Shown here: in pieces, positions 1-64,000 of the stretch | Layout of the letters: every line of letters starts with the position of its first letter | Numbering within the stretch: the first letter of the stretch is position 1 | DNA from: an uncultured Victivallales bacterium | Lineage (GTDB): Bacteria; Verrucomicrobiota; Lentisphaeria; Victivallales; UBA1829 | Direction: 5' to 3' | NCBI GenBank assembly: GCA_944391115.1 | Contig: CALXSJ010000005.1 | Location: forward strand, 124,001-188,000 | Length of the DNA: 64,000 nucleotides | Notes under the pieces: model-generated | What the model was told of the DNA's origin: nothing | The model's database searches: none | The model's input: the letters and a program-made list of their open reading frames with translations, nothing else | Position numbers and translations under genes: made by a program

Positions 1-62
1 TCGGCAATGTCAACATTCCGCAGGAGGCGTTTGTGGAAGTTCTGAAATCCAACAACGAGTGA
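1..62 (+). CDS. C-terminal end of an unidentified protein (partial)
   Basis: The first 62 bases read in one frame (codons from base 3) to a TGA at 60-62, ending in ...PQEAFVEVLKSNNE. Composition is protein-like and the stop lies 63 bases from the convergent end of the next gene, which suits a gene tail entering from the left. Only about 19 residues are visible, so no function can be given. Confidence 0.45.
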   Translation, partial: GNVNIPQEAFVEVLKSNNE

Positions 63-124
63 ACACTTCCGCGTTTCCCGCGGGATTTCCGCCATCTTCC
101 GCCTCTCCCCGCTGCGGGAATGCC

Positions 125-2560
125 TCAGGGGGTTCCGGAATCTCCTTCCGGACGGTTCTCCTTCCCGCGGATGATCCCGAATATCTTCTGTGCCGCGCTG
201 TTCCCCCGGATGCGCCTGTCCGTGGAAGGAAGCAGGGGCGGACGGGAGTCTCCCCAGTAGAAATCCGTGATGTCATTCTCGCGTCTCTCCCGCTCAAGCG
301 CAAGGAAACGGCCCCAGCAGAGAAGCGCGTTCTCCGTACTCCGGCGGATGCCGCAGCTCCCGGCATGAAAGACGTTTCCCATCTGCAGCCACGCTTCCGG
401 ATATTCCAGCTTCGCCGCCCGCTGATAACAGCGGAATGCACTGCTGCCGTTGCCTCCCGCACGCAGGAGTTCCGCCGTCAGACAGAGCGCCTCCGGGGAG
501 GAGGGCAGTTTTTTCAGCAGGGAAAGGGCCGCATTCCGGCTGGTGCTCATCTGCTGTTTCGCCTTCCGCAGCAATGCGGCCGGATTCCGGCCGGAAGTTG
601 CCGCGCGGTCCAGATATTGCCTGCCCGGCTGCGGATTGAGGGAGACATATTTTCCATCCAGATAGAGACAGGCAAGAAGATATGCCGCGTCCGGACTGGA
701 CGAAGCCGCGCGTTTCAGACTGGCGACGGCCTCATTCACCGTTTTTTCCGTGGCATCCGGTTTGCGGAAATCCATGACGCGCGCAAGCAGCGCACATCCG
801 CGCAGGAAATCATACCCCGGACGGCCGCGCAGCGTCTCCAGGACATTGTCGCGTCCGGTTTCCAGATACGTCCGGAGCGCGTGGGCGTCATCCGGCGACT
901 CCGCGGCATGGCGCAGCAGATAAAAAAGCGGATTCTCCCAAAGTTCCACAGGCTGATTTTCAAAATCCTTTTTCACGGCCGTTCCGGAAAGCGTCTTCAA
1001 ACGCAGGAGTTCCAGGCGGCACATCGGATGCGCCTGAATCTTCTCCTGCTCCAGCGCCCGGATCATCTCGCCGTATCTGCCGGGAGCCGCATTGTGCGCC
1101 CGGACGGCAAGCGCAGGCGGATAGTTCGCCTTCACAGCGTAATCCAGAAGCCCCGAAGCGTTTTTTGCGCCGTGAAGCGCGGCAAGCAGCGCAAGTTTCG
1201 GATTCCAGGCGACATCCGGACTCCCGGAGAACTCCACCTTTCTGTTTTGGAGGAGCGCGCTCGTCACGCCGTCCGGCATCTGACAGTAAAAATGAGCCAG
1301 TTCCTCTTCCGACAGCAGGGGTTTGGATTTCGCACTGCGGTCCGCGGAATTTTTCTCCGCCTGGAGCATCATCTGCATGGCAATCGCTTTTCCGTAACGG
1401 TACTTCACACAGTTCTTCAGATAGTTTTCCGCCTTGCGGAGATCCTTTTTCACGCCGGCGCCGCGCAGATGACAGAGCGCAAGAAGATAACGTGCGGGAA
1501 GATGATTCTTCCGTTCGGCTTTTTCCAGAAGATCAACGCCCTGCACGAAATCGGCGGTTTTTCCGTCTCCGTTCAGAAGACGCAGCGCCTGCGCATAAAG
1601 TTCATCGGGATTCCGGCTCTTCCCGAGCTTGTCTGCCGGAAGCGCGGGATATTTCTCATACGGATAGGACTCCCGGGAAAGCGCGGGAAGATTCTCCAGA
1701 TCCTCCAGATGCTCGACCAGCGCGACGTCCGGTGCGGAAATTTCCCAGACGGTGCTGTTCTTCCGTCCCGCGCTGACGATGAAGCCGATGCTGCGGATGG
1801 TGTCGCCCGGCACGGGATCGTACAGTCCGCGGGTTGCGACATGAATCGTTTCGCCGTCCAGATTCAGAGCGCAGAAACGGCTGTTCTCATTGGAGGTGTC
1901 GAAGATGATCCGGCAGTGAAAAAGCTCGAAGGGGCCGCGGGAACGCAGATCAGGAATCCGCAGGGGAATCTTTTTTTTCCGGTCTCTCTGAAAACTCCCC
2001 TGAAAACGCAGAAAGGTGGTGCGGCTGTAGATCAGGCGGTCGAGTTCATGCGCTTCCTGCTTGACGGAAAAAAAGGGGGAAATGAAATAAATGGCGCGGG
2101 CAAGATCCGTGATCCCGTAGAGATCCGGGGAAGCGAAGAGAAACAGTTCCATGCCGGGATCCTGTTCCACGGGAAACTGCCGGAGACGGAATTCGACGAC
2201 CAGATAACGGCGTGTCTTTTTCGCCGATTCCGTATCGCTTTTGAAAAGTTTGAGCTGCAGCGGATAGGCGACGGCGGCGATATCGGATTGTCTGGCGACG
2301 TTTTTTCTCCTGCGCCCCTGCGCGCTTTGCGTCTGCACGCCCCAGAAGGAGAATCCGCTTTCAAGCGTCGGAGCGGATCCGTGAAAGGAGTAAACCGCGC
2401 CGAGCGGCGTGTCATACAGCTTCTTGACGCCGTTGCCCGGTTCCCATTCACCGGTAATTTTCACCGGTTCATCGGAGACAGATTTCCGGTTTTTGACTTC
2501 CACAGCATCCGCCGCGGAACAGCAGAAAAGACACAGAGCCGCAAAAAAAATGCCGCGCAT
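125..2560 (-). CDS. Exported Sel1-repeat (TPR-like) protein
   Basis: Protein of 811 aa whose start at 2560 is chosen because a GGGAGG ribosome site lies just upstream and the N-terminus MRGIFFAALCLFCCSAADA is a clean signal peptide; an ATG 19 codons earlier would bury it. The first ~300 residues look like a beta-rich domain of unknown type. From about residue 330 there are Sel1-like alpha-alpha repeats (for example ARYLLALCHLRGAGVKKD and AAYLLACLYLDGKYVS), again near the C-terminus (EAWLQMGNVFHAGSCG). Sel1 repeats are protein-interaction scaffolds, so a periplasmic adaptor or assembly role is plausible, but the partner is unknown. It lies 88 bp downstream of the SDR gene, probably last in that transcript. 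Confidence 0.75.
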   Translation of the reverse strand: MRGIFFAALCLFCCSAADAVEVKNRKSVSDEPVKITGEWEPGNGVKKLYDTPLGAVYSFHGSAPTLESGFSFWGVQTQSAQGRRRKNVARQSDIAAVAYPLQLKLFKSDTESAKKTRRYLVVEFRLRQFPVEQDPGMELFLFASPDLYGITDLARAIYFISPFFSVKQEAHELDRLIYSRTTFLRFQGSFQRDRKKKIPLRIPDLRSRGPFELFHCRIIFDTSNENSRFCALNLDGETIHVATRGLYDPVPGDTIRSIGFIVSAGRKNSTVWEISAPDVALVEHLEDLENLPALSRESYPYEKYPALPADKLGKSRNPDELYAQALRLLNGDGKTADFVQGVDLLEKAERKNHLPARYLLALCHLRGAGVKKDLRKAENYLKNCVKYRYGKAIAMQMMLQAEKNSADRSAKSKPLLSEEELAHFYCQMPDGVTSALLQNRKVEFSGSPDVAWNPKLALLAALHGAKNASGLLDYAVKANYPPALAVRAHNAAPGRYGEMIRALEQEKIQAHPMCRLELLRLKTLSGTAVKKDFENQPVELWENPLFYLLRHAAESPDDAHALRTYLETGRDNVLETLRGRPGYDFLRGCALLARVMDFRKPDATEKTVNEAVASLKRAASSSPDAAYLLACLYLDGKYVSLNPQPGRQYLDRAATSGRNPAALLRKAKQQMSTSRNAALSLLKKLPSSPEALCLTAELLRAGGNGSSAFRCYQRAAKLEYPEAWLQMGNVFHAGSCGIRRSTENALLCWGRFLALERERRENDITDFYWGDSRPPLLPSTDRRIRGNSAAQKIFGIIRGKENRPEGDSGTP

Positions 2561-2632
2561 CGCCTTCCGTCCTCCCTTTTTTTGAAAATACAGTAGCACG
2601 CAAGGAGTTACTTTCAATCAAAGGGAGGCGCA

Positions 2633-2646
2633 TTTTTCCGGAAAAA
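2633..2646. other. 14-bp palindrome TTTTTCCGGAAAAA
   Basis: A perfect 14-bp palindrome between the SDR gene and the Sel1-repeat gene. The identical sequence recurs at 11891-11904, upstream of the sugar isomerase gene. It could be a small regulator site or a short stem; nothing decides this. Confidence 0.3.
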
Positions 2647-2648
2647 CG

Positions 2649-3422
2649 TCAGCGCGAGCCGCGCGCGAGCTTGCGTGAAACCCCGCCGTCCACGATGAAC
2701 GTCTGTCCGCTGATGAAGGAGGCCTTTCCCGATGCCAGGAACAGTGCGCACGCCCCGATGTCGCCGGGAACGCCGATTCTTCTCACCGGAATCCCCGAGG
2801 CGATTTCCGCTTCATCGAATCCCGGCGATTCGCACATCCGCTTCACCGCGATGTAGCCGGGCGCGATGCAGTTCACCCGGATTCCCTCCGGCCCCACTTC
2901 CAATGCGAGCTCGCCGGTCAGGGAGTGAATCGCACCTTTGCTCATGGCGTAGAGAGTCCGTCCCGGCACCGTCGTCTCCATCTGGACGGAACCGATGTTG
3001 ATGATGGAGCCTCCCCTGCCCGATTTCCGCATCAGGCGGATCTCGTTCAGGCAGCAGAAAAGCGTCCCCTTGATGTTCATGTCGGTGAGTTTCCGGTAGA
3101 GCGCATAGTCGATTGCCTCAAGCGCGACATAGCCCGGATCCCATCCGGCATTGTTGACGGCGACGTCAAGTCCGCCGAAAATCCGCTCTGCCTCCGCAAA
3201 CAGCGTGTCGATCCCCTCCTCCGTTCCGAGATCGCAGCGGAAGAGATGGACTGCCGCACCGGTTTCCGCAAGTTCCGCCCGGAGCGATTCCGCCTCGGCG
3301 GGATCGCTCCGGTAGTGAAGGAGCAGATCCGCTCCAGCCTCGGCGAAGGAACGGGCGATGCCGCGCCCGATTCCCTTTGCCGCGCCGGTCACGAGCACGC
3401 GTTTTCCTGCAAATTCCCTCAT
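2649..3422 (-). CDS. SDR-family NAD(P)-dependent oxidoreductase
   Basis: Classical short-chain dehydrogenase/reductase of 257 aa, the usual family length. Visible motifs are the Rossmann cofactor loop TGAAKGIG (residues 12-19), NNAG (90-93), the catalytic Ser145 in NIGS, and Tyr158-x3-Lys162 (YAMSK), so the enzyme should be active. It oxidises or reduces a hydroxyl/carbonyl on a small substrate; the family name alone does not fix it (3-oxoacyl-ACP reductase, glucose dehydrogenase and uronate reductase types all look alike). Its ATG overlaps the stop of the upstream glycosidase gene by 4 bp (ATGA), implying translational coupling. Downstream of a dehydratase and an aldolase, a sugar or sugar-acid dehydrogenase role is the best inference. 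Confidence 0.88.
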   Translation of the reverse strand: MREFAGKRVLVTGAAKGIGRGIARSFAEAGADLLLHYRSDPAEAESLRAELAETGAAVHLFRCDLGTEEGIDTLFAEAERIFGGLDVAVNNAGWDPGYVALEAIDYALYRKLTDMNIKGTLFCCLNEIRLMRKSGRGGSIINIGSVQMETTVPGRTLYAMSKGAIHSLTGELALEVGPEGIRVNCIAPGYIAVKRMCESPGFDEAEIASGIPVRRIGVPGDIGACALFLASGKASFISGQTFIVDGGVSRKLARGSR

Positions 3423-5179
3423 TGACGCACCTTCAGGATATAGGAGCCCGGCTCCGCCAGAATCGCGCCGTCCTGCGAGACGGGAACCTCCTCACCGGTT
3501 TCCGCCTCCCGGCAGGAGACAATCCGGAACGCATTCATACGGAAATCGACCTTTTTCTCGAAGAGCTGTGAAACCGGAGGCTCCTTCAGGCAGTTCACGT
3601 AACGGTTCGCCATGAAGCGGTAGGTTTTGCCGCGTCCGGGATCGCACAGGAACCGCTGGGCGGGGAAGATCGTCAGAAGCCATTCCCCCTCTTTTTTCCG
3701 TTCGAGGAAATAGCATCCGTTCGAGGCGCTTTCCGCAAATCTCGAGCGTCCGCGTCCGGAGACAGATTCCAGACGGGAGACGTCGCCGAGCGCCACGTCA
3801 TTGTCGCAGGAATAGCGGAACACGGTATCGTTCTTGAAATAGACGAAGTCGTTTTTCCGTTCCAGAGCATAGTCGCTTCCGTGCCACGCCTCCGGCTCCA
3901 TGACGACCGGATCGCCGGGGTCATGATGACGGAAAATCTCGCCGGCCGCGGCGAATCCCGCGGCGCGCGACGGCGTGTGCGCAATATTCATGAAATGCAC
4001 CAGCCAGCCGGGATTCCATGCGGCGACGGCATACGGCGTATAGGTGAAGTATGCGGCGAGCTGAATATCATATTTCGCATACATTGCGCCGATCGCCGCA
4101 AGCGGATACCCGTTCTGCGTGGCGCAGGCGTCGAACTCGTAGGCGATCCGGGCGAATTTTCCCTTCGGAAGCGTCTCATACGGCTTGAACCATTTTTCCG
4201 CGAGCTCCAGATGGTTGAACGCGTCGGTATTGCCGCCGTCGAACAGGTTCACGTTCAGATAGGTGCTCAGCGTGAGCGCGTCGATATCGCACTTCTCGAA
4301 CATCTCCTTCAAATCATCCGGAATACTTCCGTCGTAGGAGGGGAACTGCGCCTTGATGACATTTTTCCCGAAATAACGGTCGACGACGGGCCAGAGTCGT
4401 TCAAAATACTTCTTGACCACAGCAGAACGGAAGACGCCGAAGCCCTTTTCGTCATCCGTGACCTCCGGATGCTCTCTGAGGAAATCCTGCCACATCGAGA
4501 CCAGTTTCAAACGCTGGCGTCCGCGCGAGCAGGTCGCCGCCGCCATCCCGCATTTTTCCAGATCCACATCCGCCTTGAGCCAGTCGTAGCACGGGAAGAT
4601 CGGTTCGTTGAAAAGCTCGAAGGCGATGAGGTTCGAGTATTCGTTGAGGCGTTTCCCTCCGCAGGTGCTCTTCCGGGAAAACAGCGCGTTCAGATAGGTT
4701 TCCTGACAGCGGATCGCATCGGGATCCCAGATCATCGAATCGCAGGAATAGTAATTGGAAAATCCGAACGCCTCCTGTGCGTCGATGAACCAGTAAGCGT
4801 AGTATTTCTCCTGATAGATCTGATTGTTGACGGTGTTCCACCAGACCGTCGGCGTAAGCATCAGATAGATGCCGTTCTTTTCGCACTGGTCGATCAGATA
4901 GTCGAAAACGCGCATGTTCTTGTTTTCGACGATGTTGCCTTCCCTGTCGGTGATCTCGCGGTCATACAGATGGATGCGGATGAAATCCACGTTCATCAGC
5001 TTGAAATGGCGGATATCCTCGTCGATCGCGGCAAAATGATCCTTGCCGAGTTCCTCGATGTTGTAGAAATTGCTGTTGAACGGCGTGTAGTAGTTCACGC
5101 CCCAGAGTTTGACCTTTTTCCCCTCGGCATCATAAATGACGCTGTCGCGGACTGTGAACGGAGTGGCATATCGTTTCAT
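3419..5179 (-). CDS. Clan GH-A (GH5-like) glycoside hydrolase
   Basis: 586-aa protein; start at 5179 is preferred because an AGGGAGA site lies just upstream, while an ATG ten codons earlier has none. The N-terminal half is a TIM barrel opening with LWGVNYYTPF. Residues FELFNEP (Glu192) look like the clan GH-A acid/base strand, and IAYEFD (Glu348) supplies a plausible nucleophile. The last ~170 residues look like a beta-sandwich. There is no signal peptide, so it probably acts in the cytoplasm on an imported oligosaccharide or glycoside. It overlaps the SDR gene by 4 bp and follows the aldolase gene by 42 bp. Exact GH family and substrate cannot be told by eye. Confidence 0.78.
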   Translation of the reverse strand: MKRYATPFTVRDSVIYDAEGKKVKLWGVNYYTPFNSNFYNIEELGKDHFAAIDEDIRHFKLMNVDFIRIHLYDREITDREGNIVENKNMRVFDYLIDQCEKNGIYLMLTPTVWWNTVNNQIYQEKYYAYWFIDAQEAFGFSNYYSCDSMIWDPDAIRCQETYLNALFSRKSTCGGKRLNEYSNLIAFELFNEPIFPCYDWLKADVDLEKCGMAAATCSRGRQRLKLVSMWQDFLREHPEVTDDEKGFGVFRSAVVKKYFERLWPVVDRYFGKNVIKAQFPSYDGSIPDDLKEMFEKCDIDALTLSTYLNVNLFDGGNTDAFNHLELAEKWFKPYETLPKGKFARIAYEFDACATQNGYPLAAIGAMYAKYDIQLAAYFTYTPYAVAAWNPGWLVHFMNIAHTPSRAAGFAAAGEIFRHHDPGDPVVMEPEAWHGSDYALERKNDFVYFKNDTVFRYSCDNDVALGDVSRLESVSGRGRSRFAESASNGCYFLERKKEGEWLLTIFPAQRFLCDPGRGKTYRFMANRYVNCLKEPPVSQLFEKKVDFRMNAFRIVSCREAETGEEVPVSQDGAILAEPGSYILKVRQ

Positions 5180-5221
5180 GGCATTCTCCCTGTTTTTCAT
5201 TTTCATCACACGGCGGCACGC

Positions 5222-6121
5222 TCAGCGGAACTCGGTGCGGATCATGGCGTAGAGTTCCTCGAACAAAGCGTCGTTCACCGGATCGCTCACATAGCCCGGA
5301 TGGCGGCAGTATGCGCTTTTTACGAATCCGCGCCGCTTCAGGATCTCCTTTTCAAAATGAATGATCATTTCGACGTTCTGACGAATGTGATTCAGCAGTG
5401 CATTCAGCTTGTCATGAGTGCGCTGGGCAAGCGCCATGTCTCCGGCGAGAAGCGCGTCCCAGATTTTCCGGTAGACATCCGGCATCGAGGGTCCCGGCAT
5501 CACGCCGGAAGCGCCTCTGCGGAACCCTTCGATCATCTGGAATCCCGCGTTTCCGACGAAGATGGCGCGGTTCTCCGGAAGCAGGCTCATCAGACGTGAG
5601 ACATACGCGCCGGGCGGTTTGCATTCGATCTTGAAGTATGCCAGATTCTGATGGCGTTTCGCCAGATCCGCCAGAATCTCCGGCGCGATGGCGACTCCGG
5701 TCTGCTCCGGGGCATACTGGAACATGACAGGAATGCGGACGCTCGAACAGACCGCGTCGATATGCGCGAACAGCGCCGCGCCGCCGGGCTTCAGGAAAAA
5801 CGGGGGAAGCACCATCATGCAGTCCGCCCCGGACCCCTCGATATGCTTTGCCCACTTGACAGCGCACTCCGTTGAATGGCGCGTGTTGGAAACGATCACC
5901 GGCACGCCGTTGTCATGGCAGACCTTGACCGTTGAAACGATAAGCTTTTCCTCCTCGTCGCGGTCGAGCTTGTAATACTCCCCCGCGATTCCGAACAGCG
6001 TCAAAGCCTGCGCGCCGCGCCGGATCAGTTCCGCACAGCAGTGTTCATACGACGCGTAATCCACTTCCCCGGCATCGTCGAACACCGCGGGCGCAATCGG
6101 ACAGATTCCCTGAATTTTCAT
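5222..6121 (-). CDS. DHDPS/N-acetylneuraminate lyase family aldolase
   Basis: 299-aa TIM-barrel aldolase of the DapA/NanA superfamily. Start at 6121 fits the family N-terminus and has GAGGAGAAGAG just upstream; longer in-frame reading overlaps the dehydratase gene. The GxxGE carboxylate-binding loop is GIAGE (44-48) and the Schiff-base lysine is Lys164 (AYFKIE). The segment that normally reads P-Y-Y is PPFF here (107-109), so the catalytic tyrosine appears to be phenylalanine, and the two threonines of true DHDPS before GxxGE are absent. With an IlvD/Edd-type dehydratase immediately upstream (28 bp), a 2-keto-3-deoxy-sugar-acid aldolase role is more likely than lysine biosynthesis. Substrate is unknown. 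Confidence 0.82.
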   Translation of the reverse strand: MKIQGICPIAPAVFDDAGEVDYASYEHCCAELIRRGAQALTLFGIAGEYYKLDRDEEEKLIVSTVKVCHDNGVPVIVSNTRHSTECAVKWAKHIEGSGADCMMVLPPFFLKPGGAALFAHIDAVCSSVRIPVMFQYAPEQTGVAIAPEILADLAKRHQNLAYFKIECKPPGAYVSRLMSLLPENRAIFVGNAGFQMIEGFRRGASGVMPGPSMPDVYRKIWDALLAGDMALAQRTHDKLNALLNHIRQNVEMIIHFEKEILKRRGFVKSAYCRHPGYVSDPVNDALFEELYAMIRTEFR

Positions 6122-6149
6122 TTTTTCTCTTCTCCTCATTTCCTGCCGT

Positions 6150-7829
6150 TCAGCGCAGATAGGCGAAATCGCATCCCTCGTCCGCCTGCAGCACATTGTC
6201 CATATAATGGCGGACGAATCCGCGTTCAAACTGTTCGCGGGGTTCGCACTTCGCCGTGCGCAGACGCTCCGCGATCTCCTCCGGCGAAAGTTCCACATTC
6301 AGAATCCCCTTCTCCACATCCATTTCGACGATGTCGCCGTCCCGGACGGCTCCGAGCGGGCCGCCGTCGCAGGCCTCCGGACAGACATGCAGGACAACGG
6401 TTCCGAACGCGCCGCCGCTCATGCGCGAATCCGTAATCCGGACATAGTCCCGGATGCCGCGCTTGTAAAGTTTCGGCGGGATCGGCATGTAGTTGCCGAA
6501 TTCCGGCATGCCGGGCGCGCCTTTCGGACCGTAGCCGCGCAGGATGATCGCCTTGTTCTCATCCATGTCGGATTCCGGGTCAAGCAGATATTTCTCCGCG
6601 GCGGCGAGCGTGTCGAAGACGCGCGCCTCGCCGCGGAATTTCAGGATCGAGGCGGCGGAACGCTTGATGACAGCGCCGCGCGGCGCAAGATTGCCGTGCA
6701 GCACCGCAATGCCGCCGTTGGGCGCAAGCGGCTTCTCCAGCGAAGCGATCACATCCGGACGCCACGGCTTCTGCACATTCTTCAGATTTTCCTTCAACGT
6801 CTTCCCTGTGACGGTCATCACATCGCCGTCCAGAAGCGTTTCCAGTTCTTTCATCAATGCCGGAACGCCGCCCGCCTGATGGAACTCGATTCCCACCGTT
6901 CCCTTTCCGGAGGGTTTCACATCGACCAGAAGTTTCGTGCGGTCGCTGATCTCCTGGAACAGCGACAGGGGAAGCGTGATTCCGGCGCGGCGCGCAATCG
7001 CGGTCAGGTGGATAATCAGGTTCGTGGAACCGCCGGAAGCCATCAGGACTGTGATGCAGTTCCGCAGCGCGGCTTCGGTAAGAATGTCCTTCGGCTTGAT
7101 ATCGCGTTCGATCAGCGTCATGATCTGGCGGCCGCTTTCTTCGGCATAGCGCATTTTCTCCGCGGAAACGGCAAGTGCGCTGGCGCTGCCGGGGAGACTC
7201 AGGCCGAGCGATTCGGTCGCGCACTGCATGCTGTTCGCCGTGCCCATGATCGGACATGCGCCGATGGAACCGTAGAGACAGCCTTCGACGCCCTTGAGTT
7301 CCTCCGTGCTGATTTCGCCGGCAAGATGTTTTGTCCAGAGTTTGAAACTGTCCGTGCCGCATGCGAGGGATTCGCCCTTGTAATTGCCGGGGAGCATCGG
7401 GCCGCCGGGAAGGAAAATCATCGGCTTGTTCGCGGAGACCGCAGCCATCAGCTGAGCGGGAACGTTCTTGTCGCATGATCCGAGGAGAATCACGCCGTCG
7501 AAGGGATGGCGTGCGATCAGCTCCTCGGTCGTCATGGAGAGCAGATTGCGATAGATCAGGCTGGAAATGTCGAAAAACACCTCGCAGATTGACATGGTGT
7601 TGACTTCCAGCGGGAACCCGCCCGCCGCCCATACGCCGCGCTTGACCGCGTCCGCCATCTGCCGGAAATTGTAATGTCCCGGATTGGTTTCCGCCCAGGT
7701 GTTGATGATTCCCACGATCGGACGTTCCAGATCTGCGTCCGTGTAGCCCATGCTTTTGATGAGCGCACGACGGAGCAGACATTGCCGTGTCCCCGGCTTC
7801 AGCCAAGTTTTTGAGTTTGAGTTCCGCAT
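6150..7829 (-). CDS. IlvD/Edd family dehydratase (sugar-acid dehydratase-like)
   Basis: 559-aa member of the dihydroxy-acid/6-phosphogluconate dehydratase family, full length, with an AGAGGAGA site before the ATG at 7829. Two of the three iron-sulphur cysteines are visible: Cys119 in LLGSCDKN and Cys192 in GACPIMGTANSM. The first cluster position, normally NPC in the N-terminal motif, is Gly51 (ETNPGHYN). In family members such as L-arabinonate dehydratase that cysteine ligates a [2Fe-2S] cluster. Its neighbours (aldolase, glycosidase, dehydrogenase, LacI-sensor regulator) point to dehydration of an aldonic acid to a 2-keto-3-deoxy acid rather than to branched-chain amino acid synthesis. First gene of the minus-strand catabolic run; its leader holds the hairpin-string repeat. 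Confidence 0.85.
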   Translation of the reverse strand: MRNSNSKTWLKPGTRQCLLRRALIKSMGYTDADLERPIVGIINTWAETNPGHYNFRQMADAVKRGVWAAGGFPLEVNTMSICEVFFDISSLIYRNLLSMTTEELIARHPFDGVILLGSCDKNVPAQLMAAVSANKPMIFLPGGPMLPGNYKGESLACGTDSFKLWTKHLAGEISTEELKGVEGCLYGSIGACPIMGTANSMQCATESLGLSLPGSASALAVSAEKMRYAEESGRQIMTLIERDIKPKDILTEAALRNCITVLMASGGSTNLIIHLTAIARRAGITLPLSLFQEISDRTKLLVDVKPSGKGTVGIEFHQAGGVPALMKELETLLDGDVMTVTGKTLKENLKNVQKPWRPDVIASLEKPLAPNGGIAVLHGNLAPRGAVIKRSAASILKFRGEARVFDTLAAAEKYLLDPESDMDENKAIILRGYGPKGAPGMPEFGNYMPIPPKLYKRGIRDYVRITDSRMSGGAFGTVVLHVCPEACDGGPLGAVRDGDIVEMDVEKGILNVELSPEEIAERLRTAKCEPREQFERGFVRHYMDNVLQADEGCDFAYLR

Positions 7830-7880
7830 TTTTTCTCCTCTGATAAAATAAAAAACAGTATCAGTCGCTTCGCAATTTTT

Positions 7881-8292
7881 TTACGGAAAAATGCATCAGC
7901 ATTTTTCGCGGGGTCAAGGGCCTTCCGGCCCTTGGCGTGATCCAGCGGCGAATCGCTGATCGTGCGAAGCACGAAATCCCCCGCCCGGAGCGGTTCAAAC
8001 CGCTCAGTGACGAGAACTTTTCCGCTGGAAAAGTTCGAGAGCTCCGGGCATCCCTGTATCATTTTTCGTACCGGACTTTCTTTCAATATATTTTTAATAG
8101 CGAGAGCTCCGGGCATTTTCCCGAGGCTGCACACTGTACCGGCGGCTCTCGAAGCTCCGCTTCTCGTCCTTTAGCGGTTGGAACCGCCGCCGGAGGAGAT
8201 TTCGCCTCCGGCGACCAGCTTACGCAGCTGGACCGCGGCAGGACTGAGAGTCCTGCACGAATCATAATTTGCAAAGCAAATTATTTTTTTTA
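7881..8292. repeat. Hairpin-string unit 1
   Basis: Stems read directly: 7886-7907 (9 bp, GAAAAATGC/GCATTTTTC); 7915-7934 (8 bp, CAAGGGCC/GGCCCTTG); 7943-7958 (CAGCG/CGCTG); 7960-7974 (6 bp, GAA loop); 7988-8005 (8 bp, GAGCGGTT/AACCGCTC); 8014-8036 (10 bp, GAACTTTTCC/GGAAAAGTTC); 8174-8187 (GCGGTT/AACCGC); 8188-8213 (9 bp, CGCCGGAGG/CCTCCGGCG); 8215-8231 (CCAGCT/AGCTGG); 8238-8256 (8 bp, GCAGGACT/AGTCCTGC); 8265-8283 (8 bp, TAATTTGC/GCAAATTA). An internal 16-base direct repeat beginning CGAGAGCTCC occurs at 8036 and 8101. About 137 bases between 8037 and 8173 hold no clear stem. Confidence 0.85.
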
Positions 8293-8704
8293 TTACGGAA
8301 AAATGCGTCAGCATTTTTCGCGGGGTCAAGGGCCTTCCGGCCCTTGGCGTGATCCAGCGGCGAATCGCTGGTCGTGCGAAGCACGAAATCCCCCGCCCGG
8401 AGCGGTTCAAACCGCTCAGTGACGAGAACTTTTCCGCTGGAAAAGTTCGAGAGCTCCGGGCGTCCCTGTATCATTTTTCTTTTCGGACTTTCTTTCAATA
8501 TATTTTTACCAGCGAGAGCTCCGGGCATTTTCCCGAGGTTGCACACTGTACCGGCGGCTCTCGAAGCTTCGCTTCTCGTCCTTTAGCGGTTGGAACCGCC
8601 GCCGGAGGAGATTTCGCCTCCGGCGACCAGCTTGCGCAGCTGGACCGCGGCAGGACTGAGAGTCCTGCACGAATCATAATTTGCAGAGCAAATTATTTCT
8701 TTCA
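8293..8704. repeat. Hairpin-string unit 2
   Basis: Second tandem copy with the same order of stems as unit 1. Differences I see between copies fall in loops or linkers: ATCA/GTCA in the first loop, TACGC/TGCGC in the CCAGCT hairpin, AAA/AGA in the last hairpin, and several changes in the stem-free stretch. The arms themselves read the same. After the last hairpin it runs into the 23-bp end sequence that unit 1 lacks on its right side, suggesting a duplication that lost part of one junction. Confidence 0.8.
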
Positions 8705-8721
8705 GTTGCTTCGCAATTTTC

Positions 8722-9759
8722 TTATTCCGGGGTCACAACAATTAATCGCGAAGCCAATTTTTTCCGTATGAATCCGAAATGCGGATTCTCAATCTGCCGG
8801 ATCAGCATCGCCGCGGCACACTCCCCGAGTTCCGCCATCGGAGGCTCCACAGTGAGCAGTTCATGCGGCAGGAATTTCGTCAGCGGCGCATGGTCGAATC
8901 CAGAAAGCCTGACGCCGCTCACGTCAAGGCCCATTTTCCGGATTTGGCGAAGGAATTCCCCCGCACAGGCGTCATTCAGGCAGCAGACAGCATCAGGACG
9001 CATCTCCGGATCACGGAAATGCTCAAAAAAACTTGCCCGGTCCTCCTGTGAACTTTCCCGTCCGCAGACCAGCCCGCGCCGGACTTTCAGACGGCATCTC
9101 CGGAGTCCCTCACGGAACCCCTGTTCACGTTCGACGGCGGCAAGCGGATTCACCGGCCCTCCGCCATACAAAGCAAAACGGCGGCAGCCCTCCGCATAAA
9201 AACGCTGCACAATCCCGATGATCCCGTCGGCATTTTCAAAAGTAAGAAGATTGCCATCCAGTTCCTCCGGCAGACGAATCAGATACAGAACAGGAATGCC
9301 GCAATCCGCCGGCAGACGCGCGGCATCCGGATTCCGCATTCCCGGATCGGCGTAAATCACAAGCCCCGCAGGATTCCGCGCCAGCGCCGTTGCCAGAATC
9401 CGCGTCTGCGTATCCGCGTCGCCGCAAAGCGGAACGATCGAACAGAGATAATTGGATTCAGCGGCAACTGCGCTGAAACGTTTGATGCTTTCCGCGAAGA
9501 AAACGACATCATGGCAAAGAAAAATCAGTTCGCGCTGGATCACGCGCGCGCTTCCGCCGACAACATTGCCGACGCCATTGCGCTTCTCAATCAGATTCCG
9601 TTCCGCCAGATCCGCCAGAGCACGGCGCAGTGTCGGCTTGCTGACGCCGAAACGCTCGGCAAGCTCCTGTTCCGGAGGAAGAAGAGCTCCCCGCTTCATG
9701 GTGCTGAGCATTTTTTCCAGCATTCCGGTCAACGTCAGATAAATATTATTCCGCGCCAT
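8722..9759 (-). CDS. GntR-type HTH / LacI-type sensor transcriptional regulator
   Basis: 345-aa regulator; start at 9759 is chosen because GAGG lies 9 nt upstream and the winged helix begins within 10 residues, whereas an ATG 21 codons earlier would add a hydrophobic run. The N-terminal ~75 residues are a GntR wHTH (LLPPEQELAERFGVSKPTLRR). The rest is a periplasmic-binding-protein-like ligand domain as in LacI/AraR proteins, ending in the typical GFDHAPLTKFLPHELLTV stretch. AraR-like hybrids sense sugars. Transcribed toward the dehydratase cluster and separated from it by the hairpin-string locus, it is the obvious candidate to control that cluster. A 16-bp palindrome upstream may be its autoregulatory site. 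Confidence 0.85.
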   Translation of the reverse strand: MARNNIYLTLTGMLEKMLSTMKRGALLPPEQELAERFGVSKPTLRRALADLAERNLIEKRNGVGNVVGGSARVIQRELIFLCHDVVFFAESIKRFSAVAAESNYLCSIVPLCGDADTQTRILATALARNPAGLVIYADPGMRNPDAARLPADCGIPVLYLIRLPEELDGNLLTFENADGIIGIVQRFYAEGCRRFALYGGGPVNPLAAVEREQGFREGLRRCRLKVRRGLVCGRESSQEDRASFFEHFRDPEMRPDAVCCLNDACAGEFLRQIRKMGLDVSGVRLSGFDHAPLTKFLPHELLTVEPPMAELGECAAAMLIRQIENPHFGFIRKKLASRLIVVTPE

Positions 9760-9811
9760 CGCAAAAACCTCGTTTCCTGTTAAGATACTTCCAGAGAGAA
9801 GAAATGCAAAT

Positions 9812-9827
9812 AAAAAATGCATTTTTT
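9812..9827. promoter_or_regulatory. 16-bp palindrome, candidate operator of the GntR-LacI regulator
   Basis: AAAAAATGCATTTTTT is a perfect palindrome 53-68 bp upstream of the regulator start, within an AT-rich stretch that should contain its promoter. The first hairpin of the repeat locus, 57-78 bp upstream of the dehydratase start, begins AAAAATGCAT and has matching outer arms. Whether one regulator reads both is inference. Confidence 0.3.
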
Positions 9828-10081
9828 TTGAAATTATTTTAATGCTTTCCAGAAATATGAGTTAAATTAAAGTTGAAAAATAATCACAGCTTTAAAATTA
9901 TAATTCATAAAAGGCACATTCACGGCACTTCAGGCGCCGGAGAACAGGAGGGAAAAATGATTTCTTCCGGCGACTCCGTTCCGACACGATCCGTTCGAAT
10001 CCGTTCCGGATGGGCAATACTGTCTGCAATCAGGAAAAAAGAGACATGCACACGGACGGTGCAGCAGAGCAAACTCCCGTA
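9828..10081. other. AT-rich intergenic stretch upstream of the regulator
   Basis: The AT-rich part up to about 9920 probably includes the regulator's promoter region. The rest to 10081 shows no convincing gene: frames open here have no family features, and the stretch leads into a degenerate hairpin-string copy. Confidence 0.4.
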
Positions 10082-10190
10082 TCGCGGGGACTTCGCCTCC
10101 GGCGACCAGCTTGCGCCGCTGAACCGCGGCAGGATTCCCCGGATGGAAAGCGCAAAGCAATTTTCACGATGCAGAGCATCGCACCGTCAA
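10082..10190. repeat. Degenerate dispersed copy of the hairpin-string element
   Basis: Bases 10092-10133 closely match 8201-8242 of the tandem units (3' arm of the CCTCCGGCG stem, the CCAGCT hairpin now ending CGCTGA, and the CCGCGG core). The hairpin at 8238-8256 is lost after AGGA. It then carries an AAGCAATTTT stretch and a CGATGC-AGA-GCATCG hairpin also found in the copy at 34772-34896. It lies downstream of the GDPD gene on the minus strand. Confidence 0.65.
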
Positions 10191-10215
10191 GGCAATTTTT
10201 TCAGTAAATGCAGGG

Positions 10216-10992
10216 TTAACGGAACGAACGGCAGATTTTATGAGGCTGATTCGTCAGAATTCCTTCGGCGCCGATGGACTGAAGACGAAGCATTTCGGCG
10301 GGATCATCTGTAAAAAAGACATTGCCGCGCAAGCCCAGTTCGCGCATACGCAGAAAAGCCTCCCCATCTGTAAACTCCCGGACAGGCTGAACGAAACGGC
10401 ATCCGTCCGTCTCCCTACAGAGTTTCAGATTTTCAGGAAGAGAGCGTTCCTTCCAGCCGCGCGTGGTGCAAAGCTCAATTTCAGGGTCAATGGCCCGCAC
10501 CCGGGCAATCAGGTCCGGATAGATGGTGAAATAACCGTGGTCATACATGTCATAACGACGGAAGAGACGGCAGATTTCAACGAGAAGCGCATCCGTTTTC
10601 GCATAAAGCTGAATATTCATTGCCGCCTTGCCGCGGAACTCGGCCAGAATCTCCTCGAAAGTCGGAATTTCCATGACATCATAAACGGGAGCTTCCCGGC
10701 GCATGCCCTGCAGCCAGAAGGAAAAGTTCAGTTTCTTCAATTCAGCCAGAGAATGCTCTTCGGGCATGCCGCGCCCGTTGCTGGTGCGGTCAATCGTCTC
10801 GTCATGAAGCAGGACGGGAACTCCGTCGGCAGTTCCGCGGAGATCGAATTCGATCATGTCCGCACCCGCCTCGACGGCCTTCCGCATGGCAAGCGCGGTG
10901 TTTTCCGGAAATTCAAAAGAGGCGCCGCGATGCGCGGTAACCATGAAATGGCTGCGGTCGCGGTACAACTCCGTCAAAGTCTTCGCTCTCAT
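10216..10992 (-). CDS. Glycerophosphodiester phosphodiesterase family protein
   Basis: 258-aa TIM-barrel GDPD, normal length for bacterial cytoplasmic forms; no signal peptide. The catalytic HRG is at His21-Arg22, the metal-binding ExD at Glu48/Asp50 (IEFDLR) and the second catalytic histidine at His63 (LLHDETIDRT). The third metal ligand, a Glu in the usual N-I-E motif, is Gln128 here (MNIQLY), so activity may be altered. The family hydrolyses glycerophosphodiesters to glycerol-3-phosphate and an alcohol, but some relatives act on other phosphodiesters. It follows the isomerase-like gene by 59 bp on the same strand and probably shares its transcript. Confidence 0.85.
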   Translation of the reverse strand: MRAKTLTELYRDRSHFMVTAHRGASFEFPENTALAMRKAVEAGADMIEFDLRGTADGVPVLLHDETIDRTSNGRGMPEEHSLAELKKLNFSFWLQGMRREAPVYDVMEIPTFEEILAEFRGKAAMNIQLYAKTDALLVEICRLFRRYDMYDHGYFTIYPDLIARVRAIDPEIELCTTRGWKERSLPENLKLCRETDGCRFVQPVREFTDGEAFLRMRELGLRGNVFFTDDPAEMLRLQSIGAEGILTNQPHKICRSFR

Positions 10993-11051
10993 CGTCTCTC
11001 TCTCCGGCCCCAGTTCAGGATTCGCATCTCCCCCCGGATGCGGCTGTGCGC

Positions 11052-11813
11052 TTATTTGAAAATCGCCTTCAGAGCGTCGGCGCTGACCTTCAGATCAAGA
11101 AGCGGTTCCCGAAGATGGGTGTCATGCTCGATCAGCACCCATTTGTCATACCCGCGGCGCGCAAGCTCCTCGGCGGCGGCGGCAAAGTCGAATCCCGCAT
11201 TGCCCGCGCCGAGTTCGCAGAAGCGGAGACGTTCTCCCCAGCGGTCCAGACCGAGCGAATCGTCCTTGATGAAAATGTCCTTGAAGTGAACGCTGGCGAT
11301 TCTGTCGTAATATTTGCGGATGATCTCCACATTGTCGCCGAACGCACCGGCAAGATGTCCGACATCAAGAAGAAGATACGCGCCGGGGACAGCCTTGAGG
11401 AAATCCTCCAGCTCCTGCTGATTCTCGATCCGGGAGCCGAGATGATTGTGAAGCGCAGCCTTCAGTCCGAAACGCGCGGCGGCCTGGACGAATTTGTTTG
11501 CGCGGCGGCAGAAGACATCAAAATCGACATCACGTCCCGCGGGCCCCGGCGTGAGCCAGACATACTCCTTTCCAAGAGCCGCCGTGTATTCCATTCCGAG
11601 CGCGACCTGATTTCCCGTCACGCGGCAGGTGGCGAAGTCCATTCCCATTTTCCGATATGCCGCGGCCTTGTAGATTGCATCCGCAGCGCCACATGCCTCC
11701 AGGCGCTCTGTTCCATCAAGACCGATCGAACGGAGCTCTTCCAGTCTCATGGTAATGTCGTAGCATCCGCCTTCCCAGACATTCATTCCATAATCCGCAA
11801 CACCGAATTTCAT
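11052..11813 (-). CDS. Sugar phosphate isomerase/epimerase (xylose isomerase-like TIM barrel)
   Basis: 253-aa AP-endonuclease-2/xylose-isomerase-like TIM-barrel protein. Metal-site strands typical of the family are visible in order: LHNHLGSR, LLLDVGHLAG, SVHFKDIF and LIEHDTHLREP. Relatives include inosose isomerases/dehydratases and tagatose or allulose epimerases; substrate cannot be read from the sequence. It is the first gene of a two-gene unit with the GDPD gene, and its upstream region carries repeated TGTCTTCTT motifs. Confidence 0.8.
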   Translation of the reverse strand: MKFGVADYGMNVWEGGCYDITMRLEELRSIGLDGTERLEACGAADAIYKAAAYRKMGMDFATCRVTGNQVALGMEYTAALGKEYVWLTPGPAGRDVDFDVFCRRANKFVQAAARFGLKAALHNHLGSRIENQQELEDFLKAVPGAYLLLDVGHLAGAFGDNVEIIRKYYDRIASVHFKDIFIKDDSLGLDRWGERLRFCELGAGNAGFDFAAAAEELARRGYDKWVLIEHDTHLREPLLDLKVSADALKAIFK

Positions 11814-12087
11814 TTCCGCATTCTCCCGTATGATTTTTCAAGGTTTCATTCTCAGGTCAATTTAGTTTTTCCACCGTATTTTGCAAGGCGTTTTTCCGGA
11901 AAAACTTGTCTTCTTGCCCTAAAAAGAAAAAGAAGACAAAATATGATAAAGTAAAATTTTTCAAAGGTTCCTGACCTGTCTTCTTATCCTTTTCTGATCC
12001 CCAAAAACACCTGTGCGCCGATACATGCACGATCGGGAAATCCGGCAGCCGGTCGGCGTGAAGGCCCCGGAGACAATCAGGAGAGGA
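11814..12087. promoter_or_regulatory. Regulatory region of the isomerase gene with TGTCTTCTT repeats
   Basis: A 10-bp inverted repeat TTGTCTTCTT (11906-11915) and AAGAAGACAA (11930-11939), with a further copy of the left arm, TGTCTTCTT, at 11977-11985. The palindrome TTTTTCCGGAAAAA lies at 11891-11904. The sites are 78-173 bp upstream of the isomerase ATG. This suits a dimeric regulator binding cooperatively, or a stem; no regulator can be named. Confidence 0.35.
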
Positions 12088-12744
12088 TTATTTTCCCTGC
12101 CGGGCCGCCTGTTTCCGGACAAGCGGATAAACATTTTTGTCCAGCTGATATTTCCCGCTCTTCAGAAATTCCTGAAGTTCCGCAGTGGAATTCAGAACAA
12201 GCGAGTCGGACAGCAGTTTCACTTTCGGATCGACGGGGGTCCAGGTTATCTGTGAGCCTGCCGCCTTCGCAGCAGTTCCGCTTTCCGACGGCGCAGCAAA
12301 GGAAATAAAGCGCAGTTCATATCCATAGGCATTCTCCGTCAGCTGCATCAGGTAATACACGGGCTTCAGCATCCAGAGCGCGGACGCATTGCGTTCCGCT
12401 TCAAGCAGAAGCCGTTCGGCGTCGACGCTGGCAGCAAGGAAATATTTTTCCCCGATTTTCAGGAACATTCCGCCCAGAGGCGCCCATGTGCCGTGAAAGT
12501 TTTCCTGCTTTCCGTCAGGGATCTGGACGATCTGAATCCGGACGGAGTTCCCTTTTATCTTGTTCGGCATCACCGTGATTTCATAACGATCCGAACCCGT
12601 CACGCAGCTCCACGCGCCGAGAAAGCGCTCCGGAGAGACGGCGGCCTTCCGGTCGATGGGCGGATACATTGTCGAAGTGACGGAACAACCGGCAAGAAAG
12701 AGCGCCGCAAGGGCGCCGGACAGGGAAAGCAGTTTTCCGAACAT
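12088..12744 (-). CDS. Predicted lipoprotein of unknown function
   Basis: 218-aa protein with a signal peptide and lipobox (LFLAGC) at the N-terminus, so probably anchored in the outer or inner membrane facing the periplasm. The body is a small beta-rich domain with no motif I recognise; the segment SPERFLGAWSCVTGSDRYEITV recalls lipocalin-like cell-envelope proteins but this is only a resemblance. It follows the AraC regulator on the same strand by 93 bp. Confidence 0.7.
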   Translation of the reverse strand: MFGKLLSLSGALAALFLAGCSVTSTMYPPIDRKAAVSPERFLGAWSCVTGSDRYEITVMPNKIKGNSVRIQIVQIPDGKQENFHGTWAPLGGMFLKIGEKYFLAASVDAERLLLEAERNASALWMLKPVYYLMQLTENAYGYELRFISFAAPSESGTAAKAAGSQITWTPVDPKVKLLSDSLVLNSTAELQEFLKSGKYQLDKNVYPLVRKQAARQGK

Positions 12745-12837
12745 GGCAGCCTCCTTTTGTTATCTTCTTGTATCATAGCATTCCATTCCCCTCTTTTAAA
12801 ATAAGGAAACTGCATATTTCGGAAAAAAAAGCTGATT

Positions 12838-13692
12838 TCAGATTTTTAAAAAAACGGCGCGGTACTGACGGGGAGAAAAACCGATCACGGACTTGAAGCG
12901 GCGGCTGAAATGAAAGGGATCCTGATATCCCATCATTTCGGAGATTTCCGCAACACTCATACTGGTTTCCGCCAGCAGTTCGGCGGCTTTGTTCAGGCGC
13001 AGCTTGTCGATGTAAAGTTTCGGCAGAACGCCGAAAAGACTCTCAAATACGCGCCGGAACTGATCGTCGCTCATATTGCAGTATTCCGCCATATCGGCAA
13101 TACTCCACCATTTTTCGGGATTTTCGCGGATCTGGGCGACCAGTTCATTGATTTGCGGATAGCGGTCTGGACGCATCTGCGCCGTGCGGCGGTCGTAAAG
13201 TTCCATCAGGATTTTCTGCAGAGCGAAATTCGCCTTGATCTGAGAATGGTCGGACGGCTCCGTCGCAAGTTCGATCACGGGAAGCAGGCGGTGCGAAAGC
13301 CCGAGATCATAAACCCCGTCCCGGATTACACCGCTTTTCTGCAGCATGACGGCGAGTTCCCCGGTAAAATTGACGGTGTCTTCGGTGTAGTATTCCCCCT
13401 CAAGGCCGCCGTAATAATGCACGGTGTCCGGCGTAATGACCACGCATTGTCCCGGATGAATTTCCACGGCCGGCGCATCCGGACGCCAGAAAACGCCTTT
13501 CCCGGCAGTCATGTGCGAAATGGAGAAAAACTCAAATTTCCGGGGATTCTCCCGCCCCCAGGAGAGCGGCCGACCCGGACTGCGTCCGCGTCCGTAGCGG
13601 AAAATCCAGAGTCCGTAATTCCGGTGGACAGGCCGCATCCGCAAGGCGGGAAGCCGGTGAACGGAGACGGCGTTTTTTTCCCGGGGATCCAT
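12838..13692 (-). CDS. AraC-family transcriptional regulator
   Basis: 284-aa protein with an N-terminal cupin-like sensor (HPGQCVVITPDTVHYYGG) and a C-terminal double HTH: first helix pair in WSIADMAEYCNMSDDQFRRVF, second in MSVAEISEMMGYQDPFHFSRRF, ending with the family signature FKSVIGFSPRQYR. Such proteins usually sense sugars and activate catabolic genes. Its ATG directly follows the TAA of the prc gene (TAAATG), so it may be translated by re-initiation from that transcript. No obvious target operon adjoins it. Confidence 0.87.
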   Translation of the reverse strand: MDPREKNAVSVHRLPALRMRPVHRNYGLWIFRYGRGRSPGRPLSWGRENPRKFEFFSISHMTAGKGVFWRPDAPAVEIHPGQCVVITPDTVHYYGGLEGEYYTEDTVNFTGELAVMLQKSGVIRDGVYDLGLSHRLLPVIELATEPSDHSQIKANFALQKILMELYDRRTAQMRPDRYPQINELVAQIRENPEKWWSIADMAEYCNMSDDQFRRVFESLFGVLPKLYIDKLRLNKAAELLAETSMSVAEISEMMGYQDPFHFSRRFKSVIGFSPRQYRAVFLKI

Positions 13693-15873
13693 TTACGGCT
13701 GTTTCGCCGCTGTTATTGCGCCCGCGGGTCTGCCGGTCAGAGAGACATAATCCGCAACGACATTCAGGGTTTCGTCCAGATAAAGATCCTTGATTTCCTT
13801 TCTGGAAGCGGAATCTCCGTCCGCAGGAGACTCAAGACGCATCAGCTTTTCCTGTTCGTCGTGAAGCTTCTTTTCCGCAAGGTACTCCTTCCAGCGTTTT
13901 TCCAGATTCAGGGAGACCGTTTTGCGGTCCCGGATCTTGCGGAAAGCTTCAATATCCTTCTTCAGCAGGGTGAATTCAGGATTGCCGCGGACACGGCTCT
14001 CGGAACGCTCGCGCAAAACGGGGATCAGATTCGGCAGAGCGGGATCGAAGACGCGATAGGAGAGCGGCTGAATCGTATCCCAGGCCATTGCGTGGGGAAG
14101 TTTTTCCTCTCCGATGTCCATGGTATCGGAAAACGAAGGATAAATGATGTCGGGCGTGACGCCTTTGAGCTGGGTCGATTCCCCGTTGATCCGGTAGAAT
14201 TTCGCACTGGTCAGCTTGATGGAGCCGACTGGCACTTTGGCGCCGAGAAACGCGGTGTATTTCTCCAGCTCGATCACACGCTGCACGGTTCCTTTCCCAT
14301 GCGTTTTCGAATCGCCGAGGATGATGCCGCGCTGATGATCCTTGATTGCGCCGGCAAAGATCTCGGCGGCGGACGCGCTGAAGCGGTTGGTCAGAACGGC
14401 CAGGGGGCCGCCGTAAAGAATCTTTCCGCCGTCATTGTCTTCGTCCACGCTGCGTCCCTTGATGTCCTTGACCTGCACCACCGGTCCGTCCTTGATGAAC
14501 AGTCCGGTCAGCGTCACGGCCTCCAGCAGACTACCTCCGCCGTTGGAACGCAGATCCATCACCAGCCCGTCGAGCGGCGCCTTCGCGGTGAACTCCTTGA
14601 GAAGATTCACGACATCCCGCGTGGAGCTCTTGTAGTTGCGGTCGCCGCGCCATGCTGCGTCGAAATCAATATAGAAGGAAGGAAGCGTAATCACGCCGAT
14701 CCGGAGTTTTTTCCCGTTCTGCGTGACTTCATGAACCTTTCCGGAAGCCTCGGACTCCTTCAGGCGGACCTTCTCGCGCTTCAATGTAATGACGGTCGGC
14801 ACTGCGGCCGCGCCTTTGGAAGCGTCCAGAACCGTAAGGGAAACCTTTGTGTTCTCCTTGCCACGGATGTGCTCCACGACCTTGGAGACGGGCATGTCGA
14901 GAATATCCACAGGATCGGAATTCTCCTGTGCGACGGCGATGATTTTGTCTTCCGCTTTCAGACGCCCGTCCACGTCGGCGGGACCGCCGGGAATGATCCT
15001 GACAATTTTCGTGTAGCCGTCCTCATTGGTCAGAAGAGCGCCGATGCCCACCAGGGAGAGTTTCATGCCGATATTGAAATCCTCTTCCGTCCGCGGCGAC
15101 ATGTATTCCGAATGCGGATCGTAAATGCGCGTCAGGCTGGAAAGATAGACTTCCAGAATCTCCACAGGCTCCATGTTCCGGTAGAACTGCACGAACTGTT
15201 CGACCCGTTTCAACATGCGTTCCTCGGGAGATTTCTGCGGCGGCAGTTTCACAGTCTTCTTCGTGCCGTCCGCGGGAGAGGCGGATTTCTTTCCTGCGGC
15301 AGATTCCGCCTCCTCCTTCTTCGCCAGCTCCATGAGTTCCAGAAGAATCAGATCGTTCTTGAGCTTTTTGCTCCAGAGACGCTCAAGTTCCGCGCGATCC
15401 GCCGGCCAGGGGGCTTTGGAACGATTCACCTCAAACTCTTCGTCCGTGCCGAGATCCGGTTTCTTCTTCAAAGCCGCGGCGGTGAATTTTTCATATTCGT
15501 CCAGGCGTTTCACAAACAGCCTGAACACGTCAAAGGCGAACTGCACTTTGCCGGAACGGATCTGCGCGCCGAGCTTGTCCCGCTCCGGCTCGAACGATTT
15601 GATGTCAGCGGCGGTGAAAAACATGCGCGTCGGGTCCAGCGCCTTGAAATAATCGTCGAAGAGCTGGGCGGAAATCTCTTCATTGATCTGCTGCTGGTTG
15701 TAATGGGAATTCGCTATCAGATAGGCGGCGGCGCGGGAAATCGTCGCCATTTCCGGCGTCTGGCGGTATTTATCCGTTTTCTGCGGGGTGTCCGAGGCGG
15801 AAAGAGCGGCGGATGACCATAAAAACAGCGCAGCGGCCGTCATGAAAAATCGTAAAAAGTGTTTTTGCTCCAT
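13693..15873 (-). CDS. prc: Carboxy-terminal processing protease (Prc/Tsp)
   Basis: 726-aa S41 protease with N-terminal signal peptide, so periplasmic. Order: N-terminal helical Tsp domain (about 40-230), PDZ (about 270-350), catalytic core with the dyad Ser501 (FSASAAE) and Lys527 (HGKGTVQ), and the C-terminal Tsp extension typical of the long E. coli-type Prc rather than short CtpA forms. A Lys/Glu/Pro-rich insert sits at about 183-215. Prc trims C-termini of periplasmic and lipoprotein substrates, including cell-wall hydrolases. Divergent from the LysR gene across a 289-bp region. Confidence 0.93.
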   Translation of the reverse strand: MEQKHFLRFFMTAAALFLWSSAALSASDTPQKTDKYRQTPEMATISRAAAYLIANSHYNQQQINEEISAQLFDDYFKALDPTRMFFTAADIKSFEPERDKLGAQIRSGKVQFAFDVFRLFVKRLDEYEKFTAAALKKKPDLGTDEEFEVNRSKAPWPADRAELERLWSKKLKNDLILLELMELAKKEEAESAAGKKSASPADGTKKTVKLPPQKSPEERMLKRVEQFVQFYRNMEPVEILEVYLSSLTRIYDPHSEYMSPRTEEDFNIGMKLSLVGIGALLTNEDGYTKIVRIIPGGPADVDGRLKAEDKIIAVAQENSDPVDILDMPVSKVVEHIRGKENTKVSLTVLDASKGAAAVPTVITLKREKVRLKESEASGKVHEVTQNGKKLRIGVITLPSFYIDFDAAWRGDRNYKSSTRDVVNLLKEFTAKAPLDGLVMDLRSNGGGSLLEAVTLTGLFIKDGPVVQVKDIKGRSVDEDNDGGKILYGGPLAVLTNRFSASAAEIFAGAIKDHQRGIILGDSKTHGKGTVQRVIELEKYTAFLGAKVPVGSIKLTSAKFYRINGESTQLKGVTPDIIYPSFSDTMDIGEEKLPHAMAWDTIQPLSYRVFDPALPNLIPVLRERSESRVRGNPEFTLLKKDIEAFRKIRDRKTVSLNLEKRWKEYLAEKKLHDEQEKLMRLESPADGDSASRKEIKDLYLDETLNVVADYVSLTGRPAGAITAAKQP

Positions 15874-16092
15874 AGCGTGACCTCACCCGTTTTTAAATTT
15901 GATTAAGGATCAAGGGCGGTAAGATACACCCTCTTCTCCTGATTTTCCAATGATATTTTATTCAGACACACCAAAAAAGAAAAGGATTCATAAAAATAAA
16001 AGATGCTGGCGGATTTTTTTGAAAAACAGCGGAAAAACTCCTTTTCCGATCCGGAAAGGCCGCGAAAAACTCCTCCCCGGACGGAATCGGAT

Positions 16093-16120
16093 TTGCATTT
16101 TTTCATTCCGTGCTTATCTT
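16093..16120 (+). promoter_or_regulatory. Predicted promoter of the LysR gene
   Basis: TTGCAT (16093-16098), 16-bp spacer, TATCTT (16115-16120), 43 bp upstream of the LysR ATG. The rest of the prc-LysR gap (15874-16162) shows no gene. Confidence 0.45.
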
Positions 16121-16162
16121 TAATCCGGAAACGGGAAACAACCGCAGCGGAGTTGAGTTGTC

Positions 16163-17128
16163 ATGATCGATCGCAAACTGGAAATCTTCCGGATGGCCGC
16201 CATGCTCGGAAATTTTACGGAAACCGCGGCCGCGCTCGGCATGAGCCAGCCCAACGTGACCCATCAGCTGGCCCGGCTGGAAGAGGAAATGGGGGTCAAG
16301 CTGTTTCTCCGCGACGGGCGGAATGTCCTGCTGACTCCGGCAGGCAAGGAGCTCGCGGGACATTGCGGGCAGTTGTTCTCGGAAGCGGAAAAAATCATCC
16401 GCTCCGTGCGCTGTGCCGCGGAAAAGCTCAGATATCACCGCATCGGAGGCACCATGACCGCGGGCGGCTATCTGCTTCCCGGCCTGCTCGCATCCTATAT
16501 GAAAGCCAGGGCGGGGCTCTCTCTCGACCTGCGGATCGCCAATACAAGGGAAATCGGCGAACTGCTCGTCGCCAGAGAGCTGGACCTCGCGCTGGTGGAA
16601 GGTCCCTTCGAACAGAACTGCTTTCTCTCGGAGGAATATTGCGGCGACGAGCTGGTTCCGGTTTTCGCCCCGGACTCCGGCATGCGAAGTTTTTCGCTTG
16701 CGCAGTACATCCGCGACGGGAAACCCCTCATCCTCCGGGAAGCCGGATCCGGCACGCGCTGGTATTTCGACCGCTTTCTTGCGGACCGTTCCCTTCCCGT
16801 TCCGGAACCGCGGCAGATTCTTGAAGTCAACAGTTTCGACGCATTGAAACTTCTGGTCAGGCAGGGACTCGGCATGACCGTCATCTCCCCTCTGGCCATC
16901 CGGGATGAGCTTGCCGCGGGAACGCTGGCATGCGGCAGCTTCACGGAAGGAACAGTCGCACGGAAGCTGAATTTCATCTATCTGCCCGGCGCGGACCACC
17001 GCTTTGTCGGAGATTTCATCCGCTACTGCCGGAAACAGCCCGTCCCCGGAACGGACAAGCCCCAATCCCCCCGGTTGGACTCCGGGGCGAAACGCAAAAA
17101 AGGCGCCCCGCCTTCCCGCCATGCATGA
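16163..17128 (+). CDS. LysR-family transcriptional regulator
   Basis: 321-aa LTTR. The N-terminal HTH is FTETAAALGMSQPNVTHQLARLEEEMGVKLF followed by LTPAGKEL, and the rest is a two-lobed type 2 periplasmic-binding fold (EAGSGTRWYFDRFL, QGLGMTVISPLAI). Proteins with the REAGSGTR stretch resemble CysB/CbbR-like or YeiE-type regulators. The C-terminal tail beyond about residue 290 is basic and Pro-rich. The effector is unknown. It is divergent from prc. Confidence 0.88.
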   Translation: MIDRKLEIFRMAAMLGNFTETAAALGMSQPNVTHQLARLEEEMGVKLFLRDGRNVLLTPAGKELAGHCGQLFSEAEKIIRSVRCAAEKLRYHRIGGTMTAGGYLLPGLLASYMKARAGLSLDLRIANTREIGELLVARELDLALVEGPFEQNCFLSEEYCGDELVPVFAPDSGMRSFSLAQYIRDGKPLILREAGSGTRWYFDRFLADRSLPVPEPRQILEVNSFDALKLLVRQGLGMTVISPLAIRDELAAGTLACGSFTEGTVARKLNFIYLPGADHRFVGDFIRYCRKQPVPGTDKPQSPRLDSGAKRKKGAPPSRHA

Positions 17129-17275
17129 CTTCATGATGTTTTTTCCTGAAAAAATACCCGGGAGGAAGTTTGCTTTATTCCCTATTTCGTGCTACTGTCC
17201 CGGAAGCGGAAGAGAGGGCAACCGCATCCGGCACAATTCCGGAAACCAGACAACAATCTGAAAGGACAATACCGC

Positions 17276-18478
17276 ATGAAGCACTATGGTGTCATCGAAC
17301 CCTTCCGGAACTCCGTCGAACGGGTGAAAAAAAAGCTTTTCCGTCCTTTTGACGCCAGATTCTACCTGCGACTCGCCTTCATCGCCTGGCTTGCACATCT
17401 GGGCCAGTACGGAGGATGCAATTTCAAATACGACTTCCGGAAGGACCTGAACGCCATCCGCAGCATTCTGCGGCAGGAACGTCCGGTGGCAGAGACCTCC
17501 CCGGTTCTCCAGGCCGCGGACCGGAACGCCGATTATCAAAAAATCACCTTTGAAAGCCGGAACGGAAAGGACGCCGCCGCGCCTCCGGAAAAAACAGCGG
17601 AACGCGCGGGAGACGCGGGAACAACGGCGGCAGCCGGGAACGCGGGGGACGCTCCGGCACAGGCGCCGCCCCCTCCCCCTCCGCCGGAGCGGACCAGCAT
17701 CCGGACAGGCGGCGTTCCGCCTGTTCTTCTGGCAATACTGCCTCTGCTTGTGTCCGTCTGTCTGGCAATCCTGCTGCTTGTCCTCTGGCTTCTCTCCCGG
17801 GGACGCTTCATGTTCATCAGCGCTCTCACGGATGAAACACGCGACCTTTCCATCGCGGCGAAATGGAAAGAATCCAAAACGGAAGGCAACTCGTATTTCC
17901 GGTTCAATCTTGCGTTCGCAGTCCTCATCATGCTGTATTGTGCAATCTTCACCCCGCTGTTCTTTCTCCTGCTGAAACTGCTTCTCCCGGCCCTGCAGAC
18001 GCAATCCGCCTCCACCCTGGCGCTCGCCGTTTTCCTGAGTCTCATCCTGGCGATTCCCCTTCTTTTTCTGACCGGGGTGTTCCATGAATTCGGCACGCTC
18101 CTCATGTTCCGGAAGAAAATAAAGGCATGGGCGGCCTTCAGGCAGACCGTCGCCCTGACCCGGGACAATATTCTGCCGCTCCTCAAGTATTTCATCTTCA
18201 TGATCGCCGTAACGCTGGCCGTCCTTTTCTGCCTGATTCTCTGCGTCGTGATCACATGCTGCCTCTGCTGTTTCTGGCTCGCGCTTTTCTATCTGCCGTT
18301 CCTGTGGGTGCTCGCCTTTCTGCCGCTGCTGGTTCTCAAGCAGTATTTCACCATGGAATTCGCAAAGCAGTTCGGAGACGACTACAACGTTTATCTGCAC
18401 GACGAGCCGGAAATCCCCGCAGGAGAAACGGCGGAGACCGTTCCCGCGATCCCGGAAACGGTTCGGCCGGAGAATTGA
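17276..18478 (+). CDS. Polytopic membrane protein of unknown function
   Basis: 400-aa protein; start at 17276 has AAAGGACA upstream, and earlier in-frame codons look non-coding. Following a short hydrophobic stretch near residue 30 there is a polar loop of about 110 residues ending in a proline run (QAPPPPPPPERT), then about five strong TM segments: PVLLAILPLLVSVCLAILLL, a pair between about 215 and 275, and two more between about 310 and 370 rich in Cys and Leu. It resembles DUF4013/YIP1-like integral membrane proteins with amphipathic polar segments between helices, but I do not recognise a family with confidence. Convergent with the glycosylase gene (17 bp between stops). Confidence 0.65.
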   Translation: MKHYGVIEPFRNSVERVKKKLFRPFDARFYLRLAFIAWLAHLGQYGGCNFKYDFRKDLNAIRSILRQERPVAETSPVLQAADRNADYQKITFESRNGKDAAAPPEKTAERAGDAGTTAAAGNAGDAPAQAPPPPPPPERTSIRTGGVPPVLLAILPLLVSVCLAILLLVLWLLSRGRFMFISALTDETRDLSIAAKWKESKTEGNSYFRFNLAFAVLIMLYCAIFTPLFFLLLKLLLPALQTQSASTLALAVFLSLILAIPLLFLTGVFHEFGTLLMFRKKIKAWAAFRQTVALTRDNILPLLKYFIFMIAVTLAVLFCLILCVVITCCLCCFWLALFYLPFLWVLAFLPLLVLKQYFTMEFAKQFGDDYNVYLHDEPEIPAGETAETVPAIPETVRPEN

Positions 18479-18495
18479 GGCGCGGCTCTTTTCCG

Positions 18496-19044
18496 TCAGC
18501 GGCGGGACGCTTTTTCCGCCGCGCCGGACATTCCGCCTCCGGAAAGCGATGCAAGCGTTTCCGCGATGACGCGGTATGCCTCCAGCTTCCGTTCAAAGGA
18601 ATAAAGAGCGGCGGCGGGACTTGTGGAGGGAAGGCGCGTCACACTCCGCGGGCCGTGAAAGACCTCCGGCAGACAGCGGCGCAGAAACTCATATGAGGCC
18701 GTCCCGTTGCAGAAAATGTGTCCGATCGACGGATAGCGCCGCAGGAGTCCGGGAATGTCGTTCGGGACCGGCTCCCGGATGCCGGAGTCCAGACTTCCCG
18801 TCCTGCGGCAGCTGCGGAGCGTGTCCCAGAGGGCAATTCCCCGGCTGCGCAGAACGGCAAGGCGCTCCGGATACGGCAGGGCGGGATCAAAGTCAAATAG
18901 AATCCCCATGATCTTCCAGAACGCATTGCGGGGATGCGCGTAGTATTCGCCGCGCCGCAGGGACTCCTCCCCCGGCATGGAACCAAGCAGAAGCACTTTC
19001 GCGCCGGGCGCCGCACTGGGGGGAAACGACGATATTTCATCCAT
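18496..19044 (-). CDS. DNA-deoxyinosine (hypoxanthine) glycosylase, Mug/UDG superfamily
   Basis: 182-aa uracil-DNA-glycosylase superfamily enzyme. Start at 19044 is set by AAGGAG 8-13 nt upstream; a longer frame gives an unlikely N-terminus. Motifs: LLGSMPGEESLRRGEYYAHPRNAFWKI near the N-terminus, the hallmark of the HDG-type glycosylases that excise deaminated adenine, plus the central WDTLRSC stretch and the C-terminal RLPSTSPAAA loop. It acts in base-excision repair in the cytoplasm. Divergent from the SGNH hydrolase gene. Confidence 0.85.
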   Translation of the reverse strand: MDEISSFPPSAAPGAKVLLLGSMPGEESLRRGEYYAHPRNAFWKIMGILFDFDPALPYPERLAVLRSRGIALWDTLRSCRRTGSLDSGIREPVPNDIPGLLRRYPSIGHIFCNGTASYEFLRRCLPEVFHGPRSVTRLPSTSPAAALYSFERKLEAYRVIAETLASLSGGGMSGAAEKASRR

Positions 19045-19061
19045 ATTTTCCAAACTCCTTC

Positions 19062-19091
19062 TTGAAATCGCCACGGATATGGTAGTATAGT
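19062..19091 (+). promoter_or_regulatory. Predicted promoter of the SGNH-DUF3089 run
   Basis: TTGAAA (19062-19067), 18-bp spacer, TATAGT (19086-19091), 54 bp upstream of the SGNH start. Confidence 0.4.
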
Positions 19092-19144
19092 ATTTTTTCA
19101 GGTTGAAATCAAATTGCGTTACGGTAAATTTCATGGAGGATATG

Positions 19145-19774
19145 ATGCTTGACCTTTCCCAGCCATTCCTGGCGCCCGGGGAAACCCTTGTCTGTTTCGG
19201 GGACAGTCTGACGGCCGCCGATCCCGGATATGTTTCGAAACTTCAGGAGCTGCTGCCCGCAAACAGGATCGTCAATGCGGGACGGGGCGGCGACAAGACA
19301 CCCTGGGCGCTGACCCGCTTCCAGACCGACGTGCTGGACAGAAAACCCGACGCGCTCTCCATTCTGCTCGGAGCCAACGACGCGGCGATCGGACGCGGAC
19401 GCTGGGCGGACGAACCCATGGTCTCTCCGGAAGCCTACCGCTGCAATCTGATCTGGATGATTTACCTGGCACGCCAGAGCGGAATCCGGAAAATCTCCAT
19501 TGCGACCCCGCTCGGTTCCTTCGAAGGCGACACGCTTCTGGAACAGGGCGACATTCTCGCGCAGTTCTGCCTGGCGGCCCGCCAGGCGGCCAATGAGGCG
19601 AAGGTCCGTCTCGTCCCGCTGGATGTCATGTTCCGCACGGAATGGGCGAAGCATCCCGGACACACGGGACTGCTGCTCACACGGGACGGCACGCATCCGA
19701 CACAGGATGGATACGCCATGATCGCGGAAACAATCCTCAAAGCCTGGAGAATGCCAAATGAACATACCGCATAA
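19145..19774 (+). CDS. SGNH/GDSL-family hydrolase
   Basis: 209-aa esterase-type hydrolase. Two adjacent ATGs follow GGAGGA (19135-19140); the second, at 19145, gives the better spacing. Block I is FGDSLT with nucleophile Ser21; the oxyanion Gly is in GRGGDK; block III is LLGANDAA; the C-terminal Asp-x2-His pair is DGTHPTQDGY. No signal peptide is evident, so it should be cytoplasmic. Such proteins remove acetyl or other acyl groups from sugars, lipids or envelope polymers. Its 3' end overlaps the next gene by 17 bp. Confidence 0.85.
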   Translation: MLDLSQPFLAPGETLVCFGDSLTAADPGYVSKLQELLPANRIVNAGRGGDKTPWALTRFQTDVLDRKPDALSILLGANDAAIGRGRWADEPMVSPEAYRCNLIWMIYLARQSGIRKISIATPLGSFEGDTLLEQGDILAQFCLAARQAANEAKVRLVPLDVMFRTEWAKHPGHTGLLLTRDGTHPTQDGYAMIAETILKAWRMPNEHTA

Positions 19775-20786
19775 CAGACTGCGCGGCATTCTGGCTGCCG
19801 CTGCGCTTTTTCTCGTTCCGTTTGTCCTGTTCACCGCGTGCGCGTCCGCCGTTCCGACGCAGTCGCAGGAGCTCCGCGACGTCTCCCGCTCCGTCGATTA
19901 TGCGGACCGCGCCAACTGGATCATCCTGCCGGACGGGAAATCCGCCCCGCGCGAAGTGGACGTGTTCTATGTGTATCCGACCATCGTGGCGCACAGGGAC
20001 CACCCCTACATGGACTGGAGCGATCCCTCCGTCCGGAAGAAGGCGCATGACATCGCCGCCCAGCAGAGCGGTGTCTTTTCGAGCGTCGGAACGGTCTATG
20101 CCCCCTACTACCGGCAAGGCGAATTTTTCCGGGTCATCCAGGACGCGGCGAGAAAACCGGAGGAACAGACTTACACAAAACGCGGACTGGAAGACATCCG
20201 CGCCGCCTTCCGCCATTATCTGACTCATTACAACAACGGGCGGCCGTTCATTCTTTTCGGACACAGCCAGGGAGCGATGGTCCTTCTTGAACTGATGAAA
20301 AGCGAATTCAAGGATCCGAAACTCCGTGCGAAACTGGTCGCCGCCTACCTGATCGGTTATCCGAAAATGCCGAAAGCCTTCCCGGAACACCCGCATCTGC
20401 GCCTTGCGCGCGGCGCCCGCGACACCGGAGTCATCATCACCTACAACACGGAGGCGCCGGAAACAGTCCCCTCGGTCTTCACCGGACGCGGCACCTACTG
20501 CATCAACCCGCTGAACTGGCGCACGGACGGTGTCCCGGCGGACGCCGCCTTGAACAAGGGAGCCGTCTTTTTCGACGGCAGGAACCGCGTTGTCTCGGAG
20601 GATAAAAACTTCTGCGGAGCGAGGATCAATCCCGAAACCGGCGCCCTGATCGCCGTTCCCGTGAAAAAAGGCGTTTATGACTCCGAAATTTTCGGAAAAG
20701 GCGTCTACCACATGAACGACGTCTACTTTTTCTACCGGAATCTTGAGGACAATGCCCGCGAACGGGTCGCGGCGTTCTGGAAATGA
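19758..20786 (+). CDS. DUF3089 alpha/beta-hydrolase lipoprotein
   Basis: 342-aa exported protein with a hydrophobic leader ending FTACAS (Cys28 as possible lipidation site). The domain matches DUF3089: VDVFYVYPTI near residue 70, and an alpha/beta-hydrolase nucleophile elbow FGHSQGA with Ser170. DUF3089 proteins are serine hydrolases of unknown substrate found in outer-membrane and periplasmic settings. Overlap with the SGNH gene suggests coupled expression, so the two esterase-like enzymes may act on related acylated glycans on both sides of the inner membrane (inference). Confidence 0.83.
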   Translation: MNIPHNRLRGILAAAALFLVPFVLFTACASAVPTQSQELRDVSRSVDYADRANWIILPDGKSAPREVDVFYVYPTIVAHRDHPYMDWSDPSVRKKAHDIAAQQSGVFSSVGTVYAPYYRQGEFFRVIQDAARKPEEQTYTKRGLEDIRAAFRHYLTHYNNGRPFILFGHSQGAMVLLELMKSEFKDPKLRAKLVAAYLIGYPKMPKAFPEHPHLRLARGARDTGVIITYNTEAPETVPSVFTGRGTYCINPLNWRTDGVPADAALNKGAVFFDGRNRVVSEDKNFCGARINPETGALIAVPVKKGVYDSEIFGKGVYHMNDVYFFYRNLEDNARERVAAFWK

Positions 20787-20819
20787 CGGCAAACGGAAAT
20801 CAGTTGAACGGTATATGAA

Positions 20820-21767
20820 ATGAAAAAAGTGTTTTTCCTTCTGGCGGCGCTCCTTCTTGTTGCGGGATGCGGAAAGGACTCGGGCAAAAAACTCAGAATC
20901 GGGATTTCCATCCCCGCGGCAACGCACGGATGGACCGGAGGCGTGGTCTGGAGCGCGGAACGGGCGAAAAAAAATCTCGAAGCGGAGAATCCGGATCTTC
21001 AGGTCATTGTGACTTCCAGCGCGAATACGGCGGACCAGGTCAACCGGATTGAAAACCTGATCGCCCGGAATGTGGATGCGCTGGTGGTGCTGGCGCAGGA
21101 ACCTGGCCCGATTTCGGACATCTGCGCGAAAGCGGCGCGGCAGGGAATCTTCCTGGTCGTGGTTTCCAATCCGCTCGACCAGCCCGTGCAGGATGTCTTC
21201 GTAAACGGCGACAACCGCAGTTTCGGAGCCGCCGCGGCAAAGGCGATGGGACGGATTCTCGGAGGGAAAGGCGACATTCTGATGATGGAGGGCGTCCCCT
21301 GCCCCATCAATACAGACCGGGTCGAATCCTTCCGGGAAACCTTGTCGAAAGAATTTCCCGGCATCCGGATTCTTGAGTCGCAGGCCGCCTGGTGGAACAC
21401 GGAAAAGGGACTTTCCCTGATGGAAAACTACCTCCAGAAATATCCGAAAATCGATGCCGTATGGGCGGGAGACGACGATGTTCTGGTCGGCGCGCTGAAG
21501 GCGTATGAGGAATCCGGGCGCAAGGACGTCAAAGCCATGATCGGCGGCGGGGGGAGCCGGAAAACGGTCAAACGCCTTCTGGACGGAGATCCCGTGGTCA
21601 AGGCGACAGTCACCTACTCGCCCCGCATGCTCGAACGCGGTGTCGAGGAGGCTCTTGCCGGACTCCGGAACGGAAAGAAAGCGCGCGAAAAAGAAGTCAT
21701 CATTCCATCGCAGATCGTTACGCATGAGAATGCGAAAGACCACTATTTCCCCGACTCGGTCTACTGA
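20820..21767 (+). CDS. Sugar ABC transporter substrate-binding lipoprotein (RbsB/XylF-like)
   Basis: 315-aa type 1 periplasmic-binding protein with lipobox LLVAGC (lipidated Cys near residue 17). The domain starts KLRIGISIPAATHGWTGGV, typical of Peripla_BP_4 sugar-binding proteins, and continues through ANTADQVNRIENLIARNVDALVV and VWAGDDDVLVGALKAYEESG. It should bind a monosaccharide or related small molecule in the periplasm. No ATPase or permease is next to it, so it is an orphan component here, or acts as a sensor. The following RsmB-like gene is probably unrelated in function. Confidence 0.87.
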   Translation: MKKVFFLLAALLLVAGCGKDSGKKLRIGISIPAATHGWTGGVVWSAERAKKNLEAENPDLQVIVTSSANTADQVNRIENLIARNVDALVVLAQEPGPISDICAKAARQGIFLVVVSNPLDQPVQDVFVNGDNRSFGAAAAKAMGRILGGKGDILMMEGVPCPINTDRVESFRETLSKEFPGIRILESQAAWWNTEKGLSLMENYLQKYPKIDAVWAGDDDVLVGALKAYEESGRKDVKAMIGGGGSRKTVKRLLDGDPVVKATVTYSPRMLERGVEEALAGLRNGKKAREKEVIIPSQIVTHENAKDHYFPDSVY

Positions 21768-21850
21768 GACGGCATCCGGAGCGGCCCCCATGAAGCTTCA
21801 GACGACAATCCCGGCATCCATGCAGTTCCGGCTCCGGCGCGGAGGCGGCC

Positions 21851-23185
21851 ATGGATAAGCGGGTCGATTCCGGCGCAGCTCGAAAACTGCCACTCTCCCG
21901 TCTCCGGACCCAGGCGGACACCTGCATGGAGATTCTTTCGGAGACCCTGGAAGCCGTTCTGGGAAACTCCGTGCCGGCGGATCAGTTCCTGGCCGCACGC
22001 TTCCGGAAAGACCGGAGACTCGGCTCCCGGGACCGGAGGCTGATCTCCCGGGCGGTCTTCTCCGTATTCCGCCAGTATGGATTTCTCCGTGCGGCTTTTG
22101 GAGTCTGCCGCGCAAACAGCCCGGACCGGCAGCGCATCCTGTCGCTTTACATTCTCGGAGCGGCGCTGCTGGAAGGCTTTCTTCCCGAAACGCATCCGCG
22201 CCATCTGGAACACGCGCGGCTTGCGGAAGACGCATTCCTGCGCCTCTTTGAAACGCAGGACGAACTGGAACGGTTCCGGCGCTTTGCCGCGCTTGCCGGA
22301 TCGGAATACTCGCCGGACATCACCCATATCCTGCCGGAATGGGCGCTGCCGGAGCTTGTCCACCCCCTGGACAGACGCTTTTACCAAATCCTGAGAACCC
22401 GCCCCCCGATGTGGATCCGGGCACAGACAGACCGCATTGATTTTCTGCTGAAATCCCTTGCGGATGCGGGGCTTGCAGCGCTTCGGCACCCTGCGCTTCC
22501 CGATGCATTCTCCATTGCGGACGCGCATGTGAATCTGCATACGGTGGAAGCCTACCGCAAAGGGCTTTTTGAAGTTCAGGACGTCTCCTCCCAGTGCATC
22601 GGGCGGGCCTGCATGCCATCCCGGGGCGAAACCTGGCGGGACGTCTGTTCCGGCGGCGGGGGAAAAACTCTCCAGCTGGCCTCGCTGATGCACCGCACCG
22701 GCGTCGTCACGGCAACCGACATCCGCACCCATAAACTTGCCGAACTGAAAAAACGCGCCGCACGTGCGGCTTTTCCGAACATCCGCATTCTGGAATGGGA
22801 GGAAAAGAAACGGAAACAGGAAACTTATTCCGGCGTGCTGGTCGACGCTCCGTGCAGTTCCTCCGGCCGCTGGCGCCGCAATCCCGAGACCCGCTGGACT
22901 GCAACGCAGGAAGCTTTGGAATCCCTGCGGAAAACCCAGCTGGAAATCCTGGACCACGCTTCGCAGGCGGTTCGGCCCGGCGGCGTTCTGGTCTACGCGA
23001 CCTGCTCCATGTTCCGGCGGGAAAACGCTTCCGTCGTTCATGCTTTTCTGGAAGGCCATCCGGATTTCCGTCTGGAACCCTTTCCGAATCCGCTGACCGG
23101 AGAAATGAACAGCGGCATGCAGCAGATCATGCCGTGGGACGCGGACTGCGACGCCTCTTTTGCGGCGCGAATGCGAAGAAACTGA
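21851..23185 (+). CDS. RsmB/NOP2-family RNA (cytosine-5) methyltransferase
   Basis: 444-aa protein, start preceded by GGAGG six nt upstream. The N-terminal ~150 residues form a NusB-like/helical RNA-binding part. The catalytic domain begins with FEVQDVSSQCIG and the SAM site VCSGGGGKTLQLASL (a variant of the usual CAAPGGKT). The two active-site cysteines are in VDAPCSSSGRWRRNPE and YATCSMFRREN. It methylates cytosine C5 in rRNA or tRNA; the exact target is unclear because the SAM motif and N-terminus differ from canonical RsmB. Confidence 0.88.
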   Translation: MDKRVDSGAARKLPLSRLRTQADTCMEILSETLEAVLGNSVPADQFLAARFRKDRRLGSRDRRLISRAVFSVFRQYGFLRAAFGVCRANSPDRQRILSLYILGAALLEGFLPETHPRHLEHARLAEDAFLRLFETQDELERFRRFAALAGSEYSPDITHILPEWALPELVHPLDRRFYQILRTRPPMWIRAQTDRIDFLLKSLADAGLAALRHPALPDAFSIADAHVNLHTVEAYRKGLFEVQDVSSQCIGRACMPSRGETWRDVCSGGGGKTLQLASLMHRTGVVTATDIRTHKLAELKKRAARAAFPNIRILEWEEKKRKQETYSGVLVDAPCSSSGRWRRNPETRWTATQEALESLRKTQLEILDHASQAVRPGGVLVYATCSMFRRENASVVHAFLEGHPDFRLEPFPNPLTGEMNSGMQQIMPWDADCDASFAARMRRN

Positions 23186-23301
23186 ACGCCGCCCGGTCCC
23201 CGCCGGACAGGAAGGAACAGGAAGGAATACGGCAGAATGTTTTCCGATAAGGAACACCTGGCTGCTGCAAAAGTCAAAAGAAAAAAATGAGGAATCATCT
23301 T

Positions 23302-25248
23302 ATGCCGGAAACACCAACGCGGACACGGAAGGAGTGGACCGTCTTTCTGATTTTCGCCACTCTTCTTCTGATTGCGCCTCCGATTCTGGAACCTATCTGC
23401 GAAGCCGTCCGCAACCGGAATGTGAACATTCTGGAAAGCACACCCTGCTTCGAAGCGCCATCCCCCGATTCGAAATGCGTGAAAATCACGGAAAAAGCAA
23501 CCGCATTCCGGACGCTGGAATGGAAACGGGTGCCTTATCTCCCGAAAGACTTCAATGAAGGCAGATGGTTTCCTGCGGAATATCTCCTGACATTCCATAA
23601 GATTCAGATGGACGACGGGAAAACGGTCTGGATCTCGCCGGACCTGATTGTCATCGACGGCAGGACGGAAGTCTTCACGTTTTCCCAGCAGCGTCATCTT
23701 CCCGCGGTATTGACCTCGCTTTGCGGCCTGGCTCTCGCTCTGTTTTTCGGCCTTCCCATGCTCCGGGGCCCCTTCCTGCGCGGCGGACGCGGCAGTGCGG
23801 GATCGCTCGTTTCCCTTCTGTATCTGATTGTCTTTCTGAAACAACTCCTTCTCAGTGTATGGCTTTATTTCGGAACCGGTTCACAAATTCACCTGACGGA
23901 CGAGATCTGTTATTTCCGGATTGCGCATGAAATTTTCAGCGGAGTCACTGATCCATGGAATTATACGGTCGGCTATCCGCTGCTGATTTCCCCGCTGATC
24001 GCCGCTACGGGAATTGCCGGAGAAGGAATGCAGAAAGCTTCGGAACTGATCTCCGCATTCAACGGCTATCTGACACTGCCGCTCTGCACGGCGATGCTTG
24101 CCGTGATCCTCCATCACTTCTCCGGCTCCCTGCGGCGGACTTTCTGGCTGCTGTGCATCTTTCTGGCGATTCCATTTTTCATTCATCCGTATGAGAATTT
24201 TCCGGAACAGTATTTCTCCATCTGGATTGATCTTCCCGTGCAGCTTCTGTCCTACCAGTCTTATTACACTCAGATATGGACCGGCTGGAACGCGCTGAGC
24301 GATCCTGCTTCAACCTTCTTCGTCATGCTCTGCATCCTGCTCGGCATCTTCCGTTCGGACAGTATTCTGAAAATGATTCTGATCTCAGGCCTGTTCGCAT
24401 TCGCCTGCCTGATCCGCATCAACAACATTTTCTTTGCGCCGCTGCTCGCCTTTCTTTTCTGGGAGAACAACCGGGAACGCTTTCTGGAGAAACGCATTCT
24501 TCTGCTCCGTGATCTCCCGCTTTGCCTCGCGGCGTTTCTGTGCGTTTTCCTGATTCAGTTCCTGATCAACCTGCGGGATTTCTCCTCCCCCTTCACCTGG
24601 CCCTACGTGCTGCACGACACTGCAAGTCAGGGGTTCCGCCTGCAGGCTCTCCGGAACGGCGGAATGAACTATTTCCTCTGCTGCAATCTGCTTCTTTTTT
24701 CCTTCGGGACTGCGGCGCTTCTCTTCCTGAAAGAGAAAAAACTCCGGCTTCTTTTTATTTTCTGGATTTTCCCTCTGACTCTTTTTTTCAGCGGATATGT
24801 CTGTTTCTCGGCAAGTCCGGTCCGCTTCATTCTGCCGGTATTGTTCGGACTCTGCGCGGCAATCGGATGCGGGGAGTTCTGGAACATCTCCCCGGACAGG
24901 CGGATACGAACGGGACTCCTTCTGCTGCTGTTGCTGATGATCCTGGCATACAATCCTTATGTCCAGACGAGGATTGCAGAACAGCTTTTTCAGACGTCCT
25001 CATTTGCCGCGTATAAAAACGCCGGCATTCTGATCCGGACGCTCTTCCTGCTTCTCTGCCTTGCGGCAACACTTCCGTTCCTGCGCAGAAAACTGTCCCC
25101 GCCCCTCTGCTGCTGGATCACGGGAATTCTTCTCTTCTTCTCCGGATGCGGAGAACTGCTGTGGATTCTTTCGCTGCTGCTGACAGTCTATGGATTCTGC
25201 GTATTTTTCAAAGACGCCTTCGCGGATTTCTTCTCCGGAAACAGCTGA
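23302..25248 (+). CDS. Polytopic membrane protein, GT-C glycosyltransferase-like
   Basis: 648-aa integral membrane protein; start at 23302 has GAGG nine nt upstream, while an ATG five codons earlier lacks a site. After one N-terminal TM and an extracytoplasmic domain of ~120 residues there are about ten to twelve TM segments. The first main loop contains HLTDEICYFRIAHEIFSG, reminiscent of the acidic first-loop motif of GT-C/PMT glycosyltransferases. The C-terminus is Leu-rich with several helices. Its last 61 bp overlap the 3' end of the opposing GT39-like gene. A role in lipid-linked glycosyl transfer for surface glycans is likely but not proven. Confidence 0.62.
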   Translation: MPETPTRTRKEWTVFLIFATLLLIAPPILEPICEAVRNRNVNILESTPCFEAPSPDSKCVKITEKATAFRTLEWKRVPYLPKDFNEGRWFPAEYLLTFHKIQMDDGKTVWISPDLIVIDGRTEVFTFSQQRHLPAVLTSLCGLALALFFGLPMLRGPFLRGGRGSAGSLVSLLYLIVFLKQLLLSVWLYFGTGSQIHLTDEICYFRIAHEIFSGVTDPWNYTVGYPLLISPLIAATGIAGEGMQKASELISAFNGYLTLPLCTAMLAVILHHFSGSLRRTFWLLCIFLAIPFFIHPYENFPEQYFSIWIDLPVQLLSYQSYYTQIWTGWNALSDPASTFFVMLCILLGIFRSDSILKMILISGLFAFACLIRINNIFFAPLLAFLFWENNRERFLEKRILLLRDLPLCLAAFLCVFLIQFLINLRDFSSPFTWPYVLHDTASQGFRLQALRNGGMNYFLCCNLLLFSFGTAALLFLKEKKLRLLFIFWIFPLTLFFSGYVCFSASPVRFILPVLFGLCAAIGCGEFWNISPDRRIRTGLLLLLLLMILAYNPYVQTRIAEQLFQTSSFAAYKNAGILIRTLFLLLCLAATLPFLRRKLSPPLCCWITGILLFFSGCGELLWILSLLLTVYGFCVFFKDAFADFFSGNS

Positions 25249-26573
25249 ACAAGCCGGTAAAATCCGTATGCCGCAAGGACAGATGCAAACGGTGCGAAAA
25301 ACGGATAACGGAAACGCAGAACCATCAAAAACGGAACAGCCATGGCCAGACCGCAAAGAGGCGGCACAAGCAGACATAAACTGCGCAGGTTCCTTCTGGC
25401 AAACCACAGGCCTGAAAGCAGCAGGAAGAGAAAGACAGTGAAATAACTCCGCAAAAGAAAAATCACCGAGTCCGGCAGAATAATCAGATTCGGACAGGCG
25501 CGAAACCAGTGCAGAATCCGGAAGAAAGCCATATAAACCATTTTCCCCGGATTTTCACGGATATATTCCCAGGCCCACTGCTTCCAACAGGGATTCGCTC
25601 CGGTCAGGGTAAAAAGCCCGCGTTCCGCGAGAATTCTTTTCTTTTCCCGATGAAAGCGCTCCCATTCGGCATCGGTCTTCGGAGCATATTCCGGAGAATC
25701 CAGATATTTATAGGATGCATATCCGATCTCGCTGGAGGCCAGACAGAAGGAATAAGGGCCGAAGAAAGTCAGGGGGGTCGGAACTCCCCCCACACGGTAA
25801 TTCCGGATCATCCATGGAGCCAGGACCAGCAGCATTGCAAAACCGCAGCAGATGGAAATCCGGAAAATTCTCCTCCGGTCATCCCGTCTCAGGAAAAATG
25901 CGATAACGGCCGCCGCAGCCAGAATCGGAATAAAAATAAAACCTTGAGGACGGGTCAAGACAAGCAACCCCCAGCACAAACCGGAGGCAAAAACATGTTT
26001 CAGGGAAAAATCCCCCCGCAATGCCGGAAGCAGAAACAGAAGTCCCAGAACAAGGAAAAGGAGAAAAAGATTTTCCGATGACCAGCACACGGTATAATAG
26101 ACGGAATAAGGATAGAAAGTGTAAATCAGAGCGGCAAGAAATCCCGTCGTCTTTCCAAAAAGCTCTTTGCCGAGCAGAAAAACAGCCGCGCTGCACGCGG
26201 CGCTCAGAAGCAAACAGGCTATTTTCGCAGACAAGGTCCAGTCGAACGGCAGATAAAAAAGCAGACATCCGAGCAGAGGAAACAGAGGTGGACGCGAAAG
26301 ATCCGTATGGAGCAGATGAGAGGGGTCCATTCCCGGCGGACTCGCTTCATACCAGCGGCAATAGGAAATGGAAAAGCCGTTTCCTTTATAAAGCTGCTCG
26401 GCAATATCGCGGTATTCCACGCCGTCATTTGCATAGAACTCACCGGAATATTTCTGAAATCCCCAGATGCGCGGCACCATACCCAGAAGAATGACGGCGG
26501 CAAGAAGGCTCCAGAGAAACACCTGATTGTTTTCCAGCAGAAAAAAGACATTTCGCAGCAATCTGTTCAGCAT
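25188..26573 (-). CDS. GT39/PMT-like membrane glycosyltransferase (ArnT-type)
   Basis: 461-aa GT-C fold protein; start at 26573 with GGAG upstream. The first extracytoplasmic loop has EFYANDGVEYRDIAEQLYKGNGFS, the DxE-type acidic site of polyprenyl-phosphate-sugar-dependent transferases, then HTDLSRPPLFPLLGCLLF as in PMT/ArnT proteins. About eleven TM segments follow, including ALIYTFYPYSVYYT and APWMIRNYRVGG, ending with VLRFRYPFFAPF. It should transfer a sugar from an undecaprenyl-phosphate carrier to a lipid or protein at the periplasmic face. It converges on the preceding GT-C-like gene with a 61-bp 3' overlap. Confidence 0.78.
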   Translation of the reverse strand: MLNRLLRNVFFLLENNQVFLWSLLAAVILLGMVPRIWGFQKYSGEFYANDGVEYRDIAEQLYKGNGFSISYCRWYEASPPGMDPSHLLHTDLSRPPLFPLLGCLLFYLPFDWTLSAKIACLLLSAACSAAVFLLGKELFGKTTGFLAALIYTFYPYSVYYTVCWSSENLFLLFLVLGLLFLLPALRGDFSLKHVFASGLCWGLLVLTRPQGFIFIPILAAAAVIAFFLRRDDRRRIFRISICCGFAMLLVLAPWMIRNYRVGGVPTPLTFFGPYSFCLASSEIGYASYKYLDSPEYAPKTDAEWERFHREKKRILAERGLFTLTGANPCWKQWAWEYIRENPGKMVYMAFFRILHWFRACPNLIILPDSVIFLLRSYFTVFLFLLLSGLWFARRNLRSLCLLVPPLCGLAMAVPFLMVLRFRYPFFAPFASVLAAYGFYRLVQLFPEKKSAKASLKNTQNP

Positions 26574-26947
26574 ATCAGTCACACTCCAAGAAACAAGGCA
26601 TGTCTCATCAGGAAAAGCAATACATTCTCTGCGTGCGGAAGATGATTCTTCCGGCCATCGTTTTTCCGGGTGGTCCGGAACAAAGCAGAGCGGGAAAAAA
26701 TATTTTTCCGGGAAAATGCCGCCCCTTGCAAACAAAAACAGAAAGATAAAAGAAGGAGGTTTTTCAAATTTGTGCAAGGCTCCATATTTCAATGAATTCC
26801 GAATTTTCAGTCATGCGTTTCAGAATAATATAACGGTTCTTCACTTTTTTACAACGGCAGGGAGGCGCTTTTTTTTAAATCCATAACCTGCTGATGGGAT
26901 ATGCAAGGAAAGATGATTTTTTCCTGATCTTTTTACAAAAACAGGAC
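26574..26947. other. AT-rich intergenic region, no gene seen
   Basis: Between the GT39-like start and the trp promoter. Frames open here are short and lack protein-like composition. It should hold the promoter of the minus-strand GT39-like gene and sequence upstream of the trp promoter; I see no tRNA or convincing structured RNA. Confidence 0.4.
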
Positions 26948-26975
26948 TTGACAAAAGAGAAGCTGATGCTATTGT
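26948..26975 (+). promoter_or_regulatory. Predicted promoter of the trp operon
   Basis: Perfect -35 TTGACA (26948-26953), 16-bp spacer and TATTGT (26970-26975). The start site would fall near 26982, only a few bases before the leader-peptide ATG at 26985. Confidence 0.6.
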
Positions 26976-26984
26976 AAACGCATC

Positions 26985-27038
26985 ATGAATACACGGACTT
27001 GCATTTTCATTTCGAATCGATGGCAGTGGCGGTGGTGA
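26985..27038 (+). CDS. trpL: trp operon leader peptide
   Basis: An 18-codon frame (17 aa plus TGA) reading MNTRTCIFISNRWQWRW. Three of the last five codons are TGG, directly before the stop, as in classical Trp attenuator peptides. No Shine-Dalgarno is visible and the predicted transcript start is only about 3 nt upstream, so it may be translated leaderless. The Trp codons overlap the 5' arm of a GGCGGT/ACCGCC hairpin (27028-27044), so a stalled ribosome would disrupt it. Confidence 0.8.
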   Translation: MNTRTCIFISNRWQWRW

Positions 27039-27081
27039 ACCGCCGGGGCTGTCGCGTCTTTTTTTGTGTCGTGTAATTTCG

Positions 27082-27120
27082 GCGGATTGAACTTGAAACA
27101 GAGTTGAATCCGCTTTTTTT
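27082..27120 (+). terminator. First intrinsic terminator-like hairpin in the trp leader
   Basis: GCGGATT (27082-27088) pairs with AATCCGC (27107-27113); beyond one mismatch the stem can extend with GAAC and GTTG. It is followed directly by seven T residues. Confidence 0.55.
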
Positions 27121-27135
27121 GTATCCGAATTTCAG

Positions 27136-27177
27136 GCCGCGTCCCGGGACAATCCCAGAGGGACGCGGCTTTTTTTT
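27136..27177 (+). terminator. Main trp attenuator terminator
   Basis: Perfect 10-bp GC-rich stem (27136-27145 with 27160-27169), 14-nt loop, then eight T residues: a strong rho-independent terminator about 60 bp before trpE. Confidence 0.85.
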
Positions 27178-27234
27178 ATTCCGCAAAAATAACAGTTCAT
27201 GCAAAATAAATGCAAAGAAAACAGGAGAAAAAAA

Positions 27235-28722
27235 ATGTTGAAGAAACCGGATTTCAGGAGTTTTGAAAAACTCTGCCAGGAGGGAAATCTCATTCCCGTG
27301 TGCGCGGAAGTGCTCGCCGATCTCGAAACCCCCGTTTCGGTACTGGCGCGGTTCGCCGATGACCCCGAGGTGTTTCTGCTCGAAAGCGTGGAGGGAAGCG
27401 AACGATTCGGACGCTACTCCTTCATCGGCGTCAATCCGCGCGGGGTCTTTTCCGTCGAAAACGGCCGTCCGTATTTCACGGCAAAGGGAGCGAAACGCGA
27501 ACTTCCCTTTGAAAAGAGCCCGTTCACCGCGCTGCGTTCGATCCTCGGAAACATCCGACCCGCGTCCGTTCCGGGTGTGCCGCCCCTCTTCGGCGGAGCA
27601 ATCGGATATATCGGATACGAGACGGTCAACGAATTCGAAGAGCTGCCCGCGCCGAAGAAAACGCTCGACACGCCGACAGCGCTTTTCCTCGTCACCGACG
27701 AAATGATCGTCTTCGACAACGTCCGGCACACGATCCAGTTCATCGTCTGCGCACACACGGAACACTTCCCCTCGCCGCACGCGGCCTACGACGACGCCTG
27801 CGCAAAAATCGACGCGCTCGCGGCAAGACTCCGGACACCCCCCGTTCTGCCGAAGGAGCCCGCCAATACCGGACATCCTCCGCGCCTCAAGGGAAACATG
27901 ACACGCGACGAATACTGCGCGATGGTCGAAAAAGCGCAGAAATACCTCCATGACGGCGAGGCGATCCAGATTGTCCTCTCGCAGAAATTCTCGGCGGAGA
28001 TGAGCTCTTCCCCGCTTCAGCTCTACCGCGCGCTCCGTCTCATCAACCCCTCCCCCTACACCTTTTTCCTGCGCGTCGGCGGCGTGACGCTGGTCGGCTC
28101 CTCGCCGGAAACGATGGTCAAGCTGGAGAACGGTCGCTCCTCGCTCCGCCCGATTGCCGGAACGCGCAGGCGCGGAAAAACGCCCCGGGAGGACATGGCT
28201 CTCGCCGATGAACTCCTCTGCGACGAAAAGGAGAAGGCCGAACATCTGATGCTGGTCGATCTCGGGCGCAACGATCTCGGACGCACGGCGGAACCCGGCA
28301 GCGTGCAGGTCAAGTCCTTCATGACGGTGGAACGCTACTCCCACGTCATGCATCTCGTAAGCGACGTGGACGCGATTCTCGCGGAAAAATACGACGCATT
28401 CGATCTGGTCCGCACCGCGTTTCCGGCGGGCACGCTCTCCGGCGCGCCGAAGATCCGCGCCATGGAGCTGATCCGCGAACTCGAAGTGGAACCGCGCGGC
28501 GTCTACGGCGGCGCGGTCGGCTACTTCAGCTACAGCGGCAATCTCGATCTGGCAATCACGATCCGGACGCTGGAACTCCGCGACGGAAAACTCTTCATTC
28601 AGGCGGGCGCGGGGATCGTCTTCGATTCCGTTCCCGAAAACGAATACGAGGAAACCCTGAACAAGGCGGGCGCGCTCTTCCAGGCCGTGCGTCTCGCCGC
28701 AAACAACCTGGAACTCGACTGA
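27235..28722 (+). CDS. trpE: Anthranilate synthase component I
   Basis: 495-aa TrpE, start at 27235 with AGGAGA upstream. It converts chorismate to anthranilate with ammonia supplied by TrpG. The N-terminal LLESVEGSERFGRYSFIG region carries the LLES motif that binds feedback tryptophan, so the enzyme should be feedback-inhibited. The C-terminal chorismate-binding domain shows IAGTRRRGKTPREDMALADELL, HLMLVDLGRNDLGR, FPAGTLSGAPKIRAMELI and YGGAVGYFSYSGNLD. First structural gene of trpEGDCFBA, under the leader attenuator; nine bases separate it from trpG. Confidence 0.97.
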   Translation: MLKKPDFRSFEKLCQEGNLIPVCAEVLADLETPVSVLARFADDPEVFLLESVEGSERFGRYSFIGVNPRGVFSVENGRPYFTAKGAKRELPFEKSPFTALRSILGNIRPASVPGVPPLFGGAIGYIGYETVNEFEELPAPKKTLDTPTALFLVTDEMIVFDNVRHTIQFIVCAHTEHFPSPHAAYDDACAKIDALAARLRTPPVLPKEPANTGHPPRLKGNMTRDEYCAMVEKAQKYLHDGEAIQIVLSQKFSAEMSSSPLQLYRALRLINPSPYTFFLRVGGVTLVGSSPETMVKLENGRSSLRPIAGTRRRGKTPREDMALADELLCDEKEKAEHLMLVDLGRNDLGRTAEPGSVQVKSFMTVERYSHVMHLVSDVDAILAEKYDAFDLVRTAFPAGTLSGAPKIRAMELIRELEVEPRGVYGGAVGYFSYSGNLDLAITIRTLELRDGKLFIQAGAGIVFDSVPENEYEETLNKAGALFQAVRLAANNLELD

Positions 28723-28730
28723 GGTGCATC

Positions 28731-29321
28731 ATGATCCTTGTTCTTGACAATTACGACTCCTTCACCTACAATCTCGTGCATCTGCTCCACACGCTGAACG
28801 CGCCGCTCGAAGTCAGGCGCAACCGCGAAATCACCGTGGAGGAGGTGCTGGAACGCTCTCCCGACGCGATTCTCCTTTCGCCCGGTCCCGGCAGGCCCGA
28901 AAGCGCGGGTGTGATGCTCGAACTCATCCGCGCCGTCCGCGACCGGATTCCGCTGCTGGGCGTCTGTCTCGGACATCAGGCGATCGGGCAGTCCTTCGGC
29001 GCGGAGGTGGTCGGCGCAAAACGCATCATGCACGGAAAGATTTCCGAGATCACGCATGACGGGAAAGGGCTTTTCGAGGGATTCCATGGCCCCTTCAAGG
29101 CGGTCCGCTACCACTCGCTCGCGCTCCGGGAGGAGACGCTTCCGAAAGAACTGGTCGTCACCGCGCGCGCCGAGGACGGAGAGATCATGGGCGTCCGTCA
29201 CAGGGAACTCCTGATCGAGGGCATTCAGTATCATCCGGAATCCATCATGACGCCGGGCGGAAAGCGCCAGATCGCCAATTTCCTGCGCGCCGTCGAAGCG
29301 CGCCGCAACGCGGGAGTCTGA
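28731..29321 (+). CDS. trpG: Anthranilate synthase component II (glutamine amidotransferase)
   Basis: 196-aa class I glutamine amidotransferase. It starts MILVLDNYDSFTYNLVHLL; the oxyanion region is LLSPGPGRP, the nucleophile is Cys in LGVCLGHQAIGQ, and the His-Glu pair is in IQYHPESIMT. It releases ammonia from glutamine for TrpE. Length indicates a stand-alone subunit, not fused to TrpD. Four bases separate its stop from trpD. Confidence 0.96.
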   Translation: MILVLDNYDSFTYNLVHLLHTLNAPLEVRRNREITVEEVLERSPDAILLSPGPGRPESAGVMLELIRAVRDRIPLLGVCLGHQAIGQSFGAEVVGAKRIMHGKISEITHDGKGLFEGFHGPFKAVRYHSLALREETLPKELVVTARAEDGEIMGVRHRELLIEGIQYHPESIMTPGGKRQIANFLRAVEARRNAGV

Positions 29322-29325
29322 CGCC

Positions 29326-30342
29326 ATGCTGACAGCATATCTCAACAAGGTGCTCGCACGGCGCGACCTGACAAGCGGGGAAACGGAAAAGGCCCTCGCG
29401 CTGATAACCGAAGGGAAAGCATCCTGCACACAGGCGGGAGCCTTTCTCGCGGCGCTCCGGATGAAGGGGGAAAGTCTCTCCGAACTCGCCGGCGGAGCGC
29501 GGATGCTCCGGAGACGCGCCGCGTTCATCGACTGCGGGGGAGCGGATGTCATTGACGTGGTCGGAACCGGCGGCGACGGCGGAATCTCCTTCAATATTTC
29601 GACAACTTCCGCTTTTGTCGCGGCAGGCGCGGGCGTACCGGTCGCGAAACACGGCAACCGCGCGGTTTCGGGAAAGTGCGGTGCGGCGGACGTGCTTGCA
29701 GAACTCGGATTCAACCTGAACGCGGAGCCTGCCGTGATGGAGAGCTGCATTCAGAATCACGGTATCGGGTTTCTGTTTGCGCAGAAGATGCATCCCGCGC
29801 TCGGATCGGTCGCCGTGCTGCGCAAAGAGCTCAAGATCCGCACGATCTTCAACATGCTTGGACCGCTCTGCAATCCGGCGGGAGCGCGGGGAATCGTCCT
29901 CGGCGTATATGACGCGAAACTCACTGAACTGTTCGCTTCCGTCCTGCGGGAGCTCGGAGCGAAACACGCGCTTGTCGTGCACGGACACGACGGGCTTGAC
30001 GAAATCAGCTGCTGTGAGCCGACACGCATATCCGAACTCAAGGACGGCGCAATCACAAGCTATGAACTGTATCCGGAGATGCTGCTGCCCGGCACATTCG
30101 GGCGAGCGGAGATCGCGGGCGGCGACGCGAAACACAATGCGAAAATCACAATGGACGTGTTGACGGGCGCCGAACAGGGCGCCCCGCGCGCGGTAGTGCT
30201 CCTGAACGCGGGAGCGGCAATTTATGTCGCGGGAAAATGCGCCGATCTCCGCGAAGGCGTGCGTCTTGCCGCGGAATCCGTCGACAGCGGACGGGCGCTT
30301 GAAAAACTCAACATCCTGATTCGGGAGAGCCGCCATGACTGA
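29326..30342 (+). CDS. trpD: Anthranilate phosphoribosyltransferase
   Basis: 338-aa homodimeric-type TrpD, which joins anthranilate and PRPP. PRPP-binding GTGGDGG is visible in VVGTGGDGGISFNISTTSAF, followed by KHGNRAVSGKCGAADVL and the FNMLGPLCNPA segment; GHDGLDEI sits in the C-terminal half. All family signatures are intact. Its 3' end overlaps trpC by 8 bp. Confidence 0.96.
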   Translation: MLTAYLNKVLARRDLTSGETEKALALITEGKASCTQAGAFLAALRMKGESLSELAGGARMLRRRAAFIDCGGADVIDVVGTGGDGGISFNISTTSAFVAAGAGVPVAKHGNRAVSGKCGAADVLAELGFNLNAEPAVMESCIQNHGIGFLFAQKMHPALGSVAVLRKELKIRTIFNMLGPLCNPAGARGIVLGVYDAKLTELFASVLRELGAKHALVVHGHDGLDEISCCEPTRISELKDGAITSYELYPEMLLPGTFGRAEIAGGDAKHNAKITMDVLTGAEQGAPRAVVLLNAGAAIYVAGKCADLREGVRLAAESVDSGRALEKLNILIRESRHD

Positions 30343-31120
30343 AAATATTCTGCAGCGCATTGTCGCGGGAAAACGTCCCGCGCTGGAGGAAGCGAAGCGC
30401 ACTGTCCCCCTTCCGGAAATGAAACGCCGCGCCGGACAGGCGCGTCCCGTGAGGGATTTTGCCGGAGCCTTCCGCGACCGCATAAAAATCAATGTCATCG
30501 CCGAACTCAAAAAAGCCTCTCCGTCGAAAGGGATCATCCGGGAGGATTTCCGTTATATGGAATTCGCGGAAAGCCTTGCGCGCGCCGGAGCCGCCGCGTT
30601 CTCCGTTCTGACCGAACGCAACTATTTCCTCGGGAATCTCGCATATCTGCGCGAAGTCGCGGAAACGGCGCCACTGCCCGTTCTGCGCAAGGATTTCCTC
30701 TTTGACGCCTATCAGATTTACGAAGCGCGCGCGAACGGGGCGGATGCCGTTCTCCTGATCGCGGCAATGCTGGACGACGCAAAGCTCCATGAGTTTGCGG
30801 AGCGGGCCGCGGATCTGGGAATGTCCGTGCTCGGCGAGGCGCACACACAGGAGGAGCTGGAACGCATTCTCGCCGTGCCGGAGATCCGGCTTGCGGGCAT
30901 AAACGCACGCGATCTGCGTTCCTTCCATACGGATCTGGAGCGCACGCGGAATCTGATCTCTTCTGTTCCGGGGGACCGCATTCCGATTGCGGAAAGCGCA
31001 ATCCGGACGCGCGCTGACATTGCCGCTCTCCGCGAAGCGGGCGCGGCGGGATTCCTGATCGGGGAAACCCTGATGCGCGCGGACGATCCGGGCGAAGAAC
31101 TCCGGGAGCTGATCCGATGA
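30335..31120 (+). CDS. trpC: Indole-3-glycerol phosphate synthase
   Basis: 261-aa TIM barrel that ring-closes CdRP to indole-3-glycerol phosphate. The catalytic lysine strand is INVIAELKKASPSKGII, with VLRKDFLFDAYQI, NARDLRSFHTDLERT and IAESAIRTRADI as further signatures. It is monofunctional, since trpF is a separate gene. Overlaps trpD by 8 bp and trpF by 4 bp (ATGA). Confidence 0.96.
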   Translation: MTENILQRIVAGKRPALEEAKRTVPLPEMKRRAGQARPVRDFAGAFRDRIKINVIAELKKASPSKGIIREDFRYMEFAESLARAGAAAFSVLTERNYFLGNLAYLREVAETAPLPVLRKDFLFDAYQIYEARANGADAVLLIAAMLDDAKLHEFAERAADLGMSVLGEAHTQEELERILAVPEIRLAGINARDLRSFHTDLERTRNLISSVPGDRIPIAESAIRTRADIAALREAGAAGFLIGETLMRADDPGEELRELIR

Positions 31121-31746
31121 AATACATGATCCGGAGATGCGAAATCAAAATCTGCGGGCTCACACGGCGTGAAGACGTCCTTGCGGCAGCCGGGGCGGGA
31201 GCGGACTATGTCGGCTTCGTTCTTGTGCCGTCTTCCAAACGTCATGTCGCACCGGAGCGTCTGGAGGAGCTCACCCAAAACCTGCCTCCGCATGTGCGGA
31301 AGGTCGGCGTGTTCGCGGACGCTCCGCTTGAAAACATTCTCGCGACCGTGAAAGCCGGAACGCTCGACATCGTCCAGCTCCACGGAAACGAAGCGCCGGA
31401 ATACGCGAAACAACTCGGGGACAAAGGAGTCCGCGTCTGGAAGGCGGCCCATCTCCGGCGGGAGGCGGACGTGGACTTCTACGCGGATTATCCGGCGGAG
31501 CGGATCGTTGCGGACGCGGCGGAAGGAGGTTCCGGAAAGCGTTCCTCCTGGGAACTTGCCGCAATGCTAGCCAGACGCAAATCTGTCATGCTTGCGGGAG
31601 GGATCACGCCGGAAAACGCTCCGGAGGCGCTGAAGGAAGTGAATCCTGCGGGGCTTGATCTTGCCAGCGGCGTCGAGGACACACCCGGAATCAAATCAAA
31701 GGAAAAAATCACAATGTTGTTCAACCATATCAGGGAGACGGAATGA
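31117..31746 (+). CDS. trpF: Phosphoribosylanthranilate isomerase
   Basis: 209-aa TIM barrel for the Amadori rearrangement of PRA to CdRP. The catalytic Cys is in [13 protein letters not shown] and the general acid Asp is in [18 protein letters not shown]; phosphate is bound by [10 protein letters not shown] and [15 protein letters not shown]. It starts inside the trpC stop and overlaps trpB by 4 bp. Confidence 0.95.
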
Positions 31747-32927
31747 TGAACGGCCATTACGGAATCTACGGAGGGCAGTTCGTGTCGGAGACACTGATGG
31801 AGACTCTGCACGAACTGGAACGGGAATATGAAAAGGCGAAACGCGATCCGGCGTTTCAGGAGGAACTCGCCGGACTGCTCAGGGATTATGTGGGGCGCGA
31901 ATCCCCGCTCTACTTTGCGCGCCGCCTGACGGAATACTGCGGCGGGGCGCGGATCTATCTCAAGCGCGAGGATCTGAACCATACCGGCGCGCACAAGGTC
32001 AACAACACGATCGGTCAGGCGCTTCTCGCGCGGCGCATGGGGAAAAAGCGCATCATCGCGGAAACCGGCGCGGGAATGCACGGCGTTGCGAGCGCGACAG
32101 CCGCCGCGCTGTTCGGGATGGAGTGCGAGGTCTTCATGGGCGCGCTCGACGTGAAGCGCCAGGCGCCGAACGTCGAACGCATGGAGGTGCTCGGCGCGAA
32201 GGTGCGCGCAATTACGGACGGATCCGCCACGCTCAAGGACGCGATGAACGAGGCGATCCGCGAATGGACAGCGCGCTGCGAGGACACGTTCTACATCATC
32301 GGCACGGTCGCGGGGCCGCACCCCTATCCGGAGATCGTCCGGGACTTCCAGTCGGTGATCGGGCGCGAAGCGCGGCGGCAGTGTCTGGATAAGACCGGGC
32401 GGCTTCCCGACGAGGTCATCGCCTGCGTCGGCGGAGGAAGCAATGCGATGGGAATTTTCGCGGGCTTCCTCCACGACGCCTCGGTCGCGCTGACCGGCGT
32501 CGAAGCGGGCGGCTGCGGCGTAGAAACAGGAAAGCATGCCGCCAGCATCTGCGGCGGTCGTCCCGGTATCCTTCACGGATGCAGAACCTATCTTCTGCAG
32601 GACGCGGACGGACAGATTCTGGAGACGCACTCGGTTTCCGCCGGACTCGATTATCCCGGCGTCGGACCCGAGCACAGTTTTCTCGCCGACAGCGGACGGG
32701 CGCGTTACGTCACGATCAACGACGACGAGGCCGTCGAAGCGTTCGATCTGCTTTCGCGTCTCGAAGGGATCATTCCGGCTCTGGAATCCTCGCACGCCGT
32801 CGCGCAGGGCATCAGGGATGCAAGACGTTATCCGCATGACGGCATCGTCATCATCAACCTCTCCGGACGCGGCGACAAGGACATGGAGAGCGTCCGGCAT
32901 TACAAAAAACTCCATCGGAAAGGCTGA
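31743..32927 (+). CDS. trpB: Tryptophan synthase beta chain
   Basis: 394-aa PLP enzyme making tryptophan from indole and serine. Start [14 protein letters not shown] lysine Lys85 in [10 protein letters not shown]; phosphate loop [23 protein letters not shown] and [10 protein letters not shown] near the end. The substrate carboxylate loop, usually GAGQHG, is GAGMHG here (Met112), a change I recall from some Bacteroidetes TrpB. It is the trpB1-type partner of TrpA, which follows 5 bp downstream. Confidence 0.96.
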
Positions 32928-32932
32928 ATATC

Positions 32933-33739
32933 ATGGACCGACTTCAGAACATCTTTCAGCGCTGCGGAAAAGAAAAACGCCGTGCGCTGGTCATCTTCAA
33001 CTCCTGCGGTTTTCCGGACATGGAAAGCAGTGAAACGCTGATCCGCAAAAGCATCGAATCGGGCGCGGACATCATCGAGCTCGGCGTCCCCTTCTCCGAT
33101 CCCATCGCCGACGGCGCGACGATTCAGAAGGCGTCGCAGACTGCGCTCGCAAACGGCGTCACCCTCCCGAAAATCCTCGACATGGCCGAACGCATCCGGA
33201 AGGATCATCCGGAAACGGGACTGATCCTTTTCAGCTACTCCAACGTCATGCTCAATTACGGGATGGAGGCGCTCTGCGCAAAGCTGGAAAGCATCGGCGT
33301 GGACGGCATTCTCGCCGTGGACGTGCCGTTTGAGGAAAGCGCGGAACTCCGGAAACTCTGCGCGGAACACGGACTCCATCCGATTCCGCTGATCGCACCG
33401 ACAACAAGCCATGCGCGCGCGGAACGGATTCTGCGCCATGCGGGCGGATTCGTCTACTATGTCACCGTGCGCGGCGTGACCGGCGAACGGACGGAGCTTC
33501 CGCCGGAACTGGCGGAACGCCTGGAGGAACTGCGCGCGATGTCGCCGGTTCCGGTCGTCGCGGGCTTCGGCATCGCAAGCGAGGCGACGGCGCGCGCGGT
33601 CGCGGAACACGCGGACGGCGTGGTGGTCGGATCCGCGGCGATCCGTCCGATGTTCGGCGACGGAACGCTCGAAGAGCGGACCGGGAAAGTCGCTTCCCTG
33701 ATCCGCTCCCTCAGAAGAGGCGTCTCCGATGCTCTGTGA
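32933..33739 (+). CDS. trpA: Tryptophan synthase alpha chain
   Basis: 268-aa TIM barrel that cleaves indole-3-glycerol phosphate to indole and channels it to TrpB. The catalytic Glu and Asp are in IIELGVPFSDPIADG; LILFSYSNVMLNYG is the loop 2 region, FVYYVTVRGVTGER loop 6 with the phosphate site, and VVAGFGIAS follows. Last dedicated trp gene; its final 11 bp overlap the DAHP synthase start. Confidence 0.96.
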   Translation: MDRLQNIFQRCGKEKRRALVIFNSCGFPDMESSETLIRKSIESGADIIELGVPFSDPIADGATIQKASQTALANGVTLPKILDMAERIRKDHPETGLILFSYSNVMLNYGMEALCAKLESIGVDGILAVDVPFEESAELRKLCAEHGLHPIPLIAPTTSHARAERILRHAGGFVYYVTVRGVTGERTELPPELAERLEELRAMSPVPVVAGFGIASEATARAVAEHADGVVVGSAAIRPMFGDGTLEERTGKVASLIRSLRRGVSDAL

Positions 33740-34769
33740 AAGCGTCAACATCGCAAGCTGCTCGATGCTGAGCGCCCCCGGCACGGTCCGGGCGGAAATC
33801 CCGCTTCCGGAAAAGGCGGCCGGGCTTGTGGCGGAGGCGCGGCGCGCGGTATTCGAGATTCTGCGCGGGCGCTCGAAGCGCCTGATGGCGATCGTCGGCC
33901 CCTGCTCCATTCACAACCCGGACGCCGCGCTGGAATATGCCCGGCGCTTGAAAGCCCTGAGTGCGGAACTCGACGGAAAACTCTTCGTCATCATGCGGGT
34001 TTATTTTGAAAAGCCGCGCACGACTCTCGGCTGGAAGGGACTGCTCTACGATCCGGATCTGAACGGGGCTTACGACATCGAAAAAGGCATCGCGGCGGCC
34101 CGGAAACTGCTTGTGAAAATCGCGTCCCTCGGCTTGCCGGCGGCAACGGAAATGCTCGACCCCGTCATATCGGCATATCTGGAGGACACGATCACCTGGG
34201 CGGCAATCGGCGCCCGCACCACGGAGGCGCCGACGCACCGTCAGCTCGCCAGCGGCCTTCCGATGGCGGTCGGATTCAAGAATGCCACAGACGGCGGTTT
34301 TCAGACGGCTGTTGACGCGGTCGCCACGGCACGCAGTCCGCACAGTTTCATCGGCGTGCTGGAGAACGGCCATACGGGAATTTTCCGGACACGGGGAAAT
34401 CCGTTCTGCCATGTGGTGCTGCGCGGCGGAACCTCCGGACCGAATTATGACGCGGTCCGGGTCGCGGATCTCCGGGAACGCCTCCGGAACGCGCATCTGC
34501 CGGAACGGGTTGTCATTGACTGCAGTCATGCGAATTCAGGAAAGGACCCGAAGAAGCAGCGCATCGTTTTCCGCGACGTGCTCCGCCAGAAGCGCGACGG
34601 GGAAACGGCGATCGCCGGCGTGATGCTTGAAAGCTGTCTGCGCGAGGGAAACCAGAAACTGCGTCCCGGCGCGATCCCCTCCCCCGACATCTCCGTCACC
34701 GATCCGTGCATCGGCTGGGAGGAAACGGAAGAGCTCCTCCGGGAAGCCGCGGAAAAACTTGCGGAATAA
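33729..34769 (+). CDS. aroF: 3-deoxy-7-phosphoheptulonate (DAHP) synthase, AroF/G/H type
   Basis: 346-aa class I-alpha DAHP synthase, the first shikimate-pathway enzyme (PEP plus erythrose-4-phosphate). Signatures are IVGPCSIHNPDAALEYA (metal Cys and PEP site), RVYFEKPRTTLGWKG, the GARTTEAPTHRQLASGL loop, GFKNATDGG, LRGGTSGPNYD and DCSHANSGKDPKKQ. Cotranscription at the end of the trp operon suggests it is the Trp-responsive isoenzyme, drawing carbon toward chorismate when tryptophan is short. Which aromatic amino acid inhibits it allosterically cannot be read from sequence, so the symbol marks the family. Confidence 0.93.
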   Translation: MLCESVNIASCSMLSAPGTVRAEIPLPEKAAGLVAEARRAVFEILRGRSKRLMAIVGPCSIHNPDAALEYARRLKALSAELDGKLFVIMRVYFEKPRTTLGWKGLLYDPDLNGAYDIEKGIAAARKLLVKIASLGLPAATEMLDPVISAYLEDTITWAAIGARTTEAPTHRQLASGLPMAVGFKNATDGGFQTAVDAVATARSPHSFIGVLENGHTGIFRTRGNPFCHVVLRGGTSGPNYDAVRVADLRERLRNAHLPERVVIDCSHANSGKDPKKQRIVFRDVLRQKRDGETAIAGVMLESCLREGNQKLRPGAIPSPDISVTDPCIGWEETEELLREAAEKLAE

Positions 34770-34771
34770 AT

Positions 34772-34896
34772 TACCGCGATGCAAGCATGCGCGGTATTGG
34801 GGATTTCGCCTCCGGCGACCAGCTTACGCAGCTGGACCGCGGCAGGACTGAGAGTCCTGCACGAAGCAATTTTTGGCGATGCAGAGCATCGCGGTA
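34772..34896. repeat. Dispersed hairpin-string element with 11-bp terminal inverted repeats
   Basis: 125-bp element between convergent aroF and ricT. TACCGCGATGC (34772-34782) is the exact inverse of GCATCGCGGTA (34886-34896). Inside it has the same core as the tandem units: TTTCGCCTCCGGCGA, the CCAGCT-TACGC-AGCTGG hairpin, CCGCGG and GCAGGACT-GAG-AGTCCTGC. Each end also folds locally, on the right as GCGATGC-AGA-GCATCGC. No coding potential. It resembles a non-autonomous mobile or REP-like element. The remaining 83 bases to the ricT stop hold nothing clear. Confidence 0.75.
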
Positions 34897-34979
34897 TCAA
34901 CCTAAATTTTTTTGAAATGAACTCCCGCGCCGCGGGGCCGGCAATCCGGGACATGGAGCATTCCGCAGGATATCCGCAG

Positions 34980-35915
34980 TCAGTCCTCCAGCTTGGAAAG
35001 CTCCTGCTCCTCCTTCGCGGCAGCTTCCCGGTCGCGGTTTTTACTGCGTCCGACCCGGTATTTTTCCGGATAAACCACGTTCACTTCATCCTTGGAGCAC
35101 GAAACGGTCCGTCCGCTGTCATCAAGCTGGACGACAACACGCTGCGTAAGAAGATTCCGGTCGATGATGCGTCCGCGCCCCTCCTTGCATTCACAGCAGT
35201 CCCCGCGCCGCGGCATGGTCCGTTCCAGCTCCAGATATCCTTCATGCTCGTATTTGAGACAGCATTTGAGTCTTCCGCAGATCCCGGAAATCGTGCTTGG
35301 AGTCAGCGAAAGATCCTGCTCCTTGGCCATCTTGACGTTGATGGAGGCGAATTCCCTGAGGAAGGAGCAGCAGCAGAGCGGACGGCCGCAAATGGAAATT
35401 CCCCCGACGATGGCGGTTTCATCGCGCACGCCGATCTGGCGGAGCTCGATTCTCGTATTGAGGGCCGCGGAAAGCTGTTTGACCAGTTCGCGGAAATCCA
35501 CACGTCCGTCCGCGCTGAACTGGATCGCCAGAAGCTTGTTGTCAAAGGAGTAGTGCGCGTTGATCAGTTTCATGGGAAGCGAGAGGCGCTCAATGAACTG
35601 GGCGGCGGTCCGCATGGCGGACTTGGAGCGCATCATGTTTTCATGGGCCTTCCCCTGATCGACCACGGTGGCCTTGCGCTGGATGCGGGGAATTTCCGCG
35701 CGTTTTTCCGACGGGGTGCCTGTGGGATGCGGATTCTCCTTCGGCTGATCCGCGGGATTGTAGGGAACGGGATTTCCGGAAACAATCTGCCCGTAATCCA
35801 GGAAGAAGTCTTTGCGGATCACGCACCAGTCCCCCTCCTTCAGGATCAGGGAATCGTCACCGCGCGCCTTGTATTTTGCGCCGTTGTCCAGCTGTATGTC
35901 ATATAAAAATTCCAT
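34980..35915 (-). CDS. ricT: PSP1 domain protein, RicT/YaaT-like
   Basis: 311-aa PSP1-domain protein. Start at 35915 begins MEFLYDIQLDNG; a GGAG lies 9 nt upstream, and a nearer ATG is out of frame. The C-terminal half has the cysteine pattern of RicT: GRPLCCCSFL and ISGICGRLKCCLKYE, which in the Bacillus Ric complex helps hold iron-sulphur clusters and affects RNA maturation. FSADGRVDFRELVKQLSAALNTRIELRQIGVRDE is the conserved core. It is divergent from ftsA; in other bacteria this gene often sits near replication or tRNA genes. Function in this lineage is inferred. Confidence 0.85.
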   Translation of the reverse strand: MEFLYDIQLDNGAKYKARGDDSLILKEGDWCVIRKDFFLDYGQIVSGNPVPYNPADQPKENPHPTGTPSEKRAEIPRIQRKATVVDQGKAHENMMRSKSAMRTAAQFIERLSLPMKLINAHYSFDNKLLAIQFSADGRVDFRELVKQLSAALNTRIELRQIGVRDETAIVGGISICGRPLCCCSFLREFASINVKMAKEQDLSLTPSTISGICGRLKCCLKYEHEGYLELERTMPRRGDCCECKEGRGRIIDRNLLTQRVVVQLDDSGRTVSCSKDEVNVVYPEKYRVGRSKNRDREAAAKEEQELSKLED

Positions 35916-36084
35916 TTCATTTTCTCCGTTCGGGACTTGAAAGATTGCATAAACCGCGTAAAATACACCTCTATGCAATGACTTGCAAGCGCCAGGGCGC
36001 AATTTCATACGGAAAACCGTTTCCGGCAAGACCGGGACGGCAGGTTCCAGCGGAAGCGGAACCGGAGCGGGACATGGAGTTTTT

Positions 36085-37359
36085 ATGGCTTTCTACGAAA
36101 AAAACATGATTACGTGCGTCGAGATCGGCACATCAAAAATCTGCGCACTGCACGGGACGCGGGACAAGGCGGGAAATCCGGTCGTCCTCGGATTCGGGCA
36201 GACTTCTCCGGAAGGAAGCGTCTGCAAAAGCGACATCACGGACTTTCACACCGTCACCAACGCGCTGGAAAAAGCGCTCGGGGATGCGGACCAGTCGGCA
36301 GGACGCGATTTCGACCGGAAGAATGTCTACTGCGTCATGAACGGTCCCGGCATCTTTTCCCGCCAGGGGGAAGGCAACGTCGTCATCTACGACGCGGATC
36401 ATAAAATCAAGCAGAACCATATCGACGAGGCTGTGAGGAAAGCGCAAAGTCTCTCCCTGCCGCCCGATCAGGTTCACCTGAATTCCTTTGATTCCTACTT
36501 TCTGCTGGACTCCTGCCGCATCCGCCAGAACCCGCTGGGGGCGCAGGCAAACCGCCTGGACGCATATCTCCATATTGTCTCGGCGGAGCGAAGCCGGGTG
36601 GAAATGATCCGCGCCATCCTGAAGGAACTGGGATTTGAAGGCGACATTTCCTGCGTTTTTTCCGGCATTGCCTCCGCATATGCCGCACTGCGCACGGATG
36701 AAAAAAAACAGGGGGTCCTGCTGATCGACATGGGAGCGGGTGTGACAGACTATCTGCTCGTGCAGAAGGACGGCATTCTAGCAAGCGGCGTGCTGCCGGT
36801 CGGCACGGAAAACGTTGCGAATGATCTATCCATCGGCCTGGAGATCGGAATCGAACAGGCGCGGCGTTTCCTGAATGAATCAAAACTGGAAGACTACCGC
36901 GCTTCCGGCGCGGCGTTCGTCGAATTTTCCGGAACCGTTCAGAATACGAAGCGCAGAATTCCGATCGGCTCTTTCGAAAAAATCATTGAACTGCGTCTGC
37001 GCGAAACCTTTTCGATTATCCGGGAACAGCTGGAAGCCAGAGGTCTCGTGTCAAAAATTGAAACGGGCGTCGTGTTCTGCGGAGGCGGCGCGGCAATCCC
37101 CGCCGCATCGGAAGCTCTGCGCGGCGTGATGGGGATGCATGTCCGGAAGGGCGAGACGCTCGGCGTCAGCGGCGCAATGAGCGGCATGGAGATTCCCTAC
37201 CGCTACACCTCGCTGCTCGGCCTGCTGAAATTCGCCTCCGATGTGGAAAACAGCGCGGCGGCGGAAGGCGGACTCCGGAAAGTCGGCGACGTGCTGGAGG
37301 AATTCGGGGAAAGTTTCTTCCGGAAAGTCAAAGATGTCACAAAGGGATTCAAGATATGA
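36085..37359 (+). CDS. ftsA: Cell division protein FtsA (divergent)
   Basis: 424-aa actin-like protein; start at 36085 with GGAG five nt upstream. Phosphate-1 loop is TCVEIGTSKICAL, the SHS2/1C domain follows with HKIKQNHIDEAVRKAQ and VHLNSFDSYFLLD, phosphate-2 is VLLIDMGAGVTDYLLV, and the adenosine loop is VVFCGGGAAIPA. The C-terminus FFRKVKDVTKGFKI could be the amphipathic membrane helix that anchors FtsZ. It polymerises with ATP and tethers the Z ring. Its stop overlaps the ftsZ start by 4 bp (ATGA). The usual mur and ftsQ neighbours are not upstream; a RicT gene is divergent instead. Confidence 0.88.
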   Translation: MAFYEKNMITCVEIGTSKICALHGTRDKAGNPVVLGFGQTSPEGSVCKSDITDFHTVTNALEKALGDADQSAGRDFDRKNVYCVMNGPGIFSRQGEGNVVIYDADHKIKQNHIDEAVRKAQSLSLPPDQVHLNSFDSYFLLDSCRIRQNPLGAQANRLDAYLHIVSAERSRVEMIRAILKELGFEGDISCVFSGIASAYAALRTDEKKQGVLLIDMGAGVTDYLLVQKDGILASGVLPVGTENVANDLSIGLEIGIEQARRFLNESKLEDYRASGAAFVEFSGTVQNTKRRIPIGSFEKIIELRLRETFSIIREQLEARGLVSKIETGVVFCGGGAAIPAASEALRGVMGMHVRKGETLGVSGAMSGMEIPYRYTSLLGLLKFASDVENSAAAEGGLRKVGDVLEEFGESFFRKVKDVTKGFKI

Positions 37360-38633
37360 GCGAAAACACGGAACAGCCTGTCGTCCGTCCGCCGCAGGAT
37401 GATGCATCGGGGACTCCGTCTCCGGAGAAGAAAATCATCGTCGTGGGAATCGGCGGAAACGGCGCAAAAATTCTGCAATCCTTTGCAAGACTGCCCGGCA
37501 GCGCGTTTTACGACACGGCAGCAATTGACACGGACCGGGAATCGCTCCGGCTTTCCGGCGCGAAATTCACCATTCAGGCGGAAGCGGACTGGACGATCAA
37601 AAGCGGTCTCGGGTGCGGCGGAGATGTCATGAAGGGGGAACGCGCCATCGCAAGGGAACGTTCCCGGATTACACAGCTGCTCACCCCCTATGACTTCATC
37701 ATTGTCACGGGAGGACTCGGCTGCGGAACGGCGACCGGCGGGATCCGGACGCTCGCAAGCGTCGCCAAAAGTCTCGCCATTCCCGCCGTCTTTCTTCTGA
37801 CCACTCCGTTTTCCTTTGAATCCTACATGAAGCGGAAGAACGCAGAGGACTGCATCGGAGAACTTCTGCCCATCACGGAAGCGCTTGTCACATTGCCGAA
37901 CGACCTGCTCTTTTCCACTCTTCCTCCGGACGCGCCGGCAGAAGAGGCATTTGCCAGGGCATCGGAAGAAATGGCGGCGTCCGTATTCGGAATGGGTGAA
38001 ATTCTCCGTGCCAGAAAACTGATCGGGGCGGATTTCGCCGGCTTCTCCGCCATCCTCCGGAAAAGAAAAACCTCCTGTGCGATCGGCATCGGCCGGGCGG
38101 ATTCGGACGACGGTCTGGATCGATGCGCGCTGGCTCTGGAACGGATGCTGGAATCCCCGTTTCTCGGCGGTTCTTCACGTCTGGAGTCCTCCAACGCCGT
38201 GATTCTGACGCTCACGGGGGGACCGGATCTCAGGATCGATGAAATGAAACGGGCCATCGAAAACGCATCCGCGATTCTGCCGCAGGGGATCAATCTCATG
38301 ACCGGGACCTCGGTCAATCCGGATTATGAATCCCGGATTCAGCTCAGCGTTCTTGCCGTCCGCTACGACCAGACGCCGGAAACAGCACTTCCCCCGCCGG
38401 ACAGGAAAAACGACTCTCTCTGGAATCATGGCACGCAGGAAAAAAGCGCGCCTCCAGCCAGAAAACAGCCGCAGGGCGACATGATTCAGGACACGTTCAA
38501 GCTGGAAACCATCTCAAAGGGCATTTTTTCCAGATCCGCGGCGGTCAAATACCGGGATGAGGATCTCGATGTTCCGACTTTCCAGAGACGCGGCATCACC
38601 ATCGACAAGGGAAGCACGGGAAAACGCTCATGA
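37356..38633 (+). CDS. ftsZ: Highly divergent FtsZ
   Basis: 425-aa tubulin-like GTPase. VVGIGGNGAKIL (29-40) is the first nucleotide strand, but the tubulin signature reads GLGCGTATGG (120-129) instead of GMGGGTGTGA. The T7 loop, normally NxDFAD, is GADFAGF (224-230), so one of the two T7 aspartates that complete GTP hydrolysis across the subunit interface is glycine. The C-terminal lobe is recognisable (ILTLTGGPDLRIDEMKRAI, TGTSVNP). A linker leads to DLDVPTFQRRG, matching the FtsA-binding C-terminal peptide. It should assemble with FtsA at the septum; GTPase cycling may be weak. ATGA overlaps link it to ftsA and the next gene. Confidence 0.9.
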   Translation: MSENTEQPVVRPPQDDASGTPSPEKKIIVVGIGGNGAKILQSFARLPGSAFYDTAAIDTDRESLRLSGAKFTIQAEADWTIKSGLGCGGDVMKGERAIARERSRITQLLTPYDFIIVTGGLGCGTATGGIRTLASVAKSLAIPAVFLLTTPFSFESYMKRKNAEDCIGELLPITEALVTLPNDLLFSTLPPDAPAEEAFARASEEMAASVFGMGEILRARKLIGADFAGFSAILRKRKTSCAIGIGRADSDDGLDRCALALERMLESPFLGGSSRLESSNAVILTLTGGPDLRIDEMKRAIENASAILPQGINLMTGTSVNPDYESRIQLSVLAVRYDQTPETALPPPDRKNDSLWNHGTQEKSAPPARKQPQGDMIQDTFKLETISKGIFSRSAAVKYRDEDLDVPTFQRRGITIDKGSTGKRS

Positions 38634-39550
38634 CGGACCGCACCTTCTTCCGCCCGATTCCGCTGCTCCTCCCGCTTCTCCTTTTCTGCGCCTGTTCGAA
38701 AGCGCCTCACGCGCCGCCCCCGGAAGTGTCGGAAGCCGAAGTCTGGAGCTACGCGGAACAGTCCGTCGCCTTCGGAAACCGCTGTTCGGGCAGCCCGGAG
38801 ATCAGGAAGTATGCCGACTGGATCCGGAAAACGGCTGCGGAATCCGCAAAATTCAAGGTGTATCCGCAGCCCTTCCGCGACGCAACGCCCCGCGGGGATA
38901 CTCTCTTTGAAAACATCATAGCGGAAATCCCCGGAAGAAGCCGAGATTTCGTTCTCATTGCCGCACACTACGACATCAAACGCTTCCGCCTGCTCCGGAA
39001 CTTCCGGGGCGCCAACGACGGAGCATCCGGCGTGGCCGCTCTCCTCGGAATGATTTCCGCTCTGCAGAAGGATGAGAACATGCCGCCGTGCGGAATCCGT
39101 TTTGTATTTTTCGACGGGGAAGAGTGTATGAATGAGTATGGGGAATCGGACGGTCTCCACGGAAGCAGGCATCTTGCGCGCGAATGGGAGAAAAGCGGAA
39201 TCCTGAAAAAATGCAGGGCGATGATTCTTCTGGATATGATCGGAGACCGGGATCTCACGCTCACAATTCCGGAGAACTGCACGGCGTCGCTGAAGGAAGC
39301 CCTTCTGCGCCTCGCCGGGGAAAGCGGATTCCGCGGGAAATGCCTCCCGTTCGGCTCGGCAATTCTGGACGATCATGTCCCGTTTCTGGAAAAAGGAGTT
39401 CCCGCAGTCAATCTCATTGATTTTGAATACGGCCCCGGCAACGCGTTCTGGCATACGGAAGAGGACACGCTGGACAAGATCTCCGCCTCAAGCATCAAAA
39501 GCGCGGCGGATCTCGCTCTGCGGCTTTGCTGGCATATTGCCGGAGATTGA
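38630..39550 (+). CDS. M28-family lipoprotein, glutaminyl-peptide cyclotransferase-like
   Basis: 306-aa protein with a hydrophobic leader and lipobox FCAC (Cys22). The catalytic domain follows the animal/bacterial glutaminyl cyclase pattern: AHYDIK, GANDGASGVAALL (Zn Asp), FVFFDGEECMNEYGESDGLHGSRHLA (Glu pair), LLDMIGD, DDHVPFLEKGVPAVNLI and FWHTEEDT (Zn His preceded by Trp). All expected metal and acid residues are present. Such enzymes cyclise N-terminal Gln to pyroglutamate on exported proteins; an aminopeptidase role is the alternative. Its start overlaps the ftsZ stop by 4 bp, so it is coexpressed with division genes. Confidence 0.85.
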   Translation: MTDRTFFRPIPLLLPLLLFCACSKAPHAPPPEVSEAEVWSYAEQSVAFGNRCSGSPEIRKYADWIRKTAAESAKFKVYPQPFRDATPRGDTLFENIIAEIPGRSRDFVLIAAHYDIKRFRLLRNFRGANDGASGVAALLGMISALQKDENMPPCGIRFVFFDGEECMNEYGESDGLHGSRHLAREWEKSGILKKCRAMILLDMIGDRDLTLTIPENCTASLKEALLRLAGESGFRGKCLPFGSAILDDHVPFLEKGVPAVNLIDFEYGPGNAFWHTEEDTLDKISASSIKSAADLALRLCWHIAGD

Positions 39551-39613
39551 GAAGAATTCCGAATGCTTTTGAATAAAAATGAGGTTTTTTTCGACTTTCT
39601 TGGAAAGTTCCTA

Positions 39614-39641
39614 TTGAAAAGTATTCCCCCGATGTTATATT
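39614..39641 (+). promoter_or_regulatory. Predicted promoter of the two-TM protein gene
   Basis: TTGAAA (39614-39619), 16-bp spacer, TATATT (39636-39641), 70 bp before the ATG at 39711. The 160-bp gap also holds T-rich runs but no clear terminator. Confidence 0.5.
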
Positions 39642-39710
39642 CGTGAACATGGAATGATATTTCTACCAAAAAAAATACAAAACAAACAAAGGAAATGAGG
39701 AGGTAGGGAA

Positions 39711-40502
39711 ATGTACCTGTTTATAGGTATTGCCTTGATGGTCGTCGCACTGATCGGAATTATCTGGTGCCAGAAGAAACAGAAAGTCAATCCGAACGCT
39801 CAGGCGCTTGCATTCGTCTTCCTGGTCCTGATTCTGGTCGGAGCCGGAACGGTGCTCTGGGATCAGGGCATTTTCGGCGGGGAAGACCGCGAAATGAACC
39901 GCATCATTGAAAACGAAACGGCTTATGCGGCGGCACGGTCCGAAGTCCTTGCAAAATATCTCGTCGGGAAATATCCCGGCAAGAAAGCGGTCATCATCAC
40001 GGAAAAGAATCTCGAGGGCAACAAAATCAACAAAGGCGCGTATGACGCCATGGTGCAGGCTCTCAACGGAATTGAAGTGGAGGCGACCGAGGCCCTCAAT
40101 ACGCCGGAAATGTCTCCGGACAATCCGATGCCGATGGAATCCCTTATCACGGCCAAGCTTTTCAATGACATCTTCAACAAATATCCGAATGCGAACCTCT
40201 TCATCATCATGACAAGCCTTCCGTTCAATATGGACGAGGTTCAGAAGTTCTCCATCTGGAAGAAGGATCCGAAAAAAGTTCAGGCTGTCATTGTCAACGG
40301 CGAGGTTTACAATCTCAAGCGGGTTATCGCCGCCGGCTATATCGCTGCTGCGGCGGTCATGAAGAATGATCCGAATGCCTACGATCCGGAAAAGACCGCT
40401 CCTTCCGATCCCCAGAAGGCATTTGATGTCCGCTTCATTCTTGTCACACCGGAGAATGTGGCGAAAGTTGACAAGGACAACAAGGGAATCTTTGCGAAGT
40501 AA
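39711..40502 (+). CDS. Two-TM membrane protein of unknown function
   Basis: 263-aa protein with a strong AGGAGGT ribosome site, suggesting high expression. Residues 1-19 and about 32-50 are TM helices. The remaining ~210 residues form one soluble domain with alternating strands and helices (KKAVIITEKNLEGN, ANLFIIMTSLPFN, KVQAVIVNGEVYN), which reads like a Rossmann-type or periplasmic-binding-like fold. I know no named family; related hypotheticals may be lineage-specific. It has its own promoter and a terminator, so it is monocistronic. Confidence 0.7.
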   Translation: MYLFIGIALMVVALIGIIWCQKKQKVNPNAQALAFVFLVLILVGAGTVLWDQGIFGGEDREMNRIIENETAYAAARSEVLAKYLVGKYPGKKAVIITEKNLEGNKINKGAYDAMVQALNGIEVEATEALNTPEMSPDNPMPMESLITAKLFNDIFNKYPNANLFIIMTSLPFNMDEVQKFSIWKKDPKKVQAVIVNGEVYNLKRVIAAGYIAAAAVMKNDPNAYDPEKTAPSDPQKAFDVRFILVTPENVAKVDKDNKGIFAK

Positions 40503-40523
40503 CATTTTTGTTGATTCCTGAAT

Positions 40524-40551
40524 TTGCAATTCCGGGACGTTCGTGTATAAT
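40524..40551 (+). promoter_or_regulatory. Predicted clpC promoter, nested in the upstream terminator
   Basis: TTGCAA (40524-40529), 16-bp spacer, perfect TATAAT (40546-40551). The -10 lies in the loop of the terminator hairpin 40535-40562, and the start site would fall in its 3' arm, about 70 bp before the clpC ATG. Confidence 0.6.
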
Positions 40552-40567
40552 ACCGAACGTCCTTTTT
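40535..40567 (+). terminator. Intrinsic terminator after the two-TM protein gene
   Basis: GGACGTTCG (40535-40543) pairs with CGAACGTCC (40554-40562), followed by TTTTTATTT. Nine-bp perfect stem, 10-nt loop. Confidence 0.75.
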
Positions 40568-40628
40568 ATTTGTCGGATAAAATGCGGATGCCGGAGATCT
40601 GCGTCCGCCTTGCAACAGGAGTCGTCTC

Positions 40629-43205
40629 ATGCCGGAACCGGATGATCTGAACAGCTGGATCAAAAACTTCACCCCGCGCGCAAAACATGTTCTGATCCTT
40701 GCGCAGAAAGAAGCGGAGCACTTCAATCACGACTATATCGGGGCGGAACATCTCCTGCTCGGAATTGTCGCCCTCGGCGAAGGTGTTGCAGTTGCCGCCC
40801 TGAAGGCGGTCGGCGTCAATCTCCAGAACCTGCGTCTTGAGGTGGAAAAAAATACGACTCCGGCAGGCGTGACAAAACAGGAGGGGCCGACGCCTTTCAC
40901 ACCGGCTCTGAAGAAAATTCTTCTGATGTCCGCGGACGAGGCGAAATCGATGAACTACAACTTCATCGGAACGGAGCACCTTCTTCTCGCCCTCCTCCGC
41001 GAGGGGCAGAGCACCGCGGCAAAAGTCCTCCGCAACATGAAAGTGGATCTGGAAAAAATCCGCCGCGAGGTCATGCGCGCGCTTGATCCGAACTTCATCC
41101 CGGATTCCGGCGACAGCGGAGAAGACGCTTCCGGCGGAAACTCCGCACAAAAACCGAACAGCAGCGGCAACGGTCAGGAGGATGAATTCAATGCCCTGAA
41201 CGCCTTCGGACGCGATCTGACGGAAATGGCGAAAAAGGGGGAACTGGATCCCGTAATCGGCAGACAGGAAGAAATTGAACGCGTCACCCAGATTCTCTGC
41301 CGCCGTACAAAAAACAATCCCGTTCTGATCGGCGAGGCGGGGGTCGGCAAAACCGCGATCATCGAAGGTCTCGCGCAGTCCATCGCATCCGGAAATGTGC
41401 CGGAACTTCTCCATGACAAGAAAATTTTCGCACTGGATCTGCCGCTCATGGTCGCCGGCACAAAATACCGCGGTCAGTTCGAGGAACGCATCAAGGCGGT
41501 CATCGACGAAGTCCGCAACTCAAAACGCGTCATTCTGTTCATTGATGAACTGCACACGATTGTCGGAGCGGGCGGCGCGGAGGGCGCCATGGACGCGGCC
41601 AACATCATCAAACCCGCCCTGTCACGCGGAGAACTGCAGTGCGTGGGTGCAACCACACTGGACGAATACCGCAAGGGAATTGAAAAGGATGCCGCGCTGG
41701 AACGCAGGTTTCAGCCGGTCATGGTGGAGCCGCCCTCCATCGAGGACGCCATCAAAATTCTGAACGGAATCCGTCCGACTTATGAAAAACACCACGGCGT
41801 CACCTACACTCCGGAAGCGATCGTTTCCGCGGTCAAGCTTGCAGACCGCTACATCAGCGGACGCTTCCTTCCGGACAAGGCCATCGACATCATGGACGAA
41901 GCGGGCGCCCGCGCCCGGATCATGAACATGCCGAAAGCGCCCGATCTCTCGGCCATGGAAGAGGAACTCAGGCTGATCGGCCGGCAGAAGGAAATCGCCA
42001 TTACGGAACAGAAATACGAGGATGCCGCCGCATGCCGCAACCGGGAGCATGAACTCCGCTCTCAAATCGAGCAAATCATGAGCGAATGGAAGACGTCCTG
42101 CAAAAACAGCCACAGCGTAATCAATGAAAAAGAGATTGCCCTGATTGTTTCGAAACTCTGCGGTGTTCCCGTGCACCAGATGCAGGAAGGGGAAAATGAA
42201 CGGCTCCTGCGCATGGAGGAGGAAATTTCGAAAACGGTCATCGGACAGAGCGACGCCGTCGCCGCCATTTCCCGCGCTCTGCGCCGTTCCCGCGCCGACC
42301 TCAAGGATCCGCGCCGTCCCATCGGGTCCTTCATCTTCCTCGGACCGACCGGTGTCGGGAAAACCCTGCTGGCGAAAGCGCTTGCCGAATTCATTTTCGG
42401 TGATCCCGACGCGCTGATCCAGGTCGACATGTCCGAATATATGGAGAAATTCAACGTCAGCCGCCTGATCGGTTCCCCTCCGGGCTATGTCGGACACGGC
42501 GAGGGAGGCGAACTGACCGAACGCGTCCGCCGCCGCCCCTACAGCGTGATTCTGTTCGACGAAATTGAAAAGGCGCATCCGGACGTGATGCACATGCTGC
42601 TCCAGATCCTCGACGAGGGACGCATCACGGACACCCTCGGACGGCGCATCGACTTCCGCAACACGATCATCATCATGACAAGCAATCTCGGCGCGGAACA
42701 GGTCATGAAGAACGCCACGCTGGGATTCTCCGATCCGAACCGGAAGGACGACTCGTTCGAAAAAGTCCGCGACCGTCTGATCGAAATGGCCAAGAAGAAC
42801 TTCAAACCGGAGTTCATCAACCGCGTGGACGACGTCATCGTCTTCCGCCGCCTGGAACGCGCCGATCTGGAACGGATCGTCCTGCTTGAAACCGAGCGTC
42901 TGATCCGCCGGATGCGCGATCAGGGCAAGGAACTGATCCTCGACCCCGAGGTGATCTCCTTCCTGATCGATCAGGGCTACCAGCCGGAATACGGTGCACG
43001 TCCGCTCCGGCGCGCCGTTGAACGTTATCTGGAGGATGCGCTCGCGGAAGACATTCTGCGGGGATTCTTCAAGGACGCCCCAGTCGTGCATGTCAAGGCG
43101 GACAACCGGAAACTGGTGTTCTTTCCCGAGGAAAAAGAGGAAGAGCCGGCTCCTGCGGAGAACAGCGGACCGAAACGGAAATCCAGGAAAAAAAAGGACG
43201 CGTGA
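40629..43205 (+). CDS. clpC: AAA+ protease chaperone ClpC
   Basis: 858-aa HSP100 protein that unfolds proteins for ClpP. N-domain repeats at about 15-150 ([32 protein letters not shown]); first AAA module with Walker [10 protein letters not shown] and the [23 protein letters not shown] region; a UVR motif in [20 protein letters not shown] that marks ClpC rather than ClpA or ClpB; second Walker [16 protein letters not shown]2 small domain [15 protein letters not shown]. The C-terminal tail is Lys-rich. A ClpP-binding loop is expected but I did not pinpoint it. AGGAG precedes the start; the Nudix gene follows after 37 bp. Confidence 0.95.
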
Positions 43206-43242
43206 ACGACGGGGATCTCTTCCGGCGTTCCGGAACCACACC

Positions 43243-43758
43243 ATGACGGACGAATTTTTTGAAATCATCGACGACGCCACAGGCCGGATCGTCGGGAAAG
43301 CCCTCCGGAGCGAGTGCCACGGGAATCCATCTCTCGTCCACCGGAGCGTGCATGTGATCGTGCTGCACCCGGACGGGAAAAGGCTTCTGCTTCAGAAACG
43401 GTCGAAAAACAAGGACATCCAGCCGGGGAAATGGGATACCGCGGTCGGAGGGCATCTCGCCTGCGGGGAAGACTATCCCGCGGCCGCAGTCCGGGAGATG
43501 GGCGAAGAGCTCGGACTTCCACCCTCCCTTTCCCTGACCTATCGCTTCGACATGAAAATCCGCAACGAAATTGAATCGGAAAATACGCGAGTCTACTCCG
43601 CTGTGACGGAAGGTCCCTTCACCATCCAGAAATCCGAACTGGATGAAGTCGCGTTTTTCACATTTGACGAGCTCCGGGAAAAAGTGACACGGAATGAAGA
43701 GACGTTCACTCCGCTCCTCCGGCAGGAGCTCAGAATCTTTTTCGGAATCCGGGAGTAA
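43243..43758 (+). CDS. Nudix hydrolase (YfcD-like)
   Basis: 171-aa Nudix protein; start at 43243 gives the family N-terminus EFFEIIDDATGRIVGKALRSECHGNP. The Nudix box is complete: GHLACGE, seven residues, then REMGEELGL. The preceding DIQPGKWDTAVGG and HRSVHVIVLHPDG match the YfcD/IDI-like group. It hydrolyses a nucleoside diphosphate derivative or related pyrophosphate; substrate unknown. Downstream of clpC and 6 bp before the permease gene. Confidence 0.9.
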   Translation: MTDEFFEIIDDATGRIVGKALRSECHGNPSLVHRSVHVIVLHPDGKRLLLQKRSKNKDIQPGKWDTAVGGHLACGEDYPAAAVREMGEELGLPPSLSLTYRFDMKIRNEIESENTRVYSAVTEGPFTIQKSELDEVAFFTFDELREKVTRNEETFTPLLRQELRIFFGIRE

Positions 43759-43764
43759 ACGGCG

Positions 43765-44949
43765 ATGACGGACAGACGGACGGAGGAATATTCCGCGGCA
43801 CGGGAAGTCTGGCGGAAGTTCCGCGGAAGCAGAACCGCCATGACGGGACTTCTTCTGATTCTCCTTCTCTGCGCGGTCGCCGTCTTCGCCCCGCTGATCG
43901 CCAACGGGAAACCGCTCCTCGTTCTGATGGACGGTTCGCTTTCCAGCCCGGCTTTCCGTGCGATGACCGCCCCGGAAAGTTCGGAGCTTTTTGTGGAAAA
44001 AACCTTCAATTATCTGATGCTGCTTCTTCCGGCCCTGCTGCTGTTGCGTCTCTTCGCGGGAAAACTGCGTGGAAAATATTTCCGCATTGCGGCGGCGCTG
44101 CTCGCCGTCCTGCTTCTGATCCCCTTCCTGACGCACGGACGGCGAATCGACAAAACACCATGGCGGGAAATCGCGGCGACAATGAAAAAGCCGGATTTCG
44201 CACTGTTCGCGCCGGTACCTTACGGCCCCTTTGAAACGGCGGCCGCCCCCTACGGGAAACCGTCGCGGGAGCACTGGTTCGGAACGGACCACGCGGGACG
44301 GGACGTGCTCTCCCGCATGATTTACGGCGCGCGCGTTTCCCTGGCGGTCGGATTTCTGGCGACCGGCATTGCCATGAGTCTCGGAACCCTCATCGGGCTT
44401 TTCGCCGGATACCGGGGGGGACGCACCGATCTTCTGGTCATGCGCCTGGTCGAAATCGTCATCTGCTTTCCGACGTTTCTTCTGCTTCTGATCCTGATGT
44501 CGATCATGCTGGACTACGGGTCAAGGCAGTCGATTCTGCTGGTGATTCTCGTCATCGGGCTGACCGGATGGACCGGGCTCTGCCGCCTTGTGCGCGGAGA
44601 GACGCTCAAGGCGCGCAAAATGGAATATATTCAAAGCTGCGAAGCCATGGGAACGCCTGTCTGGCGCATTCTGCTGTTCCATCTCCTGCCGAACGTTTCC
44701 GGGCCGATCTTCGTCTCCTTCACCTTCGAAGTCGCCGGCGCAATCCTCGCGGAGAGTTCGCTTAGCTTTCTGGGATTCGGCGTGCAGGATCCGACTTCGA
44801 GCTGGGGAGAACTTCTGCGCCAGGCATTCCCCGATCCCCTCACCTACTGGCATCTCATGCTCTGGCCGGGGCTGGCGATTTTCCTTGCGGTCTGCGCCTT
44901 CAACTTCGCAGGCGAAGGTCTGCGCAAGGCGCTTGACGCAAAATCCTGA
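43765..44949 (+). CDS. Orphan OppC/DppC-type ABC transporter permease
   Basis: 394-aa inner-membrane permease for peptides or nickel-type substrates. After an N-terminal cytoplasmic helix and TM1 (TGLLLILLLCAVAVFAPLIA) there is an insertion of about 115 residues with two extra TM helices. The canonical OppC domain follows: EHWFGTDHAGRDVLSRMIYGARVSL, further TM segments, the EAA loop QSCEAMGTPVWRILLFHLLPNV and LAESSLSFLGFGVQDPTSSWGELL. No OppB, binding protein or ATPase is adjacent, so its partners are encoded elsewhere. Six bases downstream of the Nudix gene and convergent with the EFR1-type gene. Confidence 0.88.
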   Translation: MTDRRTEEYSAAREVWRKFRGSRTAMTGLLLILLLCAVAVFAPLIANGKPLLVLMDGSLSSPAFRAMTAPESSELFVEKTFNYLMLLLPALLLLRLFAGKLRGKYFRIAAALLAVLLLIPFLTHGRRIDKTPWREIAATMKKPDFALFAPVPYGPFETAAAPYGKPSREHWFGTDHAGRDVLSRMIYGARVSLAVGFLATGIAMSLGTLIGLFAGYRGGRTDLLVMRLVEIVICFPTFLLLLILMSIMLDYGSRQSILLVILVIGLTGWTGLCRLVRGETLKARKMEYIQSCEAMGTPVWRILLFHLLPNVSGPIFVSFTFEVAGAILAESSLSFLGFGVQDPTSSWGELLRQAFPDPLTYWHLMLWPGLAIFLAVCAFNFAGEGLRKALDAKS

Positions 44950-44966
44950 GACCATCGGGAGACGGC

Positions 44967-45773
44967 TTATTCCCCGTCGTCCTTCACACGGTACAATTCG
45001 GAGGCCGAAACAAAAGGATTGTGATACCGCGTGCGGGTTGCCGTGAGATCCTTGTACTGGATCGCCTGTTTCGGACACCATTGCAGACACGCCATGCATT
45101 GCTCGCAATGATGGTGCCAGACAGGACGCTCCTTGTCGTCGAGAGAAATGTTCGCCGCCGGACAGAGCCGGGAACAGAGCCCGCAGCCGTCGCAGTTTTC
45201 GTCGGCCCGGAAATACTTGTCCGAAGTCTCCAGAGTCGCAACGGCGCGCTTCGAAACGAATTTCAGGAAGGTATCGATCGGGAAGACCCGCAGAGGACGC
45301 GTTTTCCTGCGTTTTTTCACCGCGATCACGGCAATCCGGATCGCCCGGTCCGCCTTGACGAAAAGAGCGGCCTGCTGTTTCGCGTTCGGCGGATTCGAAA
45401 GGGGGATGTAGTTGGAAGGCATGCGGATGTGAAAACTTGCGTTGAGATTGATTCCTTTTTCCGCAAGCGTATCCTCGATCATGGGGAGCGCTCCGCCCGG
45501 ATAGCCGCCCGAGGTGCAGACCGCATAAATGAATTTGCCGTTGTTCCCTTTTTCCTGCGGGACGACACGGGCAAGGAACTGTTCGATAATATGGGGAATC
45601 CCCATGCAGTAGGCGGGGAAAAAGATTCCCGTCATCTCGGATCCAAGCTCGACATCCTCCGCCCTGTCCAGCGAGGCGATGGAATGAAGTTTCGCGTCGG
45701 GAAAGGATTTCGCAAACTCCCGTGCGACATACAGGGTATTGCCCGTTCCGGAAAACCAGTAGATTTTATGCAT
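44967..45773 (-). CDS. EFR1-type flavodoxin/4Fe-4S ferredoxin protein
   Basis: 268-aa fusion; start at 45773 opens the flavodoxin fold MHKIYWFSGTGNTLYVAREFA, with the FMN loop SGTGNT. The middle has AVCTSGGYPGGALPMIED. The C-terminus has two 4Fe-4S motifs: CDGCGLCSRLCPAANI and CEQCMACLQWCPKQAI. EFR1-family proteins are electron carriers of anaerobes; the physiological partner is unknown. Transcribed 130 bp downstream of an AraC regulator on the same strand, possibly under its control. No signal peptide, so cytoplasmic. Confidence 0.88.
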   Translation of the reverse strand: MHKIYWFSGTGNTLYVAREFAKSFPDAKLHSIASLDRAEDVELGSEMTGIFFPAYCMGIPHIIEQFLARVVPQEKGNNGKFIYAVCTSGGYPGGALPMIEDTLAEKGINLNASFHIRMPSNYIPLSNPPNAKQQAALFVKADRAIRIAVIAVKKRRKTRPLRVFPIDTFLKFVSKRAVATLETSDKYFRADENCDGCGLCSRLCPAANISLDDKERPVWHHHCEQCMACLQWCPKQAIQYKDLTATRTRYHNPFVSASELYRVKDDGE

Positions 45774-45903
45774 GGCAGAAACAACGCTCCCGTTATTCAG
45801 TTGTTGGAAAAAATAATGCCCGCAGGACAATTTTTCAAGCGATGAGCGATAAAAAAACAGCGCAAGCCAGCTCTTTCCGCGCCTCCTATCCCGGATACCG
45901 CCG

Positions 45904-46803
45904 TTACGGGAGAGTGTCCGAGTTCTCAAACATGGCCGGCGACACATTCCGTTTCCGATAGGCCAGAGGGGATATTCTGAAAAAGCGCCTGAACTCCCGG
46001 GTGAAAAACGACTGGTCCTTATAGCCGCAGCAGAGCATGGTGGAGCGGATGGAACTGTCAGGATGCTGAAGGAGATACGCGGCGTATTCCAGACGGACTT
46101 TTTTCAGAAACCCCATCGGCGGCAATCCCGTATATTTCCGGAAAAGCCGGATCAGAGTGGGAATGGAGCAGCCGAATTCCTCCGCCATGGAGGCAAGCGT
46201 GTATTTCCGCTTCAAATTGCCCGTCAGACGGTGAAGAAACTGTTTGACTTCATCCTCCCCGGCGTTTTTCTCCGTCTGACGGAGCGTCAGGACCCGGTAG
46301 ATCAGTTCATAGGCAAGCGCAGACCCCTGAAAATTGTCCACCCCCTCCTCTCCGCTCTCCGACAGGAGTTTCCGGATCCGGAGAAAAAGCGGGGCGAAAA
46401 GTTCCCCACAGCGCGGAATCACCCGGAGACTCCCGTCAAGTTCCGTCAGTAACAGGTTGTAATATACGGAAACATAGGATTTCGTCATATGCCTGCCCGG
46501 CGGCACGGAAAAGGAATGGCGTGAAAGATAGGAACCGATGCAGAGATCCCCCGTGCGGACGGGAATATGCCGTCCGCCGATGTGAAACACTCCTTCGCCT
46601 CCGGTAACAAGATTGAATGAGTATCCCTGCTGATCAAATCCGCCCGCCGAAGCGCGGCTCTTCATGACGGTTTCGCCGTATACAAGAAGGCATGGAAGCT
46701 TCAGACCGGAAGATTTGAGCATGAAACGGTCCGCCCAGGAGGTCTCGGTCACCAGCTCGCTGCGGTAGAGCCGTTTTTTATAGTATAAACGATCTTCTTT
46801 CAA
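45904..46803 (-). CDS. AraC-family transcriptional regulator (TTG start)
   Basis: 299-aa protein whose best start is a TTG at 46803 (an upstream ATG is out of frame and runs into TGA); AGGA lies about ten nt before it. N-terminal sensor domain includes GYSFNLVTGGEGVFHIGGRHIPV. C-terminal HTH pair: YTLASMAEEFGCSIPTLIRLFRKYTG and SSIRSTMLCCGYKDQSFFTREFRRFFRISPLAYRKR. It is divergent from the pseudopilin and secreted-protein genes and upstream of the EFR1-type gene, so either could be its target. The ligand is unknown. Confidence 0.82.
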   Translation of the reverse strand: MKEDRLYYKKRLYRSELVTETSWADRFMLKSSGLKLPCLLVYGETVMKSRASAGGFDQQGYSFNLVTGGEGVFHIGGRHIPVRTGDLCIGSYLSRHSFSVPPGRHMTKSYVSVYYNLLLTELDGSLRVIPRCGELFAPLFLRIRKLLSESGEEGVDNFQGSALAYELIYRVLTLRQTEKNAGEDEVKQFLHRLTGNLKRKYTLASMAEEFGCSIPTLIRLFRKYTGLPPMGFLKKVRLEYAAYLLQHPDSSIRSTMLCCGYKDQSFFTREFRRFFRISPLAYRKRNVSPAMFENSDTLP

Positions 46804-46858
46804 CTCATTTTGATCCTATTATTATAAAAATATGATAATATAATCCCAAAAAATGCCA

Positions 46859-46886
46859 TTGCAAGAACCCTTTTTCCGTTTATAAT
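46859..46886 (+). promoter_or_regulatory. Predicted promoter of the pseudopilin gene
   Basis: TTGCAA (46859-46864), 16-bp spacer, perfect TATAAT (46881-46886), 78 bp before the ATG at 46965. Same -35 and spacer as the clpC promoter. Confidence 0.6.
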
Positions 46887-46964
46887 ATATCGGAAAGAAA
46901 AAGACTCCCGGACACACCGGCGGATATTTCCCCGGCTGGTGCAGGACATAAAAGGAAATATGGG

Positions 46965-47750
<786 letters not shown>

Positions 47751-47809
47751 AGAACATGAGAAGCGTCGCTTCTTTCCTATACATCCAAAAAATACAAGGA
47801 ACGGACATT

Positions 47810-48424
47810 ATGAACAGAGCAGAAAACAAAACATGGAACGGAAAATATTCCAGCAAAATCCGGATCATGCTCCTCGGAAGCGCACTGTCGTTTCCCGCCT
47901 TCCTCTCCGGGGAAGAGATCAACATTCAGGGCAATTTCACCCCCTCCCCCCATCAGAGCAGAACACCGGACGGCTGGGGACTGACCGCATCGGGAGAAAA
48001 GGAGGCGCCGACAACAGTGAAGATTCTCCCGAAAGATGAAAACGGCATTGCCGCCCTGCAGATTCAGACACATCCGCAGAGAAAACAGCTCGTCATGCTT
48101 CTCTCCTTCAAACGCGTCGAAGTGAAAGCCGGAGACGAACTGATCCTAAGCGGGGAAATCAAGGGGAACACCCCGCTCGGAGTCTCCTACTGCCGCTACA
48201 ATCAGAAGAAAGAAAACGCGGGATATGCAAAGCCGCAGAACATCCCGGCAGCGGAAAATTACCGGAATTTCTCCATCACCCTGAAAATGGAAAACACGCC
48301 CCGGCATGAAATCCGCGGCGCAAGTCTGGCCTTCATGATCTCCGGGGGAGCGAAGGAAGTATTTTTGAAAAATCTTAAACTTCAAGTCAGAAGAAGCCCG
48401 GCTCAAACGGCTTCCGCGAATTAA
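47810..48424 (+). CDS. Secreted beta-sandwich protein, paralog of the N-terminus of the next gene
   Basis: 204-aa exported protein; start at 47810 has AAGGAACGG upstream. After the signal peptide, from EEINIQGNFTPSPHQSRTPDGWGL onward, it aligns across its length with the first ~190 residues of the 1236-aa protein that follows: shared PDGWG, EKEAPT/QKEAPT, ILP(K/R)DENG, GYAKP/GYARP and LKNLKL/LKNFRL. The fold looks like a carbohydrate-binding beta-sandwich. It may be a free binding module that works with the larger enzyme; ligand unknown. Confidence 0.75.
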   Translation: MNRAENKTWNGKYSSKIRIMLLGSALSFPAFLSGEEINIQGNFTPSPHQSRTPDGWGLTASGEKEAPTTVKILPKDENGIAALQIQTHPQRKQLVMLLSFKRVEVKAGDELILSGEIKGNTPLGVSYCRYNQKKENAGYAKPQNIPAAENYRNFSITLKMENTPRHEIRGASLAFMISGGAKEVFLKNLKLQVRRSPAQTASAN

Positions 48425-48454
48425 CAGGACGCCAATCGTCCGGGAGACAGCCTC

Positions 48455-51400
48455 ATGACAAGCATATTCAGACCCGCCGCGAAATCCAATCCGCTTCTTT
48501 TGTTTTTCCTGCTCGCTCTTCCCGTGCTGCTCGGCGGGGAGGAAGTCGGCATCATGGGAAATTTCTCCTACTCCGGGAGAGTGAAAAGCAAAATGCCGGA
48601 CGGCTGGGGAGTGGCGGCATCCGGCCAGAAGGAGGCGCCGACCGAAGTGACAATCCTCCCGCGCGACGAAAACGGATATTCCACGCTCCAGCTGAGAACC
48701 CATCCGGCGGGAAAACTTGCCATGATCCTGAATTTCCGGACTGTTCCCGCCAGCGCAGGCGATGAGCTGACCCTGACCGGAGAAATCCGCGGGAACGCCG
48801 GATTCGCCGTTTCCTACTGCCGCCGCGACATCGGCAACCGGAACATCGGGTATGCCAGGCCGACTCCCGTTCCCGTCTCCGAATCCTTCCGGAGCTTTTC
48901 CCTTCCGCTCACCGTGGAAGACGCGCCGAAAGACAAAACCCGCAGGATCAGTCTGGCGCTGATGGTGGAAGGCGGCGGCAGAGAGCTCTGTCTGAAGAAC
49001 TTCCGTCTTTTCATCAAACGGAAATCGGAATCCCTGCCCGCGGGATTCCGATTTTACCGGGCGGGAAAACTCCCTGCATCGCCGAGCATGGATCTGGAAA
49101 AAGACCTGAAGAACATCTGGGCGTCCGTCCCGGAGGCGAAGGGCTTCTACCGCCTCGACAGCGGCCGCTTCGAAGACGAAGCGAGGCAGACGGCCTTCCG
49201 CATGGGGCATGACGGGAAACGCCTCTATCTTCTGACGACCTGCTCCGAACCGGAGATGGAACAGCTCGTCACGGACCCGGCGCGCTACCGGGACGGGCTG
49301 AACGCCGACGATCAGGTGGAATTCGCCGTCACACACGACCGGAAGGCCTTTCAGCGTTACTTCGTCTCGAACAGCGCAGGCGCGTGCTTCCAGCTGCGGT
49401 CCTCCCTGGACGTCAGGGCTTCGGGCTTCCGCGGAAAGGACTGCTGGCATACCTGTCTTTCCATTCCGCTGGAAGGGCTGCTGCCCGATGGGAGCAGGCC
49501 GGAACCGGGAAGGGACTTCTATTTCAACGTGGGACGCTCCCGCCATGCCGGCGGGACGGTCATCCACTCCTCCTATGCGAAAGGGTTCGGCGACCGGAAT
49601 CAATTCGCGATTCTGAGATTTCAGAAGGAAGCCGTGTTCGGGAAAAGCGGGGCGGAATCCGCATTCAATGAGGCATATTGCAGTTACCTCAAAGAGACCG
49701 TCGCAGGAATCCGCGCGGAAAATGCCGCCTCCCTGCAAAGGCTCTATGGTGAATTCGGCACGCTGAATCCGGAAAAACGCAATGCGTTTTCCGCTCTCCG
49801 GCAGAAGGCGTCCGCCGCATCCGGGCTGGAGGAGTTCCGAGCCGTCATCCGCAAAAGACAGGAACTGGACATTCAATTGAGACAGGCGCTCAGGCAAGTC
49901 CGGTTCCGGATCGACCGGGCGCAGGAGATCCGGAAATTTCATGTCAACGGCACGGCCGTTTCCGTCAGCCCCGAAGGCATGGCGAAGGCGGAACTCAAGC
50001 AGGGTCTGAACATCATTGCCGTCGAAAGCAGACCGGGAGCAGAAATCGGAATCTCCCTGGAAGGACACCCGGAAACACTCGGACGCTGGAAAACCGCCTC
50101 CATCCTTTCCGATCCGGCGAACTGGAAAAAGGAATCCTTCCACGACGGGACCTGGAAGACGGCGGAATCCGGAAAAAACGGAACATTCCGCTCCGGCGGA
50201 TTCGCCCGGCAGATCCTGCTCTGGAATCTGAACTGCCACGGTCCGCACCGCATTCTGCAGAAAACCGCCGGCTGGAAGATTTCCGGAAATTCCGTCGACG
50301 GATTCCGTTTCGCGTCGTATTCCCCCCTGCCCTTTGACCTGAAAAATTACACGATCGAGTTTTCCATGCCCGTGGAAATGAGGCTGATCCCCGCCCCGGG
50401 GAAATGGACCCGCTCACAGGCGGAAAAGCCGGACTCGAAAGTGAACCGTCCGCCGCTCCGCGTCTCGGAAAGGCCGGATCCGGAACGGAAAGGATATCAC
50501 AGGTATCTTCTGGAATTCGACGACGGCGCGGCCACTGCCACCGGAACGACATATACGTTCCTGCATTTCGAACTCGGCGGCATGAAAGCCGGAACGGAAT
50601 TCAATCTGTATTACACAAGAAAGGCGTCGGGAAACTTTGCGGAGCTCGCCCAGAAAGTTCCGTTCACCGTTCTGCCGCCCGTCAACGGACGCCGCCCAAA
50701 ACTTGTGAAAATCATCTCGGAAGCGGGGACGCTGGAGAATATGCCGGAGGAGTATTTCCGGAAAAAATTCGCCCAGCATATCAAGGCGGGCCTGAACACC
50801 TGGAAATGGGTAAGCGGAGGAAGCCGGACCGGCATTCCGCGGGATATTGCAAGCTATGTCGAAATGACCCGCGAAGCGGGAGCGGACGCAACCGCCTCCA
50901 CCTGTCTCTATCCGATCTGGGGATGCGACAACCTGACCGGCGGGGCGCTCTACAAATACATCGTCTCCACTCCCGGCGCCAGGGCGAAATTCTACAACGG
51001 CGAAGGCGAATGGGAAAAACTGAGTCCCGCGCGGGTGAAACGCTGGAAGAACATTCACAAGTTCAACCGCATGTACTGCCCGACCTTCATGCTCGGGGAA
51101 GGCAGAAGACACTTCATCGAGGCCGTCCGCCGGGATTTTCAGGATTACTGGCTCAATACGAACCCCTATACGGACGGCTTCTTCCTGAACTGGGAAAACC
51201 AGGTCTGGGATGAAATCATTCAGGACGAATACTGTTTCTGCGACCGCTGCAAGGAGGCGTTCCGGAAATTCGCCTCCCTCGGAAAGAATGTCGACCTCTC
51301 CGATTCCAACATCAGGAAAAACTACAGGAACGAATGGTTCAAATTCCGCTCCCGCCTCGACGGCCGGGTGCTGGGACTGGTGACCCGGGCGGCAAACATG

Positions 51401-52165
51401 CTCAACAAGCGTCTCTACATCTACTCCCAGACCTGGCAGGAGGATTACTGGCGCGGCACGTTCGGCAACGTCGGCATTCCGGCCCCGGGACTTCCGGGAA
51501 ACGCTCCGGCGGACAGCAAAATGCAGCAGTATCTGGACACTTCCATGAAGGCCTTCCGGGAAAATACGGGCTCAGGATTCGTCATCGGACAGCAGATGGT
51601 CGCGCAATGGGGAATGAACACTTCGAAAGGGGGATATCTGAAGGAGTATCTTTCTTCCAGCACCGGCTTCTTCAATCCGGAGTCCTTCAAGGCAAGAGTC
51701 GTCCGCTGCGTCGCCTCGCTGCACGGCGGACTCTCCTTCTGGTTCCCGTATGCGTTCGTCGGAGGCACCCATTACTACATCGGGGAGGCAACGCGTCTGA
51801 TTCACGCCTTCGAACCGCTTTTCGTCTACGGGACGCGGGACGAATCGCTGGTCCGCTCCGGAGCGATCGCCTATCCGTTCGTTCTTGTGCTCAAACGCGA
51901 CAAGGTCCCGCTCCGGAATCCGGAAACCGGAGAGTATCCGGTAAAAGGGGGACGCATCCTGCTCGGCAATGAACGCCTGGTCCTCCTGTTCAACGAAACG
52001 GGAAAACCGAAGGAGGTGGAGTTTGAAAACCTGCGTCTCGGCCGGAATTCCCTGGCCGCGGTATGGGAAAACGGCAAATATGAAAAAATCCGGAAAAAAA
52101 TGAAGCTGACGATTCCGCCGGATGATCTTGCTGCCGTCCACATCGTGGAACTACCGGAACCGTGA
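48455..52165 (+). CDS. Large secreted multi-domain glycan-active protein
   Basis: 1236-aa exported protein. Order: signal peptide (1-30); beta-sandwich shared with the preceding protein (about 30-190); a CBM9/DOMON-like domain (about 195-390, IWASVPEAKGFYRL, DQVEFAVTHDRKAFQRYF, RDFYFNVGRSRHAGG); an alpha-helical linker; further beta modules; and from about 750 a TIM-barrel-like domain with TGIPRDIASYVEMTREAGADAT, GFFLNWENQVWDE, the DEYCFCDRCKEAFRKFAS segment and MVAQWGMNTSKGGYL. The C-terminus is a small beta domain. The barrel resembles GH-type proteins of Lentisphaerae and Planctomycetes that bear an FCxxC-like pair. Substrate is unknown; host or plant glycans are likely. Confidence 0.7.
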   Translation: MTSIFRPAAKSNPLLLFFLLALPVLLGGEEVGIMGNFSYSGRVKSKMPDGWGVAASGQKEAPTEVTILPRDENGYSTLQLRTHPAGKLAMILNFRTVPASAGDELTLTGEIRGNAGFAVSYCRRDIGNRNIGYARPTPVPVSESFRSFSLPLTVEDAPKDKTRRISLALMVEGGGRELCLKNFRLFIKRKSESLPAGFRFYRAGKLPASPSMDLEKDLKNIWASVPEAKGFYRLDSGRFEDEARQTAFRMGHDGKRLYLLTTCSEPEMEQLVTDPARYRDGLNADDQVEFAVTHDRKAFQRYFVSNSAGACFQLRSSLDVRASGFRGKDCWHTCLSIPLEGLLPDGSRPEPGRDFYFNVGRSRHAGGTVIHSSYAKGFGDRNQFAILRFQKEAVFGKSGAESAFNEAYCSYLKETVAGIRAENAASLQRLYGEFGTLNPEKRNAFSALRQKASAASGLEEFRAVIRKRQELDIQLRQALRQVRFRIDRAQEIRKFHVNGTAVSVSPEGMAKAELKQGLNIIAVESRPGAEIGISLEGHPETLGRWKTASILSDPANWKKESFHDGTWKTAESGKNGTFRSGGFARQILLWNLNCHGPHRILQKTAGWKISGNSVDGFRFASYSPLPFDLKNYTIEFSMPVEMRLIPAPGKWTRSQAEKPDSKVNRPPLRVSERPDPERKGYHRYLLEFDDGAATATGTTYTFLHFELGGMKAGTEFNLYYTRKASGNFAELAQKVPFTVLPPVNGRRPKLVKIISEAGTLENMPEEYFRKKFAQHIKAGLNTWKWVSGGSRTGIPRDIASYVEMTREAGADATASTCLYPIWGCDNLTGGALYKYIVSTPGARAKFYNGEGEWEKLSPARVKRWKNIHKFNRMYCPTFMLGEGRRHFIEAVRRDFQDYWLNTNPYTDGFFLNWENQVWDEIIQDEYCFCDRCKEAFRKFASLGKNVDLSDSNIRKNYRNEWFKFRSRLDGRVLGLVTRAANMLNKRLYIYSQTWQEDYWRGTFGNVGIPAPGLPGNAPADSKMQQYLDTSMKAFRENTGSGFVIGQQMVAQWGMNTSKGGYLKEYLSSSTGFFNPESFKARVVRCVASLHGGLSFWFPYAFVGGTHYYIGEATRLIHAFEPLFVYGTRDESLVRSGAIAYPFVLVLKRDKVPLRNPETGEYPVKGGRILLGNERLVLLFNETGKPKEVEFENLRLGRNSLAAVWENGKYEKIRKKMKLTIPPDDLAAVHIVELPEP

Positions 52166-52230
52166 ATCTTCCCCGCGCTGCGGCATGAATCAGGAAAAAA
52201 GAGGAAGATCAAGAAGAAGGAGAAACGGGT

Positions 52231-54894
52231 ATGGATTTCAGGACGCCTCCGCCTTTCCCCGGAGAAAACAGGGCTCTCGCGGAAGAGCTGAACCGGCATG
52301 TGCCGTTTGTCCCGGACTGGGATTTTTCTCAGGAACCGGCAGAGGGGGAGGCGGATTTCCGCCGGGGACTCTTTCTGAGGATGGAATATCCGGATCCGGA
52401 AGGACTGCTTCAGACCGCGGAAACGGATTTCAATCGCTTCCTCCGGGAAGCCGGACTCCTGAAACAGGACGCAAGCGCGGTTGTCACGGCAAAGGCGGAC
52501 GGTCTCGATGGCGAAGCATTCCGCACGACGGTGCTTCAGAACGAGATCCGGATCGAAGCCGGAAACACGGAAGGAATCCGCCGGGGGCTCTATGAACTGG
52601 AGGACAGGCTTGCCGGAAGCCGTTCCCTCATTCTGCCACCGGGCGTGTCAACCCGGACGCCCTGGCTGAAAAACCGGATTTCCCGCAGCTGCTTCGCCCC
52701 GGTCAAGCGTCCGCCGTTCCACCGGGACGAGCTGATGGATGAACGGGACTATTATCCGGAGGAATATCTGAACACACTGGCGCGGGAAGGCGTCAACGGC
52801 CTGTGGATCACCGTCGTCTTCAGGGAGATCTGCACGACGGACTTTTTCCCCGCCGACCCGTTTGCGGAACGGCGTCTTGCAAAACTGCGCGGAATTGCGG
52901 AAAAATGCCGCCGTTACGGAATCAGAATCTGGGCGTTCTGCGTGGAACCGTCAAAATGGCATGACCTCCAGAATCCCTGTCCGGCGGACGCTCCGGAACT
53001 CAAGGGACCGGAGGGTTATTCGGGATTCAGCTTCTGCCCGAACTCGGAAACGGCACAAAAATATCTGTATGAATGCACAAACAGCCTGTTTGCGGCGGTC
53101 CCCCGCCTGGGAGGGCTGATTACCATCTCCCGCGGAGAAGGACTTACCTCCTGCCTGAGCACACTCTCCGTCTTTGAGGAGCGGGAAACGCCCTGCGGAT
53201 CCGGATGCGGGCTCGGCGTCGGAGAAATTCTGGAAAAAACCCTGCGCCCCATGGCCGACGGCATCCATGCGGCGGCGCCGGAAGCCGGACTGATCTCATG
53301 GATCTACCTGCCGTATGCGGAACAGGCGGCTTCCTGGATCTACAAGCTACCGGAAAAGCTGGGAAGGGACGTGATCCTCGCATTCAATTTTGAATCGGGC
53401 TGCACGGAAACGCAGCTCGGAAAGATCCGGACGGGCGGAGACTACTGGCTTTCCCGTTCCCGGCCGGGTGACCGCTTCGCACGCATGGCCTCCGCCGTCC
53501 AAGGGCATTGTTCCTTATGCGCAAAGATTCAGGCCTGCTCCTCGCATGAAATCGCCACAGCGCCTTTCATACCGGTTCCCGGGCTTCTTTACAGGAAATA
53601 CAGGGAAATGAGACGTCTTGGCGTGGAACATGTGATGCTGTGCTGGTTTTTCGGCGGATCGCCCGGACTGATGAACAAGGCGGCGGGACGTCTGGCATAC
53701 GAGGACTTTCTGAGCGGCGAAGACGAATTTCTTCGAACTCTCGCGGAAAGAGACTGGAAACGGCAGGCGCGGGAAATGGCCGAAGTCTGGAAAGGCTTTT
53801 CCGACGCCTATGCAAACTATCCGCTGGACACGCGCTTTCAGTATTACGGTCCGATGCATGACGGCCCCGTGTGGCCGCTGCATCTGAAACAGGTGATGCG
53901 GCCCCTTCCCCGCACATGGAGACCGGACGGCGAACCGGCAGGCGACATGCTCGGCGACGCGCTGTCCGGACATACGCTGGCAGAAGCGGCTGTTCTGACA
54001 CGCCGTCTCTCCGATGCATGGCATAAGGCGCGGCATCTCTTTTCCGGATTCCGGAACGACTGTCAGGCAAACGGGGAATGCGTCAGAGACGGCCTTGTCA
54101 TGGACGCGCTGGACCTCCTGTTCCGCTCCGGCGCGAACATTCTGGAGTTCTATCTTCTCCGAAATGCGCTGGCGGATTCTCCGGAGGGCGCGCCGGACCG
54201 CCTGAAACGTCTGAAGGCAATTGCAGAAGAGGAGGCGGAAAACAGCATCCGTCTAGCAGAGCTCTGCCGGAAGGATCCCCGCATGGGATATCATCCGGAA
54301 GCAGAAGTTTACAAATTTTTCCCGGAGAAGCTGTTCTGGCGCGCCCAGCTGCTGAAACACACTCTTGCAACGGATTTCAGGGAATGTGAAGAAAAGATCG
54401 CCGGAGGGGTTCCGCCGCCGGAGGTTCTGTTCAGAAAATTTCTGGTTTACGGGCCTGGAACGCAAGTCCACCATCGCAGCATCGGATGGAAAGCGGAACG
54501 GGATCACCATCTGCTGCGGTTTCTCCTGGAGTGCGTTTCCGGAACGCCGCGTTCAGCGGAGGACCATCTGCGGCTCCGCCTGACCGACCGGAAAGGGGAA
54601 AAGCCGCCCTGGATTCTGGATGCATTCCGTCAGGGAATGCACAGCGACACCCTGTCCTGTGCGGATTTTTCGATCGAAGAGCATGGTACATCCTGGCATG
54701 CCGTTCTGGAGCTCCCCCTCGCAGCCGTCGGGGATTCGGAAGTCTGTTTCAACATCCGCCGCGAATGGAAGGATGCGGAAGGGAGTGTTCGCACGGAATG
54801 CTTCCCGGAGGAGGAAAATCATGATCTTCAGGGAGATGGTCCGCCTGCGGAATCTTATGCCCTCCTTTCCTGGAAGGATCATGCGGACGGATGA
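52231..54894 (+). CDS. Glycoside hydrolase-like protein with GH20-type N-terminal domain
   Basis: 887-aa protein without a signal peptide, so probably cytoplasmic. Residues about 60-140 look like the GH20b accessory fold (IRIEAGNTEGIRRGLYELEDRL), as found before the barrels of GH20, alpha-glucuronidases and related families. The TIM barrel then runs from about 150 to 470 (EEYLNTLAREGVNGLWITVVFREI, RYGIRIWAFCVEPSKWHD, GLITISRGEGLTSC, LISWIYLPYAEQA). Catalytic residues cannot be assigned by eye. The C-terminal 200 residues look like a beta domain. It starts 65 bp after the secreted protein gene and is probably the intracellular enzyme of the same degradation set. Confidence 0.65.
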   Translation: MDFRTPPPFPGENRALAEELNRHVPFVPDWDFSQEPAEGEADFRRGLFLRMEYPDPEGLLQTAETDFNRFLREAGLLKQDASAVVTAKADGLDGEAFRTTVLQNEIRIEAGNTEGIRRGLYELEDRLAGSRSLILPPGVSTRTPWLKNRISRSCFAPVKRPPFHRDELMDERDYYPEEYLNTLAREGVNGLWITVVFREICTTDFFPADPFAERRLAKLRGIAEKCRRYGIRIWAFCVEPSKWHDLQNPCPADAPELKGPEGYSGFSFCPNSETAQKYLYECTNSLFAAVPRLGGLITISRGEGLTSCLSTLSVFEERETPCGSGCGLGVGEILEKTLRPMADGIHAAAPEAGLISWIYLPYAEQAASWIYKLPEKLGRDVILAFNFESGCTETQLGKIRTGGDYWLSRSRPGDRFARMASAVQGHCSLCAKIQACSSHEIATAPFIPVPGLLYRKYREMRRLGVEHVMLCWFFGGSPGLMNKAAGRLAYEDFLSGEDEFLRTLAERDWKRQAREMAEVWKGFSDAYANYPLDTRFQYYGPMHDGPVWPLHLKQVMRPLPRTWRPDGEPAGDMLGDALSGHTLAEAAVLTRRLSDAWHKARHLFSGFRNDCQANGECVRDGLVMDALDLLFRSGANILEFYLLRNALADSPEGAPDRLKRLKAIAEEEAENSIRLAELCRKDPRMGYHPEAEVYKFFPEKLFWRAQLLKHTLATDFRECEEKIAGGVPPPEVLFRKFLVYGPGTQVHHRSIGWKAERDHHLLRFLLECVSGTPRSAEDHLRLRLTDRKGEKPPWILDAFRQGMHSDTLSCADFSIEEHGTSWHAVLELPLAAVGDSEVCFNIRREWKDAEGSVRTECFPEEENHDLQGDGPPAESYALLSWKDHADG

Positions 54895-55069
54895 GCCCCC
54901 TTCCCCGCGGCAATTCCGGACCGGAAAATAGCGGACCGCACCGGAATGGACCGAAACAGGAAGCGGACACCCGCGAAACGCACTTCCAACTTTTGCAGAA
55001 TCCCCGCAAGGCGCACACCGGAACCTTCTCCGCCACGCATGGAAAAATCCTCTCATTGCCCTCCTATCC

Positions 55070-55097
55070 TTGCAACTTTGTCAAAGCGATGTATATT
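55070..55097 (+). promoter_or_regulatory. Predicted promoter of the FPL/WPL-repeat protein gene
   Basis: TTGCAA (55070-55075), 16-bp spacer, TATATT (55092-55097), 44 bp before the ATG at 55142. It may also serve the mla genes downstream. Confidence 0.5.
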
Positions 55098-55141
55098 TCC
55101 GTTCTGGTATTCCGCTTTAAACGGGGAAGGAGAATCCGCTT

Positions 55142-56581
55142 ATGAAAAGGTACGCTTTTGTCCTGCTGCCGCTGCTGGCGTTTTTTTTCGTCTCCGCCTC
55201 GGAAATGAAAAACATCTCCGGTTCTCACCCCCCGGAAAAACCTGCATTCCGGATCAATCTGCCGCCGCTTCTTGTCTTCGAACCGGACAATCCCGTGACT
55301 GGGAGAAAGAACCGTCTGCGCATTCTGGGACCGCTGTTTGAATCGCGGAAAAATGCCGGAGGCGGTTCAATGGCCGCATTCCGTCCGCTCTGGAGCATGG
55401 AAACGAAATCCGACGGACGCTCCGCCGCCGATGTGCTATGGCCGCTCTCCATGTACCGCAAGACACGTTCGGGCGCTTACTTCTGGTTTCTGCCCTACTT
55501 CACGACAAGAGGGAGAAACGATGCGTATGAACACTATCTTTTCCCGTTCTGGTTTCTGGAGCGCCATGCGGACGGACAATATTCCTGGTTCTTTTTTCCG
55601 CTCGGCGGCGACATGCGCAAATTCTTTTCCTATGACCGCCTGCAGTTTCTCCTGTTTCCGCTTTACAAATACGGAGAAAAAAAACATGCCGTCACAAACA
55701 CATTTTTCTGGCCGTTCTTCAGCACGGACCGGGCTCCGGGCATGCATTCCCTCCGGATCTTTCCCTTCTATGCTTCGCGCACATTCGAGGGCATCCGGGA
55801 AAACCGCTCCATCCTCTGGCCGCTGGCAAACTATGCGTATTCCCTGAAGAATCCGGACGATTTCGCATTTTTCTCTTTCCCGCTCGGCGGCTATGAAAAA
55901 TGGAACGGTCTTGCAAGCGTCACCGTGCTGCCTCCCGTTTTTTCCTGGAAGGAGTATCAGAACCGCCGGAAGGCTCTGAGCGTTCTGTGGCCGTTCTTCA
56001 AATACGGGGCAGCGGAGGACGGAACAGGATCGTGCCTCTATTTCTGGCCGTTCTGGGGAAAGGCTGTCTCAGACCGGGCGTATTACTCCTTTTTCCTGTG
56101 GCCGGCAGGACTGAATCTGCAGACGGAAACGGAAACGCAGCGCACGGTCCGGCGCGCTTTTCTGCCCTTCTACCTGAGCAGTCGCCAGTATGGAACCGCG
56201 GAACAGGCCGTCATCTCGGATTACACCCATCTCTGGCCGCTTGTTTCCAGACATGCGGACAGGAACGAAACGGAAACCACGGGACTGGACTTCATCCCCA
56301 TGAAACGCCTCGGATTTGCGGAACGGAACTATGCCGCCTTCTGGCGCTTCTTCGAAGTGATCCGGAATGAAAAAGGATTTGCGTTCGATCTGCTCTGGGG
56401 ACTCTCCCGCGGATACAGGACGGAAAATGCGGACGGATTTTCCATCGGCCCCTTCTATGCGCAGGACCATTCCGCCGCCGGAGAGAGCGAATATGACATT
56501 CTGTTCGGTCTGCTCCATTTCCGGAATCAGCCGGAAAATACATGCGTCCGCTTGTTTTACTGCCTTGAATTTTCGTTGTAA
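55142..56581 (+). CDS. Exported aromatic-repeat (FPL/WPL) protein of unknown function
   Basis: 479-aa protein with a signal peptide ending near FFFVSA. From residue ~90 it is made of about a dozen short repeats with a core W/F-P-L/F-W/Y/F followed by a polar turn: VLWPLSMY, FLPYFTTR, LFPFWFLER, LLFPLYKYGEKK, TFFWPFFST, ILWPLANYA, VLWPFFKYG, YFWPFWGK. Alternating aromatic strands and turns suggest an outer-membrane beta-barrel or beta-solenoid. No family is known to me. It sits 49 bp upstream of mlaE with the same direction, hinting at a lipid-transport or outer-membrane role. Confidence 0.72.
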   Translation: MKRYAFVLLPLLAFFFVSASEMKNISGSHPPEKPAFRINLPPLLVFEPDNPVTGRKNRLRILGPLFESRKNAGGGSMAAFRPLWSMETKSDGRSAADVLWPLSMYRKTRSGAYFWFLPYFTTRGRNDAYEHYLFPFWFLERHADGQYSWFFFPLGGDMRKFFSYDRLQFLLFPLYKYGEKKHAVTNTFFWPFFSTDRAPGMHSLRIFPFYASRTFEGIRENRSILWPLANYAYSLKNPDDFAFFSFPLGGYEKWNGLASVTVLPPVFSWKEYQNRRKALSVLWPFFKYGAAEDGTGSCLYFWPFWGKAVSDRAYYSFFLWPAGLNLQTETETQRTVRRAFLPFYLSSRQYGTAEQAVISDYTHLWPLVSRHADRNETETTGLDFIPMKRLGFAERNYAAFWRFFEVIRNEKGFAFDLLWGLSRGYRTENADGFSIGPFYAQDHSAAGESEYDILFGLLHFRNQPENTCVRLFYCLEFSL

Positions 56582-56630
56582 TGGAGTTATTTTTCCGGGT
56601 TGACCCGATGCGGGAAAACGGAAGGGAATC

Positions 56631-57401
56631 ATGAACAAGCAGGTTTTTATATTCGGGAAAAGCGTCATTGAATATCTGGCGCAGGTCGGAAGCGGTGTAA
56701 GGATGATTGCGTTGGCATTCTGCTATCTGCCGGCGCTCCGGCGCAGCCGTCCGGAGGTGTACCGTCAGATGATGCTCTGCGGCGTCCGCAGTTTCGGCGT
56801 GACTTCGGTGGTGGCGCTCTTCACGGGCATGATCCTCTCGCTGCAGGCGGGGCTGATCCTGAAAACCTACGGGCAGGAGATGCGCGTCGGCTTCCTGGTC
56901 GCCCAGACGATGTTCCGGGAAATGGGCCCCTTCATGACGGCTCTGATTCTGGCGGCGAGCGTGGGCTCCGGCATGGCGGCGCTGATCGGAACGATGAAGG
57001 TTTCGCAGGAGCTGGCGGCGCTGGAGGTGATGTCGATTCATCCGGTCCGTTATCTGGTCGCGCCGCGGCTGCTCGCCATGATGGTGATGTGCCCGGTGCT
57101 GACGATGTACACGGATCTGATCGGGATTCTCGGAGGCGGGCTGGTCGCCTATACGCAGCTCGGCGTCGGATGGATCATGTATTTCGACAACGTGCGCTTC
57201 ATGCTCTACGAAAAAGAGCTCTGGGTCGGCATTTTCAAAGCCTGGGTGTTCGCGGTCCTCATTGTGGCGATCAGCTGCCATCAGGGCATGACGGCGAGCG
57301 ACGGCGCGGTCGGCGTAGGCCTGGCGACCAAGAAATCCGTGGTCATCTGCTTTCTGGTCATTCTGGTCGTCGGATATATCATAACAAGGATGTTCTACTG
57401 A
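56631..57401 (+). CDS. mlaE: MlaE-type ABC transporter permease (phospholipid transport)
   Basis: 256-aa inner-membrane permease of the MlaE/YrbE family. Signatures are SVVALFTGMILSLQAGLIL, FREMGPFMTALILAASVGSGMAALIGTMKVSQELAALEVM and HPVRYLVAPRLLAMMVMCP. With MlaF and MlaD it forms the retrograde (or anterograde) phospholipid transporter linking inner and outer membranes, so the organism has an outer membrane. Its TGA overlaps the mlaF ATG by one base. Confidence 0.95.
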   Translation: MNKQVFIFGKSVIEYLAQVGSGVRMIALAFCYLPALRRSRPEVYRQMMLCGVRSFGVTSVVALFTGMILSLQAGLILKTYGQEMRVGFLVAQTMFREMGPFMTALILAASVGSGMAALIGTMKVSQELAALEVMSIHPVRYLVAPRLLAMMVMCPVLTMYTDLIGILGGGLVAYTQLGVGWIMYFDNVRFMLYEKELWVGIFKAWVFAVLIVAISCHQGMTASDGAVGVGLATKKSVVICFLVILVVGYIITRMFY

Positions 57402-58150
57402 TGATTGAATTCCGCAATGTGGAAAAATCGCTCGGGGGACGCAAGGTGCTGGACAATCTCTCCTTTCACGTGAGGGAGGGCGAGACCTTCATCCTGGTCG
57501 GACCGTCGGGAACGGGAAAGTCCGTCACGCTCTCGCACATCATCGGACTGATGCGTCCCGACGCGGGGAGCGTAACGGTTGACGGGCTCCACGTGGAAAC
57601 CATGCGCAGAAAGGAACTCGAATCCCTGCGGAGCCGGACCGGAATGCTGTTTCAGGGAGGCGCGCTGATGAACTGGATGAACATCTACGACAATGTCGCG
57701 CTGCCGCTGCGGGAACGCTACCGTTACAAGGAAGAGGAGATCCGCAGGAGAGTCCTGGAAATCCTCGCCTTCCTGGAGCTGGAGGATTCCATGTATAAAA
57801 TGCCGGGGGAAATATCGGGCGGCATGATAAAGCGGGCGGGGCTTGCGCGGGCGGTCGTCTGCGAGCCGAAGATCATGCTCTACGACGAACCGACCTCCGG
57901 ACTCGATCCGGTGATGTCGCGCAAGATCGACGGACTGATCGATCTTCTGAAACGGGAGTTCCGCATGACTTCGGTTGTGGTCACGCACGATCTGGTCAGC
58001 GCATTGAATATCGGCGACACCGTTGCAATGCTTTGCGAGGGACGGGTCATCGAGTGCGCTCCTCCGGAAACCTTCATGAAAAGTGAAAATCCGCTCGTGA
58101 GGGAGTTCATCACGGCGCAATTCCATACACGAAAGGCTGGTGACTTATGA
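57401..58150 (+). CDS. mlaF: MlaF-type ABC transporter ATP-binding protein
   Basis: 249-aa ATPase. Walker A GPSGTGKSVT, the signature EISGGMIKRAGLARAV (SGGM form typical of MlaF), Walker B IMLYDEPTSGLDP and the switch histidine in VVTHDL are all present. It energises MlaE for lipid transfer. The start at 57401 overlaps the mlaE stop, and the 3' end overlaps mlaD by 4 bp. Confidence 0.95.
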   Translation: MIEFRNVEKSLGGRKVLDNLSFHVREGETFILVGPSGTGKSVTLSHIIGLMRPDAGSVTVDGLHVETMRRKELESLRSRTGMLFQGGALMNWMNIYDNVALPLRERYRYKEEEIRRRVLEILAFLELEDSMYKMPGEISGGMIKRAGLARAVVCEPKIMLYDEPTSGLDPVMSRKIDGLIDLLKREFRMTSVVVTHDLVSALNIGDTVAMLCEGRVIECAPPETFMKSENPLVREFITAQFHTRKAGDL

Positions 58151-59223
58151 ATCTGTTCAACCGGAAACGCAATCTGCTGTTTTCCGCGGAATTTCTGACG
58201 GGGCTCTTCTGCATCGGCGCCCTCTGCATCCTCTTCTACTTCACGGTGATGATCCGCGGAAAGGACTTCTTCGACACGGGGAAGCATTTCTACATCTCCG
58301 CGCGATTTCCGCATGCCAGCACGCTCGCGGTGAACGACAAGGTCAAGGTGATCGGCGTGGAAATGGGAACGGTGGATTCGCTGGAGCTCGCGCCCGGCAA
58401 CAATGCCGTCATTGTAAGAATGAAGCTCCGGAAAGAGATTCCGATCTATAAAGGTTATGAGATGCTGATTCAGAACTCCTCGGTTTTCGGCGGCGCATAC
58501 GTGAACATCAATCCTGGCAGATCCGAAGGAGATCCCCTTCCGCCCGACACGGTATTCGACGGGCTTCAGCCGATCGACATCATCAAGGAGGCTTCCGAAC
58601 TGCTTGCCGCCTTCCGCGAGGATGAGAAATATTTCCGGGAAGTGATTCTGGAAGGCGGCGTGCTGGAAAAAATCCGAGACGCCCTGAAACGCCTGGAGGA
58701 AAACGCCGTAAATCTCAACGACATCTGCGCGGAGATCAAAGCAGGCAAAGGCACGCTCGGAAAACTCTTCACAGATCCGGCTTTCTACGTGGATGCCCAG
58801 AAGGCCTTCGTGGAACTTGCCGCGGTCTCGAAGAAGTTTGACACGCTTCTCGCCGGAGTGCAGTCCGGCAAAGGAACGCTCGGAAAGCTCCTGAACGATG
58901 AAACCGCCTACCGCGAACTGACCGGATTCATGAAGAACATGAATGCGTTTGCGGAGAAAATGAACGCGGACAAAGGCAGTCTCGCCAGGCTGATGCTCGA
59001 CGACGGACGCTTCTACAACAATCTGAATTCGGCCCTGGAGAATCTGGACGCCCTGGCAAAAATGATGAACAATGAAAAGGGAACGCTGAACAGGCTCATG
59101 GTCGACGATTCCCTTTACAATGAAATGCGCGACACGGTCAAAGCGATCCGCTCCGCCGTGGACGACCTGCGGGAAATGGCCCCGGTCGCCACGTTCGGCA
59201 GCGTTCTGCTCGGCGCGCTCTGA
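58147..59223 (+). CDS. mlaD: MlaD-type MCE protein with C-terminal repeats
   Basis: 358-aa protein with one N-terminal TM (residues ~16-36) and a periplasmic MCE domain (about 45-130: ASTLAVNDKVKVIGVEMGTVDSLEL, SSVFGGAYVNINPG). After it come four repeats of the form KGTLGKLLxDxxxY: GKGTLGKLFTDPAFY, GKGTLGKLLNDETAY, DKGSLARLMLDDGRFY and EKGTLNRLMVDDSLY, with helical linkers. Canonical MlaD is about 180 aa; this longer type is common outside Proteobacteria. MCE hexamers form the lipid channel. Confidence 0.93.
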   Translation: MNLFNRKRNLLFSAEFLTGLFCIGALCILFYFTVMIRGKDFFDTGKHFYISARFPHASTLAVNDKVKVIGVEMGTVDSLELAPGNNAVIVRMKLRKEIPIYKGYEMLIQNSSVFGGAYVNINPGRSEGDPLPPDTVFDGLQPIDIIKEASELLAAFREDEKYFREVILEGGVLEKIRDALKRLEENAVNLNDICAEIKAGKGTLGKLFTDPAFYVDAQKAFVELAAVSKKFDTLLAGVQSGKGTLGKLLNDETAYRELTGFMKNMNAFAEKMNADKGSLARLMLDDGRFYNNLNSALENLDALAKMMNNEKGTLNRLMVDDSLYNEMRDTVKAIRSAVDDLREMAPVATFGSVLLGAL

Positions 59224-59258
59224 GTCTTGCAAATGAATCAACCCATGGAGGAACCATT

Positions 59259-59813
59259 ATGAAACCCGTCCGAATGTTTTCCATCTTCGCAGCAGGCGCA
59301 GTCGCCCTTTTTCTGACAGGAGCGACATCCTGCGAGGAAGTGCTGAACAATCCCGACGCCTATTTCGACAATGAAATCGATCAGACGCCGAGCTATGTCA
59401 TCTCCCTGCACGACATCATCAAATACCGCCGCGGGGACATGATGGAGAAAGAGGTCGACGCCTTCGCGGGAGGAACCGTATGCGTCAACAAGAACTCCTA
59501 TCTCCACTCCCGCGACATCATGAAAATCGGAATGGTGCAGCGGAAAAGCGATCCGGAATTCTTTGACCTCATCATCACCCTGACGGAACGCGGACAGAGA
59601 ATCTGGAGCGCGCTTTCCGTCAACATGCGCGCCAAAGGAAGCGCCGGCGAGCTTGCATTCATCATCGACGGCATGTACTACCGCTCCTTCAAGCCTGAAC
59701 TGATTACGGACAACGAGACCATGGTCGTGACGATCGAGGGCCCATTCGATCCGGCCACGGCCAACGGACTGGTCAAGAACGCCGAACGCAACTACAAGAT
59801 ATTCAATAAATAG
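59259..59813 (+). CDS. Lipoprotein downstream of mlaD
   Basis: 184-aa protein with lipobox TGATSC (Cys25). The mature part is a small alpha/beta domain ending in VKNAERNYKIF; the segment LIITLTERGQRIWSALSV with a following FIIDGMYYRSF recalls the P1/SecD-like beta-alpha fold, but I would not assign a function. It follows mlaD by 35 bp with GGAGGA before its start, so it is likely the fourth gene of the Mla-like operon and may be its outer-membrane or periplasmic partner. Confidence 0.78.
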   Translation: MKPVRMFSIFAAGAVALFLTGATSCEEVLNNPDAYFDNEIDQTPSYVISLHDIIKYRRGDMMEKEVDAFAGGTVCVNKNSYLHSRDIMKIGMVQRKSDPEFFDLIITLTERGQRIWSALSVNMRAKGSAGELAFIIDGMYYRSFKPELITDNETMVVTIEGPFDPATANGLVKNAERNYKIFNK

Positions 59814-59910
59814 CGCAGGCACAAAAAGCTTTTCCAGGGGGAAGTCGGGGACTGCGAGTCTGCGGCGGGACTCCGGCCATGCACCCACCGGAGGAATCCC
59901 CCCTCCCCGC

Positions 59911-61806
59911 TCACTCGTCCGCCAGAAAAAGTTCAAGCACGAGAGCGGAAAAGAGCAGATAGCTGTAATCCGCCTTCTTTTCCAAGTGCGCATTCAGGAT
60001 TCGTTCTAGACCGCTCCGGGTGAAAATGTGTTTCTGCACGCAGACCCCGTCGAGCAGGCGCGCGCGGAGCAGCTCCCGCCACTCGTTCCGGAACCATGCG
60101 GCCAGCGGAACGCCGAAGCCGCGCTTCGGTCTCCGGGCGAGCCCTTCCGGCAGATATTTTGCGAAGGCATCCGCAAGAATCCGCTTCCGGACGCCGTCCT
60201 TTTCCTTGAATTCATACGGATACAGACAGGAAAGCTTGACAACCTTGTAGTCGAGAAACGGGGATCGCACCTCCAGCGATGCGCTCATGGAGGCGACATC
60301 CACCTTTTTCAGAATGTCCTCGCGCAGATAGCTGAGGAGATCCACTTCCGAAGCGCGTTCAGAAGGATTGGCGGAAAACGCTTTTCCATAGAATTCCTCG
60401 GTGAAAGTTTCCAGCGTAGGATGCACATAATCAAAGACTTTCCCGCAGACGGCGCGCTTCAGAGTCTCGTCCGCACGGGAGAGAATCCCCAGGTAACGTT
60501 CCGCGCCGGACGATGCCGCGCCGCGCAGAAACCGTCTGGCGCGCGCCCATTTCTGACGTTCGTTGCCGATCTCCGGAATCATCGCTGCGGCAAGCCGGAA
60601 CAACGGGCGGCGGATCGCTTCCGGAACCGTATCGAATTTTCCGAGATAACGCAATGCCAGATAACGTTCATAACCGCCGAAAAGCTCATCCGCGCCGTCG
60701 CCGCTCAATGCCACGGTAACCTCTTCGCGGGCGAAACGGCTCAGGAGATAAGTCGGAATCATCGACGCGTCCGCAAAGGGTTCCCCGAACTGTTTCACCA
60801 GGAAAGAAAGGGATTCGAAGTCGCAGGGATTCACCACCTTCACACGGTGTTCAAAACCATAACGGGCGAATTTCCCGATGTGGGCGGCGGTCGCACAGGC
60901 GCGTTCGCGTTCGTCGTAAGACTGGTCCTCGAATCCGATCGTATAGCATTTCAGCGGACACTCCATCTGTTCGGCGGCGAGTCCCGCGATGATTGCCGAA
61001 TCGAGTCCGCCGGACAGGAACACTCCCAGCGGCACGTCGGCGATCAGGCGGTCGCGAACCGAGGCGGAAACGGTTTTTGCCAGTTCCGCGCACGCCTCCC
61101 CGTAAGGCTGGGCCGTTTTCTTTGTGAATTCCGGCGACCAGTAGGACAGTTTCTGAAAATGCCGCCTCGGCCCCTCGGAGTGAAAGGTGAAGAAGGTTCC
61201 CGGCGCAATCTGGCGGATGTGTTTGTATACGGTCCCGTCCGGAACATACTGCAGGGAAAGGTAATCCCAGATCGCCTGCTCGTTGAGATGCAGTTTCACA
61301 AACGGAAGCTGCTTCAGCGCGTTGATTGAGCTTGCGAATGCAAAGTGGTTTGAATCGCGGTAACAGTAAAGCGGCTTGATTCCCATCCGGTCGCGGGCAA
61401 GCATCATGAATCCGAGTTTCGTATCATAGAGAGCAAAGGCGAAAAAGCCGTCGAGATGCTGCAGAAAGGCGCTGCCGCACTCCTCGTAGAGGTGCAGAAT
61501 CACCTCGGTATCGCTCTGCGTCCGGAACTGGTGGCCGCGTTCCAGGAGCATGCTTCGCAAACTGCGGTAATTGAAGATTTCGCCGTTGCAGACGACCCAG
61601 AGCGTGGCATCCTCGTTGCAGATCGGCTGCCCGCCGGTTTCCAGGTCGATCACGGAAAGGCGGGTGTGTCCAATTCCCGTATTGTAGTTGATGAAGATAT
61701 CGCGTCCGTCCGGCCCGCGCAGCGTCATCGCGTCCAGCATCTTATGCAGCAGCTCCGGGGCAGGTTCGGCAAAGTCAAAGTTCACATATCCGGCAATTCC
61801 GCACAT
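59911..61806 (-). CDS. asnB: Asparagine synthase (glutamine-hydrolysing)
   Basis: 631-aa AsnB. N-terminal Ntn amidotransferase with catalytic Cys2 (MCGIAGY), the HTRLSVIDLETGGQPI motif and CNGEIFNYR. The synthetase domain has the ATP PP-loop GVFLSGGLDSAIIA, LSGDGADELFGGYERY and MSASLEVRSPFLDYKVV. It makes asparagine, or, in this class, amidates glycans or cell-wall precursors. The 600+ length is typical of the exosortase/polysaccharide-associated AsnB forms. Its start overlaps the preceding GSCFA gene by 25 bp, so both may modify surface polysaccharide. Confidence 0.92.
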   Translation of the reverse strand: MCGIAGYVNFDFAEPAPELLHKMLDAMTLRGPDGRDIFINYNTGIGHTRLSVIDLETGGQPICNEDATLWVVCNGEIFNYRSLRSMLLERGHQFRTQSDTEVILHLYEECGSAFLQHLDGFFAFALYDTKLGFMMLARDRMGIKPLYCYRDSNHFAFASSINALKQLPFVKLHLNEQAIWDYLSLQYVPDGTVYKHIRQIAPGTFFTFHSEGPRRHFQKLSYWSPEFTKKTAQPYGEACAELAKTVSASVRDRLIADVPLGVFLSGGLDSAIIAGLAAEQMECPLKCYTIGFEDQSYDERERACATAAHIGKFARYGFEHRVKVVNPCDFESLSFLVKQFGEPFADASMIPTYLLSRFAREEVTVALSGDGADELFGGYERYLALRYLGKFDTVPEAIRRPLFRLAAAMIPEIGNERQKWARARRFLRGAASSGAERYLGILSRADETLKRAVCGKVFDYVHPTLETFTEEFYGKAFSANPSERASEVDLLSYLREDILKKVDVASMSASLEVRSPFLDYKVVKLSCLYPYEFKEKDGVRKRILADAFAKYLPEGLARRPKRGFGVPLAAWFRNEWRELLRARLLDGVCVQKHIFTRSGLERILNAHLEKKADYSYLLFSALVLELFLADE

Positions 61807-62693
61807 TTCTTCCTCCCATTCTCCTGATGCAGCGATGCCGCAAGCAGTTTTCTCCCTCCGGCAAGTTTCCGCATGGCTTCAGCTTCAAAACAGTTTGCGA
61901 CAAAACAATCTTCGATCATCCGCACCGCCGCGGGCGCCGGATGCACCAGATCTTCTTTGTAAAAACGATAATCGCGCAGTTCGTCCATGACGATTTCATA
62001 CGCGGGAAAATACGCGCATCCCCGTTCGGATTCGCATGTTTCGTGAATCGCGGTCAGCAGCAGCGCCTTGCTCCGGGCGTTCAGAACCGGATCCCCCGGA
62101 TAGTGGCGGACGGGCGAAAGCGTGAAGAGAACCGGAGCCGTCTCATTGCGGCGGCGGAATGCGCATACGCTCCGCTTCAGACTTTCGCGGCACTCTGCGG
62201 AGCTCAGAAGACGCCGGGAAAATTCCGTCCCCGGCACTTTGTGGCAGTTCGCGACAATGCGTCCCGAAGATTTTTCTTCATAGACAACTGCGGATGACAC
62301 GGTTACGAGCAGGATTCCCGCCATGTCCAGCACATCGCGGAACCGCCGTGCGGCGCAATTGCAGCGGGATACCGCCTCCGCGAGGTTCTCCGACGAGAAA
62401 CTGCCGTGATGCAGATATGAGTGCCAGAGTCCGTTCCAGTGGAAAAACTCCTTCTCCTCATAAGGAGGTCCGTCAACCGTCCGTTCCAAAGCTTCGGCAA
62501 TCGAAACCGGATTGTAGAGAATGCCGTTGGGATTCTGCGCGCCATGAAATCCGCATGCAAAAAGTTCGGAGGCGAGCTCGGCGGAAAAACAGGAGCCGAT
62601 GGAGGCGATCCAGGCGTCCGCGGGGAGTTTCGGGCAGTCCCGGCGGAACCTGACGCGCAAGGTCGGCGGACGCGTATAATCCGGCATATTCAC
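61782..62693 (-). CDS. GSCFA-domain protein (GTG start)
   Basis: 303-aa member of the GSCFA family. The name-giving motif appears as ASIGSCFSAELASEL, followed by NPNGILYNPVSIAEAL and later FTLSPVRHYPGDPVLNARSKALL and a C-terminal EDLVHPAPAAV. The fold is SGNH-like, with Ser in GSCFS and Asp-x-x-His in EDLVHP. The start is GTG at 62693: its TGA-sharing 4-bp overlap with recD2 and the GGAGG upstream favour it over an ATG two codons later. GSCFA proteins are often near polysaccharide genes; substrate unknown. Confidence 0.85.
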   Translation of the reverse strand: MNMPDYTRPPTLRVRFRRDCPKLPADAWIASIGSCFSAELASELFACGFHGAQNPNGILYNPVSIAEALERTVDGPPYEEKEFFHWNGLWHSYLHHGSFSSENLAEAVSRCNCAARRFRDVLDMAGILLVTVSSAVVYEEKSSGRIVANCHKVPGTEFSRRLLSSAECRESLKRSVCAFRRRNETAPVLFTLSPVRHYPGDPVLNARSKALLLTAIHETCESERGCAYFPAYEIVMDELRDYRFYKEDLVHPAPAAVRMIEDCFVANCFEAEAMRKLAGGRKLLAASLHQENGRKKCAELPDM

Positions 62694-64000
62694 AGTATGG
62701 CTCTCCTCCCGCGGAACGCGTCCGCAAGTCTCTCGCGCAGGAGCGAGTGTCTCGGTTCGCGCACGGCGTTGCGCACCGCCATCGAAACGGCTTTCCGGGA
62801 ACCGACAAGCACCATCAGCTTTTTCGCCCGTGTCATGCCGGTATAAAGGAGATTGCGCTGGAGCATCATATAGTGCTGCGGTAGAATCGGCATGACGACA
62901 ACGGGGAATTCACTGCCCTGCGACTTGTGGATCGTGACGGCGTAAGCGAGCGAGAGCTGCTCGGCGTCGTCGAAGGCATAGGTGACATCGCCCGTGTCGT
63001 AGCGGACGATGAACTCGGAATCCGAATGGCGGATTGCAAGAATGCGCCCCATGTCGCCGTTGAACACGCCTTTGTCGTAATTGTTGGTGATCTGCATGAC
63101 GCGGTCGCCGACGCGGAAGGTCCGGTTCGAAACGGAAAAGGCAAGGCGGCTCTCTCCGTTCAGCAGGGTCTGCAGGCGCCCGTTCATGGCGATCGTTCCG
63201 CAGGCGCCGCGGTTCATCGGAGTGATAAGCTGAATGTCGGTTTTCGGATCGAAACCGAAGCGCGCGGGAATGCGGTCAAGCATCATGCGTTCGATCACAT
63301 CCTCGGCCTCGGCGGGATCCTCCTTTTCAATCCAGTAGAAATCGGCGAGCGCGTTTTTCGGACTGGCAAGCCCGTCGTCGGGCATTTTCCCCGCGTTGAC
63401 ATTATGGGCGGCGCGGATGATACCGCTTCCCGCTCCCTGACGGAAAATCCCCGTGAGACGCGAGACGGGAATCAGCCCCGATGAGATCAGATCGTTCAGC
63501 ACATTTCCGGGCCCGACGGAAGGCAGCTGGTCGGCGTCCCCGACCAGAATGACGCAGGCGCCGGGACGCACCGCGCGGAAAAACGCCACGGAAAGCGGAA
63601 GATCCAGCATCGAAACTTCGTCGAGCACATAAAGTTCATACGGCAGAGGATTGGCGCGCCCGTGCACGAAACGGCGCTCGGACGGCTCCCATTTGAGCAG
63701 ACGGTGGATCGTGCTTGCGGAAATTCCGGTCGTCTCGGAAAGACGTTTGGCGGCGCGGCCGGTCGGCGCGGCAAGAACGATGCGCAGCTTTGCCGCCTTC
63801 GCGCGCCGGACGATCTCCGAAACAACGGTCGTCTTGCCGACGCCGGGACCGCCGGTGATGATGGAAAACGCGGACGATCCGGCGGTTTCGACGGCGCAGA
63901 GCTGTTCCCCGCTGAACATCGAATCCGGCGGAGTGCGGAAACTGAGAATGACATTGCCGAAATGCCGTTCACGCGCCGCCAGATTCGCAATCAGGTTCGG
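62690..64000 (-). CDS. recD2: RecD2-type helicase, C-terminal part (5' end outside the window)
   Basis: The frame stays open to the window edge, so the N-terminal helical part is missing; 436 codons are visible. Motifs: Walker A ITGGPGVGKTTVV, motif Ia LAAPTGRAAKRLSE, the Walker B DEVSMLDLPL region, LVGDADQLPSVGPG, RLTGIFRQGAGSGII, then the C-terminal UvrD-like AVTIHKSQGSEFPVVV and LLYTGMTRAKKLMVLVG. This is a 5'-3' DNA helicase of the RecD/TraA family, acting alone in repair where RecBC is absent. First gene of the minus-strand run with the GSCFA and asnB genes. Confidence 0.93.
   Translation of the reverse strand, partial: PNLIANLAARERHFGNVILSFRTPPDSMFSGEQLCAVETAGSSAFSIITGGPGVGKTTVVSEIVRRAKAAKLRIVLAAPTGRAAKRLSETTGISASTIHRLLKWEPSERRFVHGRANPLPYELYVLDEVSMLDLPLSVAFFRAVRPGACVILVGDADQLPSVGPGNVLNDLISSGLIPVSRLTGIFRQGAGSGIIRAAHNVNAGKMPDDGLASPKNALADFYWIEKEDPAEAEDVIERMMLDRIPARFGFDPKTDIQLITPMNRGACGTIAMNGRLQTLLNGESRLAFSVSNRTFRVGDRVMQITNNYDKGVFNGDMGRILAIRHSDSEFIVRYDTGDVTYAFDDAEQLSLAYAVTIHKSQGSEFPVVVMPILPQHYMMLQRNLLYTGMTRAKKLMVLVGSRKAVSMAVRNAVREPRHSLLRERLADAFRGRRAIL

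Follow-up and report, generated by a model that had tools for sequence, protein, structure and literature searches.

The insertion sequences of the IS200/IS605 family, as represented by IS608, carry a hairpin near each end and insert next to a short specific site, leaving the target unduplicated. One end of the element resembles the target site, a guide lies 5' of each hairpin, and the cleavage sites of IS608 are selected by pairing with these guides (PMC5934647). A second well-described group, the REP, BIME and REPIN elements, comprises high-copy intergenic palindromes that occur as inverted pairs and tandem arrays and vary between related genomes (PMC8266576, PMC6006769). Other relevant precedents are the CGTC-tagged palindromic repeats, which are abundant in bacteria without a dedicated transposase (PMC3733652), and the repetitive hairpin-forming elements of mitochondria, which are described as dispersed, intergenic and the result of repeated invasions (PMC2800124).

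In this study, we analysed a hairpin array in a stretch of 64 kb from an uncultured Victivallales bacterium, hereafter the window. Our verdict is that the array is mobile, hairpin-built non-coding DNA, which appears to work like an IS200/IS605 element and looks like an oversized BIME. A striking hairpin array is thus explained as mobile DNA instead of a riboregulator.

Results

A tandem hairpin array between a regulator and a dehydratase gene

A first-pass annotation of the sequence had placed tandem 412-bp units at 7861-8724, between a regulator and a dehydratase gene. Both the interval and the period hold: TRF gives a period of 412 with 2.0 copies at 7876-8702, indel-free and with 96% matches, and flanking repeats account for the borders. 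The identity of the two neighbours is confirmed by their domain matches. The features are as follows.

6150-7829, minus strand: IlvD/Edd family dehydratase gene (PF00920, 5e-109; PF24877, 6e-57), a neighbour outside the element
7861-7883, plus strand: left border piece, repeated at 8702-8724 (91% alike)
7876-8287, no strand assigned: 412-nt unit, copy 1 (TRF and repeat search)
8288-8699, no strand assigned: 412-nt unit, copy 2 (TRF and repeat search)
8702-8724, plus strand: right border piece, its final three bases being the stop codon of the regulator
8722-9822, minus strand: GntR/Peripla_BP_3 regulator (PF13377, 4e-20; PF00392, 9e-13), a neighbour outside the element, whose true start probably lies downstream of the start of this open reading frame

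The two copies of the unit are about 96-97% alike. Because the differences between them are scattered, and because the tandem arrangement recurs at another locus of the same genome and in a related species, the pair is not an assembly duplicate. Each unit holds 12 perfect non-overlapping hairpins (stems of 5-10, loops of 2-8). Stems reach 6 or more in 10 of them, whereas 300 dinucleotide shuffles gave 0.81 such hairpins on average and never more than 3; for stems of at least 8 the count is 7 per unit against 0.08. This hairpin density is by far the highest within the window, and the folding-energy z-scores of the array range from -7.4 to -9.7 on either strand.

The unit is a mosaic of two modules

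When copies were compared, the hairpins grouped into modules. The 412-nt unit is a mosaic of a three-armed module of ~63 nt, M, present in both orientations, and a module P, present twice in inverted arrangement. As a whole, it forms a large imperfect inverted repeat, in which 91 of the 112 aligned bases of the left half are identical to the reverse complement of the right half (inverted-repeat score of 81, the highest among 200 shuffles being 43). In its sense orientation, M reads GGGG-ATTTCG[arm1]CGA-CCAGC[arm2]GCTGG-ACCGCG-[arm3]-CACGAA or -ACCCC and is followed by a terminal AT-rich hairpin. The modules within the array, and one outside it, are located as follows.

7886-7984, minus strand: module M of copy 1, antisense, from its hairpins (covariance-model match at 7913-7977, minus, 78.7 bits)
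7886-7907, 7915-7934, 7943-7958 and 7960-7974, minus strand: terminal hairpin, arm3, arm2 and arm1 of this antisense M
7980-8050, plus strand: module P of copy 1, from sequence reading and hairpins, aligning with the inverted right half
Within this P, plus strand: closing stem GCCCGGAG/CTCCGGGC around the hairpins 7988-8005 and 8014-8036
8051-8125, no strand assigned: AT-richer spacer of copy 1, read from the sequence
8126-8187, minus strand: inverted module P of copy 1, from the half-versus-half alignment
8188-8287, plus strand: module M of copy 1, sense, from its hairpins (covariance-model match at 8199-8258, plus, 60.6 bits)
8188-8213, 8215-8231, 8238-8256 and 8264-8284, plus strand: arm1 hairpin, arm2, arm3 and terminal hairpin of this sense M
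8325-8389, minus strand: module M of copy 2, antisense (covariance-model match, 82.8 bits)
8611-8670, plus strand: module M of copy 2, sense (covariance-model match, 60.2 bits)
10090-10167, plus strand: degenerate single module M (covariance-model match, 30.7 bits)

The stems of M co-vary. The covariance model of the module, R1, contains 19 pairs, 16 of which have changes on both sides among the 141 instances in the loci studied. Double-change cells number 150, against 53 +- 5.7 in shuffles, and the covariation score of 0.221 compares with 0.048 or less when the structure is slid along. Fitting the alignment to the structure favours covariation, but the excess over both controls is large. After refolding, G-U pairs make up 2.2% of the stem pairs in the sense direction and 5.3% in the antisense direction, from which we make no claim about selection for one strand or for RNA versus DNA. 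In the spacer of both copies, a promoter-like match (TTGAAA, 17 nt, AATGAT) lies on the minus strand, at 8086-8058 and 8498-8470, directed toward the dehydratase gene.

Copies are dispersed, intergenic and variable between genomes

The window belongs to a genome of 3.66 Mb, G000, which was compared with the other members of a set of four from one genus (G000-G003) and with G012, G019 and G024 from a sister genus; all the genomes compared are drafts, from which multi-copy elements are easily lost. The first-pass annotation would have been refuted by a unit unique to this contig, missing from relatives or created by assembly, none of which applies, and it had called for BLASTN and covariance searches. 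These searches returned many intergenic copies of patchy presence, as for a mobile element, and copies are abundant in related genomes. BLASTN of the array against G000 yielded 97 matches, including many shorter or rearranged copies and a good number at contig ends. Among them are a second tandem array (C5:90767-91626, 94%) and about a dozen near-identical 70-bp pieces that belong to a solo form, S, described below. Relatives gave dozens of array matches, the same genus and one other genus of the family being rich in them. R1 matches G000 and G003 at least 130 times each, G001 120 times and genomes of the sister genus 42-68 times; in most other genera of the family the R1 search gave no match. 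Within the class, 45 of 198 genomes contain R1; in the phylum sample the figure is 32 of 388, one of them outside the class. The public records that match are, by contig name, mostly Victivallales/Lentisphaeria MAGs. One contig labelled as a Eubacteriales MAG terminates in module M sequence (2340-2402 of the locus), reflecting either misbinning or transfer, and a match of the core pattern in Devosia, lying within coding sequence, looks like chance and was discarded.

The modules are intergenic in 107 of 115 cases in the loci read, though 85% of the sequence was called coding. Divergent spacers are avoided: they account for 3 of the 37 module clusters with both neighbours, versus 23 of 95 spacers in general. 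These positional counts rest on gene calls from our own hexamer model, at loci chosen for holding copies. Clusters of modules often start 30-40 nt past a stop codon.

These distributions bear on the proposal that the array serves the dehydratase operon as a structured leader RNA, an option raised in the first pass, or as a cis-regulatory region. The array does fill the spacer upstream of the dehydratase gene, its fold is strong on both strands, and in G003, too, a related unit stands between the regulator and ilvD, on a contig that ends inside the array. However, units and modules occur at more than 30 unrelated loci of G000 and in both orientations, and no Rfam 15 family matches anywhere in the window at gathering thresholds. 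Moreover, G019 and G012 keep the regulator and the dehydratase gene with spacers of 66 and 83 bp, respectively, and without the unit, so that the constant position before ilvD expected of a leader fails, which largely refutes this proposal; we regard it as very improbable. The simplest reading of the G003 locus is that the unit inserted at ilvD before the split of G000 and G003. No empty allele was resolved for the 412-nt unit itself, the sister-genus spacers being too diverged to give exact ends.

The repeats also differ in number and arrangement between species. At an orthologous site (G001:C11 versus G000:C5:87500-95000), G001 has three units and G000 two. Elsewhere (G001:C24 versus G000:C15), a gene between two inverted units is flipped between the species, so that the repeats probably mediate inversions.

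A solo element with precise empty sites

The solo form, S, is ~150 bp long and contains a single module M. Its ends are inverted (TACCGCGATGC/GCATCGCGGTA), and each has a hairpin close by. In 56 copies, the subterminal hairpins are ACCGCGATGCAAGCATGCGCGGT on the left and GCGATGCAGAGCATCGC on the right; on the complementary strand the ends read TTYATT^CAAAAAAATTTAGGTTXATACC...GCGGTAATTTATT^. One copy lies in the window.

34765-34914, plus strand: solo S element, absent at the orthologous site of G001
34765-34770, plus strand: element-borne site AATAAA, part of the S element
34771-34914, plus strand: 144-nt core of S, with M inside at 34803-34862 (60.6 bits)
34798, plus strand: left guide base, GGTAT[T]GGGG, beside the left hairpin and complementary to the element-borne AAT[A]AA
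34898, plus strand: right guide base, GGTAT[C]AACC, beside the right hairpin and complementary to the target G of AATGAA
34915-34921, plus strand: right flank AAATGAA, the target sequence (empty allele of G001 here: CGATGAAC)

In G001, the flanks of this S element lie 2 nt apart in the alignment. Empty alleles were also found in G001 and G003 for the insertions at G000:C10 and at G000:C9, in G000 for that at G001:C36, and in G000 and G001 for that at G003:C196. In all five cases the element went in next to a short specific site and the target was not duplicated; usable empty alleles exist for only some S copies, many flanks having no clear ortholog. Judged by these comparisons of occupied and empty alleles, S elements have clearly jumped. 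The first-pass suggestion of a REP-like mobile element is supported by the empty sites of the solo form and by the hundreds of copies scattered between the genes of related genomes.

The insertion in the window (34765-34770) changed how the DAHP-synthase gene upstream of it terminates: the stop codon is now the TAA of the element, versus TGA in G001. Stop-codon targeting was considered as a rule and rejected, as a long open frame stops at the TAA or TGA of the element in only about 9 of 50 S copies. At four loci, tandem copies of S are joined through a single common AATRAA; a circle junction would produce this, and so would repeated insertion into one site.

The preference for positions behind genes, the avoidance of divergent promoter regions and the T-rich sequence that follows the terminal hairpins might suggest terminators or stabilisers of mRNA 3' ends that evolved in place and never moved. 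This is barely credible given the precise empty sites, which show insertion, and the same positions would be expected if harmful insertions were purged. Furthermore, no intrinsic terminator (a GC-rich hairpin directly followed by a T run) was found in 7780-8800, fewer than the 1.9 expected from shuffles. A role at terminators or mRNA ends is possible as a secondary function.

Junctions and guide-target co-variation

At junction 1, the occupied allele CCCACGTGA/AATAAATTACC...TTTTTTTG/AATAAACG contrasts with the empty allele CCCACGTGAAATAAACG; at junction 2, CTCAAGA/AATAAATTACC...TTTTTTTGA/AATGAACC contrasts with CTCAAGAAATGAACC. The G003 junction reads AATGAATTACC on the left and AATCATAAG on the right, its empty alleles being AAATCATAAG. 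The cleavage points are ambiguous within AAT. Two of the three S subfamilies have unlike hexamers on the left and right, and it is the right one alone that equals the empty allele; at G003:C196, for example, the left AATGA belongs to the element and the right AATCA is the target. As the right hexamer is the target and the left one is borne by the element, the flanks are not a target duplication. On the opposite strand, the arrangement is that of IS200/IS605 (PMC5934647): the left flank holds the target site, a similar site closes the element and hairpins stand near both ends. Another early idea, that the array is a substrate for a single-stranded-DNA process, is supported by these IS200/IS605-type junctions of the solo form.

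The base X of GGTATXAACC tracks the base Y of the target AATYAA, T occurring with A, C with G and G with C. X and Y are complementary at 44 of 53 insertion sites (nine do not pair), whereas permutation within genomes gives a mean of 29.4 and a maximum of 39 in 20,000 trials. Ten G000 copies have a 144-nt core that is identical save for X; six of them carry C and sit at AAATGAA, and four carry T and sit at AATAAA. A corresponding pairing at the other end was predicted before looking, and it mostly held: the base beside the hairpin and that of the element's own site are T-A in 24 cases, C-G in 18, C-A in 8, T-G in 1 and C-T in 1. The presumed pairing comprises three bases (TXA with TYA), one of them variable, and copies within an S subfamily are not independent, so that the rule rests on few independent lineages. 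The case for guide-target pairing made by this co-variation is therefore strong but not conclusive, owing to the single variable pair, a hairpin spacing larger than in IS608 and the kinship within subfamilies.

A different account would make S a MITE-like or other element that depends on a DDE transposase, a tyrosine or serine recombinase or some other enzyme, and would put the guide pairing down to a coincidence of subfamily descent. It draws on the inverted ends TACCGCGATGC/GCATCGCGGTA, the AATRAA-like sequence on both flanks, the tandem junctions with one common AATRAA, the largely clonal nature of the guide/target classes, and the fact that a Y1 gene was not found in these draft genomes. 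Against it speak the unlike hexamers in two of three subfamilies with only the right one matching the empty allele, hence no true duplication, the change of a single base that goes with a change of target in otherwise identical G000 copies, and the correct prediction of the pairing rule at the other end. We consider this account distinctly unlikely.

The search for a mobilising enzyme

Among the draft genomes searched for the Y1 transposase (PF01797), G000 and G001 contain decayed IS200 remnants and G003 and G019 none; no intact Y1 gene was found in these four. The TnpA remnants lie in G000:C35 (locus 1900-2510) and G001:C3 (locus 1820-2420). G012 has an intact IS200, whose ends differ from those of S.

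The RAYT (TnpA-REP) transposase would be expected if the repeats were strict REP/BIME elements, and their intergenic location, palindromic structure, high copy number, inverted pairs and BIME-like tandem arrays would fit (PMC8266576). However, the RAYT model NF047646 has no match in the four draft genomes of the genus or in G019 and G024, and G012 yields only a weak match at its IS200 TnpA (31.9 bits, below the cut-off of 80). Several genomes without module M, by contrast, give good RAYT matches. By reading, no GTAG tag stands at the hairpin foot of S or M, and at 150-412 nt the elements far exceed REPs of 20-50 nt. Movement of strict REP/BIME elements by RAYT is thus quite improbable. Neither Y1 nor RAYT is a satisfactory candidate, as the distribution of the genes does not track that of the repeats; the enzyme may have been lost from the assemblies, be extinct or be of another kind.

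Discussion

We explain the locus as a tandem pair of composite non-coding interspersed repeats, related to an element, S, whose transposition most likely proceeds through single-stranded DNA, as in IS200/IS605. We hold this explanation to be probable, and the single-strand mechanism and the class of the enzyme are what we infer. Each unit pairs two inverted sets of hairpin modules (M-P, spacer, P'-M') and in its architecture resembles a large BIME or REPIN. In the proposed mechanism, read on the complement of the strand numbered here, S would present a hairpin near each end and be cut beside a short TTYATT site on the left flank and a like site that ends the element, the site being chosen by pairing of Y with the base X (in GTTXAT and CCXAT) located 5' of the nearby hairpin. 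Insertion would take place without target duplication by an enzyme acting in trans. Surviving insertions lie mostly behind genes, some exactly at a stop codon with the element giving a new TAA, and arrays would grow later by tandem duplication. The 412-nt units at ilvD may have spread as S does, as the shared module and architecture suggest.

More speculatively, S and its relatives might be a self-standing guide-programmed lineage without Y1 or RAYT, mobilised by an enzyme so far not connected with elements of this kind, a lineage which diversifies its landing sites by one-base changes of the guide and builds intergenic multi-arm hairpin arrays. We think this unlikely, and the best reading is a new variety of non-autonomous single-strand mobile element.

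The repeats form a large family in a little-studied phylum, and our literature search, which covered papers outside subscription, found no earlier description of it. They also amount to a natural experiment on DNA-guided target choice, since in ten otherwise identical copies of G000 one base corresponds to one of two targets.

Despite their resemblance to BIMEs, the repeats most probably do not belong to the REP-RAYT group: they measure 150-412 nt instead of being palindromes of 20-50 nt, GTAG (or GT[AG]G) is not seen by reading, and RAYT has no match in the drafts of the genus. The CGTC-tagged repeats, compared by description, are short single palindromes with another tag (PMC3733652), and the mitochondrial hairpin elements, likewise compared by description, reside in other hosts (PMC2800124). 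We know of no guide rule for the mitochondrial hairpin-forming elements.

Of the features that define IS200/IS605 elements, S appears from its sequence to have three, namely subterminal hairpins, insertion without target duplication and guide pairing, and mobilisation by a Y1 enzyme may be a fourth. In contrast to that family, S has no transposase gene, and no intact Y1 was found in several of its host genomes. Its interior is a three-armed co-varying module that is also found outside S, in inverted composites and tandem arrays. Between the guide X and the hairpin foot the distance is 5-6 nt, which exceeds that in IS608, and the natural variation of the guides in S agrees with what engineered guides do in IS608.
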